Assembly (NCBI GenBank): GCA_025331445.1
Contig: JAIWNE010000050.1
Coordinates: 1-64,000 of the forward strand
Length of the DNA: 64,000 bases
Reading direction: 5' to 3'
Source: Blakeslea trispora
Taxonomy: Eukaryota; Mucoromycota; Mucoromycetes; Mucorales; Choanephoraceae
Part shown: positions 1-64,000 of the stretch, in pieces
How the letters are laid out: each line of letters begins with the position of its first letter
Position numbering within the stretch: position 1 is the first letter of the stretch
Made by a program: the position numbers and the translations under genes
Notes under the pieces: generated by a model
The model's input: the letters and a program-made list of their open reading frames with translations, nothing else
The model's database searches: none
Told to the model about the DNA's origin: nothing

Positions 1-50
1 CGTACCGCGCATAGAGTTGTTGGTAAGATTCTTGAAACTTAAAGCTTATT

Positions 51-461
51 TTGATGATTACTAATGTATTTAATTTACAAAAAGGGCCGCTCAACGTGTC
101 GGCTTACACATTTGATGATGCCACCCGCGCTTTTGCTTCTGTCCGTGTTGGGGTTCAATCCATCGCTCCGATTCGAGAGGTGGATTTCCAAGGGAACATC
201 TCTGGTTTTGGCCAGGAGCACGGGTGCTTTCCCGTGAATGAGGAGAACGCCCCTCCCAACCGTGAGTACAGCAAGCTCAAGTTCATCATTTTTCGATATG
301 TTTGGGAAAACTGGTCTAATGAAACCTTGATAAAAAGAAGGGAGACTCTTCGTAAGCCATTCACGGATTACTTGGAGGGTTTTTTTTTTTCTTTCTTTTT
401 TGACTACCTACGCTATTGCTTTTATTCATCTGCTATTTTTGGCTCTTGTGTATACTGGTGA
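51..461 (+). CDS. Unrecognised coding-like fragment
   Basis: An open frame of 136 codons whose first half (about 90-370) is clearly richer in G+C than the flanking DNA and reads as an ordinary globular protein segment. The last 25 codons run into a poly-T stretch at 380-397, which looks like the start of an intron, and an AG at 463-464 could be its acceptor. No motif or family is recognised. The window edge may cut the 5' part. It could be the tail of a host gene or a piece of a transposable element; composition unlike the next kilobase slightly favours a mobile-element origin. Existence as a protein is uncertain. Confidence 0.25.
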   Translation: MMITNVFNLQKGPLNVSAYTFDDATRAFASVRVGVQSIAPIREVDFQGNISGFGQEHGCFPVNEENAPPNREYSKLKFIIFRYVWENWSNETLIKRRETLRKPFTDYLEGFFFSFFFDYLRYCFYSSAIFGSCVYW

Positions 462-1958
462 CAGGTCATCTCTTACTTGGTGTTGCTCATGACCTTGCAT
501 GTTACTTCAAAATGACTTTTGAGAAAAATAAATAATTGAGAAAAAATGTGTCTCGTTTATCACTCAATTTTTTTTTTTCAAGCGTAGCTAGTGAAAAGCA
601 TTAAAAATGCTCACTAATGGCTTTATCCATGAAAGATTATTCAGTGATGCTTCCCATATTATTTCCTAGGTCTCCAATAATGCCTAAATCAAAATCGAGC
701 ATGCCATTACATGCAAATATGCCTAGGGCAGTATCTCAGCCTTGAGACTCGTCCCAGACTCAAAAAAATTAATGTCGGAAAAGAATTTTAAGCAGTGAAT
801 TTCCTTTTTGAAATTTTTTTGAAGTATTTTTTAGTCTTCCAGCTAATTACTTATAAGATACGCTTGTTTTTTTTGATCTGAGACTCATAACTTTAAAATA
901 ACTTTCTGAGCCAATAAAATGCCTTCCCTGAATAATTGTGTTTATGACTTCTGTAAAACTGGCATTTTGAAGCACGGAAAGAACAAACTTCTCACAAACG
1001 TCCTCAATACAATAGTGCCAGATAATCCTCCCCTTGTGTCCACTAAGGCCGCAAGAGGTAGGACACACTACTATTTTTTATATGAATATCAAACCAATAT
1101 CATTTTAAATAAAAGCGGGTTCTTCCTCCTAAAACATTAAGTTGATCTTAACAAGTAAAAGCGGTTCTAAGCTAGAACCGAACAAATCTATTATCAAGTT
1201 TTTCTACAATGCAAGATCCCCAAACGTTCAAAAGCACAGTGTTTTGTGCCTCATCCTTCCTAATAACATAAAACTTATTGTTGTATTTTCTTTGCCTTTT
1301 GTTTTGTATATCTATTGTTATATGAATAAGGATTTACAGCCCATCTGAGTTCTCTTTAGCTTTGCCTAAGGACCATTCTATGTGTGTTTATGTTTTCGTT
1401 CCTATATATCAGATACTTGAGTTTTCTCTTCTCGATTTGTGCAAACTGTGACTCTAATCACAAATATAAGAGTAAAAATACAATAGGACTGTTCGTATAA
1501 TAGCATACAAATAGAGCTTTAGCTTGTTATGTGTCACCTTGTGTCCAAATATATCATTACTTAGAAATCTCTCCTGAAAGTTTTCTTTTAGTGCGAGAAA
1601 AATAACACAATGAATACAATTTGATAAAACTTCTCAGAACAATGAATTTATCGTTTGCTCATACCTACAACAAACTTGGAGTCTAATTATACCATATAGT
1701 TAAATAGGTTTAATGCCCTAGTAAAGTCTAACAGAGAGAGATACTTTGCTGACTACTATGAATTTTAAAATGAATAGTCTATCAACATACTGATTTAAAG
1801 GCTGTCAATTTAAAGAATCAGTCCTCGAAAAGGACAGCTTCATTTCTCGTCACACAGAGCCAAGTGTTCAGGATTGGAATATATATCTAGACATATATCT
1901 GATTTTCTTTCTTTCTTTTGCTTTTTAACAAATATTAAATAATTTTCTTTTTTGCACA
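462..1958. other. Intergenic, no gene recognised
   Basis: AT-rich DNA with only short frames lacking codon bias. A perfect short hairpin with arms GTCCT/AGGAC lies near 1821-1835. It may belong to the 5' flank of the Fanzor-like gene that follows. No terminal repeats could be matched to the downstream flank by eye. Confidence 0.5.
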
Positions 1959-4900
1959 ATGTCAAGTCGTCGAAAAGGCAAAAGGAAGGCTCAGGCTTTT
2001 AGGTATGATCCGGAGTCAACTCGCGTAAAAATCTTCCTGTTTTGAGATGGGTGTCTCAAAGCAAACGTCCATTTGGTGAAGTAGAATCTGAGGGACCGAG
2101 TAGCAGAAAGCGTATAAAAGGAAAAGGTCGCGAGGATGATGGTATGCTTTTAGAAGCTTTGCAACGAAGGCTAGAGGCAAAAATACGCAACATATTAAAT
2201 AGTGATGGTGATCTTCGTCATTTAAAAGAAACTTTACTTAAGTCTACAAGGTTAGAGAAGGGTGTAGTAACTGGTGATGAATCAAGTCATGGTTTTGCGG
2301 CTGGCTCTATTGAGAGATATATCAAGAGAAATAGAGCAACAAAGAAGAACCATCAATACTGGGTTGACCACGTCCAAGATGCATTCGATATTACTGTTGA
2401 AAATATGAGAGCTCAGCTTGCTACTCCAACGGCCTCTGAACCACATACTCCTGTAGCAGAAGCTCAAGGCTCCATTGTTGAACAACAGTCTAATCAAGAA
2501 CAGCGCAGAACCTTTACAATGGCCATGCGACAGATCATCCGAAAAGACTTAAAACCAGACATAAAAAATCATTTTATAAAGACTTTGAATGAAGCGATTG
2601 AGAATGTAACTGATTACATCTCCTGTTATAGTTTCAAGGTGTACTGCGCTTTTCTCTTGATGCTTAACTATGCATTTCTTATTGATGATGCAGGTGCTAT
2701 ATCTTTGCGAGAGTCTCGAGGTGAAGCTTTGTCAAACATTCTTCCAACTTCTGGGTCATCATCAAATCAAGAATTTCTGCCTCCTCCACTTGCACCAAAT
2801 TGCGTAGAATCTAGATTGTTTGAAAAGCTTTACAAAAACATCTTCGACCAGAGTCATCTTCAAATTATTCACAGTGCCTATTTTGGTTCTAAAGGTACCA
2901 GGCAAGACACCTTAAACAAGAACCCTATTATCAAGGCTTTTGTGGATGCAATGCCTCCTAGAGAGAACGAAAAATGTACTGTTGACAACTACTTGATGAA
3001 GAAAGCCTACTCCATGTATTTCGTAAACTTTAAAAACATGTGGACCTGCCCTGGTCGTTTTAGAAAGACACTAAACCAGCTACTAAGTCATTTACTGAGT
3101 ATCCACCTTGCCCCTGAGCAAACCAAACAGTATAAGCATTATCTCTCACAGTCAAAGCAAGATCGTCAAAAAACAAAGAAAACCCAAAATCATGTCTACC
3201 TGCCAGCCATTCCTTTTTCCTCAATTAGTTTGATTAATAACTCAAGAAGTCATCGACGAAATCTGTTCAAGAAAGAAAGAAACAAGCTAGAGACAATGCT
3301 CAAAAAATATAAAGAAAGTAATTTCCAAGATGAAAAATGGAAGACTAGAGCAGACCGCTGTCAAGTTAGAATAAATACGTACGAAGAAGTTTTGAAAAAC
3401 GAGGCAAGTAGTTTAGGATTAGTTGATACAATGTCAGGCTAATGTTTTTTTTGGGTTTCAACAGAGATCAGCAATTTCAAAAGGAAAACTAAAACAGCAA
3501 GAGAAACCAAACCTTATTGATGATGACGATAACGAGCTACTTGATCTCATAAACCTTGCCGAAGAACTTCCTGCAGCAGAAGGTCGCATTCTAGAGCTGG
3601 AAGACAATGCTACGCAAGGCAACAATGATACCCCCAGAAGAAGAATAAAAGCCTTGGTAGCTATTCTAAGAGCAACTTTGTATCCAAATCCTCAAGGAAA
3701 AATTACGTTACAACATTTTCAAGGTAAAGCTACCTAGCAAACAAAGTTTGTCCAAAGCATGACTGACCATTTGAACAAAATAAACTTCAGATTTGAGTCC
3801 AAAAGAATCAGACGTCTGCATGATGATTGCCAATGCAATCTCTCCCTACATGTCATTGCCAAGACATCGAAAATTTTTTCAGTATAATATTCCTTTCTTC
3901 TCGATGGCAAATACTATCTTTCGTGCTATCGGACAGACAAAGCGAATAGCCTCTCTTTGCCCTTTGACAAGCCCTTCCCAGTTGAATGCTCTCCATTTGG
4001 ATGCACCATCTCTTTTCAGTCTCTTTTGCGGAACTAACGCAAAAACAAATCCACTAAATGTTCATGATTCTGATGGGAACGTTATCACCACAAGACAACT
4101 TGCAACTGAACAAAAGGATGCTATGTTCAGTTTTTTTTTATTTGAGAAAACTACTTGCTATTTGTAAAAAACGGAAGCATGCGTTTGGTCACTACATGGT
4201 TATACTTCCTGGTGCAGAAACAATTCGTATCTCCAACATACTTGATAAAGCTTCACCAGCCAACACATGTCAGCCGATCAAGTCTCAAGAAGAAGCTCAG
4301 CCATCATCGTCTGCACCTATACCGGCTTCACCACTGGCTCCCAACACAAATTTTTCTAAGACTGAAGCCAACAAACTCCAACATGAAATAACTCAAGTAT
4401 CTAATCAGCTCAAACAAGCATGTAAGGCAGGAGGAGATTTTATTCTCAAAAACAAGATCAAGGAGCTGAAAGAACTGTGGGTGCTGCAAGATAAAACGAT
4501 GCGGAACAAAGCTCTCCGAGAAGAAGCAAACAAAGCTCTTGCGTCAAACCAAGATCTTTATGAACAAATAGCACAGATGAGAAGAAATCGAAAGCAGCTT
4601 GATGAAGATATCTATATTCAAAGAAACAAACTTAAAAAGCTAAGGCATGACGCCTACTTCCTGAGAAATCCTAATAGACAACAGCCTGCACAGACGTCTA
4701 CAAAAAAGATTACATCTGAAGAATACAAGTGTTTCGAGAATGTTGACAATGTAGCAATTGATGGGAGTATATTAGAAAAGCAAGACGAGGTTAGGTTTTC
4801 TGGGACTGATAATGGAATTGTCTCTATATCTGAAACAGCACCATTTTCTTTGAGAAAATTAAGATATCACCTCCAGTTATATGATACATACAAAACGTCT

Positions 4901-5743
4901 ACTTCTACAAATCGTAAGTTGTTATTACTGCTATTATTACTTAAACATGCTTACTGATTTACTTATAGCAACAGCATCAGACTTATCAACCATTGATAAA
5001 GAATTACTAAGTATTCCTAAGACATTCAAAATCAATCCCAGGGATTTGCATTTTCGAAGCGGTGGTTATGCTTTTCAACACAGTCTGCAACGTGCAAAAG
5101 CTATCCCAGAAGGTCAAGAAGTGCAAGCAGCGGAGGCAGTTCTCTCACAATACTCTCTAAAAACAGCTACAACTCTTGAAGATGCTAAAGTCGCATACAA
5201 TGTGTATCAAGAGCATAAGAATACATTAAGAAATTTTTATTACAGTTCTGCTCGCAATAGAAGTAAGAAGCGGTATGAAATGAGACAAGAAAAGACTTTT
5301 GATCGAACGTGCTCAGCTGAAAGGAGGTATGGCCAGCAACAACAACAACGACAAGCACTACATATTATGTTCGTGGGTGATAGAGGCTATGGTATTGGCT
5401 CGTCCATTCGAAGACACGTTCGTCTAGGTGGTTCATGGAAGCCGAAGAAGCATAGTCTTTATACATCAGTATGTATAACCAATGAACATAACACGTCTCA
5501 AGTCTGTGTTTTTTTTGCTTTGAAAAAATAAGTCATCCATTGAGAATGGTAGAGAAGGATGGAACAGAAAGTCTGAAAACGATCAATGGTACCTCTATAT
5601 GCAGCAACAAGGCTTGTGTTCTTAATTTAGCAAAACAATCCCACAAACCAAGAGACTCTCTTTCAGCCCTAGCCATTGGTATCTCTGGTGCATCTAGACT
5701 GATCGGCAAAGGAACTCTTGATGTATTCAACCCGTATCTTTAA
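1959..5743 (+). pseudogene. Fanzor/TnpB-like RuvC endonuclease gene, two homopolymer frameshifts
   Basis: Reconstructed exons are 1959-2002, 2047-3421, 3465-3723, 3791-4913 and 4969-5743, with GT-AG introns of 43-67 nt that keep frame. The protein would be about 1,150 residues. The C-terminal part carries the order of a TnpB/Fanzor RuvC nuclease: a GTDNG motif (Asp codon 4808-4810, candidate RuvC-I), an NEHNTS motif (Glu 5484-5486), a zinc ribbon (Cys 5505-5507 and 5516-5518, then 5600-5602 and 5615-5617) and an RDSLSA motif (Asp 5654-5656, RuvC-III). A Glu just before the TSxxC stretch matches the alternative glutamate position reported for eukaryotic Fanzors. The N-terminal half is lysine/arginine-rich with predicted coiled coils and is not recognised. 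Two T-runs (4131-4139 and 5509-5516) break the frame; the second falls inside the zinc ribbon. The lesions could be real decay or sequencing errors. Family assignment rests on motifs only. Confidence 0.7.
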
Positions 5744-5860
5744 CAAAAGCAATCAATTCTACATTGTACTCTTTTTTGCCGCTACTTTTCCTAAAACGAA
5801 ACAGAGCTAGGCTTACCGCCGATGGCGTGTGTGTACCTTTTAGGGTAAGTTTTTAAATGT
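5744..5860 (+). ncRNA. Candidate guide-RNA-like structured 3' region of the Fanzor-like gene
   Basis: Just past the stop codon lies a G+C-richer patch in very AT-rich DNA. CTTACC at 5812-5817 pairs with GGTAAG at 5844-5849, and inside it GCC (5818-5820) can pair with GGC (5824-5826). Fanzor and TnpB guide RNAs (omega-RNAs) overlap or follow the 3' end of the nuclease gene, so position and folding fit. Nothing shows that it is transcribed, and a chance stem of this size is possible. Confidence 0.2.
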
Positions 5861-6461
5861 TGATTTAAAATATTAATTAACCCGCTCCTTCTATCTACAT
5901 CCACATTTACTCATCCACTGCACTTTTAAACAAATTTGTAAGTTTTCATTTCAGTCAACTCAAACTTGGAATACTAACGTTTTTTGCGACTCATAGTGTC
6001 AATACCCTCTCAGTATTTTGGCTACAAAAAAGGAGATTTGAGCTACAAATGATCTTTAAAAGTCATTTATTCGTTTTCGAATAACAGAAATCAAAGAAGT
6101 CTGATTTGCTATAATTCCAAAAAAGTTCAATTGAAGCCTGCAATACAGTAGACATGGTTTGCTTATATCTCTAAAACAAATAAAGTGGCATGTATAGCCT
6201 TTGTAAAACCTTTGAGACCGTCTACTTATTGTTAAAACCGCATATATGAAAGATAGAAATTTCACAAGGATGATTCACAGCTAAATTATAAAAAAACTCA
6301 CACTCTCTGCGCAGTAGCGTTATTTCAAATCTCCCAGGATCGTTTAATTTATCATTTATTGAGATAGTCTATTTCTTTATGTAAAAAAACCTTTCGGTTC
6401 ACAAGTCATGATATTTCTAAATGAGTTTAATTTGTTGCACGTATTTGGAGAAAATGAAATG

Positions 6462-6469
6462 TATAAAAG
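6462..6469 (+). promoter_or_regulatory. TATA box of the DUF1772 gene
   Basis: TATAAAAG lies about 250 nt upstream of the start codon at 6716, which leaves room for a 5' untranslated leader. No other core element is evident. Confidence 0.35.
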
Positions 6470-6715
6470 CTGTTTTCCTTTTAGTTTTTAGAGAGATGAA
6501 AAAGAGGAGGCAATAAGAAAAGGAACACTGGAGAAGATAGCAAGATGTGCAGCTAAAGATGAAGTCAAGATTTTGTCCTGCATTTGTTACACCACCGCTT
6601 TCAGATCAACGGAACGGAAAATCATAATTTTCCTTTTCCGAGGCCGTCATGCGGCTTAAATACAAGAGATCAAAATTGTTTTTCTTCTCAAACACGTCAA
6701 TTCTTTTTTCAAAAC

Positions 6716-7168
6716 ATGTACGCAAGCCTATACTCCAGCATTAGCTCACCTAGAACCTTTGCTCTTTTTGGTACTGGTATCTTCTCAGGAGTTACATTCA
6801 GTGTTAGTCATACTAGTGTTCCCGCTATTCTCGCCTCAAAGGATCCTCTACCTGTTTTTATCCAAACTTACAATCAAGGTGCGAGTGCAGCCATACCATT
6901 GATAGCTATGAGCTTAGTATCCAACGGCATCTGTTATTATCACCTGAGGGATCCCCGGTTCATCATGTCTGGATGCTTAAGCTTTCTTTGTCTACCAATC
7001 ACTAAACTTCTTATCATGCCTATTAACAATCAACTTTTTGCGATGGAAAAACTGGGAAGTGAATATGACAGAGAAAAGGTATACCAGCTAGTCAGAAAAT
7101 GGTCGGGTATGCATGCCTTGAGAACATTGTCCGCCTTTGTTGCATTTGCTATCCATGTTTTGTACTAG
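6716..7168 (+). CDS. DUF1772 (anthrone oxygenase-like) membrane protein
   Basis: Single-exon protein of 150 residues. The ATG at 6716 was chosen because it follows AAAAC and begins a hydrophobic protein; the in-frame codons upstream look like leader. It has four hydrophobic segments: an N-terminal one containing a GTGIFSGVTFSVSH stretch, a second after the PVFIQTYNQGA segment, a third around MSGCLSFLCLPITKLLIMPIN, and a C-terminal one following a KWSGMHALRTLSA motif. The NxxL/W...H.LR pattern and size are typical of DUF1772 proteins, the family containing fungal anthrone oxygenases. Most family members in fungi have no assigned substrate, and no polyketide genes are nearby, so an oxidase role is not claimed. 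It probably resides in an intracellular membrane. Confidence 0.65.
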   Translation: MYASLYSSISSPRTFALFGTGIFSGVTFSVSHTSVPAILASKDPLPVFIQTYNQGASAAIPLIAMSLVSNGICYYHLRDPRFIMSGCLSFLCLPITKLLIMPINNQLFAMEKLGSEYDREKVYQLVRKWSGMHALRTLSAFVAFAIHVLY

Positions 7169-8103
7169 ATGCTCTTTTTTTTTTTTTGGAATCTTCCTTG
7201 TAATATTTATCTAAGCTATTTTTCAAAAAATTTAATGTATTTATCAATTTCTAAACTAATCATAACAATAAAACGTTATTTTCTTATTCATTGTTTTTCT
7301 CATTTCATGTATTTTTAAAGTCGAGGCGAGTTGGGTAAGAGGATTCCAGTTTACAACAGTACAAACTAAGCTCTGTTCAACTGGACTATTCAGTTAGTTT
7401 GAATGTTACAAACTTTACATCCATTTTCAAGAACCCTCAAAAAGCAGTTTTGATTGTTCAAATAATAGCTTTTGAAGGTTGTTCTAAGGTTGCTTGATTG
7501 TTCCAGTAGATCTCCAGACAATTAGATGTAAAACTGCTGCATCATGCTTCCTCATTGCTAAGACAAAAAACGAGGATGCGATGCAAGAGATGCATTCTCT
7601 TGTTTTACTACGCTTATTCTTTTCTTTTCTTTTTCTAATTACAGAGATAGAATAGACATATCACTGGGCTAAAAAAACATCTCATCTTCTAACTAAAGAA
7701 TACATTTCTCACTAAAATTCTCTAAGCATTACTTGCTTTACGATCATATTATTACTGTTGGTTTGGGGAGCTTTCAGTTACTCTTGCAACTCATACATCC
7801 GTAATACGAGTTTTTATATGATCGATACCTCTTGGACCTTTAAAGAAAAATTATTCAAATAGTTTAAACATACTCTCCTTTTTTTTAAAAAAAAGAAGAA
7901 GAAGCAAAGAACCACATTACACAGATACTTCTTTGCACAAATCCTGAATCAGTTAAATCTATCCAGACTCTTTTTTTTTTGGGACTTTTATAGCAAGAGG
8001 CTTAATGCTTCATTTTGGATTTATATATTAAAGTATATTATTTACAATTTATTGATGATGATGATGATATATATAGTAAACTATGTGTACACAAATAAAA
8101 AAT
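7169..8103. other. Intergenic between convergent genes
   Basis: AT-rich DNA with poly-T and poly-A runs and no convincing frame. AATAAA-like signals near 7266 fit 3' processing of the DUF1772 transcript. The DNA next to 8104 should hold the 3' end of the symporter gene. Confidence 0.5.
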
Positions 8104-9744
8104 CTAAGCAAATTTAGGAGCATTTGATAGCATGGCAAATAGCAAGCCAGAAACGAGACCAGCACAAGGCAAGGTAATAAACCAAGAAAAGAAACACCAG
8201 AGCAACATCTTCCAATTGACAGCCTTGTATCCTTGCGTGTTGCAGAGACCGATAGCAGCAGAGGCACCAGTAATGCAATGTGTAGTAGATACAGGTAAAC
8301 CAATTTGAGAACATGTCAAGACAGTCAAAGCAGCAGCCAATTCAGCACAGAAACCACGAGAAGGTGTAAAGTAGGTAATGTTATTACCCATGGCTCTCAT
8401 GACACGATAGCCCATCAAGGAAAGACCCAGATCGATACCAACACCACCGTAAATCAAGATCCAAACAGGAATAGCAACTTTGCCACTGACATCAATATTA
8501 GCTGTTGACCACACTTCAAAAATAGAGGAGATAGGGCCTACAGCGTTAGACACATCGTTGGAACCATGAGCAAAAGAAGCCATACAAGCAGTGATCACTT
8601 GCAAAAAGGAGAATAGATACTCAGCATCATCCTCAAAAATTTCGGCCTGGGCATGAACATTCTTGAGCTTATCATTATCCAAGTTGCGGACATCTTGACG
8701 AATACCATGTAAAGCAAAATCAATAGCCTTCTTCTTATAGATCGATACCTTAGATTTTAACCAGCCATCTGTGTTTTCTTTTCCAGCATCCATGTGCTCA
8801 ACATCTTCAGCAGTCTCAACAGAATCCTTGAGTTTTTCTTCAGTAGCTTGATGAGCAGGATCTTGTGAGCTATCAGAGTCTGCGGCTTCATTATTATCTT
8901 GAATTGATGGAGAGTTTGCATGATGTTCAACATCGAGTTCATCAATAGTAGGCTGTTTCTTCAAGAAAGGAATGATAAACATATGGTACCATTTAATGTT
9001 CTCTCTTCCTTTGACACGACGGACAACCCATGGACAAAAGAAGAACTGACCAAAGAGAGCACAAGCAAAAGCGATAGCAATAGACAAGCCTACAATGACA
9101 CCAATCGACATATTCTTGGAGCCACCGCCTGGAGCCTTGTAGATAATGTAGAATACTTCGATGGCAGCCGTAAAAAAGAAATAGACAGGAACCAAACGGA
9201 TACCCCACTTAAAGCTCTCGACTCGACGCAAAACAGCATATTTTGTTATCAAATAGATAAAAGCGGCCACCAGGCCAGCAGCAACAGGTGATAAGAACCA
9301 AGAAGCAATGATCTGAGCAACACCATCCCAGCCCCAAGATATAGAGTTGACACCAAAAGCAGAGATACCGACACCAATGATAGCACCTACAATAGAGTGA
9401 GTAGTACTGACAGGCCATCCAAATTTAGTTGCAATGAGAACCCAGTTAGCAGAGCCTACAAGAGCACAGAACATCGCAAGCATAAGCATCTCTGGTTGAT
9501 CGACATAATAAGAAATAGACAAGATACCGCCTTTGATTGTTTCAGCAGTTTCAGCACCAAGCAATACTGCACCCAAAAATTCAGTGAAGCATGCAATAAC
9601 ACAAGCTGATACTAATGTCAATGAACCCGAAGAAACAGATGTAGCAAAAGAATTGGCTACATCGTTAGCACCAATACCGAAAGCATCCATAAAGGCTACC
9701 ACCATAGCAAGAGCGAAGATCCATGTATAATCGTGTACTTGCAT
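8104..9744 (-). CDS. PHO89: Na+/phosphate symporter of the PHO89/PiT family
   Basis: Intronless gene for a 546-residue plasma-membrane transporter that takes up inorganic phosphate with sodium. The two PiT signature repeats are present: GANDVANSFATSVSSGSLT near residue 25 and GSNDVSNAVGP in the second half. Paired GWPVSTTHSIVGA and GLPVSTTHCITGA loops reflect the inverted-repeat fold. A long hydrophilic loop rich in Asp, Glu and Ser separates the two membrane halves, as in yeast Pho89. The start at 9744 gives an N terminus matching that protein; an in-frame ATG at 9825 would add 27 residues, but it lies only 9 nt from a TATA box and is probably not in the mRNA. No consensus CACGTG phosphate-response site was seen close upstream. 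Confidence 0.92.
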   Translation of the reverse strand: MQVHDYTWIFALAMVVAFMDAFGIGANDVANSFATSVSSGSLTLVSACVIACFTEFLGAVLLGAETAETIKGGILSISYYVDQPEMLMLAMFCALVGSANWVLIATKFGWPVSTTHSIVGAIIGVGISAFGVNSISWGWDGVAQIIASWFLSPVAAGLVAAFIYLITKYAVLRRVESFKWGIRLVPVYFFFTAAIEVFYIIYKAPGGGSKNMSIGVIVGLSIAIAFACALFGQFFFCPWVVRRVKGRENIKWYHMFIIPFLKKQPTIDELDVEHHANSPSIQDNNEAADSDSSQDPAHQATEEKLKDSVETAEDVEHMDAGKENTDGWLKSKVSIYKKKAIDFALHGIRQDVRNLDNDKLKNVHAQAEIFEDDAEYLFSFLQVITACMASFAHGSNDVSNAVGPISSIFEVWSTANIDVSGKVAIPVWILIYGGVGIDLGLSLMGYRVMRAMGNNITYFTPSRGFCAELAAALTVLTCSQIGLPVSTTHCITGASAAIGLCNTQGYKAVNWKMLLWCFFSWFITLPCAGLVSGLLFAMLSNAPKFA

Positions 9745-9833
9745 TTGTATCTCTTTTGACCAAGAAAAAAAAAAGAAGAAAGCTACAAGATATAGTTTAT
9801 TTTGTGATATGACAGGTGGGATCATGCCACTTG

Positions 9834-9841
9834 CTTTTATA
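9834..9841 (-). promoter_or_regulatory. TATA box of the PHO89-type gene
   Basis: TATAAAAG on the minus strand, 90 nt upstream of the chosen start codon. With usual TATA-to-start spacing the transcript would begin after the in-frame ATG at 9825, which supports the downstream start at 9744. Confidence 0.5.
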
Positions 9842-9849
9842 GGATTTTG

Positions 9850-11711
9850 TGCAAACTAAACTCAATTGTAGATCCGATTGTAATATCCAATCAAATCAGC
9901 CTGTCAACACACGCTTTTTCAATCAAAGACACAAAGATAAATTCTGTTCTGCACTCTAGAAGACGAAGAAAACCTGACTTTCCAACACTATCTTGGATGG
10001 ATTGTTATCCTGGATTTAATTGGTAAAATCTTAGGATACATTTTTTTTTGGCTCCAAAGATGTCTTTTTTTTTTTCTTTTTCTATACTTTCTATAGTTGA
10101 TGTTGTACTTTTTTTTTTTGATCTACGTACACCTTAAGGATTTGCATATGATTAGACGATGTGTAGAAAGCGAGGGGAGGAGGGGAGAGGTTTCTTTGAT
10201 AAACGTATTTAAGCTCAAACAAGGGATTGTTTACTTTTATGAAAGTGATAAAAGCCAGAGTTGTACACAATTACGACTGTTGATGGTAATGTCGCTAAAT
10301 CATGCTTTATCTTTATAGTTGGGAAGAAACCATTCGTACTTGACACTGTTTACAGATAGTAGTATGATGTCGCTCTTTTATTTCTTGTTTGACTACATCA
10401 AATCAGATTGCATAGTTGCTTTTGGTTTTTTTTGGATTCCATTATTCTCTTTAGTGCTATTTTGGAAACGGGATATCTGCAATGTGATACTATTTGGTTT
10501 TATGTCATTGCCCAAACTACTTTAAGATAGTCTACCTGACACACACAAAAGTAGCGCAGAAAACACAATCTTTCTTCTTTCCTCCTTTGAATTGATTTGC
10601 TTAAAGTTGGCCACAACTCAATTAAATTTTCTAAGAATCTATCAGACTGGATATTGTTTAGCCCTGAAACAATCGAAACAAAAAGAAAGGCTCAACTTTT
10701 TCTTTCTTTTGCGTTTGTTACAGAAAATGATCTAACTGCTTGACACAAGTCATATCATACATTTGATTAGACTACAGAAAAATCAAAGAACAAGCCTAAG
10801 GCAATATTAGCTAATTAGAATCAACTAAAGCTGATGATTGTACATGGCTACATAGATGCTTCTTATGACTGTTGACACATAGATGTCTTTAAATTTTGTG
10901 CTTCAACAAACCAAAAGGAATTAAGATTGACTATTGATGATGTTAATGGTCAAAGTCTTTGATCTGAATTCAAGTGTCGAAATGAATTCTAACAGAATGA
11001 GTTTTTCTAGCTCAGATTTTCATATAATTTCAGAAATGGTCATGATGTGTTTGACAAAGTCAATTCATTCAAGTGAGAAAATAAGCGTCAACGCACACTC
11101 CAAAAAAAAAAAGGCAATATCATTTCTTCTACAAGAGAGAAACAAATCATCAGTACCTTTTACTGGTAGCTGGGTTCAGTCTACAAAGATTATGTCTCTT
11201 AATGATCTGCCTGAAAATCATGTCTGTTTGTTTCCGGCACTAGAAGAAAAACCATTAAATTTTGAAAGAAAATAAAATCAACATCGCTCTGCTTGTCAAA
11301 TCTAAAAGCCTTTCCTGCCATTTTTTTTTTTATAAGAAATCATTATATAGAAGTGAATATTTTTTCTAAAAAAAAAAAAAAGTCCTTGTAGATCAAATTT
11401 CCCCATATATTTTGTTTCAACACCAATGAACTCAACATAAAAGTTTTTCTTTTTTTTTTTTTTGAATAGGTTTAGCTGTCGTGAGTCATAGTCAGTGCGA
11501 AATAGAACAAGTCCGACACAAGAAAGTCACGAAGCTATGTGTCACAATTTCAAAAGCAGATTCCTGCCTTGATTGACATTTAAGCAAAGTTTACCTTTTT
11601 CTTTTCTTCTTCTTTTCTCTTGCTCTAGTTGCCGAATCTCAATCATTCCCGGACCAGAGCTCATCTTCCTCCTTGTCTTTTCTTAGTTAAAAGGGTTACA
11701 ACAATTTTATC
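9850..11711. other. Divergent intergenic region, no gene recognised
   Basis: About 1.9 kb of AT-rich DNA between the divergently arranged phosphate transporter and ARG5,6 genes. Frames of 60-113 codons exist (for example 10934-11275) but have low complexity and no recognisable family. Pyrimidine tracts immediately before 11640 probably belong to the ARG5,6 promoter. Confidence 0.45.
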
Positions 11712-14608
<2,897 letters not shown>

Positions 14609-14869
14609 TTTGTATTTGTTTTGTTTATTGAAATAAAAAGTTGATATTTAATTTAAAATCATCCCCCTCAAGAATATGAAGCAAAAAAGGGCCTTACAAA
14701 AAAAATTTGCCCTTTTTTTTTTTCAAATCGAAGGCTCAACCTTAAAACCAATTGACCCCATCCAAGCTTGATTGTCCGTCTTTATAGAGTGCAAACAAGA
14801 AAATGATTGCTTTATTTACAGCCTTTACATGAATTGAAAAATGCCAATTTTGGTATAAATCAATAAAAT

Positions 14870-14870
<1 letters not shown>

Positions 14871-14901
<31 letters not shown>

Positions 14902-14903
14902 CA
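14871..14903. repeat. (CA)n microsatellite
   Basis: About 16 uninterrupted CA units in the intergenic DNA after ARG5,6. Confidence 0.9.
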
Positions 14904-15142
14904 ATGTCTCTTTTATAGCTGTGTTCTCTGTAAAATTCACTGAATTGCTTCTTGGATAACGACACAAACAATTTGATGATTGTGCAGATTTCTACATTTG
15001 ATTTATTGTATTTTAAATTCTGTGCTACATTATACCAAATTATGCCAAGTCATGACGTACATTTTCCTTGATAATTTTTTTTTGCTGCATAAGTTGTCTT
15101 CTTTTTGATTGTTTCTCTCACTCTCTCTTTTTTAAGAAAAAG

Positions 15143-15413
15143 ATGTTTTTTTGTTTTACTTGTGAGTAACCTTCAATAACTTATTAGAGCTCTTATTTAT
15201 TATTTTCTACTAGTTGGTATTGATCGCTTCAAGCGTAAGTCTGGTCATTCAGTTTGGCACTGTCCGAATTGTCAAGCACATGATGTATACCTGATCAAGA
15301 GCAACGAATGTTTCACGTTTTGCTTTGTTCCCTTAATACCTTGTGGAAGCACAAAAAGCCTATATGAATGCCAGACATGTGGCTGGCTTAATGTTCAGCA
15401 ACCAAACTATTAA
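15143..15413 (+). CDS. Small zinc-ribbon protein, two exons
   Basis: A 72-residue protein encoded by exons 15143-15161 and 15214-15413 around a 52-nt GT-AG intron; splicing joins a codon cleanly. The first exon has only six codons and one base, so the gene is easily missed. The protein has a short hydrophobic start (MFFCFT), then GIDRFKRKS, a CPNC pair, a hydrophobic middle with FTFCFVPLIP, and a CQTC pair near the end. Two CxxC knuckles about 40 residues apart are typical of the zinc-ribbon_15 type of tiny fungal proteins, whose role is unknown. The hydrophobic stretch between the knuckles suggests membrane or partner contact. The start codon follows AAAAAG. Confidence 0.75.
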
Positions 15414-16483
15414 TCATCACTATTGCATTCACCCTATCAATAAACCACATCATACTCGCATATTAAGGCAAAGAAGGGAGTGCGTCTAGTCGTCGCTCAT
15501 GGACAAGGTTGTCCAACTTGGTTAATCGTTTTTCGAAATATTGAAGATACAATCAGTAATAAAGACATTGGGTATACCCGCTTTAATTTACAAGCATATT
15601 CTATAGAGCTCAATGTTTATTTTTTTCAAAAAAAGAATGAGAAAATGCAGCACATATGTTTCTTACTTTTAATCTATCTAGAGGCTTCATATTCTTTTTT
15701 TTTTTTTTTAGAAAAAAAAGTTTGCTTTGTAAGGTTATAGAGCAAGTTTGGCAAAGCAAGTAAGAAAATCATTGCTATTTGCTTTTTTTTTTTCTTTTTC
15801 TTCAAAAAACGATTTTTCATAGCATTTAGTTATTCTCTTAACTTTCATTGTAACTTTTTGCTTATTTGTTACTGCTTATCGGTGAAAAAGAAAAAATGCA
15901 GAAAAAAGAAATTTCACTGATCAATTAAATGCTGCAATAAAAAAAAAAGGATTTGTTGAGAAATGAATTTTTTCTCCTTGTATTCACCAAGTGAAATGTT
16001 TGGAAGCAACAAGGCTATTGGAGATTATATAAGCATATATCTATATTTGGTTTAAAAGGAGGTTGCTTGCTTGTTCTTCAAGCACATTTTCTTGTCTTCC
16101 TTGTAGCTATAAAAATAAAATGCGGTATCGAACTGTAGATGGAGCTATCAAACGGAAACAATGAAATGCACAAAAAGGCTAGTGTTTTTTTTTTACTTCT
16201 CTTTGAAGTTCTTTGTTGACTTTCAAATCTTAATACTTTATCCTTAATACAGTTTGTACCAGTTTTGATATACTAGCTCTATAGTTTTAAATGAGCCATT
16301 GCTGAAAATGATTAGCTTGAACTTTCATCATTACATCGGATAATGATAGTATACAACAGTAGTATCAGACGTGTGTTGAACATTCATCTAACAAGATGAG
16401 TAAAGTTTCTATCAATGAGTCAATAATATTGAAGACGAATGTTTGTGTATGTGCCAAAGTAGTAAGGGTAGTATTAGAAAACA
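15414..16483. other. Intergenic, flank of the MULE insertion
   Basis: AT-rich, no gene recognised. A frame at 15480-15740 has strong low-complexity character and no start context. It ends at the 5' target-site duplication of the Mutator-like element. Confidence 0.45.
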
Positions 16484-16492
16484 TTTGATATA
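16484..16492. repeat. Left target-site duplication of the MULE
   Basis: TTTGATATA, repeated exactly at 19794-19802 just beyond the right end. Confidence 0.8.
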
Positions 16493-16499
16493 CAGTGAG

Positions 16500-16593
16500 G
16501 TTATATACCACGACCCTAAATCCTTATATACCACGACGCACCCGATCCATACCTGAGTTTCAAAATATTATATAAGCTTTATATACCACGACC
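16500..16593 (+). repeat. Left terminal inverted repeat of the MULE (94 bp)
   Basis: Reverse complement of 19693-19786 with no mismatch found by eye. It contains three copies of a TTATATACCACGAC-like word, probably transposase-binding sites. Confidence 0.9.
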
Positions 16594-16634
16594 ATTTTTT
16601 TTTAATTATTACCCCTTTTCTCTTTGACATAACA

Positions 16635-19586
16635 ATGATTACAGATCAACTTTACAAAGTTCCAGAAGCACTTCCTAACATCCCCAGCAACATTGATCGA
16701 CAATCTCTCAATACTCTTATTAGAGAATACTCAATTAGAAACAAATTTGTCGTTTCTGTCACTCGGTCTGACGCAAAAAGCTTAATCTTTCAGTGTGTCA
16801 AAAGTGGCAAGCAAAGGGAAACGAAAAGAGTCGAAGATCCTAGCAAACGTCGTGCCAAAATGAGCCATAAGACAGAATGCCCCTACACTATCAGATTCTT
16901 CAAGCCCAAAGGCAAAAATTTGTTTAACCTTCTTGATCCTAAGAATGAGAATGAACTTTGTCATAACCACCCTATCGATGATCTCAATCTACTGTCAACT
17001 TCAAAGGGACGTAAAAGTATTCTTGAAGTAGATGACATGAGAAAGATTAGCTTTGGTCTTGAGCAAAATTCATCAGCTCGTAAAATTCAGAATACAATCA
17101 GTAAAGATAGTCCTTATAACAAATTGACTAAAGCTGACGTTAAGAACACGAAAAGTGTCTATAACAAACAGACAAAAGAAGCTTCCCAGAGAGCATCTAC
17201 TGAACAAGCAAATTTGTTGATCCAGCAAATGCAAAGCAATGGCTATATGACATTTTACGATTTTGATCAGACAATGTTCTTGAAGTCCATTTTTTTTGCG
17301 AGCAAGCCAATGACAGAAAAAGCAAAGCAGTTTCCTGAAGTAATGGTTATCGACGCAACCTACAAGACAAACAATCTCGGTATGCCATTGATTGGTATCT
17401 ATGGGGTTGCAAACATTGGCCAAAGATCCTTCAAGAGCTTTCCTGTAGCCTTTGCTTGGACATCAAATGAGCAGGAAACTACTTATCAATGGGTTCTTGA
17501 AATGCTCAAGAAACAAGTGGGTGACGAATTGCATCAAACTGTGTTCGTTACTGATAAATGTACTGCTTTGAGAAATGCGCTTGATAAGTTGTTTCCTCAA
17601 AACAAGAAGCTTTTGTGTACATGGCACATGTTGAACAACTTGAGCGATCACTGTAACAAGAAGACGTTCAAGAATGATGATGTTGTTGAAGAGTTCAAGT
17701 CGTGTGTTTCTGATTTGATTAACCTCACTGGCTTCACAAAGTATTCAGAAAAATTGAACAAGATCAACGGGATTCTCCTTGATGACAACTATTTTGTTTC
17801 AAGAGAAGAAAGAATGAAGTTCAAAGAGTACTTTGAAGCAGAATGGAAGTTGTGCTTGCATCAATGGGCTGCCAGCTACACTTCCAAAATCAAAACAATG
17901 GGTTGCACCACTACTCAAAGGGCTGAGAGTGGACATAGTGCTCTGAAGCACAAGATGATTTCAGCGCAACATCTTTGTGTTGCTTTTGATAAAGTACACG
18001 AGTACTTGAAGGACTTTGAGCGCAGCTATGAAGAACAGAAGTTGAAAGAGAAAGCAACTTCTGATAAGGTTATCAGTGAAGATGAAAACCTCCGTCATTT
18101 GCGTGGTAAGATTGGCCACCTCGCTCTTTACAAATTACGTGAAGAATTGTATAGAGAACGCCCTGTCATCCCCAAGCATTACTCTGAATGCAATTGCAAG
18201 AACAGAGTCGTTTATGGCTTGTTTTGCTGCCATCAATTTGATGCTTTAGGGAATCAGAGAATTGAGCTGTCAAGCATACCTCGCCGATGGTGGATAGTCA
18301 GCAATCAAGAAGAAGAAGTTGCAGATGCCCCTAAAAGCTTCTCCAAAGATTGGATGAAGTATGTTGTTGCTTTGGAAGGTGCATTCCGTGATGCTGAGGG
18401 TGATTATGTGGAAACGATTCGACTGACAGATGCAGTTGAGAGTTTCCTCATCTGCAATACCGATTCGTATGTTGATGGTAGGTCTCGCATAGCCGAAGAG
18501 CCTCCATCAGTTCCAAAGCTGACTCTTCCAGAAGCGACTGAGGTCAAGAAACCAGGAAGACCTGCAAAAATACAGCGCCTTTCTGCATTGCCAAAAGACT
18601 TTGCTTCTGCTAAGTTTAGGAAGACCTTTACGAATGAAAAATTTAAAGAAGAAGAAAAGGAAGAAGAAAAGGAAGAAGAAAAGAAAGAAGAAAAGGAAGA
18701 AGAAAAGGAAGAAGAAAAGAAAGAAGAAAAGAAAGAAGAAAAGAAAGAAGAAAAGGAAGAAGAAAAGGAGGAAGAAAGATGTAAAAGAAAAGCATGTGAA
18801 GAAAAAAGCGACTTTGTATACGACTTGTATATTCCCAAAAAAAGAAGGGTTGCTTATACAGAAGAGTTCAGAAAGCAACAGTTGGATTTTTCTCTCTCTG
18901 TTGATATTAAGCAAGATGATGTTGTATTGACCTATAATCCAAAGAGTGATGGTTATTGCGGTTTTAGAGCAGCATCATATTTAATATATGGAGATGAAGA
19001 GCAATTCACGAAGGTAAAAGAAGCTATGATCTCTGTGATGTCAAAAGAGTTCAAAAATGGCATGTCCTATGAAGACTTTTACCGAAGCTCATTTGGAATG
19101 ACCACAGATGAAGTAAAAATGACTATCACATGTGGCATCGACTTGAACAAGAAAGAAGATGAAGTAACTGGATATGACCGCCATAGAAAAGCAAGAACAG
19201 CTGGCATGTCTTTTTGGTTTGACAGCATTGATTACATGCAAGTACTTGCAGATGCATACGGTCGTCCTGTCTGTTATCATCCAGACTCTGTCAGCAAAAG
19301 CCAATTGGATGTAGCCTTGACGAACTTTCCCTTAGTCTTGCCCAAGAGGCTAGATCAAAAGCCGGTGCCTCTGCATTTCCAGTACATAGGTGGAATTCAT
19401 TGGGGAGCTGTAAAACTCAAGAATTCTAGCAGCAACCTTCCTCCTGCAAGTAGAGTTTACTTTAACTCTTATCCTGACAGTTTGAAAAACTACAACTTGT
19501 ATTGGAATAAATGGGGACAGTTCCCCAAAGAAAAAGCAAAGAAAAAGAATCAAAAATTACTTCAAGACATCATATCAATAGAATAA
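16635..19586 (+). CDS. MULE transposase fused to an OTU-type cysteine protease domain
   Basis: A 983-residue intronless protein. Near the N terminus (about 50-115) a FAR1-like zinc domain shows FQCVKSG, a CPYTIRF cysteine and a CHNHP end. The MULE DDE core has Asp240 in MVIDATYKTN, Asp307 in FVTDKCTALRNAL followed by CTWHMLNNL, and Glu431 in QRAESGHSALK. A SWIM zinc finger follows as Cys519-x-Cys521 ... Cys531-x-His533. A Lys/Glu repeat (18646-18778) links this to a C-terminal domain with the OTU signature: Asp772 and Cys775 in DGYCGFRAAS and His922 in GIHWGAV. Plant MULEs are known to carry ULP1 proteases; an OTU deubiquitinase-like domain on the transposase is an analogous arrangement. Its substrate is unknown. 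The gene starts 42 nt inside the left inverted repeat, so the repeat probably also holds the promoter. Confidence 0.9.
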   Translation: MITDQLYKVPEALPNIPSNIDRQSLNTLIREYSIRNKFVVSVTRSDAKSLIFQCVKSGKQRETKRVEDPSKRRAKMSHKTECPYTIRFFKPKGKNLFNLLDPKNENELCHNHPIDDLNLLSTSKGRKSILEVDDMRKISFGLEQNSSARKIQNTISKDSPYNKLTKADVKNTKSVYNKQTKEASQRASTEQANLLIQQMQSNGYMTFYDFDQTMFLKSIFFASKPMTEKAKQFPEVMVIDATYKTNNLGMPLIGIYGVANIGQRSFKSFPVAFAWTSNEQETTYQWVLEMLKKQVGDELHQTVFVTDKCTALRNALDKLFPQNKKLLCTWHMLNNLSDHCNKKTFKNDDVVEEFKSCVSDLINLTGFTKYSEKLNKINGILLDDNYFVSREERMKFKEYFEAEWKLCLHQWAASYTSKIKTMGCTTTQRAESGHSALKHKMISAQHLCVAFDKVHEYLKDFERSYEEQKLKEKATSDKVISEDENLRHLRGKIGHLALYKLREELYRERPVIPKHYSECNCKNRVVYGLFCCHQFDALGNQRIELSSIPRRWWIVSNQEEEVADAPKSFSKDWMKYVVALEGAFRDAEGDYVETIRLTDAVESFLICNTDSYVDGRSRIAEEPPSVPKLTLPEATEVKKPGRPAKIQRLSALPKDFASAKFRKTFTNEKFKEEEKEEEKEEEKKEEKEEEKEEEKKEEKKEEKKEEKEEEKEEERCKRKACEEKSDFVYDLYIPKKRRVAYTEEFRKQQLDFSLSVDIKQDDVVLTYNPKSDGYCGFRAASYLIYGDEEQFTKVKEAMISVMSKEFKNGMSYEDFYRSSFGMTTDEVKMTITCGIDLNKKEDEVTGYDRHRKARTAGMSFWFDSIDYMQVLADAYGRPVCYHPDSVSKSQLDVALTNFPLVLPKRLDQKPVPLHFQYIGGIHWGAVKLKNSSSNLPPASRVYFNSYPDSLKNYNLYWNKWGQFPKEKAKKKNQKLLQDIISIE

Positions 19587-19643
19587 ATAAATTTATATTC
19601 ATAACCTTCGTACTAGAACAGCTCTGATATACATTTGAAATAA

Positions 19644-19706
19644 GGGCAGTGGTATATAAGGGTCGTGGTATATAAGGGTAGTGGTATATAAGGGTCGTGG
19701 TATATA
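19644..19706. repeat. Right subterminal tandem repeat of the MULE
   Basis: Four 16-nt units of the form GGGTCGTGGTATATAA (variants GGGCAGT and GGGTAGT) run into the right inverted repeat. The left end has no equivalent array inside its TIR, so the element is asymmetric. Confidence 0.8.
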
Positions 19707-19786
19707 AAGCTTATATAATATTTTGAAACTCAGGTATGGATCGGGTGCGTCGTGGTATATAAGGATTTAGGGTCGTGGTATATAAC
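19693..19786 (-). repeat. Right terminal inverted repeat of the MULE (94 bp)
   Basis: Inverted copy of 16500-16593, identical by eye; the right duplication TTTGATATA follows seven bases later at 19794-19802. Confidence 0.9.
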
Positions 19787-20111
19787 TTTTCCCTTTGATA
19801 TATATTCATTGGATAGTTTAAATCATCTTGCAAAGCTATTTCGCACATTACTGTAATCTTTCTAAAACTGACGAGGACATTACCCTAAAGCAGAATGTAA
19901 ATCTTAGAACGCTGAATGAAACTAGATAAATTACAAGACTTCCGAGAAAAATAGGCAGTACTAAGACTCGAGTTGTAGTCAACACTCTTGTCAGTGAATT
20001 TCATTGGCTCAGTGTCCCTGAGCGTGCCCAAATTGCTTCGTGAAGCAATTTTCTCATAGTGAGAAATAAACAAACCTCCTGTTAGTCATCTAAATCAACT
20101 TGAGGCTTGAA

Positions 20112-20543
20112 ATGCCTGAAAACACACAAACTACGAAGCGTAGTCATTACAAAGAGAAAGATCACAAGAATTATTGGGATTCTAAATGGCCCGAATACGC
20201 TGGACTTACACCACAGCACATAGCTAACACTCTTGGTGTATCTGTGTCGACTGTACAAAGCTATATCAAACAAGCCGACAAAACTGACACGCCATCATCT
20301 CATGCTCCTCCAGGCACAGTAATTAATCAAAAAGGCAAGAGTCACCTCAGAAATATCGTGAAAGACAGTCCCTTTTTGAGCTTTAACGGTGTAAAACAGA
20401 AGTTGAAGAGTTTTGGTATCCACGTCTCTAGAGGAACTGCAATCAGCTATTTGCGCTCCATGGGCTTTGGTTCCTTTTATGCCGTAAAGAAACCTACGCT
20501 TGAAAAGTATCACAAGGTAATGCGCCTTGGATGGGGGCATTGA
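20112..20543 (+). pseudogene. Tc1/IS630-type transposase, N-terminal fragment
   Basis: Encodes about 143 residues of the DNA-binding half of a Tc1-like transposase: a helix-turn-helix (LTPQHIANTLGVSVSTVQSYI), then a second one ending in GTAISYLRSMGFGSFYAVKKP. The frame stops right after KVMRLGWGH, where Tc1 proteins normally continue into the catalytic core (RLxWAKE). No WSDESRF catalytic motif follows, so the gene is truncated. The homologous residues in the copy at 63403 show what is missing. It lies in a cluster with two other dead Tc1 copies. Confidence 0.7.
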
Positions 20544-20574
20544 ACACAAGGATTAGACCGCTCAACAGTAGGCA

Positions 20575-20616
20575 GGTGCCATTTGGTCAAACTAATCTCG
20601 TTACGAGATAGGCGCC
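20575..20616. other. Nested hairpin between Tc1 fragments
   Basis: ATCTCG (20595-20600) and CGAGAT (20604-20609) form a perfect stem with a TTA loop; GGTGCC (20575-20580) and GGCGCC (20611-20616) can close an outer stem with one G-U pair. Perhaps part of an element end; function unknown. Confidence 0.3.
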
Positions 20617-20706
20617 CATCGAGGTGGCCTCAGTCAACCGAGAAGAAGGCAAGGGGTTTGAGAAGCAGTTGCTTTCCCCCAGAAAAAAAGGTTGGTCTAG
20701 GAAGTA

Positions 20707-21346
20707 CAGTGCGTCCACCCTCATTTGGACACTTTTTTGAAAAGATTGGCCTACTTTTGTGAGCTCCATTTGGTTGATTTTTTGAGCCTCATTTAACCGA
20801 TACTATTTGGTCATTTTTAATTAGACACTTTACAACATTTTCAATGAAAGAGGGCAAGAAGCAACTACTTTCACTGAAGAAAAATCATTTCGGTTGAGAA
20901 GCTTAACTGATCTTCGAAAATGCATTAAAAACAAAGATCATCGAGTCGAAGAAGACGTGAATGACACTTTCATGGAAGAGGTTACTGCCAAGAAAGAAAG
21001 ATCACGTCAATGCAATGTCTACACCTTAGAAAATCATAAACGGTATTTCTATTACTTGAATGAAAAGCTAATGAAGCTCAGAGAAGCAGCTCAAGCAGCA
21101 AATGTGAATTATGACACTGCGCGCAAGTGGAAAAAGACATACGAAGAGGACCCAGATAGAACGATTCCTACGAAAAAGACAAATCTTGGTTCTAGTAGGC
21201 CTATCAGCCAGCTTGGTGAGGATCATAAGCGTCATATGATCAATTTTTCGATGAGGATGCTTCTGCGACTATTCAGGATGCAAAGATTGAGTTTGAAAAA
21301 GGTGTATCTACAGTCACTGGAAACCAAAGTTCGATCGGGCCTTAAA
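20707..21346 (+). pseudogene. Degraded Tc1/IS630 transposase (second copy, N-terminal part)
   Basis: Begins with TACAGTGCGTCCACC, a likely TA target plus a CAGT-type terminal repeat. From 20894 a reading frame gives a helix-turn-helix segment (KLREAAQAANVNYDTARKW) and a GSSRPISQLGEDHKRHMINF linker typical of fungal IS630/Tc1 transposases. A one-base frameshift near 21245 moves the continuation (FDEDASATIQDA) to another frame, and the coding pattern ends by 21346 without a catalytic domain. Clearly dead. Confidence 0.6.
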
Positions 21347-21409
21347 TAAAGCATATCTGGCATGATGATGACCACAATCAATATTTCATTCTTTTACAAT
21401 TCAATTCAA

Positions 21410-22195
21410 ATATGTCTACTATTGATATACAAGCAGCCGTGGCAAACACAACAAGAGTGAAGAGAAAGCTTATTGAGGAGTGTATTGGTTGAATCGCGCT
21501 AGCATTCCTTGAGAGAGGTTTCACGCATAATGGTGTTCTCTTACGCGACTGTAAACAACATCGTGAAAAAAGGCACACTTCTGTCCAGCGTTTCATCCTG
21601 GCTCAACCCCAAAAGGTAATGAAAGAACAATGAGATACCTCGATCGAGTTGTAACAAACAACCCTTTCTTTAGCATTGATGGTATCAAACACGAGCTGGA
21701 GAAATTAAAAGTTTAAGTCTGTAGAAAGACTGTCGTCAGCTATTTTCGTCAGCTAGGCTTCAAATCTTACTACGCATCTCACAAGCTTGCCTTGACGAAG
21801 AAGCACAAGGAGTTTCGACTCGAATGGGCCAAGGAACATGTCGATTGGATAACAGAGCTTCAACCCTAGTACTTGAAAACCCAAGCACAGGAGGACAAAC
21901 GCTTCTTGTTTCAAGAAGATGGGGTTACGTGTCATACAGGAGCTTATGCGTGTCTTTGGAAGAGCCGTCATTTGATGAAGAGGCTTGAGTACTGGCCTGC
22001 CCAAAGTTCAGACTTGAACCCCATTGAACATCTGCGGTGGGCTCTTGAGCAGTGTATAGCAAGCACACGTCATACTGTCCACAACACTGCTCAGCTGAAG
22101 GAATTGCTGCTGGAATAGTGGAGTAAGATCAGCAGTGATTTACTTGTTTGCCTAGTGAACAACATAAAGGACCTTTGTTAAGCCGTCATAGATGC
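21410..22195 (+). pseudogene. Degraded Tc1 transposase (third copy, catalytic half partly kept)
   Basis: Pieces of a Tc1 protein are readable in one direction despite several stops: a helix-turn-helix remnant (NPFFSIDGIKHELEKLKV), TVVSYFRQLGFKSYYASH, RLEWAKEHVDWI, then after a gap QEDGVTCHT and AQSSDLNPIEHLRWALEQ, the second Asp and last acidic residue of the DDE core. The WSDESRF part with the first catalytic Asp is deleted between 21865 and 21870. In-frame stops occur at 21501, 21714 and 21867. It is not the same subfamily as the fragment at 20112. Confidence 0.65.
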
Positions 22196-22341
22196 TAAAG
22201 GTAGTATAACAAAGCATTAGCCCTGTTTTTTTAATGACAAAAAACAGAGCTTAATTGGACATCGTCTTGAATCACTAACGTGTCTTTTAGTTTATGCATC
22301 TTTAACGCTGAGTTTCGATTTTAAAAAGTGATCGAATTTCA

Positions 22342-24307
22342 GGCTCCAGCGACTGTGCTTTGATAGAATTGAAATCGCTTGTTGAGGGAGAAAACGACGT
22401 GTTCTTAAGACATTTCTTGAGCAACAACACCAACATCATTGTGAAGAGCAACGTTTATAACTCGTACAAGCAGCTCAAGAGTGCTTGGGTGTTCCGCTTC
22501 TCAGAAGCTATCAAGCTTCAAAGGCCAGAACTGATCAGACGGATCAAAGAGCTCTCAAGTGTACCAGAAGACACTTGGAAAGAGCTGTACAAGGAGGTAA
22601 ATATACGCAGTTTGCTTTGATATGATTGATTCTAATAATTCAATTAGACTTTGGTTGAAGATTGCTTGCAGTCCAAGTTGTTCAACTGTTGTATGGCTGC
22701 GGTAAGTTTAAAGTTTGATATAAAACCAACCTAATACTCCTTTTTTGTATAGTTCAAGAAAGAAGAATACGAGGTTGTTCTTCAAGAATTGTTGAACGAG
22801 GTGATAGAACTCGAAGCCAAAGCCAGCAAGACAGTCAGTGACTATTTGACAATCATGTCATACAAGTTGCTGAGCAACTTCGAAAACCTCAATCTGGTCG
22901 AGAAGAGTTGCCTGAAGTACGTATGACTAGTTGTTTATAGGAGATCTATCTAATGCTTTAGTAGGCTGTCGATCTCAGGCATCATTGATGTCAACTCTGA
23001 TGAATACAAGAAGCAGTACAAGGCTTACCTGCCATTGCAGCTTTATCAGCAAGTCATCAGCACTGAGGCTAAAAAAGTGATGACAGATTCACAAGTTGCT
23101 GAGTTCAACAAAGTCTACGATGAGTGCAAGAAGGTAAGTACATGTCTGAAGCAATTGATGAATTTACTAACGGAACAATGTACAGGTTGTATTTGAGGAT
23201 GAAATGATGCCAGCCAGAATGAACAAGACCAAAGGAATGAAGCCCCAAATCATGTATATAATGTGGTATTTGTAAGTAACTTTTCATATGACTCAAGAGC
23301 TTCTAAATATGAACAGATTGTTACAGTAGTCGCTCTATTTAAGGATGTTCTGTTTAAGGGTATTCTTTATATAAGGGTAGGTTTCTGAAAAGGATATATC
23401 AATACAAGCTCTAAAACCAATTCTATTTAAGGGTATTCTCTATTTAAGGGTGGGATTTTCAAGATTTTTGGCTACCCTTAAATAGAGCGACTACTGTATA
23501 GATTTGAACAAGTTCGATGTCTGGGGCTTCAAGTCGCTCAAAGAAGAAGAAGAAGGAAAAGGAAAGGAAGTGGCTCAAAAAATAAAGTTCATTGATCTGA
23601 GTGAAAATGACTTGACATTGGTGGTCAAGGAGGTGCTTGATGTCATTTTCGCTGACACTTTGCTGGTTTGGAAGAGTGGTGAAAAGACTTCAGATTGTAC
23701 AAAGAGAATGAAGATCTTGAATGAGATGTCAACCACCGCCACCACCAACAACAACAGAAGCATGAAGAACATGATGGGCCGCCGAACTGATTTAATCGTG
23801 TACAACAGAAACGATGTGGCAATCTGTTTTTCAGAACTGAAAGATGGATCTTGCAAGAGCAGCAGCACTATTCAGGAGTCAAAGGCAATCAGGTGCACCA
23901 AGTCTTTGCAAGCCTACAATGAGATCCTGAATGGTGCCAAAAACGTTTGGTCGATGGATTGGAATGGTAATTACATCTGAGTTAGGTTTGAGATTCAATG
24001 GCTTTAATTGTTATTACTTTAGGTTGCCGAGGATACCTGTATGCTTTGATCAAAATAGAGAGTGTTGATGTTGATGTTGCTGTTCGTGTGTCCGAAGTGA
24101 TGATACCAAGATGTGAAGAAGAGATCGGTGAATTCAAGCAGGCATTGTTGAACATTTATGAGCTCAAGGTAAGTCAAGTAGCTTAGTGTGTTGTTGAGAT
24201 TAAACTAACTTTCTGCTCAGGAGCAATTGATCAAGTATGACAATGAGTTGACAGAAGCTTTTCTGGACACAGAAAACAACCTACAAGTATACCACTCACC
24301 AAAGTAA
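22342..24307 (+). pseudogene. Multi-exon PD-(D/E)XK nuclease-like protein, MITE-disrupted
   Basis: Exons that keep one frame: 22342-22596, 22648-22701, 22753-22916, 22962-23133, 23186-23271, then after the MITE 23504-23966, 24023-24168 and 24221-24307. The protein is rich in Glu, Lys and Leu. Its best motif is GRRTDLIVYNRNDVAICFSELKDG (split here as GRRTDLIVY and ICFSELKDG), which fits the Asp ... Glu-x-Lys core of a PD-(D/E)XK nuclease fold. No other domain is recognised. The first exon begins at an acceptor AG with no start codon nearby, since dead Tc1 DNA lies directly upstream, so the 5' end is missing. The predicted splice around the MITE does not keep frame. It may be a decayed member of a larger family. 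Confidence 0.5.
23324..23496. mobile_element. Tc1-type MITE (173 bp)
   Basis: Starts CAGTAGTCGCTCTATTTAAG and ends with the inverted form CTTAAATAGAGCGACTACTG, flanked by TA on both sides. It has no coding capacity and its inside is built from degenerate TTTAAGGGTATTCT-like units in both directions. A second copy lies at 54185. The CAGT ends and TA duplication suggest mobilisation by a Tc1/mariner transposase. Confidence 0.85.
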
Positions 24308-24420
24308 GCCCTTCTCCTCTCTTACTTTCTCTTGTTCTCTCTCTTGTTCTCTCTCTTGTTCTCTCTCTTGTTCTCTCTCTTGTTCTCTCTCTTGTTCTCT
24401 CTCTTGTTCTCTCTCTTGCC
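24308..24420. repeat. 12-bp tandem minisatellite, CTCTCTTGTTCT units
   Basis: About eight nearly identical 12-nt units from 24318 to 24416, immediately after the last recognisable exon of the PD-(D/E)XK-like gene. Confidence 0.9.
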
Positions 24421-24429
24421 TTTCTTATT

Positions 24430-25330
24430 TTATATGTATATATTATTTGCAAATATTAAAACCTCTTATTATTTCTTTATCTCTTAAACTTTTGATCGAC
24501 ATATTATAATTTTGTTGTATTCAGATGGCCTAAAGACCTTTTGTTGCTTTTATTAGTATTATGAGGAAAAGACGTATTTTGATCTGTTATCGAGATCGCA
24601 AGCACAGTCTATAAGACGCTTTCAATCAAAGACTTTAACATGCTCGTTGTGATATTCACGATGATTAGATAGGAAATTGCCTTGCCAGTAATTAAACATA
24701 CAGCGATACCGAATTGAAATTCGTAAATTAACTTTCTAGTGTACCAAATTGTGTTGTATAGTGCTAACGATGCCTATATCTTCCTTCCTGTTTTGTCTCG
24801 ATACAATGATACGCTGTTCAGAATAGGTGGTAAGCCTTTACCTTTGGTACTTCAACCTCTAACAATAGCCATTGGGTTACACTAAGCATGCGAAGACCAA
24901 TTGAGCCTATTTGGCTCATAGTCAATGCAGTCCATGCTATGGCTATAGCAAAATTAAAAAGAAGCAATAAATTAAGAGCCTTCTGGAAAATATCACTTAT
25001 CATTCAATAAGGTAATTCATGTAAGCAAACAAAGCTATTGATTGACAATCAATAGTCATCGGTTATTGTCCTTAAAATTGTTAGATTTTCCTGCACTCCT
25101 TTCTCTCATTTGAAATACAAATATATTCTTTGAATCACAAACAAGCAGCTGCAATTCTTAAGAAAGTAACTTGAATCTACACCTGTTGTGCTGAGTTTAT
25201 TCTCTTACATGAATGTTAAAATAGCAATGAGGCATAGGAATTGCGTTAAGGAAAACAAAAATTAAAAGAAACATACCAAAATCAATATCCTATCTAAGTA
25301 CTCACAACTTCACCATCAGTATTTTGATAA
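24430..25330. other. No gene recognised, upstream limit of Ty3 relic
   Basis: AT-rich DNA with short frames only. No long terminal repeat matching the DNA beyond 29360 could be found by eye, so the truncation point of the Ty3 element is near 25334. Confidence 0.4.
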
Positions 25331-25333
25331 AAC

Positions 25334-27503
25334 CTAGTTCACTAGCGCTTTCTCGTTATATGTAGCTCTTAGAATGGTAAAGCATGAGAACATATCAACT
25401 ACGAGTAATAAGAAGTTGTTTCCACTAGACGATGTAACATTGAATGTGCCTAGATCCACACAAATATGATCAAAGACTCCTTCAGGTAAGATATGTCTAG
25501 GTGGATGATAGCCTACTTTGTGAATGGTATGTTGTTGACAATCTTTACAATCTTTTGCAACACGCTCAATATCTTTTCGCAAGTTAGTCTAATGTATACC
25601 GCCAGCATGAATGGTTTTCTCAATCACATTCACACCAAAGTGACCAGGAGATAAGTACGCTTGATAAGATCTCGAAGTTCCATTTCAGGTGGTATCATAT
25701 ACTCGGCAGATTGACGTTTACTCGATAAAGGGGATTTTGTAGTAGAAGAAGTAGGTTCTTCGTGATTATCCACATCGTCTGTAGCAAGACGGGAAGGAAA
25801 AGAAGTATTATCAGTGACTTCAATATTTTTCGTTTTGCGGCGCATAGCAGCATTGCACAAAGTGACGTGACGTGCATGAGAAATAGTACGTTTAGAGTCA
25901 GAAAGTAAGCTGTTTTCTTTCGCTTGTTTTCTTTCGGTTCTAGACATATTATTCTTTTTCAAGATATGTCTGTCGTTATAACTAGTGTAGCTGGTTTCAC
26001 CCTCCTCCAGATTGGACGACTCAGGAGTGTACAATCTACTAAGAGCATCAGGCAAGCAGTTTGTAACGCCGGGAATATGGACGATGTCAAAGTCATAGCT
26101 AAAGATTGCCTCATAGTAGTTCAACATCATAGGGTTGGGGACAGCCTGACTCTTCGAAAATACAAGTGAGCGATGGTCAACATGAGCGGAAAAGCGAATA
26201 CCATATAGCAACTTATGAAAACGCTGACACACAAACAAGAAGCCTAGCAACTCACTGTAACGCTGTTCTGTTTCGTTCAGTTTTCGACTAGTCATTCCAA
26301 CATAATGAATCCTGTTATCCTTGACATAGTAGACTACACCACCAATACCATACTTGGATGCATCAGTCGCAACATGCAAGCGATACTTAGGATCATAAGG
26401 TGACAAGATCACAGTGGAAGTCAAGGCCAGTTTCAGTTTCTTAAAAGCCATAGTATGCTCTTCAGTCCAGACACCATCAAGAGACTTGAGAGGACGCAGA
26501 GAGCCAAGTGGAGCAGCCAGTGTTGCGTAGTTTGGAATTGATCCTCGAAAGTAATTCAAGAATCCCAAGTAAGAGGCAAGTCATTTACCTGTAGCAGGAG
26601 CATCCTCCCAAGAAGCAGTTGCAGCAATCTTTCGAAAGTCAGGCAACAAGGTACCATTGCGAATAGTCCAACCCAAGAGATGAACTGAATTCATAGCAAT
26701 GACCAATTTAGTTGGATTAATCTGCAACTTAGCGTCAGTCAATCGCTGAATCACTGTGCCAAGACAAAGGAAGTGATGCTCCAACGAAGACGAAGTGGCC
26801 ACCGTGATATCATCCACGTAGATAGAGACATAAGGCAAATCATGGAAATAGTTTTGCAAAACATTTTGAACAAAAGCAGACATGAATGTGATGCCAAAGC
26901 ACATCTTATGGAAGTGGTGACGAAGATTAGTGAAAGGACACATAAAACTAAGTTCATGTTTGTGACTAGGGTTTACGAGAAACGAAGTAAAGCAAGAACG
27001 GATATCAATTGTCGAAATGATAGTCGCATTTCCCATACGTTGATGAATGTCAGAGATGAGAGGCAATTGGTAAACATCGTTACTGACTAAGATGTTGTTC
27101 AACTTTCTAACATCTGCAGCAATTCTAGGTTTTTTCATTGAGTAAACACCATCGATATCTTTTTTCGCAACACACAAGATGGGTACGTTGACCGTTCAAT
27201 AACGCCTTCTTCGATCCATGCTCGAATCTGATCTAATACAGCTTCTTTGTAAGCAAAAGAAACTGGATAAGGTTTTTAAAATGTAGTCATTCCTGGTTTG
27301 GTTTCAAGGTCAATATTAGCATTGGCATCCAACAATGACTGTAATTGATTCATATGATGCAATCTCTCAACAGAAGTACCAACTGGACTAGCATTGACTG
27401 CCTTACTTACTTCTTTAGGGTCAATAGGACAAGGCAATTTTGGTCCTGTAGTTCCAAACCAAGAAGTGAATAATCCATGAATGGCAACACCTAAGCGAGA
27501 CAT
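25334..27503 (-). pseudogene. Ty3 pol remnant: reverse transcriptase, RNase H, partial integrase
   Basis: Fragments in shifted frames: 27276-27503 (linker with GLFTSWFGTTGPKLPCPID), 26581-27177 (reverse transcriptase with PRIAADVRKLN, STIDIRSCFTSF and the catalytic YVDD in SIYVDDITVAT), 25630-26568 (RNase H with HVATDASKYGIGGVVY and NCLPDALSRLY) and 25334-25582 (integrase zinc region KDCKDCQQH and a first Asp in HICVDLGTF). Frameshifts occur near 27180, 26575 and 25600. The integrase catalytic domain is mostly missing. Confidence 0.85.
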
Positions 27504-27574
27504 TGAATCTAAGCCGGTAATAACAGGTACGTTATCTTTGATAGAAAAAGCATTGAAGACTTCGAAAGTATGAT

Positions 27575-29359
27575 TTAAAATTGTTTATTGTAGAAAGCTT
27601 TAAGGCTACATTGCCCCAAACGAGGCGCAGAAGACTGTTCATGCCCCAATTGCACACTACCAGAGGCAGACACAAGAGGAAGACCGAGGGAAAAAAAGAA
27701 CGTAGGATAGACCACACTAAAAATAATCCCACTGTCCACCAAGGCGTACACAGCAACTTTTTCTACAATAATTGGAACAATAAGAGGGTTAGACTTATAC
27801 TCTGGTAGCTTCGAAAATTCAGTATCATAGTTACATTGTTGTGCAGCCTCGGCTACGCGTTCATCAATCTCCATATCGACTTCCGAAGAAGACGACACAG
27901 AAGACAAACCAGAGGAATCACGCACAGAGGCAACAGGAACAGCAGTATTGGCGCATTCCGCACCAGGCAAAGGAGCAGAGGAACCATTCGCACACGAAAT
28001 AGCAACGGCAGAAGCACCAACAGTAGACAACCACGCCTCATTGGCACTTTTGCTAGCTACAGCCGACGAAGAACTAGAGATAGGCATCATCCAGAAACGG
28101 TAATTGTCCGAAGGTACAACGGAGTCGCACACATGTGCCTTCGACCAGCCCAACGCACCACACTTATAGCACTTCTTGGCTCTCTCCTTCTCCTTGCCCT
28201 TATCAGCAGGTCTAGCCAATGTACGGGGTCCAGAGGAAGAAGAGGAAGCACCAGAATTAGCAACCAAAGACGCAAAGATTTGGGACAGAGTCTTGCAACC
28301 AGCAGTAGAGTGCGTACTCGTCTTGTGCAGCTCGCAATAGCGCCCAGAGGACACCGAACGCTTGGACACCTTAGTATATGACTTGCTGGCCCACTTGGAT
28401 GAGTCGGTTGATGATCCAGCAACAGCACCACCAGGGCCCATATCCTCGTAGTCTTTGAAGACCCGCAAAGAAACAGCAACAACCTGATCGATATCCCAAG
28501 TTGTCTGCTCAGGCAGAGCAGCATGCGCCAAAAGAACCTTTTCCCGCAAGTGGCCAGGCATCGCACGCTGAAATCTGTTCACCAACACAGAGGAAGGCAA
28601 ACACTGTGCGCCAGAGCGACGACGTAAGTCGCGGAACCGGTCCACAAAAGCATCAAATCTTTCTCCGGAGCACATAGACACATTAAAGAGTTCAAGGGCA
28701 CAATCAGCTTGGTCTTGATCAACCGTTCGCCCAAAGCGAGAAGAGAAAGCAGCTTTGAATTCACCCCAAGAAGGCGAAGCAGAGCCAAACTGGAACAGAA
28801 ACTGATCGTACCACTGACGAGTGGTATAAGACAAAAGTTGGGGTACCAACCGCAAGTAATGTTGGTTCAAATCCAACTCGTTAGCAAGCATCACATCCTC
28901 AAAGGACATGATACATGCATGCACATCGGGAAAGATGCGTGATTTGTTATCATGCACACAACCTTCCCACTGGAAAAGAGGGAGAGCAGAAGGGCAGACA
29001 ACACAAGAAGACAAAGAGGCAGCAACAGGAGCAACAGAAACACCAGACCAAGGAGCAGCACCCACAACAGGAGACGCAACAGGACCATCCACACTCTCCA
29101 AAGTGCGAGTAAGCATCTCCAAATCGGCTTTCTTGCTGTCCATTTGCCTACGCAAATCAGCAAGGTCAGTTTTGTTTTTGGCTCCATGATACTTGCAGCC
29201 CAAGACCACAAGTTTAGCCTTCAAGACGTTGACAGCATGTCGGAGAGGGGATGCATCCACCACAACAGGAGCAGCAGCAACAGGAAGAGTTGCCTGGACG
29301 GCGACGTTCATATCGACATGTACAACTGAAGAAGAGGAAGAGACAGGTGAGGTTGACAT
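27575..29359 (-). pseudogene. Ty3 gag-protease frame
   Basis: An open 594-codon frame. The capsid-like core contains the retrotransposon gag pattern (LRLVPQLL, QWYDQFLF, FSSRFGRT, FDAFVDRFRDLR). A CELHKTSTHSTAGC segment and a zinc knuckle (CYKCGALGWSKAHVC) follow, then a protease segment with the catalytic VDSG. The frame ends soon after that motif, so the protease is cut short by a lesion near 27575. The N-terminal two thirds are strikingly richer in G+C and Ala/Ser/Val than the pol part and than host genes here. The protein would package element RNA; it cannot support transposition alone. Confidence 0.8.
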
Positions 29360-29571
29360 TTTATGAGTAAGTGAACAGAGAAAAAGAGAGGTGGAAAGTA
29401 GAGAGTATTTTGATTAAATAAAAGTAATTTATCCACTGCTTTGTACCAACAAAAAGTCAATCAGATAAAAAGAAAGTCGTTTTATTCAAATATATGTTTT
29501 CCATCTTTATTTATAATAATGGCGAATACTAGTGTAGTAACTGAGTAACCTGGATGCATCGTATCCAATGT

Positions 29572-30019
29572 TTATAACATTTGAACGTAACAGCCCATTG
29601 ATTCGATACATCTAAATAAGACTGGTCTCGGGATGACTGACTTGATCTTACTGTTTGTTATTGTTCCTAAAACGGCAGCTGTATACAACAGCCACCACTT
29701 TAGTTCGTCAATCGAGTCTAGGTCCAAGGAAGATTCTCGGCTGTCCCAGTCTTTCGTTAATTCCACTACTATGTTCTTGTAGAACAAGAGTCGCTGAGTG
29801 TAGAGACATGCTGGAAAAATCACAAACAGAATGAATTGAAGCCTTACAACCAGACTGTGAATCGTTAGAGGAGTTTGATTTGATGGATTGTGCAGAATCT
29901 GAGTGATAGGTTTCTTCAAATCGCAAAGTTTCTTGAGCATCTCGGCCCGCATATTGGCTGTGTTCAATACAAAGCCTAAATGTGCCAAACGTTGAGTAGG
30001 ATTTCTTTTTGTTGATCAA
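29572..30019 (-). pseudogene. DIRS-like retrotransposon RT/RNase H fragment
   Basis: Two overlapping minus-strand frames show the stretch HLGFVLNTANMRAEML, then TQRLLFYKNIVVEL, WDSRESSLDLDSIDELKWWL and a PRPVLF segment. This order (LGF.LNT, a helix-rich linker, ELxWW, then a site where TDAS should follow) resembles the reverse transcriptase to RNase H junction of DIRS/tyrosine-recombinase retrotransposons. The RNase H catalytic TDAS is lost by a frameshift or mutation at about 29615. No tyrosine recombinase piece is nearby. The family call is by pattern and is moderate. Confidence 0.45.
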
Positions 30020-30413
30020 TCAACATAGCTCGGTCAGCTTCCGAAGTACCAACTGTGTCTGACTTGATGTTTCTGCTTTTGTGGTTGTGATCAATGTCCA
30101 ATCGTTCAATCGTTCAATCATTCAGGTAGGCAGACAAACGGATCCCTTGGGACCATGCTCAGTTGAGAATGGGTTGACATACTTTGGTGAAGGCATACGG
30201 TACGGAACAAAGACCAAAAGGCGTTGTTGTGAATTGAAAAACTTAATTTTTCTAACAGAAACGGAGGTGATTGTAGTAGTAAACCTCCTAATTTGTTTCC
30301 TTAGGTCTAAGGGCTATGAATGCGAAAAAATTAAGTGAAGATAGTGTACTTTGAAATGATGCATTGTACTCGTATGTCCTCCTGATGGTTTCATACTTCT
30401 TTCAGCTCAGCAC

Positions 30414-30616
<203 letters not shown>

Positions 30617-31059
30617 GCAAGTTAAATACAGTGATAACTAGACATTTAAGAAGCTATCAATCATTACCTTCAACTGCTTCACTTTTCAACAGAACTGTGA
30701 AAGCTGTTTGCTTCAAAGAAAAGCTTAGAGTTTTGTAGAATTTGAATCTCGAACGGATTCTGAAAATAGAAAATAGTGTACCAGTTCATCTGCACCTGAG
30801 TATCCAATTGATAAGTTGCAACTGAAATGTTTTTGTAAGATGCAGATCCATTTGGATGTCCGAGAATTTCTTGTCAGATTTACTTGAGTAATGGAGAAAT
30901 GGATTTGTTTTGTTAGTTTAGGTTAGAAAAATATCTCGATAGCGTTCTTTCTGCCAGAAATGGCAATAGGTTATTCTAATAGGAAGTTTAATTTGGAAGG
31001 GGAGAATCGATTGTTGATTGGACTGCCAACATCAAGTTTGTGTCCTTTTTCCAACAAAG

Positions 31060-31400
31060 TTATTATATTTGCACATTCATTATTAGACAAGATATTGAGT
31101 CGGATCATTTACATTCATTTGGGGTTAGTGCCGTGTTATCAATAATCAAGAAAATGAAATACAAAATAAAATACAAAATTAAAAAAAACAGAGCACATGG
31201 CACAGAAATTAGAAGATACTAAATCAGGGTTCATATTGATCTAGGACAAATCGATATTGACCTTTACCCCGACCTGGCCGAAGAATTTGGTGTCAGCAAG
31301 GATCCAGCGTCTTTTGATTTGCCTACCTTGATATTACTCAAGCAAGGGAGAAAAGTCTCTGGATCAGAATGAGACAAACAGCCTAGAGTAAAGAGTGATA
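31060..31400 (+). pseudogene. TMX2-like pseudogene, 3' half
   Basis: Homologous to the end of exon 3, intron 3 and exon 4 of the TMX2-like gene at 37919-39134, in the opposite orientation. The outer parts are diverged, but 31181-31336 is identical by eye to 38117-38272, intron bases included. After 31336 the copy drifts and meets stops. The matching 5' part sits separately at 33045-33150. Confidence 0.8.
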
Positions 31401-33044
31401 GAAAGAGTGTGCGTATGTCTCGGGATACAAGAAAATTGAGTTAAAGTTGATTTCATTTCATCTGACTATCATTATTGTATACCAGTCAACTGTCATCAAT
31501 AAGTTCCAATTACAGAAAATCTGCAACAAGAAAGCAAACTAAAAACGTTCGAAATATAAGGTTTTTATTTGGTATTATCTAGATCTATTTTTATGTGCTC
31601 TCCGTGGAACGTGTTTTTGATATTGTATGAATTCAAATTCAGGTAAAATTTCATCTTCAACTGTTTAACCAATCAAATGTGTCAGTTCTTTTTGCATTAG
31701 AGGGGAATAGCGGACGTTAAAGCGTGTTGATCTATGATGTAGCTCATTCAAGTGCCATAATATAGTAGGCAATCTGTACCACTTTTTTTTTCCTACGCAA
31801 TAAAGAAAGCTTCGCACTAAGAGAAAACAGGATAGAAAGAAAGAAAGATACACGTTTAATGCCTAGAATCTTTTTCATTTGGAGCAAAAGGTCTTATACA
31901 ACGTTCTGTATGCATCGTCCTGAAAGTGCACTGAAATTTTCATTTTTGTTTTCGGTAAACACAGTTGCTCTAATCTAAAGATTTCCTCTCCAGCTTTCGT
32001 ATGCGCTATAACCCAAAAGAGAAAACATGATAACTAAAAGAAAAAGCGAGTCTACCTTGAGACGAAATCTAATAAGATTGCTATAGAATACATGAACTGT
32101 TAAAAGACTTTGCTTTTTTTTATACTATCTTTTTCGTCTTGCGAATTAGAAACTAACGTGTTACAGTATGATTTCTTCCAACGATGCATGCTAATGCTTT
32201 TTTTTTTGTCATTTACTAGACTGCTTGATTGATTCGAGCGAGCACATGGCCTGCTTCAGATAATGCTGTCTTTTTTTGAAAATAAGGGGTTTTGTTGATT
32301 TAAATATAGTGGACCAAAAATATAGAACTAAAGCAATTCTGTGCCTTGTTAATTTATAATATGACTGTTTAAAGTTTTTGAACTTTGGTTTGTTCTAAAC
32401 TTTTCTTTTAACAAAAAGCAAGACTTCCAGTTTTAGAAACAAGTGATTGTGTATTGGCTAAGTATTGTTCCTTTTTGTAGTATGTTATACTACAAAACGA
32501 AAAGTAATGAGCTGTAAGCAAAATTAGGAAAAGCGACTCACAAAAAACCTGCAAGACTTATCGTAAACACAAGAAGGCCAAAATTCATAGTAGTATTTGA
32601 AACACATTTTGTTTAGTTGCTTGTCATCGTAGCTCATTGGCAGTTTCAGAATTGACAAGGCTGACAAACTGAATCTTAAATCCTGCTTACTTAAAGCTCA
32701 AAAACAATCGATTGAGTGTAACCTGTTTCTCTTCAAGGCTTCACCAATTAAGATATTAGCTATTGTATTACCACCTCATATTAGACACATTATATGCAGT
32801 AGATAGCATTGCTAGAATATTCTCATAATTGAATCATGTCATGTATCGTTTGACATATAGTATAGCCACACAACAAATTACATAAAATGCTTTTCCACTA
32901 CTCATGTCACAATGATAGCTGAAGCTGCTGTCACTCATTTCCTGCTCTCTGGCCTAATTTGTAAAAGAATTTGAAATTCTACACAGCCCTGAGACTGTGG
33001 AACCAAACAAGCAGCACCTAGAAAGGCAATAATGACAATGACTT
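31401..33044. other. No gene recognised
   Basis: AT-rich DNA lying between the two halves of the split TMX2-like pseudogene. It probably arrived or was flipped with the rearrangement. No repeat ends or frames of note. Confidence 0.4.
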
Positions 33045-33150
33045 ATATGACTTTTTCTAAACCTCCAAGTATTTTATAAAGAAAATGTAGTTGCACTGAG
33101 TTAATAAATTTTGTCGGGACCAATATGCCAAGGTTGGGGCAGCACAGTCT
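33045..33150 (-). pseudogene. TMX2-like pseudogene, start of exon 3
   Basis: Minus-strand translation gives TVLPQPWHIGPDKIY, a stop, then LSATTF, matching TVFPQPWYSGPTKIYELSATAF of the functional gene with the Glu codon turned into a stop. It faces away from the other half at 31060-31400. Confidence 0.75.
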
Positions 33151-33553
33151 GAACAAAAAAAAAGAAGATAAAACTCTGAACCCTAGAAAGAGGTAACCAT
33201 AATTGGGAATCCGTCTGTTGGGATGACTAAGACAACGATATTCGCAATTAAAAACAAAGTTTTCCTTTTAAAAAAGCTCATGATGTGAAAGCTTGTTCTG
33301 ACTGTTGTCTCTTTATCGCCTGATATCAAACTCACTTAATTTATTCTAATCTATTGCATGTGTCGATACTTGACTTACCAATCATATGGTGTCTTAACTT
33401 TCTAAAAAAAAAAAGATGCAAGAAATAATTCAAAACACGAACGCGGTAAAATATTCTAGTGTTGTAATTCTTAGAAATAGGATGTGCCTTTTTTGTAAGC
33501 TTCAATTTGATTTTTGGAAATCAGACAATGGAGGTACGAAGGTGTAAAATTAA

Positions 33554-33562
33554 TATAAATAG
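33554..33562 (+). promoter_or_regulatory. TATA box of the Old Yellow Enzyme gene
   Basis: TATAAATAG lies 70 nt upstream of the start codon, at the usual distance for a short fungal leader. Confidence 0.6.
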
Positions 33563-33623
33563 GCAAATCCAAAGTAAACTACAAATTCAAAATCATCCAC
33601 TTCTCTCATTCAACTTCTATACA

Positions 33624-34727
33624 ATGTCTAAAGCCAACACTGCTCTTTTCTCTCCCATCAAGGTCGGCAAGAACGAACTCAAGCACCGTGTTGTCCTCGC
33701 TCCTTTGACCCGTTTCAGAGCTAATGAAGATGGTACTGTCACTGATCTCCAAAAGGAATACTACACTCAACGTGCCACTGACGGTGGTCTCTTGATCACT
33801 GAAGCTACCTTCATTACCCGTACTGCTGGTTCTTACTACCGTGCCCCTGGTATCTACACTAAGGAACAAGTTGAAAGCTGGAAAAAGGTTACTGAAGCTG
33901 TTCATGCCAAGGGTGGCTCCATTTTCCTCCAACTCTGGCACATTGGCCGTGCTGCCCTCTCCAAGTACAATTTGGGTGAACAACCTGTCTCTTCTACTGA
34001 AAAGCCTATTCCTGGTCTCAATGTCTTGGGTGATGCTTTAGAAGTTCCTCGTGCTCTTACTCCTGAAGACATCAAGGGCATTATTGGTGATTATGTTCAA
34101 GCTGCTCGCAATGCTGTTGAAGCTGGTTTTGATGGTGTTGAAGTCCACTCTGCTAACGGTTATCTCCTCGATCAATTCCTTAACTCTAACCCTAACAACC
34201 GTACTGATGAATATGGTGGATCTCCCGAAAAGCGTTCTAGATTCACTTACGAGGTTGTTGAAGCCGTTTCTGCTGCTATTGGTGCTGAACGAACTGGTCT
34301 CCGTCTCTCTCCCTGGTCTGGCTTCCAAGATGTTGAAGATGATGCTCCTTATGAAACCTGGGGTCACTTGGTAAAGTCATTCCAAAAGAACATCCCTAAT
34401 TTGGCCTACATCCACTTCATTGAACCCAAGGCTGATTTCTGTGTCGATCACTACGAAAAGCCCACTGAATCTATCGAACCTTTCCGTAAGGAATGGAAGG
34501 GTCCTTTCATTGCTGGTGGTGGTTATACCTATTATCCTGAAGAAGCCTTCAAGGTTGCTGAAGAAACTGGTAGCTTGATTGCTTTTGGCCGTGCCTTTAT
34601 TGCTAACCCTGATCTCCCCGAACGTCTTCTCAACGGATACCCTTTGAACAAGTATGAACGCGATACTTTCTATACCAATGACCCTAAGGGTTACACTGAT
34701 TACCCCTTCTACAACGACAAAGAATAG
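33624..34727 (+). CDS. Old Yellow Enzyme-family flavin oxidoreductase (NADPH dehydrogenase)
   Basis: Single-exon, 367-residue TIM-barrel FMN protein that reduces activated alkenes with NADPH. Motifs run in family order: VVLAPLTRFRAN near the N terminus, LQLWHIGRAA, the active-site pair His and Asn in VEVHSANGYLLDQFLN, the SNPNNRTDEYGGS loop, RLSPWSGFQ, GGGYTY and FGRAFIANPDLPERL at the phosphate-binding end. The ATG at 33624 follows TATACA and gives the normal start (MSKANTALFSPIKVG); an earlier in-frame ATG at 33507 lies upstream of the TATA box. Codons are strongly biased to C-ending preferred forms, as in highly expressed genes. Physiological substrate unknown; stress or sterol/oxylipin roles are seen in relatives. 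Confidence 0.93.
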   Translation: MSKANTALFSPIKVGKNELKHRVVLAPLTRFRANEDGTVTDLQKEYYTQRATDGGLLITEATFITRTAGSYYRAPGIYTKEQVESWKKVTEAVHAKGGSIFLQLWHIGRAALSKYNLGEQPVSSTEKPIPGLNVLGDALEVPRALTPEDIKGIIGDYVQAARNAVEAGFDGVEVHSANGYLLDQFLNSNPNNRTDEYGGSPEKRSRFTYEVVEAVSAAIGAERTGLRLSPWSGFQDVEDDAPYETWGHLVKSFQKNIPNLAYIHFIEPKADFCVDHYEKPTESIEPFRKEWKGPFIAGGGYTYYPEEAFKVAEETGSLIAFGRAFIANPDLPERLLNGYPLNKYERDTFYTNDPKGYTDYPFYNDKE

Positions 34728-37700
34728 ATTTTGTATTAATAATTCCCATTTGCTTTAATTTGCTTTCTTGTTAAATAAAAATAAACATTCGAATTTCATT
34801 AAATATCTCCCCCAGAAAAAAGCATATTGAGAGTATCATTTATTGGATCAAATAAGAATATGGGCTTATTTTATTGAGTTAAAATTGCGTTTTTTTGCTG
34901 GAATACAAACAAATGTCGCATTTGCTGCAGGAACACTAGTTTTAATGCCAGACGTATCAACTGGAACTCGTCAACAACACGAGTTCTAATACCTTTCGTA
35001 CACCGATGTGTAGACATCTATCAAACTTTCTTATTTGAACTCTCTTTTTTCTATTTTTTGCAAAATCATATCTGAATTTTGTTCCATGTCAATTCAGTGA
35101 TTGGAAGAAATGCTATTCTATTTTGTACTATTTTGTAAAGAATTAGATGAAGAAGACAAAAGAAATTACAAATTTTGTATTCGCGGAAAAAGTTAAATAT
35201 AACCTTGAAAGTATTCAGCAAGTGGTAACACATATTGTCTCTGAGCAGTAGATTATCTGCACGTCTTTAGATCTTTTTATAGATAGAATTCTAAAGGATG
35301 AAGACAAAAGAGACTGGTTTCGTTACATACCATCTTTGATAGCAGAATTCAAGTTTTTCTTGATGGAGAAATTACTTGTGTTTATTCAAAACATTGTTTG
35401 AAATGATTTTGGCCAGTAAAGTAGACATATACATCAACCTTTTGGCCAAAAAGATTAGGCTAGCGGATGTGGTGGTACACAAGCAATTTTTTTTAGCATG
35501 CAATTTTAGTAAATAGCAGTTGGATAGTTACAATATGGATGAGAAGCGACCGCATCAAAAACGACTTATTGTTACAGCGCAAGATATTCTTTAATTTTGC
35601 ATACCTATTGTCTGAGTTATCTTAATTTGAGTTTATTTCTGCATATTGTTCCTCTTGAAGACCTGAGGAAATTCTTCTGAGTTGCAGTTGACTAAAAAAG
35701 CATATAATTCTTATTTTGTGCCTATAATTCTCATTATCATTTAGAAATGTGCTATCATTTTAAGTAGCAGTCTCCAAATGAAAGTCAACTGCAGCAAATA
35801 CACATAATCTGCAATCCCTTTGGTGACAAAACGTGCTTCCTTTAAAGTCAGAATCAGGTGATTCTTGACAATTTGATTATTCCCTGTTTTCTCTTTACAA
35901 ATGGAATTCTCACAATGTTTTAAATGAATTGACTTGTGCCTACCTCACGCCTGTTTTGCTTGTTAAATATAGAGGGAATTCATATTCAATAATTAATTGT
36001 TGTTGTCTTTTCAACTCCTCCTCACTATTCAAGAGGTACGTCGCACAACACCCTGTTCAATGATAAAGAGAGTTTGCGTTACTTTCAAACAGCTATTTGG
36101 ATCACCAATAGTTAAACACATACAACAAAAACAAAACAGGACCTGCGTTTTGATACTAGGAAACAAAGAAGCAAATGCAACGTTGTACTTTGTATGCTTT
36201 TGAAACACATTTTTCTTTATTGGTTAAATGCTTACTCAGTAAAGTAATTGTTCTTTGGCATCATACATAAAGCTAGCCTTCCCCGATTTACGCCTCACCC
36301 AGTTTTATTAAAGCGGGATGAATTTTTAGACGTATTTTGAGTCTCTTTGACATTTTGTTCTCTTATAGTTGCATCTTTATCTTCTTTTTTTTTGCGAAGC
36401 TCTTCTAGAATCACTTTTTGGCACTTTAGTTTTTTTTCTGACTAACCATCACTTATTCCCAAATGTCGGTTCTGCAAAGTACTGTTTGTTTGTCTTCAAA
36501 ACATAAAGTGATCTGCTTGGATACACAAAGATTAGTTTGTTTAGTTTTTATTGGTTGCAGAAACTTTATTTCCTCATGTTCCATAGTGTTCTTATTTGTC
36601 TCATTCTCATTCTTGTTCTAGAGCATACAGTAATTGATGAAATATGCTTAGATAAATAGACAGATAAAAACCCCCCAAAGGCATTTTGTATCTATTGGAT
36701 ACAATCTATTGTACTCAAAGTAGACAGTTTAGAACGTCTTTTGTTCATTAGGCACAATTATATGAATTCATTTTCAAAATAAAGGTGCTATATTGAAAAA
36801 GTTGACTAAGGTACAGCTAGAAGTAATAGGGTTTTAAATAGTAGATGGCATTTATTTGACTTGTACCTTTTTCTTTTTCGGAATTAGCTTGTTTAGTATG
36901 TTTATATTTGATTTTACTGAAATCTCTACTTGTTTAACAAACCTTGCCTGATATCCCAAAAACTATCATGTGTCCAGCGAATTCAATACAGGAAGACTTT
37001 AGATGACCTTCATTAAATCAGAGTAGAATATGATAGGTACTCAAATACAAGTAATAACAGATTCAATTGTGATGTTGGATGTTTATCGTTGGATGGGTAT
37101 GATCAACGCATTCCATGATTGATCTTTCTATAATAACAAAAACAATTAGAGAGTGACATATATACCAAAGTACTTAGGTTGTATAGCAGAACTATGAATA
37201 AGCCTGTAACATGTAGTCATTGTATTACGATTTCTTTCAAAGAAAGCCTACAAGACAATAGTAATTATCTGATGTTGTAAGCAACCTCAGGTCGCAACAC
37301 TATAGTACAAGCGTTGAACTATACGGTGATTCTTTAACTTAACAAATGCAGTTTGATTACAAAAAAGTTTAAATGATGTCATGGGCTGTAGCCTTTGATG
37401 AAGCGTACTACACCCTATGTTTGATTGTGTCCAACGATAACGGTTCTGATGGCCTTGTCTTTCATTTATGCCGAACACTTTTTTGTACAAGATTTATTTG
37501 TAAAGTTGATACCTAGTCAACAATTTTCTTAATTTACAGGCGCAGCTCTCCTTCTTATCAAACATCAGTAAATCAAAGTGAAGTTGACTAATTATGCATG
37601 TAGTATTCTTGCAAAACTTGCTTTAGAATAATATTATGTGCGCTTTAGTTCTTGACCATTGTACAGTAAGAGAAAAAAAAAATGAACAGCTTTTTTTAAT

Positions 37701-37918
37701 GAAGGAAAATTTTGACATTCGAATTACCCTTTTAATCCCAAACGGACCGTCTGGTGTTTAAAAGAACCAATTTCTTCTAGCAAAACGATTAAACGACAAA
37801 AAAGGATTGTTATGGTTTGGATACCCTTAGTTTATCTTTTCATTACAGATCTTCTCCAATTGGAACACGTTTACGACAGTTGACTAGTGTAAAATAACAG
37901 TGATTAGATAAAACAAAA
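34728..37918. other. Long gene-poor stretch
   Basis: About 3.2 kb of AT-rich DNA without a convincing exon chain on either strand. AATAAAAATAAA at 34776-34787 probably serves 3' processing of the preceding gene. Short frames such as 35997-36203 lack any recognisable motif. Confidence 0.45.
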
Positions 37919-39134
37919 TTAACTTTGACTCAGTAATCCTGTAGTCTTCAATGCACACACACACACGCACACACACACTCTCTCGTTACTCACAGGCTGT
38001 TTACTCCATCCCAATCTAGTGATTGTGTCCTTGGCTGCATTAGCTGTTGCATTTTGGCTGCCTTCTTTAGATAAGGTTAGTTCTGGCAATCTTCGGATTT
38101 CTTTTCCTTGCTGGAATAATATCAAGGTAGGCAAATCAAAAGACGCTGGATCCTTGCTGACACCAAATTCTTCGGCCAGGTCGGGGTAAAGGTCAATATC
38201 GATTTGTCCTAGATCAATATGAACCCTGATTTAGTATCTTCTAATTTCTGTGCCATGTGCTCTGTTTTTTTTCGTTTCCCTGATGATTACCAAATTTCAA
38301 ATGAGGTGCATCGTACTTTATAGATAATCTTGCCAGAACAGCTTCAAAATTGAGACAAGCCACTGACCAATTGGCATACAACATGACCACCCAGTACTTT
38401 GCGTCAAATGCTGGTTGCTTTTGTGGTTGCACATGTTGCTCATCTTCACTTACAATTTCAGTGATACGTGGGCCCTTGATGTCTTCTAAGGGTATGGTAG
38501 AGGAGGAATGAGAAGAAATGCTAGCTGCAGCCTCGTGAGTGGTTGAAGAAGAGGACGTCGATGGTTTGGATGGTTTTCCTGAACCACCGAGCACTTTATC
38601 ACGAAAAGCGGTTGCACTTAGTTCGTAAATTTTGGTAGGACCGCTATACCAAGGTTGAGGAAACACAGTAGAAAGTACTAGGCAACCAAGTCAATCCATT
38701 GTACACATTTCAAAACTCTGCTTTTGTATTACCTATCCATCCAATTGCATAAAAAGAAAATCTCCAAAAACCAAAACGCCAGAATATACTGCATAAAGAG
38801 AAAAACTTGGCATACAAAATAAGTACACTCGAAAGTTCTTCAGCACTTGCAGCTATCAGACATTTCCAAACAGATAAGCCTGCTAATAAAGCAAACGTGC
38901 GCGTCTCTGTATCCTAAAAAAAAACTCGTTTAACAAGCTTTTCTTTTACATTCTCTTCTCTTTTTTTTTTAAGGTGTGTACTGCGCGTTACATAAAAACA
39001 CTTACTTCAAAACTGATCAGATCCTCTTTTATCATATGATTCAGACGTAAGCCAATGTAGACTAGGCCATAAAGTAAATGGAGTACATAGTGTGGATGCA
39101 ACAACCGCTGCCTTAACTCATTTAAGCTTGTCAT
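37919..39134 (-). CDS. TMX2-like thioredoxin-related transmembrane protein
   Basis: Exons on the minus strand: 39134-39006, 38913-38733, 38677-38291 and 38208-37919, giving 328 residues; a 48-nt in-frame segment inside the last exon, made largely of CA repeat, could be an optional intron. The first two exons encode hydrophobic helices (YVLHLLYGLVYIGL; FALLAGLSVWKCLIAA). Exon 3 holds a QPWYSGP stretch, a Ser-rich linker and the thioredoxin fold start WVVMLYANWSVACLNFEAVLA. The usual CxxC is SVAC, so only one active-site Cys remains; vertebrate TMX2 has an atypical SNDC. The fold continues in exon 4 with DLPTLILFQQGKEIRRLPEL, including the cis-Pro loop. Expected in the ER membrane. Two pieces of a dead paralogue lie at 31 and 33 kb. 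Confidence 0.8.
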
Positions 39135-39346
39135 ATAATTTTTAATTTATTGTAAAAAGAGTTGAAAAAAAAAGCGTCATTGTTTAGAAACCATTTTCTT
39201 CCTTTGTAGTACAACCTGCCCTTTTAATCCAATCACAAAAGATCATTTTACTGTTCTGTGGTAGACAAGATGAGCTTCCCTCCTTTTTTTCTTTTTATTA
39301 TGATAAAAGTGTCATTCTGATAATTTTCACTATACAGTTACTTATT
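39135..39346. other. Short spacer between two minus-strand genes
   Basis: AT-rich; contains the promoter of the TMX2-like gene and the 3' end of the tricalbin gene. Confidence 0.4.
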
Positions 39347-42300
39347 TTACATGGTTGCCTTAAATTGAATATTCACACGGAGTTCGCCACTGCCAGCTGG
39401 GAACAAAGGAAGCCATTGGCTAAACAAATCTCCACCAGGTACATCCACTTTAATTAAATCCCAGATATTCACTCTGCTGTGACCAAGGCTGACAGATGAT
39501 CTTAGCTTATTGTGATCTCTAACAGAGAATTCAAATATATATGGCTCGCCGCCCACATTGTGTGTAAATGTTTCATTCCTATTGAGTATAGATGAGCATC
39601 TGGTTGTTTGTGAAGTTTTCTTGCTCTTACCATTCGGGTGCCAGCGTCTTTGCAATATATTTGGTTTTGTAAATTTGATCTCGGCCCACATTCACCCGAA
39701 CAAACGGATCACTCGTACCACTCTTATCTACGCCACGTAACCCTCTTGCCTCAAGGAGAGTGATTGTAACGATACCAGCACGGCCTGTAGCATCACTTAA
39801 GGTACGGGTATCAGCCATAGTAGAAGTTTCGAATGAAGCTGTTTCATCGTGCGTTTGATGTGATTCAAAAGATTGCCTGCCAAGGGAGCGATGATCATGG
39901 CTTTCACCGCTCTCACTCGAAATTCTTTCCATGCCACTACTTGTCCATTGAGAACCTGAATTATTAAGGAGTGGACCTGACGCTTCCAGATTAACATCAT
40001 CATGGATATAAGTACGATTCGCACCGAGTACAGAGGTCTGAGTCTTTTTGTTGATCAAAAGTCGTGGATGCCATGTAAAATTTACTTGAACGCTTCCAGA
40101 TACACCAGCTACGCCATCTAAAGGAATGTCCACCATGCGTGTTTGGAAACTTTCAACAGCATCACCACGAAGTGTAATGCCGCCTGAGCCTATAGGTTGA
40201 TGTCCCTTCACATGGTTCCAATCAAATACTTCAATACGTATACTAGCAGTGACTCTTGATTGCTTTTGGTTTTTTTTAGAAATGGTTAACTACACTCTTT
40301 ACATTTTGTCGTGTACTTACAACAGGAACAGAGAAACGCTGATGAGTCCACTTTGGATTCAATGTCTTTTTGATTGTATCACTCTTGAAGACTTTATCTC
40401 CATTCACATTAAAAACGACATAAGGATCACTTGTACCTGACTTATCAGCTGCCATCAAGTTCTGTGCACTGACAAGTTCGACATTCAAAACACCTTGATC
40501 TAGATATCGAATATGAGTATCGCTCATAAACAATCTCCCTTCTCAAGAAATTCAAACTTACTATCTAGACTTTCGTCTGGATTCAAAACAAACTTTTCCA
40601 TTGGCGAATAATCGAAACTAAGACGAATACGTGCAGGGCCATCTGTACCCATCAGCTTGAACCAAGTACCTTCGTCCTTTTCCATACTATAGCCAAGTCT
40701 CTTACGTCTCATCACACGTCGGATCACAGATTCACCTGTATCGATCCAATGACCAAGCTTATGAACATCTTTTTCATCCGAATAAGCTGGCTTTAGTTCG
40801 ATGGCAAGGCGACAGAAATCAGCTTCCTTTATGAAAGCATCTGCATACTCGTCAAACCGGAGCGTATCACCACGGAGTTTAGCTGTCTTGTATTGTGGCA
40901 TGAGAGCATCCACAATTACTTGACAGTAACAATAAGCAGGCGTAGATAATTGTACTTCATGGATTCGAATCTTCAAGACACCTGAATTGTAACTGTGAAG
41001 ATCAATCAAATCATCAGGTGTATAGCGGACAAAAGTACCATGTAAATCGCGGAGAGGCAAGGGACGACCGATAGAGACTTCAGGTGCAGAATGGGCAGAA
41101 TAAGCAGAAATGCTACTGTTTCCGTTGCTTTTAGCCAAAAGTTGGTTATCTTCCTCAGAGTCAATAGCATCACTAGGTAATTCTAGTACAGGGAAAAATT
41201 CAGCAGAGAAATGAAGATCACCCTTGGAAGATTGTCGATCCACCAAACGAAGCTTATGCCATCTATACACACGCAATAAAAAAAGAAAGAAGAAAATAGA
41301 TATGTGAGTGAAGCATTCTTCTGATAGCATACTAAAACTGTACTTACTTATCATAAGAAACGCCCTTAGACTCATACCAGACATCAGGGTTGACGCTTTG
41401 ATCGCCAATTTGTTGTTGAATAATCTCATTCACTTTAAATATGGTAACACCTAAAGATTTGTCTCTTGTTCTAGCATTCCAATCCATTGCTTCCAATATG
41501 AAATCTTCTTTCAAAGAATGTACAGGCACATAAATTGTTTCTCCCCATTCAGGATTCAGATTGTTGTCAACGACTTGAGTTCTGCCTCGAACTTGATGAC
41601 CAGATAGAATACGGACATAAGGATCACTCTTACCACCAGTAACCATCTCCACATTACGGAGATCACGAGCTTCCCAGAAAGTAAAGCGTATAATACCAAT
41701 AGGTGGTTCTACTCAAACAAATAAGCAAAAAGAAATAAAGACAACTACCTCCAACTTACTATCGAATCCATGCGTTCCTACAGAGTCGGAAATAGGTGAC
41801 ATAATCATTGGCTTCCAATCAGTACTGAGTCTAATCTGGCCATTCTGGATATCGCCATTAGTCAAGGGCCACCAACCATTGTTTTGTTCTTGTTGGCGCA
41901 TCATGTCAACCAAACGGCATGTAAAGACACCTAAAATTTGATCGTTGTCTGCACTGTTTCTTACTTCAACACGAAGATAGAATGTAGTCTTGTCCAAAAC
42001 CACGATTTCATAAGGTTCTTCATACTTGGGTTCGTTGCTTTTCTTGACAACTGCCGTCTTTTTCTTTTCTTTGCCATTAACTATCAAGCGTACATAAGGG
42101 CTGATGGTCTGTGCGGTTGAAGTCAAGTCTTGACATTCATGTACTGTTAAACGAGCAACACCAGAATCTAGAAAGAGAGAATGGAATAAGTCATTGTTGA
42201 TTTTTTTTCTGTTTGATCGGAAATCATAAAAGGGCACTTACTGGATTCAGCAGCTGGTTCAATTGTGCCATTGTCTCGCTTGGTAGGCTTAGAGATAGGC

Positions 42301-44234
42301 AAGTAGCGAAGATCTACTCGAATGTCTGTCACATATTTACCATTACGAAGCATAATCAAGTTTCTATTATATTGTATTAGTCGAACTGAATCCATTTCAC
42401 TTGCGCATTTACTTACAGCTCTTCTTGTTCAGCTTGCGTTTCACCATCTAATACAGACAAATCAAAATTGGCAGTACCCAGACGACGATCTTTTTTGCCT
42501 GGCCTTGATGTCTTTAGCTCAATAGATAATAGTGAGTTAAGGTCATTGATTTTTAGATAGTAAGTTTCATTCCATTTAGGTGTAAAGGTGTTTTCGCAAA
42601 CTGAGGTACGGTCTAGTTCTTGACCATGATCCAGATAGAATCGAATATAAGGATTGGGCGCACCATCTACTAATCCATCTATGTTTTTTATGCGATCTGT
42701 TGAATAAACAGTGACTGCTAATACGCCATTGGCTGCATCTAGATAACCATTAGCATACTGATTCTTAAAAAGAAAAAGAAAAAATCCCAACTTACTGAAA
42801 TCAAAATCACCAGCAAGGAAGCGTTCCATATCCACACTGAATACGTTAGGTGCATACATCAATGGTCCCAAGATACCGTGTATTTGCTCACGAATAAAAC
42901 TTTGCAGACCAGGAATTACATTGACATCAAAACCAAAATGATCTGAACCCAATGGTTTACATACATAGTCAAACTGAGGCCTTTCTAAAAAGCTCAATTG
43001 AGCCAATTTGACAAAAGGGTACCGACTTATAAACTTGATTTTGACTCGCAAATAGCCTGAGAAGGCCATATTCTCAACTAGTATCGGGAATCCTGCACCT
43101 ACTCGACCTTTTCCAATTCGAGCTACCATGATGACTTTAGGATTAACTTTGTAATCCAATTCATCCTGTGTCAAATCTTCTAGGTCGTTTGGAATAAAAG
43201 AAACTCTCCAATCCATACACTAGTAAGAGAGTTTAGTAAGTAAGCACAAAAATGAAAATCAACCCGGTTATATTTACCACCGTATCAGGTTCATTATTCA
43301 AAAAGGTCTTGACTGTCTCTATACGGAATGGCTTTGTACCCAAAGTAAAGGTGGTTAAGCGAACTGATTCAAGAAAAGGTGGCAGATAATCAGAGATGTA
43401 GTTGTCGAGGTTTTCTACAACTAAAGCACTTAGAACAGGCTCGAAAATCAACCAAAATTTTTGTACAAAAGAGTTCATCCATTCTACTGATTCTTCGTCT
43501 GCTTCGGTCCTCAGCTTGAAGATTTCTCGCTGGATATCATCGCGTGCATCTCGCCTAAATCGTTTTGTGCTAACTCTGTAATAGCTTGCTTAATATAGAA
43601 ATTTACTTTTTTTAGTCAATAGAGTTATGTAAAAATAAAAAAAATAAAAATCAACCTTACCAATTACAAAGCAGAACAGAATGATAGAGCCTAACCCAGT
43701 ATTAAGCTTGGCCATAGAGTACGAAACAATGGCTGTTATGAACAAGGCAGCCGCATTGTGATACCATCCACCATACAGAAAGGATGGTAGATGATCTTCA
43801 ATTGGGTCATCTATGAGGCCCGTTTTTTTAAATTGAGTGGCCAAGATGTGTAATGCTCCACCAGGATTCTGACCATTCTCTGAAAGAGCAGTCCAGCCAG
43901 TGCGATACCAATCTGGAATAAGAGAGTCTTTGTTACTTATGAAGCCACCAGGCATTGTATGTGGTACTGATTTTCTTTCGGATGCCTTCAATGCTTCTTG
44001 TGTGAGTGCCGTATCATGCGTACCAATGTCTGTATCAAGACCCTTGCTTGGCGCAATACCATGGAGATCAGGCACTAAGTCGGCAGCATTGGCTAGCTGT
44101 TGATTCTTCGAGAGTCCCGTTGTATCTTCATAGTTAGATTCCTCACTTTGAGACGTTCTCGATCTACTTCGCATGTGCGATGAGAAACTAGGGTAGCCTC
44201 TTGGAGGATTACCAGCTAGATCCTCGGGATTCAT
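39347..44234 (-). CDS. Tricalbin/extended synaptotagmin-like protein (SMP plus six C2 domains)
   Basis: Eleven exons (44234-43661, 43588-43278, 43219-42796, 42738-42417, 42363-42242, 42167-41760, 41711-41348, 41262-40562, 40499-40321, 40262-39631, 39578-39347) with all phases consistent, giving 1,422 residues. After a hydrophilic N terminus a hydrophobic hairpin (AAALFITAIVSYSMAKL, GSIILFCFVIG) anchors it in the ER. The SMP lipid-transfer domain follows (EESVEWMNSFVQKFWLIFEP, then RIGKGRVGAGFPILVENM and the GLQSFIREQIHGILGPLMY end). Six C2-like units follow; the last two carry the Ca-binding loop DKSGTSDPY/F, while the second and fourth look degenerate. Tricalbins tether ER to plasma membrane and move lipids. 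A 5' UTR intron probably ends at CACAG just before the ATG. Confidence 0.9.
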
Positions 44235-44862
44235 ACTGTGTTAAAATGAGTTTCTTAGGATAATAGGCAAAAAAGAAAGAAGAGGAAAAATAAAAAGGTA
44301 ACTTACAATGCACATAGTGCCAAATAGCGGATCTTGAAAAGCACAACAAAACTCAAATGATGAGCATTAATATCGTCATTTGTCGTATGCTGGGATTTTA
44401 TTTTCTTCACTTTTTGCAATGTCAAGAAAAAGGCCTTGTATGTATTCAATGCGACCTTGCAAATCCCTACCATCTTGAATTTTGGCATTAAGCTTTAGAC
44501 GCATGTCAAAATCATTTACTTTAAAACAAAGCGGAAGATTAATGCCGTTTCCGGGTATGGATTTCCCCAAGTTTGTAGGAGGGAAAAAGAAAAGCTTGGC
44601 TGTAATATTTTACTTAAAACTGGACAGTAAACTGAACGAGAGAAAATACCGCATTAGCCTGAACTCAAAAATTCAGGACAGCTTCGTTACTTGAGTAGTC
44701 ATAGCCTTCTGTTACTCCAAGTCATAAACTAATAAAAGAAAACAATGAGGCAAATTCTATTCAAGGTCTATTCAAAGACAAACACAATCAAGTCTGTTTA
44801 TTTTCGATCTGAAATCTACAAGCGTGTTCTACCAAAATGATTGAAAATTAAAGAGTTGTATG
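44235..44862. other. Tricalbin leader region and 3' flank of the SDR gene
   Basis: A GTAAGT donor at about 44307 (minus strand) and the CACAG acceptor one base before the tricalbin ATG suggest a 5' UTR intron of about 70 nt. A minus-strand frame at 44376-44570 (with QDGRDLQGRIEYIQGLFLDI) looks protein-like but is not recognised; it may be part of the leader or a remnant. Confidence 0.35.
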
Positions 44863-45840
44863 TTACTGGCAGTTGCGTGTAATTTCACGGAATAAAAGTC
44901 CATTGGACCTTGTTTCTGAAAAGTCCCATAACTTCATCGCCAGCTCTTTATCATTCATATGTTGATTAATCAATTTCCTCTCAACAACATTTCTTGCATA
45001 ATATTCGCCTTTAGCAACTTTCGGCGCAACTGCACAATACAAAACAGTAGAAGCACCAGCACTATCTGGTCCAGAAAACAGCCTGGGCCAAACCAAAACG
45101 GAAAGTCCCCTAGTGGTATTAACGGCTTTTCGGAAAGAATAAGAGGTCATGTATCGCTTCCATTTATTGGTAGTGACATTCGGTTGAACACTTGTAGCAA
45201 TTACATTAATGTCTTCTTTGTCGAATCGTCGCTGTAGCTCTTTTGCATGGAGAATGCCTGCTAATTTGGCTTGCATCAATGCATTGAAATAATTGTACGC
45301 TGTCACATCAGTCAAGCTGTCAAAATCGATGCCCTTCTCGGTTTCAAACAGATAGCTACTGCATGAGCTGACGTTGATAATTCGAGCAGGCGCGCTAGAC
45401 TTGAGCTTGTTTAGAAGTTGCAAAGTCAAGAAATAATGACCTAGATAGCTTATTGCAAAGTTCGCCTCGAAACCATCTTCGGTAAATAGTTGATCATATT
45501 CCAATATGCTGGCATTGTTGACCAATAAATGAAGAGGCAAGCCAAAAGCTAGAAACGTGCTTGAAAACTTCTCAATTGACATCATACTGCTAAGATCTAG
45601 TTCCATAGGAATCAAGCTAGCGTTAGAGACTGTTTTTCGAATATCCTTAACCACATTTCTTGCTATTTCTAGTGTTCGACAAGCGATGATAACCTTGGCG
45701 TATACCAGAGCAAGCATTTGTGCAGTTTCTTTTCCAACATGAAACTGGGCGTTGGTAACAATGACTACTTTTCCTGACAAGTCGGGTTCAAAATAAGAGA
45801 TAATTTCTTCAGTGTTAAAATACTTTCTGTCTTTACACAT
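44863..45840 (-). CDS. Divergent short-chain dehydrogenase/reductase (retinol-dehydrogenase-like), likely inactive site
   Basis: Intronless, 325 residues, with the overall pattern of the RDH/WWOX-like SDR family: a Rossmann start KVVIVTNAQFHVGKETAQML, IIACRT, LDLSSMMSIEKF, LHLLVNNAS, the catalytic-Ser strand ARIINVSSCSS and a long C-terminal segment. Two hallmarks are altered. TGxxxGxG reads TNAQFHVG, so the first two nucleotide-binding Gly are missing, and the YxxxK pair reads LMQAK, with Leu for the catalytic Tyr. The frame is otherwise intact over its whole length, so this looks like a maintained but non-catalytic or altered-function protein and not a recent pseudogene. The tricalbin gene lies downstream on the same strand. 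Confidence 0.8.
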   Translation of the reverse strand: MCKDRKYFNTEEIISYFEPDLSGKVVIVTNAQFHVGKETAQMLALVYAKVIIACRTLEIARNVVKDIRKTVSNASLIPMELDLSSMMSIEKFSSTFLAFGLPLHLLVNNASILEYDQLFTEDGFEANFAISYLGHYFLTLQLLNKLKSSAPARIINVSSCSSYLFETEKGIDFDSLTDVTAYNYFNALMQAKLAGILHAKELQRRFDKEDINVIATSVQPNVTTNKWKRYMTSYSFRKAVNTTRGLSVLVWPRLFSGPDSAGASTVLYCAVAPKVAKGEYYARNVVERKLINQHMNDKELAMKLWDFSETRSNGLLFREITRNCQ

Positions 45841-46581
45841 GTTATGCGTTTATCTGATGGCTGATGTGAAGGGTTACAAAAAAAAATGAAGTGACAAAGA
45901 AAGTAAACAGAGGAGTTCAGGAGACCAGTTCTGAAGATCATGTTTATAGGGGAAGCATCAGGTGGCTTACATCTCTTCTATTGGCCTAAAGACTGTAACA
46001 CTGCTGCTCCACATCAAAGACTTGTGCTTGCAGCTTTCTAGATTTGCTTCGGCAACCAAAAAAAAAAAAAAAAGAGAGAGAGTAAGCCATGTGCGAGCAT
46101 GATTGCATCAGCAACAAAAAGACATATAGAAATTCTAGTTTGATTTACAAGTACATTTATAGTCATTTGGTTGAATCATAAGGATAGAATTCAGCTATAA
46201 GAACATGTTGGCGTAGTCAATATTGTGACACAAGAGGGTGTTTGAAAGCACAAGTTCCAGGAATAGGTGTCTGTAAATAGCATACAAGCAACAAAGTGTA
46301 TTACATTGAAACAAAAATAGCTTTAGTAGTTGTAGTCACAAACATAAATAACTATGTTTATTTTTGTCAGTTCAAGTTTAATAATACCCTTTTGTCAAAT
46401 CATAAATGCAGATCCCTATACATTTGTACCCAATCCCGAATTCATTTTATACCATTTCCGATTTTTTCTGTAGACTTTCCAAAAAACCAAGTCCGCAAAA
46501 CAAAAAATAAACATGAAAGCAAAATTTAGTCTTTTTCTTTTTTGCTTTCTTTTTTGTTTTAATTTTTTGTTTTGTTTGACA
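45841..46581. other. Divergent promoter region, SDR and HAD genes
   Basis: AT-rich DNA with a poly-A/GAGAGA stretch near 46059-46083 and T-rich tracts close to 46530-46580. No coding sequence recognised. Confidence 0.4.
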
Positions 46582-47673
46582 ATGACTCCTACTGTAGTAA
46601 ATGATGCTAAAAGCTATCATCATATTAAAATGGTTGCCTCTGATTTAGATGGCACCCTTATTGTTGGTGGTTTTAATGGGTAAGATAATGAACTGGTCCC
46701 TATCGATTTCTTTTCTTTTCTCATTAATATTATTTCCCAATAGTGGAAGAATGACTGAACGAACCATCAAGTCACTCCAAGACCTGGAAAACAAGGGAAT
46801 GCAAATCGTATTGGCCTCAGGTCGTCCTCCCCGATCCTTTTTCCCTTTAGCAGCTCAAGCAGATTTAAAACAACCTATCATTATCAGTTGTAATGGTGGC
46901 CTTGTGCTCGATAACAAGACAAAGGACGTGATCAGAAAATACTCTATTGCCAATGAGGCTGTGCGTGATCTTATCAGAACCGTCAAAGCTCATTTTGATC
47001 CTAGGGATATTTTGATTGGTGGTGAAAGTGGCACTAGCTTCCGATGCGAGGAAAACTATGCTGAAAAGCGTCGTACTTGGGTCCCCAAGAACTATGTACG
47101 AGTGGATGATTTGGATCATTTTGCTACTGAGGAAAATACCATTGAAAAACTCATGTTGTTGCATCGTGAATGGATTGCCGAGGATCTTTACAACTACCTC
47201 AAGGAGCATGTCTTGACAGATCCCAAGTGGAAAGACATGATTCACTATACTTTTTCCAGTCCTCACTTTGTTGAAGTCTCTGCTGTAGGTGTCTGCAAGG
47301 CTACTGCTCTTAAGGATGTTTGTGAAGAACTTGGTATTAAGAGAGAAGAAGTGATTGCTTTTGGTGACATGCCTAATGATTGTGAAATGTTGGAATTTGC
47401 AGGTAAAAAAAACAAGAGAAATTTGCGGGTAAATGTTGAATTAAAATTTTTTTTTTCTTCTTGCTTTCTAGGTACTGGTGTTGCTATGGGTAACGCTCAT
47501 CAACAAGTAAAGGATGTTGCTGGTAAGATACAAATTCTGGAGAGATAGAAAAGAAACCCCCCCCCCAAGCCAGACTTACTAATGATTCATCCATCTTATC
47601 AGATTTGATTACTCTTGATAACATTAAAGATGGTGTTGCTGTCATTTTGGAAGAAATCTCACAGCAAATTTAG
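46582..47673 (+). CDS. Cof-type HAD-family hydrolase (phosphatase)
   Basis: Four exons (46582-46679, 46744-47402, 47472-47522, 47603-47673) give 292 residues; splice phases all agree. HAD motif I is VASDLDGTL with the nucleophile Asp near residue 20, motif II is VLASGRPP, a catalytic Lys lies in the KATALKDVCEEL segment, and motif III/IV is FGDMPNDCEML followed, across intron 2, by GTGVAMGNA. The large inserted cap with NGGLV and the final GV motif identify the Cof/YbiV-like group that removes phosphate from sugar phosphates or flavin/pyridoxal precursors. The exact substrate cannot be read from sequence. The last intron follows a C-run (47558-47566). Confidence 0.9.
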
Positions 47674-47840
47674 ATTTAGAAACTTAGATGTAAATAAAGT
47701 TCAATTGTTTTAGACAACACACAATAACAGGAAAACTTTTGGTATGATTTAACAAAACTGCAATTACAACAGAATTTAATTGAATGCTGTTTTTATAGTC
47801 AACTTCTTTTATAAATAAAAGAAAATTAGAGTGTTAAAAC

Positions 47841-49201
47841 TTAAGCAGAGTGGAGAGTTTCCAAGAACTTCTTGGAAGCAGCGGTAGAGACACCACGCTT
47901 CTTTTGGACCTTGTTAACCTTACCGGCAGCAGCCTTTTCAGCCTTAACGAGTTCAGCACGACGGAGAACTTGAGCGTAAGGGTTGAGACGGTTCATGACA
48001 CCTTGGTTCTTGAGAGGGTTCTTCTTTTGAGTGAAGGGACGCTTGTGAACCTTGTTACCAGCAGGGCGGACAACAGATTGGATTTCATCAGAGTTGATGA
48101 GACGGGCAACATCAGGGTTGGTCATGATGTGAGCGGGCAAGACGTAGTCCTTCTTCAAGGTAGCAGGAGCTTCGTAGGTACCGTAGAGTTCATCGAGGAG
48201 AGCAATGGCAGATTGAGTCCAGATGATGAAACGACCGAGGTGACCACCAGGAGCCAATTGCAACAAGTTGAGACGACGAACGTTAACGAGTTCGAGACCG
48301 GGCAAGTTACGGAAAGCCTTGACGAGACCGTTGTCTTCGTTGTAGATAACGAGAGGACCACGACGTTGTCTGTGGCGACGGTTACGGAGCTTACCTTGAC
48401 CGGCACGCAACTTGCGAGAGTTAGAGACCTTGACAACATCAGAGTAGGCGTTGATGGCCTTCAACAAGGCAACAGCATCCTTGGTCTTGGTCAATTGTTC
48501 AACATTGTCAGCAACAACAAGAGGAACTTCTTCGATCTTTTCAACACGGTGACCACGGGCCATGACCAAAGAGGGGAGGGCAGAGGCAGCCAAAGCGGAA
48601 GCGGTAGCGAAACGCTTTTGGTTCAAGTTGGTCTTGATGTGCCACTTTCTCCAGGTCTTGGTAGGAGCGAACATACGACCACCACGACACATGTTACCGA
48701 AGGCAGCTTGACCGGCACGGTGAGTACCAGAACCGTTGACACGAGGAATACGGGCAACAGCACGACCAGTACCCCAAGATTCGGCAGAGGTTTGCTCACC
48801 AGCCTTGCTAGAGACAGCATAAGGTTGACGCTTGTTCTTGGCCATGTTGGTGTGGACAAAGTTGACAATGTCAGGACGGATAGGGGCCTTGAAGACAGCG
48901 GGGAGGGGAACGGTGGTGGCAACGTTCTTACCGTTGTCGTAGACGTTGAGAACAGGTCTGGCAGCGGACTAGAAAATAATAATGTGTAAGTCAATTGATC
49001 ACATTAGATTCAGAGAAAGAAAATTGGCTATTGTAAAAAGAGTAGCAAAACAGAATCAATCAACTTGTTTGCATCCATCTAATAGTAGGATTGATTCGTA
49101 TTCATCCCAAAACTAGATAGACCCTGTTGTTTATCTGTGTTGATGTCTTTCTTCTCTTTCTCTCTCTCTGTCTTTTAGTTTGGTGTTGGCATATGTACCA
49201 T
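47841..49201 (-). CDS. RPL4: 60S ribosomal protein uL4 (L4)
   Basis: Exon 2 (48968-47841) encodes 375 residues with unmistakable uL4 sequence: [71 protein letters not shown] and [15 protein letters not shown]. The reading frame before [12 protein letters not shown] starts at an acceptor (TTTTCTAG at 48969), with [13 protein letters not shown] as the N terminus, so the initiator must be on another exon. The best candidate is ATG at 49201-49199 followed at once by a GTACAT donor, which would make exon 1 a bare ATG and the intron about 230 nt. Codons are those of a highly expressed gene. uL4 lines the ribosome exit tunnel. Confidence 0.93.
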
Positions 49202-49869
49202 TTGTGTGTTCGAGCAAAAAAAAGAGGAGGATCTATTGTTTTGACGCTACTGTCCATATTAAAGAAGTCTCCACCAGCGCCCTCTCTCCAGCGATGCTCA
49301 ATGAGGCGCCGACAGAAATATTTGCAAGTATCCGGATCGGACATGATAGAAAGTTAAATCTTATTGGCTTTTGGAGCGAAAAGCAACTGCTTTACATGCA
49401 TAAAGCAAAAGAAAACTGTTGAAGAGGGGAGAATGCATCTGCCTTCACATGAAGCCAACCGAAAGAAAGAGGCACCTTTATGTTATATCTTAATGCATCC
49501 TTGAGAGTTGTGTTTTTTTTTGCCAACTCTTACAATGCATCTTATTTTGGCTGCTAGCTTTTTTTTTCTTGATAGCTAAACCATAAAAATGACTAGTGAA
49601 GACTCTTTTGCTTTTCATGTATGTATTGGTACAAATAAGACAGCTCTTTCCTTTAAGATAATGGAGCTCGCTATTGAGCGGTATATCGTGCCTTGCATCA
49701 TATCTCTTTATTGAGCCTTTTTCTCTTTCTTGAAAACTCTCATCCTCGATTTCAATTGGACCATAAACACACAAGTAATGGAGTTTTAAAGCTCAATGTA
49801 AAAATATTAATATTTTAAATATGCGAAGGAAATGTACCTTTTTTCAGTTATACATTATTAAACAGAAAT
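49202..49869. other. Divergent promoter region, RPL4 and DPM2
   Basis: Contains the RPL4 promoter and leader. A TTTTTTTTGCTCGAACACAC stretch (minus strand) precedes the proposed RPL4 ATG. No other gene recognised. Confidence 0.35.
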
Positions 49870-50233
49870 ATGGTAGTTTGGATTATGATGAAAGAAACGC
49901 GTTCATTCTACTAAACTGCTTGTCAAAAGGGTTCCTCAGATAAGATTGTTGGTGCAACTGCTTGTGCAGCTGCTGTCTTTATTTTTGTATATTATAGCAC
50001 TTGGACTTTTATTATTGTAAGGCATCCTATAGAGAGAAATAGATAATAATAAGCTTAACTGTGCTCTATCTTAGCCTTTCTTGGATGAATCAAGTACTTT
50101 GCATCACTTTTTCTTGCCTTATGAATATGCTATCTACTTGCCTGCAGCCGTACTTGTTGCAGGTATTTCTGCTATCAGTGCATTCTTCCTCAAAGCAACC
50201 TCAAAAAACAAGGACAAGCAGAAAGCCAAATAA
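49870..50233 (+). CDS. DPM2: Dolichol-phosphate mannosyltransferase regulatory subunit 2
   Basis: Exons 49870-49872 (only the ATG), 49930-50016 and 50075-50233 give 82 residues, the normal DPM2 size. The protein starts MGSSDKIVGATACAAAVFIF, has a first transmembrane helix, then YYSTWTFIIPFLDESSTLHH, FFLPYEYAIYLPAAVL and a second helix ending in a Lys-rich tail. These are DPM2 hallmarks (xPFxD...H.FFLPxxYA). DPM2 is a small ER membrane protein that stabilises the catalytic DPM1 and its dolichol-phosphate binding, feeding N-glycosylation, O-mannosylation and GPI anchors. Introns of 57 and 58 nt are GT-AG. The longer frame that overlaps exon 3 (50061-50273) is a shadow. Confidence 0.88.
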
Positions 50234-50746
50234 AACAATTCATTTGATTACAATGATTCACATGATGAAATGAACAATTCGACACTGCTCATACTGAGAA
50301 GAACAAGATAGTTTATGGTCATTTCTTGAACATGATCTTCAGCTTGTGAAATATACAACGAATGCAGTGCCAAATTTATTCATGTGGATTGGTTTCTTCT
50401 CTTAATATGATTTCAATGAAGGCGAAACCATGACCTTGCATTTCATAGAAGTGAAGTTCTAAGAGACGCACAAAAATGATACAATTTCACATACACAAAG
50501 AGATAGAAAACTCCTGCTTAAATTTATGTTGACCAATTCTCCAAAAGAAACCTGATTATGTCTATGCTTTGAATCAATACTTAACCAAAGGCTTTCAGAA
50601 AAAGAGAGGGAGTATCTTCTCGCGAAGAATTTTTCTTTTTTTTGGAAATCCGCTGTACGTGTTGATAACTTTGACTTGAAGTACGCGTGATATTTTTTTC
50701 TCTCTCTCTGTTTGGGTGTGTGTCTCTCTCTCTCTGTCTTCCATTG

Positions 50747-50786
50747 AGTGTGTGTGTGTGTGTGTATGCGTATGCGTGTGTGTGTA
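50747..50786. repeat. Imperfect (TG)n microsatellite
   Basis: TG-rich tract with TATGCG interruptions, in the promoter of the KNL1-like gene next to CT-rich runs. Confidence 0.8.
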
Positions 50787-50833
50787 CACTTTTTTTTCCC
50801 TCCCTTCTGTTCTTTACTTAATTTATACTTCTG

Positions 50834-53800
50834 ATGACCACTCCACCTACTATTTATTCACCCATCAATAAAAAGAGGATATATGAATCCTATTTGGATG
50901 GTGCAAGATGGACAGTCGATAATACCGAGCACCGATACCAACGTTTAATAGATGCAAGTAATAATTTTCTTGTAATGACTCAGAAGCATCTCGACACTCA
51001 TGAAGCTATCTTTAGTCACCTAGGAAAAGAAGTATCCTTAAGGGATCTCATACACCACTTAGATATAACTCTCCTTTATTTCAACATGAGCAAGTGTAAG
51101 AGAGCTACTCTTTTACTTTGAATGGCTTATAATAACTAAACTAGCAATTGGTAGAAAACGACTTGAACGTTTAGAAGAGAAAAAGAAAGTTAGTTTTGCT
51201 CCTGATGCTCATTTGAGGTAACGAGCCATTCTATTTGGAAAAGAACATCAAGTAAAGAAAAAAAATCAATGAATAGAGTATTTAGCAGAGAGGATTCGCC
51301 CGATATCCCTTTACGAAATGTGCCAAATATAACTGAAGAAACAGAGCCACCCATGTTGGCAAGCGACATGTTTGATTCTCCTCTTATAAGTCATCCAAGT
51401 TCTGGTACAAGAATTCGAGGCTCTCCCTTGGATCAACATAGAAGGTTTTTTTTTAGGATTCTCGAAAACAAACAAGCCATGTAACATTAAGCACCTTTTT
51501 TTTTTTATATAGACAACCCGATCTATTTGGTAGCCCCCCGAGCAGTACCCGAAGTTTACGTCAAAGATCAGGTGGACAACCACCTAGTCTGTTAACCAAA
51601 GTATATCAAGAAGAAGAGGATGATGATGATGAAGAAGACGATGAAATAGCCCAGCATCCTCAACATGGACCTGATCTCACACATTTTTTATCTCTACAGC
51701 ATCAAAAGAGCCCACGCAATTTGTTTGATGAGGATGATAGTGATAATGAGGAAGAGGAAAAAAGAAAGAAACAAAAGAGAGATGAGGAGGATATGACAAT
51801 GGAAAGCATGGTGATGACACAAGTCATTGAACCCTCAAAAGCCACAGAGGAGACAAGTATGGACATAGTGGAGGACTATGACATTCCCTTAGCACCAGAA
51901 GCAGACGATGATGCTATGCAAATCACACAGGAATTGTCACCATATTACAGTAGAATTGAGACATTCAGTCCACTTCGACCCTCATCTTCTCATCGCCTAA
52001 CTGCTTCGCCTAGTCCCATTCGTTCTACGGCTTACAGTCCACTTCGACCTCAATCGGCCTTATTAGTTGCCTCACCATCCAAAGCAATGTCTACTCAATC
52101 CAGAGCCAGTTCTCTCTATTCACCTGCCAAATCGTTTTATTTACATGATCGATCACCCATGTCATCACATTCACGACGTAGTATGAGTTTGGGATCAGAC
52201 CATGTCTTTAGTTACAATGATACAAGTAAGTATGAGTTTCTATCTACTTTAAAGCTATAGTTTAACATGAACTTATATGGTTAGATTTGTTGGAAGAGGA
52301 ATTCTCGGGCCTCTATGATTCCACAATTGAAGGTGATTTGGATGCCAACATTACTTTAACAGACTTTCTTCGCTATGTCGGTATTGAGTTTCCCAATCCA
52401 GCCATCCCAGACACATTGAAGCAGACAGTAGATCCTATAGAATCTAGTAAGTTTCTTTTTTGTTGTTTAGAGATGCATTGATTTACATGATGATTGATGT
52501 TCTCTTTTTAAAAGCAACAAGTACAACAGTGACACAACAAGTCATTGCAGCTACATCCGTACTACCTCAACTTGAATTTTATGAAAAGGTAAAATAGACA
52601 TGATTCTACCCGTTCCCTTCTTCTCATACATCCATCATTAGACAGTGAACAAGGTCCATGATTTAATTCAGCATACAAAAGAAAAAATCGAATTGATTGA
52701 ACAGGGTATCAATCAAGCCAATCCTCAGTTCTTTTTTGAGTTCAGAGAAGGCAATGTGGAGCTTCGTACACAGATGGAGTCAAGACTAGATAAATTAAAG
52801 GCATACGCTCGTCTAAAGGCATCCATTCAATGGTTTGAATGGTTTGCTAACGCCCTTTTGCCTTTAATAGAAAAACTTGGAGAGTACAATACAGGATTAG
52901 AGAAAGATCAGCAACAGATTCAACAGTTCGAAGAAATGATACATGTTAAAGTATCAGATATTGGTGTTTATCATGCTGAACTGTCGCGTGTACTTGGTGA
53001 ATTGCAAGAAAAGGAAATCAAATACAACACGCTTGACAGTAAGCGACTACAGAAATTACAAGAAGAAATAGAACAACAACGGTAAGATGGTTTAAGCCCT
53101 CTTTTCTGAGAAAAGTACCGTTCTTATTGACATTTGCTTCTTCTCGGGCGTAGTAATACAATGGAAAGCTATCAAAAGCAACTCGAATCACTTGAAAGCG
53201 AAGAATTCGAAGCAATGGAGAAATTAGCTTTATTAAACAAAGAGAAGCAAAATCAACTTGATTCAATTCAACAAGCCAACCGTACATTAGAAGAGCATCC
53301 CTATGTGACAGAAAAGGAGTTTGTAGCAGCCGCAGACACGTTCATTCGATGTGTTGATATGCATCAATTTCGCTTGGAAAAAAATAACGATCAAACCCTC
53401 CAGTTTGGTATGAGCGGAGGTATTCATATCACATTTGATAGAGTTCAGTTACAGAATCGAGGAGAAAAGGCTGTCTTGATTCAATTACTAGGTTCCAAAG
53501 AGATTGAGTTGGGTCCTTTAGCCGAATTGGTACATGGACTCAAAATAGTGGTTCGAGATAAATGGGATATAAATGAGGTAACTGAAAGTTTAAAGAAAAA
53601 GTTATCTATTTGTGTATGTGTGCGTCTTGACAAACAACTTGTTTGCTCAGATTACTCAAGACATTGCCATGTATTGGAATCGAGTCACTATGATACAGCA
53701 TGAATTGAAAGAACTCCAAAAAAGGTTCTGGGTCAAGTTAGAGGCTTTGGAATCTGCAGAGACACCAGAGGAAGCTGGCTTCTCCTTTGATGTATGCTTA

Positions 53801-54104
53801 ACAAGCTTTGTTGGTAAAGCAAAATTCACTATTTCTCTTGACATCAAACCAAAAAATGTACTCAACTATCCTACACTTGATTTGGATACGATGAAGGTGA
53901 ATCTACATTATGGCCTCATTACGTAAGTAAAATCTTGTTTTAGGAAACAAAATATGACTCAATATGATGACTAGGCAAAATGATTTAGAAGGCTTGTTAA
54001 AGAAGGCTTTAGGTGAATCTGGCTTTACCAACTTGGTAGACACACTTCGAGATATTCTTGATCAAATTTCAATACCTAATCATCGTACATCTAGTTTCCA
54101 TTAA
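50834..54104 (+). CDS. Kinetochore scaffold protein Spc7/KNL1 (Spc105)
   Basis: Ten exons (50834-51095, 51145-51217, 51277-51444, 51513-52225, 52285-52446, 52515-52588, 52642-53081, 53154-53577, 53651-53922, 53975-54104) keep one frame for 905 residues. Exon 2 carries KKKVSFAPDAHLR, the PP1-docking RVSF-type motif with the Spc7-specific FAPDAHLR extension. The middle is disordered, acidic and Ser/Pro-rich with many SPxR sites; a few MELT-like pieces (MDIVEDY, MQITQEL) may bind the checkpoint protein Bub3. From FLRYVGIEFPNPAIPDT onward is the conserved Spc7 domain with long coiled coil, then an RWD-like C terminus that should bind the Mis12 complex. An 87-residue N-terminal segment before the RVSF motif is not recognised. 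Confidence 0.85.
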
Positions 54105-54184
54105 AAATAGATCATTTATGTGTATGCCATTGTTAAAAGAGTCTTTTGTTTTTCTTATAAAAAAACAGTATATTTACTTAAATC

Positions 54185-54305
54185 CAGTAGTCGCTCTATT
54201 TAAGAGTAGCCAAAAATCTTGAAAATCTCTCCCTTAAATATAGAATACCCTTAAATCGAATTGGGTTTCAAAAGTTTACCTTTAAATAGAAACCACTCTA
54301 GTACA
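54185..54305. mobile_element. Truncated copy of the CAGTAGTCG MITE
   Basis: Begins CAGTAGTCGCTCTATTTAAG and continues with the same order of words as the reverse complement of 23324-23496 (AGCCAAAAATCTTGAAAATC, then CCCTTAAATA units), with several differences. The far terminal repeat is missing. It lies just after the KNL1-like gene. Confidence 0.8.
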
Positions 54306-54679
54306 AGTCTGAAATGAAGTTTTGTCTATTTTACCAATAGTGTGGCAAAAGAAAAAAAAATACCTCTCAATATGTAGATCTCTTCTTTCATGATGCAGCG
54401 AATTAATTTCACACAAAAATAAAAAAGAGAGTGACTTGGTGCTACAAACTGGTGCTACATGATCAAGAATGTACCCTGTCCAAAGAAAAGATCACCTTCG
54501 TTTACACAAAACGAAGCCTAATTGTAACTAGGTGATACAATGTTCATATTAAGATGATATGTTACTTCAAGCTTCGTTTTTTTTTTTTACTGTTGTCTAT
54601 GTTTTTCATAAGTCCTCTCCCTCTTTTCTTTTCTTTTTTTTTCGTGCAGGATTTTATACATATCTATACTATTGATGCC

Positions 54680-56769
54680 ATGTCAAATTTAAAGACTTTT
54701 TATTGTCTATTGTATCTAATGATTGCTTTGACAGCAAGCACATTTGCAATTGGAGTACAACCTCGATTATCAGCTAGTAAAGAAGAATTGTTTCATTGTT
54801 TGCTTCGGTTGATCTGATAGTTCTTTATGATGTAGATTGTGCTTACTTGTCAAGCAAGATATTTTGCTTTACTGATTATTTTGAAGGGTCTTCAGTCAAC
54901 GAAAGTCTGATTATGCTTGATATCAACAAGAATGCAGGAAAGCCCTTGAGTAACCTAATTAACCAGTGGGAAATTGTAAATCCTGCTCCCAACGGCATTA
55001 CATTTGGTAGACGTAATACGGCTCAAACTGTAGCACTACCTGACAGCAAAAGTTTCTTAGTCCAAGGTGGCTATGACTATGAGAATTCAAGTAGTATAAA
55101 TCAAACAATCATCTATAATACCGAGACCAACACATGGGATGTAAAAGCGAATTATTTTGAACCTGAGAACGGTGGTAACAGGCAGATGTAGGCTTTACCA
55201 TTCTTTTCTCCTGTTTTTTTTAAAAAATTCTTTGTTTCCTCTAAAACTTATCCTTTCTTTAGTTATTCTGGTACTGGAGTTTTCATTGATTTTCTTAATA
55301 GTATTGCTTTTTATGGTGGTTGCCAGCAGTAGGTATTGAAAGAGAAAGCAAATGATTTTTTTCTTAATAAAAAACATGCTTAGACATGTCAAAAATGGTT
55401 CAGACTATGTCAAATCAGATGGTACAAAGACTCCAGGCTTAACTTTTGCAAATCAAAGAGGCGATATTATCAGTGCTGTAGGCTTTTACTACTTGGCATT
55501 GTATGATCTTGGCAAAAACGTAAGCAAAGATACACTCTACATCTATCTATATATGAATTGACTGACAAAATACGTCCCTCACCCTCTTCTCTTCCTTGTT
55601 GTACAAATAGAGCTGGAGCATACCTACACGAAGCACGCCCATTGTATATAACACAGATCAATCTGCGGTCTATGTTCCATTTAACAAGAAGATTTATTAT
55701 TTTGGTGGACATTATCGCAACACAACTGATCTTCATATGGATTATATGGATACGAAAACCATTCTTACATATGACACAATGTATGGTCTTTGGAACACTA
55801 TACATTCTAGTAGCGAAGTTTATCCATCCAAAAGAATGGGACATTCAACTACACTATGTAAATGAATCAATGAAAAAAAAAAGAGAGGATGAGAGATAGT
55901 GAAGGCTTACTTTTTTTTTTATTAGTACCTGATGGCCACAATATTCTTTTGTACGGTGGAACATTTGATCAAGAAACTTCTCTAGCAAACTATTGTTATG
56001 TCTTCAATATTCATACAGATGGATGGACAATTTGTGCTTTAGATGCACCAGCTGACAGATCTGCTCCTAGAGCCTTTCATTCTGGTGAGTGGATTGAATC
56101 TGCCATGTTTATCCCCTTTTCTTTTCTTATGGAAGACTATACTAAAGCTACATATTTGCTTTAGCTGTTCTGATTGAGAATTCCACTCTAGGCATTTTTT
56201 TTGGTGCTGATAAAAAGGGCTTTCTTACAAATGATTTGCTTTTCCTCGATGTCAGAGATGTCAATCATCTTTCTTTCTCGAATGTTTATCCAATTGATAA
56301 TAGCGCTATAAAATTAAATGAAAATGGAACCAGCCAGAGCTCTACTATTGGTATAAGTGTTGGTGTATCATGTGTAAGTTTCTGTTACAAAAAAAAAGGT
56401 TCAAAAAGAAAAAGAAAAGATTGACAAGGTCTTTTTCTATAAAAAAACTAGGGTGCAGTGACAGTTATTGTAGCTATTATCTTTTATATTGTTCTTAAAA
56501 GAAGAAGACAAAAGTCTAAGGATAAAATAAGCAAGGATCATCTTCATCCTGAAACAGAAATGCTTGAAGTAGATTGGGATAAAATTGATGGACAATACTA
56601 TCATCAATCCGAGCCTCCACAGCAGTTTGTTCAGTTGCCAACAATAACACAAACACCTAATGAATATCCTTCTCCTAAGCGGCCTGAACCTTCGAAAGTG
56701 CACTTGAATTCGCCTGGAAAGAACAGTTCTCCTAGAACGGCATTGTCAAAACCAGATATAGGCAATTGA
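54680..56769 (+). CDS. Kelch-repeat beta-propeller protein with signal peptide and C-terminal membrane helix
   Basis: Eight exons (54680-54776, 54821-55187, 55263-55328, 55384-55519, 55611-55857, 55926-56084, 56165-56373, 56452-56769) with matching phases give 532 residues. An N-terminal hydrophobic signal (LLYLMIALTASTFAIG) is followed by kelch-type blades: FLVQGGYDY with NTWDV, IAFYGGCQ, IYYFGGHY with LWNTI, RMGHSTTL with ILLYGGTFD and WTICAL, RAFHSAVL. A transmembrane helix (TVIVAIIFYIVL) is followed by a basic RRRRQKSKDK stop-transfer and a Pro/Ser-rich cytoplasmic tail. This layout is common in mucoralean and other fungal kelch/attractin-like surface proteins. Ligand unknown; likely at the plasma membrane or in the secretory route. 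Confidence 0.8.
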
Positions 56770-58037
56770 TCATCAATTAAATTTATATCTTCTATATATT
56801 TTTGTTTTTTCGCATGCTCTTTTATTTTTCAGTTCTTTCCCTTTTTTTTAAAAGTATTTCTCTAATTCGAACAGTGAGAATTTTTTTCTTTTCTTACTCA
56901 TGCAAGCCATTTCACCATTGTTTAACAAAGTAAAAGGTTAAGAAAAGCAAGTTCTAATGAACGAGTTGAACTGATTGTCATTACTTTCTGTTTAACTATG
57001 ATAAATAGTCTCTACTTGCTTGTATATCATCTAGTCCTACACTAAATCTGACCAAGCAAAATCACAGTGTTATGTTATAAAGAGTTGGTACATTAGTGTA
57101 TAATAAAATCAACTGCATTAAGAAAAAATGAAAAATAACATGACATACTACTGATTTTACAGTTGTAAGCAAAAAGAGTTTTAGTGGTCTTCATTGATGG
57201 TAAAAAAAAAAAAAAAGTCTTCTTTTAGAATTGTACAAATGATTTCCTTAAGCTTTTTGTATATAAAATCAGCTTGACACTTTCTGTTAAGAAAAAATTA
57301 AAGTTAGGCTACACAGAATCGATTGCTTTTTTGATTATCCGAGCTCGGCCGAAAGGCGATTAGGAGGTTCTAGAGTCAAACAGACCATGATTCTTTACTT
57401 AACCTACATGATTTGGACTTTCATTTTCTAGGACAATATCCTTGATACGTTTGAATATGATAAAAATCTTTATCCTATCATGAACACTACTGCTCCCCCT
57501 TTTTATGCATCATTAAACAAGTTTTTCAAAAGTTAAAAGTAAGTATAAATTTTGAATGTATCTATCACCTTGTCAATGCCTCCTCTCTCTTTTTTTCTTT
57601 CCAACCGTCTCCCCTTTCATTGAAGCTAAATAAGATCATTCCGGTCAAATGGATAGAGGCAGTCGTTTCTGATTTGAGAGAGCTTTGTAGAACAATACAT
57701 ACGGTCTTCTATGATCTTCTTTTGTAACCTCTTTATGAAGCAATCAATCGTTTTGCCACTTATTCTTAACTAGCCAACTACATCAGGAAAGTAAGCAGTT
57801 GATCAAGGGACATTTGGATAGTGCGGTAAAAATTTAATAGGAGAAGTCTTAAAAGCAACAAGAGAAACATTGATAAAAATCAAGATATTATAGATTGATT
57901 GTGTTTATTTAAGAATATTTATCACTTTTTTTTTCTGTTTGCAATATTTACAAGTTTTTTTTGTTTGCTTTTTTTTTCAAACATATATAAAAAAAATAGA
58001 AAAAGATACATGTTTGTGTGTGTGTAAAGAGATGAAA
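56770..58037. other. Intergenic, no gene recognised
   Basis: AT-rich DNA with poly-A and poly-T runs (for example 57203-57216). A small G+C-richer patch, GAGCTCGGCCGAAAGGCG at about 57340-57357, could fold (GGCC/GGC arms), but nothing identifies it as an RNA gene. Confidence 0.4.
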
Positions 58038-58238
58038 CTAAACACCTCCACAGCTTCTTCCAACGTCGTTCACACCCAAGCCATCATTTATTGTACGCCA
58101 TTGATTACGTGCCTGACCATCTGGTTTCATGAATTGAGTGTAGGCTTTAGAAGGTTTTGCTTGACTACGGACAATAGTACCAATAAGAGCAACAGTAGTA
58201 ACAGGGAACAAAAAGTAATTTACAAATTTACTAGACAT
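58038..58238 (-). CDS. Small single-pass membrane protein, unrecognised
   Basis: A 66-residue frame starting MSSKFVNYFLFPVTTVALIG, with one membrane helix near the N terminus, then a basic hydrophilic tail with PSKAYTQFMKPDGQARNQW and a final GRSCGGV. The start follows AAAAAAA on the transcript strand, a favourable context. Amino-acid composition and codon pattern look genuine and the opposite-strand frame is low complexity. Size and layout resemble small inner-membrane proteins of mitochondria, but no family is recognised and location is a guess. Confidence 0.5.
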   Translation of the reverse strand: MSSKFVNYFLFPVTTVALIGTIVRSQAKPSKAYTQFMKPDGQARNQWRTINDGLGVNDVGRSCGGV

Positions 58239-58364
58239 TTTTTTTTAGAAAGAGAGAGAGGGAGAGAAAAAGATGATAAAAAAAGTTTTCCCCACGCACT
58301 CACATATAGCCTTTTTTTTCATTTTATTTTATTTGAATGTCCGGAGAAAGCTGCATGAAAGTTG

Positions 58365-61258
58365 TTAATGTTCGATCTTAAAATGACCAATAGGAATGTC
58401 CGAGTAGAGACGATAAAATTGTTGCACAGAGCGTTGAACAGAATGATCAAATACAGCTTGATCTGTTTCTTGTAACTGACTCAGACTTGAACGAAATCCT
58501 TCTATTTCCTTGCGTAATTCAACAGGCTCTAAAAAGTTGATTCAAAATAAGAAGATGATGAATGCGTTTGTAGCTAACTAAACATTCTCTCTTTTCTTAC
58601 TATCCATATTTTCCAAGCAGAAATGCTCCATTCTTTGCAATAGTATAGCTTCTGTTTTGAATAATGCAGGAATATGATAGCATTGGATTCTAAATTCAAT
58701 CATGGTATCTGACACTGAATCATGTTTAGCCTAATATCTCTCTCTATGGCAATGACGATTTTGTCTTTGTTCTCTTACCTTTAGAAAGATCCAATAAGAT
58801 AGGACAGCCAGGATAAGATGTCAATACAAACGAAGCATGTTCTGCACCATCGTATAACATGCGCTTGATATCGTTGCTTTTTTTTGAATTTAAGTGAGAT
58901 TGTTACGCTTCATACTTAGATATAAACTTACGCAGTGCGTCCTTCACCCAAGATGAGGCTCAAGATAGATCGATAGCCTTCATCAGTCAATGATGCATCT
59001 ATGCTATATCTTTGATGAACAGTGTTCAATTCAAAGTTCTTTTCTTGTGTTTCATTTGATTTCTATCAAAAACCATACGAGATGCATACATACTCTTATG
59101 CTTAAAATTAAACTTTTTTGACAAGTATTCTTCTTTACCTGTTGTTTTCTCAACCATCTTGCAAACGCATTGGCAGGCGTATTGTCTCGTTGTCTCTTGT
59201 GTTGCCATGATTTCATTAGCCGATTAGATACTTCCTTCAGCCCCCTCTTTTGAATGCTACTGTTTAGCCCTTCATTTAAAGGCACAGCAAAGTGGAGGTC
59301 ATCCAAAGAGATAGTTGAAAGAGGAAAGCAGACGGCTGGGTCAGGGTTAAGGTCCATTAAAAGTAAAGATTCCACTTGGCAAGGTAATTCGGCTGTATTG
59401 ACTTGAATATCTTGTTCCCAAACCAAATAGCGCTCAATATGATTCTCAAAGTATGGTTCAAGCCCAACTAAAGGTATACGCTTGACTAGACCACTGCTGG
59501 AAAAATGAAGCTGGACAAGCCAGTCTTCTAATTCGAGAAAACGAGATGTCTTGATACAAATACGTAAATGACTTGTGGTGTGAATTAGGCCTTGTTCTGA
59601 TGAATTGGACTGAACAAGAGGTTGAATGGTATATTCAAATCCAGTCGATTCTATTGAGTTACATTCGCCTATCTTTCGCTTGTCACAAATGGTCTGTATG
59701 GCATATAATGTACGGTTGATAGAAGTCAGTTTTTGATTCAGTGCCTAACAAAATGCATAAGAGACTTCCTTATTTTTTTTTGGAATAGACTATGGATAGT
59801 ATTACTTGTTCTTTAGCATCCATTTGTTTCACCAGAGATTCACTTTGAGCTAATTCATCCAGTGTCTCCATGATCGATTCCTCTAGTGCGTTTGGATCAT
59901 CCTTAATAGAAACAAGTGTTGGATCATATTCGACTTGAACTAGACTAGCCTCATTACGTGTACGATCTACTAGGACGGCTTTTAAGGTAGAATGGAGACT
60001 TGAGGCGAGTAAAAGAACATTTGAAATACCACGGGTCGGCGTGTTTTTGATTTGTGCTTGCTCTATATCTAGTCTAGACAGTTTGCCCAGTCCATTAGCA
60101 ACCCAATAAGCTGATGCCTATAGAGAAAGGCATTTTAATAAGCAACAGCCCTAGAATCGCTCCTCTTTTTCTATACTTGCACTCATTTTACTCAATGCTC
60201 GAATTGTGCCATGGATACGAAATGTCTGATGATGTAAGCCTGTATCATGTCTACTGAAATAGGATACAACTGTGCCTTGATTGCTATTGTAAAGTTAGAT
60301 GATACAAAGTAAGAGAAAGAGAGATATGTTTTTATACCCTATCACAACTAATTGATCTGAATCATATTCTATCCAAAGGATCTGTTCTTGAGGTTCCATT
60401 GACAACAGCCAAGTCTCTTCTAGCTTTGAATCATTCTGTAGGCTTCTCCAGTAGACAGAACCGTCCTGTTTAGCCAAAAAGATACCTTGATGATGCGCCA
60501 ATTTAAAAAAATCAACAAATGCACAATTTAATGTCTTTACATTGGTAGAAGATTTTATTTGTGTGTCCTGTAAAGTGAACACATTGGTCTTCTGGAAGTG
60601 ATGTGTGTCTGTCTGCCATAACCGAACACCCTCTGTCTCTGAGAACAAGACTAATTGGTTTGGCATATATGTCATGACATGTATGATGTGACTACTTATT
60701 TTAGACAAGCCATTCATGTCAATATCCATTGTTTCTTCATGTGTTAGTCGAATTCGCTTCTTGGGTGCTTCATGGCTTCCGGCGGGATTTTGTTAAAGTC
60801 AATCCAATCCATTGTGTGTATTTTTTTTTTACCTTAGCTCTACTTCCCACTGATACAAGTCATGAGAAGCAGTCAAAATATAGAATCGACAATGATCTGA
60901 GTCGTGTTGACAATTATTCACAATAGAAATCACTGCCTCCGGTATACAAAGATCCTGAAAAAGAAAGACAGAAAAACCGCCCCAAAAAAAAGAAATGCAG
61001 TGTATATAGAAAAGAGGTGTTTTATTATTATTGTTATTACTAAAAAAAATAATCATTTTGGTTCTTTCACAACAAAAAAAGAAGCCAAAATGACGGTTTG
61101 CATCATGAGCTTACTTTAGTTTGAAGTCCAAAACAATGTCCTTGATGATCTACTGCAAAACTATTGTCATGTATAGAACAACTTGCGAGAAGATAACCTC
61201 CAGAAGGATCCCACTTTAGTTTCTCAAGAGTTAAAGTGGTGGCTGTAATACGCTCCAT
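58365..61258 (-). CDS. FAAP100-like protein (Fanconi anaemia core complex), tentative
   Basis: Ten exons (61258-61115, 60954-60833, 60775-60338, 60283-60177, 60110-59806, 59744-59139, 59062-58932, 58876-58779, 58714-58601, 58528-58365) give a phase-consistent 742-residue protein. The N-terminal 350 residues look like a beta-propeller (repeats ending in strands such as FYILTASHDLYQWEVEL, LVLFSETEGVRLWQTD, GSVYWRSL). A coiled coil follows (MDAKEQALNQKLTSINRTLYA, split by an intron), then a beta-rich domain (HLRICIKTSRFLELEDWLVQ). The end has MIEFRIQCYHIPALFKTEA with a helical tail. This order, propeller, coiled coil, beta-sandwich, then a helical end, fits FAAP100, the partner of FANCB and FANCL in DNA crosslink repair. 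FANCB itself has the same layout and is the main alternative. Confidence 0.5.
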
Positions 61259-61449
61259 AGAGAGAAATAAAAAAGAGAAGAGGAAAAAAAATATACAGCA
61301 TTTTCCAAAAGTATTTGTGCAACTTTAGGGGGTTTTCTTAAACGATTTTATTTGCCGCACGTATAGTGTAGCCCAAACAGGCTGCAAAATAGAGGTGCTC
61401 GACAATGATTCATGTAATACGTAAAAAGGAAGTAAAAAGGATGACAAAA

Positions 61450-62830
61450 ATATGATAACTATTCGAAAGAGTTTGAGTCTTCAGCAGTACGGCGCTGAAT
61501 AGACCAGAGGGTCTGGCTGAAGACTGTCTCAGCGAGGAAAGGAAATCGTTGGTGGACGTGGGCCCAGTGAGCTTTCCACAGCTTGGACAAGGCAATCATT
61601 AGAAGGATGTCAGCCGGTAAAGGGCAAGAAGTTCTAACTGAGATCGGTCTGAAATTCAAAGATTGGAGAGCGGAGGATATCAAGTCAACTGTTATACCAG
61701 GCCAAAGAAAAAATGAAAGGTAGTTTCCTCCTCGTTACAGGCGATGCAGAGAGGGCTGGTGATAGTTTGGAGGGCAAGGCGATATAGAAGTAGGCAGGTC
61801 TAGATTTTACCAGTGATAAAGCGGTAAATGGCATTGCGTTGTACGCTAATAAGAGCAAGACGCCAGAAGGTCATCCAGCGGACGGGGGTCCCAGAGTTTG
61901 GGCAGCATAAGAACGTTCAGATGCTCTTAATACCGCACGTTTGTACGCTAACCGGGCTACAGGAAAGGAAGTAAAGGCAGACTTAGAAGTAGGTAGGTGG
62001 CGAACGCCTGAAAATCAACAGAGCGTTGAAAGGCTAGTGCATCGGCTGGGTTGTATAGGTTGAGAGAGGTAGGAGAAAGACATTGTGTGAAGAAGGGTTC
62101 AAAGCGGCAGCGACCAGCTGTGACAGCGCGGTGAGAGCTGGTTTTCTGGGTGAGGGCGTAGAAAATGGCCGTATGGATGGTAGGCGTAAATGGTGGAGAC
62201 AGGACTATCCTTCAACTTTTTGGACAGAGCAAAAGAGCTGGAGGAATGAATAATGGCAGGGAGAGGCAGGAGCAAACAGTCAAGGGAACTTGGCGTGTAG
62301 GTATAAGAATTCCTAGGGATGCGGTCCATTGTTTGACAGATCACAGAGACTGTATTACTAGCCAGGAGTCGATGAGATGGTTCTCGAACAGCCGAGAATA
62401 GTAGGATTAGCAAGTTATTGCTCTTGAGCAGGTGACAGTAATGGAATGCCACATAGGAATGGAGTGGGCTCTGACCTGCATCGGGGTGGAGGAAAGGGTG
62501 GAGCCATCGAAAGAAGAGAATAGCCTGTTGCAAAGCGATGTCGATGATCCCAAAACCACCATACTTCCGTGGGGCAGTCATAGTTTCCCAACTGATGCGA
62601 AGGAAATTTCCACGGCTGACGAATGAGCTGACGATCGATTGTATGGAGCGCAAGATAGTCCTTATGATTGAGGTAACGCTTAAAACATACCAGCATTTGG
62701 ACAGGATTAGGGCATTGGCGACAGTATCACGGCCTAAGATGAACAGATTGCGATTAGAGTGTGTGTCAGCAACAGTTTTGAGAGATCCATTGAAAAATGA
62801 GAAAAGGATATCGCGTTGATGAAGAGATTG
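61450..62830 (-). pseudogene. Non-LTR retrotransposon (LINE) reverse transcriptase, dead 3' part
   Basis: On the minus strand, 62099-62653 encodes the region after the reverse transcriptase palm: FVSRGNFLRISWETMTAPRK, then GGFGIIDIALQQAILFFRWL, typical of the LINE thumb and linker. Further along, broken by stops, come FWRLA-like and VQRNAIYRFITGKI stretches and a CIACNEEETTFHFFF zinc-binding (zf-RVT-like) segment at about 61720-61870, then KLTGPTSTNDFLSS near 61510-61570. At least four stops or shifts break the frame. No 5' part with endonuclease or YADD motif is in the window, as expected for a 5'-truncated LINE insertion. G+C content is higher than the flanks. Confidence 0.7.
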
Positions 62831-63337
62831 GATTAATGAGTATCCAAGGTAAATGATGGGATCGGAGAGCTCTACGTTTTCGTTTCGTGCAATAAGAATA
62901 AATAAATCGTGCAGAATTAGAAAGCAATTTCGAGCAAAAGTTAAAAAAAAAGGTTTAGTGCAAATTTTGATGCTGCAAGTGGCCCAAATTGTCGTTCATG
63001 TTTCTACTTTGATTAACTTGTTTCTTTTACTGCTAATCATCTAGGATAAGACTAGCTCTGCAAAGATCGTCTAGTAGGTACACTTCGCCCCCTTTTTTAG
63101 CTCTCCTTCAATATCAAAATATCAGTTCTGAAACTTGTCGTGAATATGAATCTGGCATTAAATTGTCTCTTCCTGATTGGTCTCAAGGACACCTTTGACT
63201 TTACTAGAAACTCCCTTATAGTTGAATTGTAGAACTTTCTAGATCTGGCATGAACAGTACTCAGAAAACATATAAATACCTTCATATTCTAATTGAATAA
63301 ATTCAACCTTTATTCTGCCCAAAAACTCTTAGATATA
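62831..63337. other. Spacer between LINE fragment and Tc1 element
   Basis: AT-rich, no gene recognised. Confidence 0.4.
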
Positions 63338-64000
63338 CAGTCACACACAATAAAGATGCGTTGGGCAGAGATTTTGATCTACTTTTCCTCATAAAACTCA
63401 GCATGCCTCTTAACAAACTCAAAACTTCAAGCTCTAAACCAGCTAGCGAAGATCGCAAACCTAATAAAAATCATGATTTAAAGATATTCTGGGGTATTTA
63501 TTGGCTTAAGGAAGCAAATTTCTCTTATGCCAAGATAGGTGACATGGTTGGTGTAGCTAATACCAGTGTCCAAAGAGTTGTAAACAGAATCAAGAAAACC
63601 GGGTCACCAATGCAAAACAAATCACCTGGGCGACCCAAAGTCTTATCCGAAAGAGATTTGAACCATCTTGAGTTGATTGTAAGACGCTATCCTTTTACTT
63701 CTTACAACCAAATAATTTCAGAGATTAAATTGATTCAGGTCAACATTCACAGAAGCACTCTAATAAGTTACTTGAAAGATATGGGCTTTACATCGTATTT
63801 CGCAGGTCATAAGCCAGAGCTGCCTGAAGTAAACAGCCTCAAGCGACTTCGATGGGCCAAAGAAAGGGTCAGTTGGCTATTAGAGAGTTGGAGACGTGTT
63901 GTGTGGTCCGATGAGTCACGGTTTACCGTGGAAGGTTATCGGGGAGGAGCCAGAGTGCTCCAAAAGCTCGGTGAAAGGTATCAAGAGCAACATATTGTGC
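63338..64000 (+). mobile_element. Tc1/mariner element, 5' half, cut by window edge
   Basis: A TA (63336-63337) followed by CAGTCACACACAATAAAGAT looks like the left terminal repeat, 65 nt before the transposase start. The right end lies outside the window. Confidence 0.6.
63403..64000 (+). CDS. Tc1-like transposase, partial, open to the window end
   Basis: An uninterrupted frame of 199 codons from ATG at 63403 to the last base. A Lys/Ser-rich start leads to a helix-turn-helix (FSYAKIGDMVGVANTSVQRV), the GRPKVLSERD linker, a second helix-turn-helix (STLISYLKDMGFTSYF), then RLRWAKERVSWL and the first catalytic Asp in VVWSDESRFTVEG. No stop or shift is present, unlike the three Tc1 remnants near 20-22 kb, so this copy could be intact. 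The protein cuts and joins the element at TA sites. Confidence 0.85.
   Translation, partial: MPLNKLKTSSSKPASEDRKPNKNHDLKIFWGIYWLKEANFSYAKIGDMVGVANTSVQRVVNRIKKTGSPMQNKSPGRPKVLSERDLNHLELIVRRYPFTSYNQIISEIKLIQVNIHRSTLISYLKDMGFTSYFAGHKPELPEVNSLKRLRWAKERVSWLLESWRRVVWSDESRFTVEGYRGGARVLQKLGERYQEQHIV

Follow-up and report, generated by a model that had tools for sequence, protein, structure and literature searches.

A probable decayed Crypton of Blakeslea trispora carrying an enlarged Fanzor1-like nuclease gene

Fanzor1 proteins (e.g. SpuFz1, PpFz1 and GtFz1) are carried by eukaryotic transposons and, according to the accessible parts of the papers cited here, follow the pattern D-X(125,275)-[TS][TS]-XX-C4 zinc finger-X(5,50)-RD (Bao and Jurka 2013, PMC3627910). 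An alternative RuvC-II Glu in the arrangement ExxxxxxCxxC is described as a Fanzor1 trait and RuvC-I DPG is called near exclusive in Fanzors (PMC10711439, accessible part), the proteins having mostly 600–700 residues (PMC11423790, accessible part) and up to about 800 (PMC10711439). Fanzor1 in company with a Crypton is already on record (PMC3627910; PMC10711439; both as accessible), and most fungal CryptonF elements have 6-bp terminal direct repeats (PMC3212892, accessible part). In the accessible text of PMC3627910, the MCi-2 elements of Mucor circinelloides consist of a 6-kb region encoding Fanzor1, lack TIRs and are flanked by 11–12 bp ATAATTNNNN(N) duplications; in one MCi-2 subfamily, a partial Crypton transposase is present. 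In Spizellomyces, gene-less ‘ghost’ loci share a 75-nt right-end region, acting as omega RNA, with the Fanzor loci (PMC10432273, accessible part).

Against this background, we analysed a 64,000-nt window, i.e. the start of contig C232 (220,711 bp) of the genome of Blakeslea trispora (Mucorales; 37.2 Mb, 285 contigs). Copy counts and DNA comparisons refer to this one genome, and relatives elsewhere to protein records. Positions 729–6016 of the window are, in our judgement, probably a decayed non-autonomous Crypton with a Fanzor1-like nuclease gene of roughly double size, moved and maintained as proposed in the last section. What the analysis shows directly are the family motifs, the predicted fold, the transposon unit, the shared Crypton ends and the decay of this copy.

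The transposon unit and its Crypton-type ends

The first-pass annotation had placed the unit at 1959–5743, which proved too short, the whole transposon copy measuring 5.3 kb (Table 1). The repeat counts in Table 1 leave aside the unreadable left ends of C79 and C279 as well as C251, which is truncated before the right repeat.

Table 1. Features of the element, in window positions
Feature	Position	Strand	Evidence
Whole transposon copy, Crypton-ended, no recombinase gene seen	729..6016	+	Siblings align from about 727 to 6016–6020; shared ends
Left direct repeat CAGTAT (insertion site copy; proposed TAM)	729..734	+	7/7 readable left ends
Left end common with recombinase-bearing Cryptons	735..972	+	84 % over 267 columns to L077, 63 % over 254 to L079
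Coding start (MSSRRKGKRKAQ...), then frame break near 2030	1959..2036	+	ORF list, copy alignment
N-terminal open frame, 477 aa; contains RRTFTMAMRQ (2504–2533)	2009..3442	+	Distant paralogues 19–41 % identity, mostly 20–27 %
Second coding piece	3465..3723	+	Open frame 3423–3737; acceptor ends near 3464
Intron GT...AG, 67 nt	3724..3790	+	Donor GT in 8/8 aligned copies, acceptor AG in 7/8
Third coding piece; RuvC-I GTDNG (4802–4816), T-tract frame break near 4131	3791..4913	+	
Intron GT...AG, 55 nt	4914..4968	+	Splice signals identical in 8/8 aligned copies
RuvC/zinc-ribbon coding piece; FVGDRGYG (5370–5393), NEHNTS with alternative Glu (5481–5498)	4969..5743	+	
C-x4-C, CSNKAC (5600–5617), RuvC-III Asp in RDSLSA (5651–5668), T-tract frame break near 5509	within 4969..5743	+	
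3' non-coding stretch, candidate guide-RNA region	5744..6010	+	Diversity among 8 copies 0.011 (5677–5826), 0.031 (5827–5976), 0.006 (5977–6016)
Right direct repeat CAGTAT	6011..6016	+	8/9 readable right ends; ninth (C264) CAATAT

The left-end motif was found at 32 places of the genome and the right-end motif at 46 (with up to three and two mismatches, respectively), compared with none for the reversed controls. Fifteen pairs of ends lie on the same strand at 0.5–12 kb, i.e. nine at 3.03–3.16 kb, five at 5.29–5.77 kb (C13, C46, C284, C247 and the window) and one at 10.7 kb. The one 3-kb pair read out of nine (C167, locus L079) spans 3,029 bp, has the same ends and contains ORFs that match by eye those of L077, a locus with NDC10_II/GCR1_C domains and the same left end as the window element; a search for the right end of L077 did not find it. 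By reading, no tyrosine recombinase with GCR1_C is present among the listed ORFs of 729–6016 (for 729–1958, without a profile scan). Since the ends are common to recombinase-bearing Cryptons and no recombinase frame was seen, we regard the window element, judging by its sequence, as a non-autonomous Crypton-type element. An IS200/IS605-like insertion, first suggested by the CAGTAT layout, was discarded because the same ends occur on the 3-kb Cryptons (one of nine read).

Like CryptonF, the window element has 6-bp terminal direct repeats (CAGTAT at both ends; TIR absent by eye) and ends found on recombinase-bearing Cryptons, but it differs in harbouring a Fanzor-like gene and no visible recombinase gene. 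In contrast to Fanzor2, which belongs to an IS607-type element with a serine recombinase, its ends are of Crypton type. It resembles MCi-2 in size, in encoding a Fanzor and in lacking TIRs, as well as in the Crypton connection, whereas the flanking repeat is a different one. One member of the giant family described below, P0010, comes from M. lusitanicus CBS 277.49, which we take to be the genome used for the MCi-2 elements. Part of this family may already be listed as MCi elements in the supplements of PMC3627910.

Several other loci with these ends were seen. At L080 (C222:106650-106900), a Crypton left end directly follows AACCTCTCAGTAT, a sequence resembling the right end of a Crypton, an arrangement that looks like the insertion of one element at another's terminus. 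The stretch L077:3144-5362, located 3' of the Crypton recombinase gene, contains one frame matching FAR1 weakly (below the cut-off) and another with a SWIM zinc finger, which hints at a MULE-type transposase. The last 37 bp of the window right end recur at C264:413203-413239, near a distant nuclease paralogue (C264:413877-415937), and a Crypton left end at C243:133038 lies about 650 bp before the 142-nt right-end block of the TIR-type elements discussed below (C243:133693), an arrangement that may represent either a nested or a hybrid element. Just 3' of the window element, a 201-aa open frame (6563–7168) appears hydrophobic by eye.

A decaying copy within a large family

The window gene runs from an ATG at 1959 to a stop ending at 5743. 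Five intact exons, as first annotated, are ruled out by the alignment of eight copies, which reveals two conserved GT–AG introns (with the acceptor G of the 67-nt intron altered in copy C79) and a third whose donor position is unsettled, the three other junctions being frame breaks. The gene thus comprises about three introns and three frame breaks. Of the latter, those near 4131 and 5509 sit in T-tracts varying in length between siblings, and the one near 5509 interrupts the zinc ribbon in the window copy, whose motifs fall in three frames. An annotated 321-aa B. trispora ‘hypothetical protein’ (P0050) reads as parts of the window gene and omits the coding piece in which the catalytic Glu is encoded.

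Each of the eight aligned near-identical copies, including that of the window, shows one or more stops or frame breaks, and the window-type subfamily is therefore decaying. The pN/pS ratios are 0.52 for the N-terminal frame and 0.49 for 4974–5503, compared with 0.66–0.75 and 0.70–2.29 in other frames. Since the four other coding pieces give 0.97, 0.65, 0.68 and 3.23, the sequence comparison supports selection on the window-type gene only weakly.

Such wear in every aligned window-type copy would also be expected if the whole gene family were dead and without present function. We consider this quite unlikely, since 12 places of the genome retain open frames of 859 or 869 aa uninterrupted by stops (with 500- or 516-aa frames upstream) and the compared copies are 95.9–99.6 % identical within a subfamily.

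In the search for further copies that the first-pass annotation had proposed, these proved abundant, with at least 80 places in the genome (window included) matching the 4863–5528 frame and at least 58 matching the 2009–3439 frame. The closest are seven near-identical copies and a truncated one (C251), and the remaining relatives show 25–57 % identity to the former frame and 19–41 % to the latter. Outside this genome, two homologue searches with 18 and 78 listed matches, B. trispora's own among them, yielded relatives in Choanephora, Mucor, Rhizopus, Parasitella, Phycomyces, Backusella, Benjaminiella and Helicostylum, as well as in Haplosporangium, Benniella, Actinomortierella and Entomortierella, which belong to the Mortierellomycota. 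None of the listed family records has a Pfam domain, and they are named ‘hypothetical’, ‘uncharacterized’, ‘unnamed’ or after something unrelated, e.g. ‘Up in starvation’; the family would thus add a Fanzor-type lineage lacking a Pfam domain in any record found. A search with residues 1–900 of P0010 gave four matches, the query included.

Complete-looking protein models have 1,129 (P0014), 1,262 (P0011) and 1,308 aa (P0010), and a longer one (P0019, 1,345 aa) is incomplete in the RuvC region. Compared with the Fanzor1 lengths given above, the family would extend the size range of Fanzor-type proteins well past the roughly 800 residues in the accessible part of PMC10711439. A literature search for TnpB together with Mucoromycota found no paper, subscription papers and supplements, where the family may be described, lying outside the search.

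Two further observations concern unusual or more ordinary members. P0018 from Choanephora has a long, unrelated-looking N-terminus with a zinc-finger-like start by eye, joined to the zinc-ribbon end of the nuclease, and is either an insertion or an annotation chimera. Ten genome places match PF07282 directly, six of them above the cut-off (loci L001–L008 and profile table), and a fragment at L001 resembles the C-terminus of an ordinary Fanzor, so that the genome seems, from these matches, to contain canonical Fanzors in a partly degraded state alongside the giant family.

Relationship to Fanzor1

The motifs GTDNG, NEHNTS, a zinc ribbon and RDSLSA, from which the first-pass annotation had proposed a Fanzor-type nuclease, do occur in that order at 4802–5668, and the number of genomic matches as well as their conservation argue against chance. 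In alignment A4, the Glu is present in all 30 rows and RD in 28 of the 28 rows with a letter. The alternative Glu spacing was also as described: the Glu stands six residues before CxxC, the Fanzor position, in 15 of 21 scanned sequences; among the six misses, P0001 and P0007 stop short of the region, P0002 combines the Glu with an altered CxxC, and the others are P0003, P0013 and P0015. The Fanzor1 pattern is found in exon 2 of L034 (X = 213, TS, four Cys, X = 11, RD), with D466, E677 and D733 of that exon as putative catalytic acids; a slightly widened form matches 26 of the 89 family proteins, a set that includes many fragments. With Fanzor1, the family further shares RuvC-III RD and a C4 ribbon with C-NP-C as in SpuFz1.

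Profile and fold comparisons point in the same direction. A C-terminal profile of 30 sequences had a single PDB match, the Spizellomyces Fanzor1 SpuFz1 (E 0.004); with a single sequence or alignment A1 as the query, the PDB search gave only irrelevant matches. The AlphaFold model of a near-complete relative spans SpuFz1, and all six Foldseek matches at E≤0.001 are Fanzors, the models being of modest confidence and the comparison one of the register of aligned ranges. In the predicted models the WED-REC-RuvC-TNB fold of Fanzor1 can be followed, and P0014 aligns from residues 147–149 with SpuFz from residue 18; by eye, RRTFTMAMRQ of the window corresponds to the start of this aligned part, a WED-like strand. 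The N-terminal region, first reported as unrecognized, therefore aligns, if loosely and in a predicted fold, with an enlarged Fanzor WED/REC lobe.

Other signals set the family apart. The residue after the RuvC-I Asp is N in 17 and Y in 2 of 19 sequences in the A1 column, and a pattern count gave 16 N, 2 Y and no P among the 18 scorable of 89 proteins, i.e. the family reads DNG in place of the DPG of Fanzor1. It is also weak in PF07282, with 13 of 30 members at E≤1 (best 0.0012; first member 15.0 bits against a cut-off of 26.3) and, in a separate scan, 1 of 20 at E≤0.1; Pfam/NCBIfam scans of the window frames gave nothing useful. Because of its RuvC-I DNG, we file the family as a divergent Fanzor1-like variant and not as Fanzor1 proper, and the evidence supports the window protein as being of this TnpB/Fanzor type. 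From the TnpB of IS200/IS605 and IS607, it differs by the alternative-position Glu, eukaryotic introns, a much greater length and the absence of a visible TnpA (not searched for by profile).

Being the sole long gene seen in the element, the window gene might instead encode the transposase itself, or an unrelated RNase H-fold enzyme. The Fanzors as best fold matches speak against both, and against a transposase also the ends, those of the window matching recombinase-bearing Cryptons and those of the paralogues' elements being different (TIR, 8-bp duplications). Both options are thus highly improbable.

Paralogues, a conserved right-end block and possible RNA guidance

The 859- and 869-type genes, whose proteins are 51 % identical, are carried by elements other than the Crypton-ended ones. 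The 859-type elements end in imperfect TIRs of about 24 bp with 8-bp duplications (by eye, identical in five of six end pairs and one base off in the sixth); the right end of the 869 type is the same, its left end not having been reached. The last 142 nt or so, including 53 coding nt before the stop, are 90–100 % identical between the subfamilies per 20-nt step (97 % overall in the C2 copy), whereas nucleotide agreement outside this block is 35–79 % per 25-codon block. Likewise, the same-codon fraction is 0.95 in the last 25-codon block, compared with 0.25–0.73 in others with at least four shared residues. The 5' regions read do not match.

The block occurs at at least 40 places (40 of 79 candidates scored) with 90–100 % identity, 33 of them beside a nuclease match and seven without (compared by eye). 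In the four gene-less places read over 1.2 kb (L081, L084 on C230 and C112; L082, L083 on C272 and C216), only the last 70–80 codons or so and the right end are kept. Two of these have a left TIR, are about 753 nt long each and show 97.5 % identity between them; the other two gave no left TIR over 1.2 kb. The likeness to the ghost loci of Spizellomyces, as described in the accessible text on them, makes the block a candidate guide-RNA (omega RNA) scaffold, which its analysis renders suggestive only.

Conserved transposase ends would give a similar pattern, and the block and the gene-less elements could reflect transposase recognition and recent recombination of ends alone, even if the nuclease is Fanzor-like. 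The right TIR falls inside the block, two of the four gene-less elements read keep both ends, and the block folds only weakly better than shuffles. On the other hand, it is far longer than the 24-bp TIR, it reaches into the coding region, where synonymous sites have hardly changed, and no matching 5' counterpart exists in the regions read. We lean against this explanation, though it retains considerable plausibility.

It is less plausible, and on balance unlikely, that the protein is a Fanzor-derived RuvC nuclease which now works without an RNA guide in another transposon role, e.g. DNA binding or end nicking. The change to DNG and the large added regions would fit such a protein, as would the 3' region of the window, where no unusual RNA folding up to the right end and no Rfam match at gathering scores were found (folding of the left ends being slightly better than that of shuffles, z about -1.8). 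However, the predicted WED-REC-RuvC order is kept along the whole length, and the paralogues preserve, at the nucleotide level, a right-end block overlapping the 3' end of their ORF.

Returning to an RNA-guided nuclease on a Crypton, we infer RNA guidance, the TAM, mobilization in trans and copy-back for such an element as follows. The tyrosine recombinase of the 3-kb Cryptons in the same genome would recognize the shared ends and recombine the CAGTAT repeats. By analogy with TnpB and Fanzor, the nuclease would bind an RNA transcribed across the element's right end, with flanking host sequence as the 3' part of this RNA. After excision, this guide would match the restored empty site beside CAGTAT, which would serve as the TAM; once the nuclease cuts this site, repair from another copy still present would restore the element. 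The Crypton ends hence yield a sharp prediction, i.e. that CAGTAT is the TAM.

More tentatively, and with rather more doubt than confidence, the Mucoromycota may harbour a giant, active lineage of RNA-guided nucleases, in which divergent subfamilies share a guide scaffold of about 142 nt that is also found on gene-less elements, one nuclease could serve many elements in trans, and, in Crypton-borne members, the 6-bp recombinase core CAGTAT doubles as a TAM, by which excision by a tyrosine recombinase would be coupled to RNA-guided copy-back. A single genome in which numerous young open copies occur together with gene-less elements and a long, conserved right end offers a natural setting for the question of how RNA-guided nucleases serve eukaryotic transposons, and its fresher copies could be tested, the window copy itself being worn out.

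Finally, a 362-aa frame (L067:409-1497, minus strand), resembling a Tc1/mariner transposase by eye, interrupts one of the 859-type nuclease elements.
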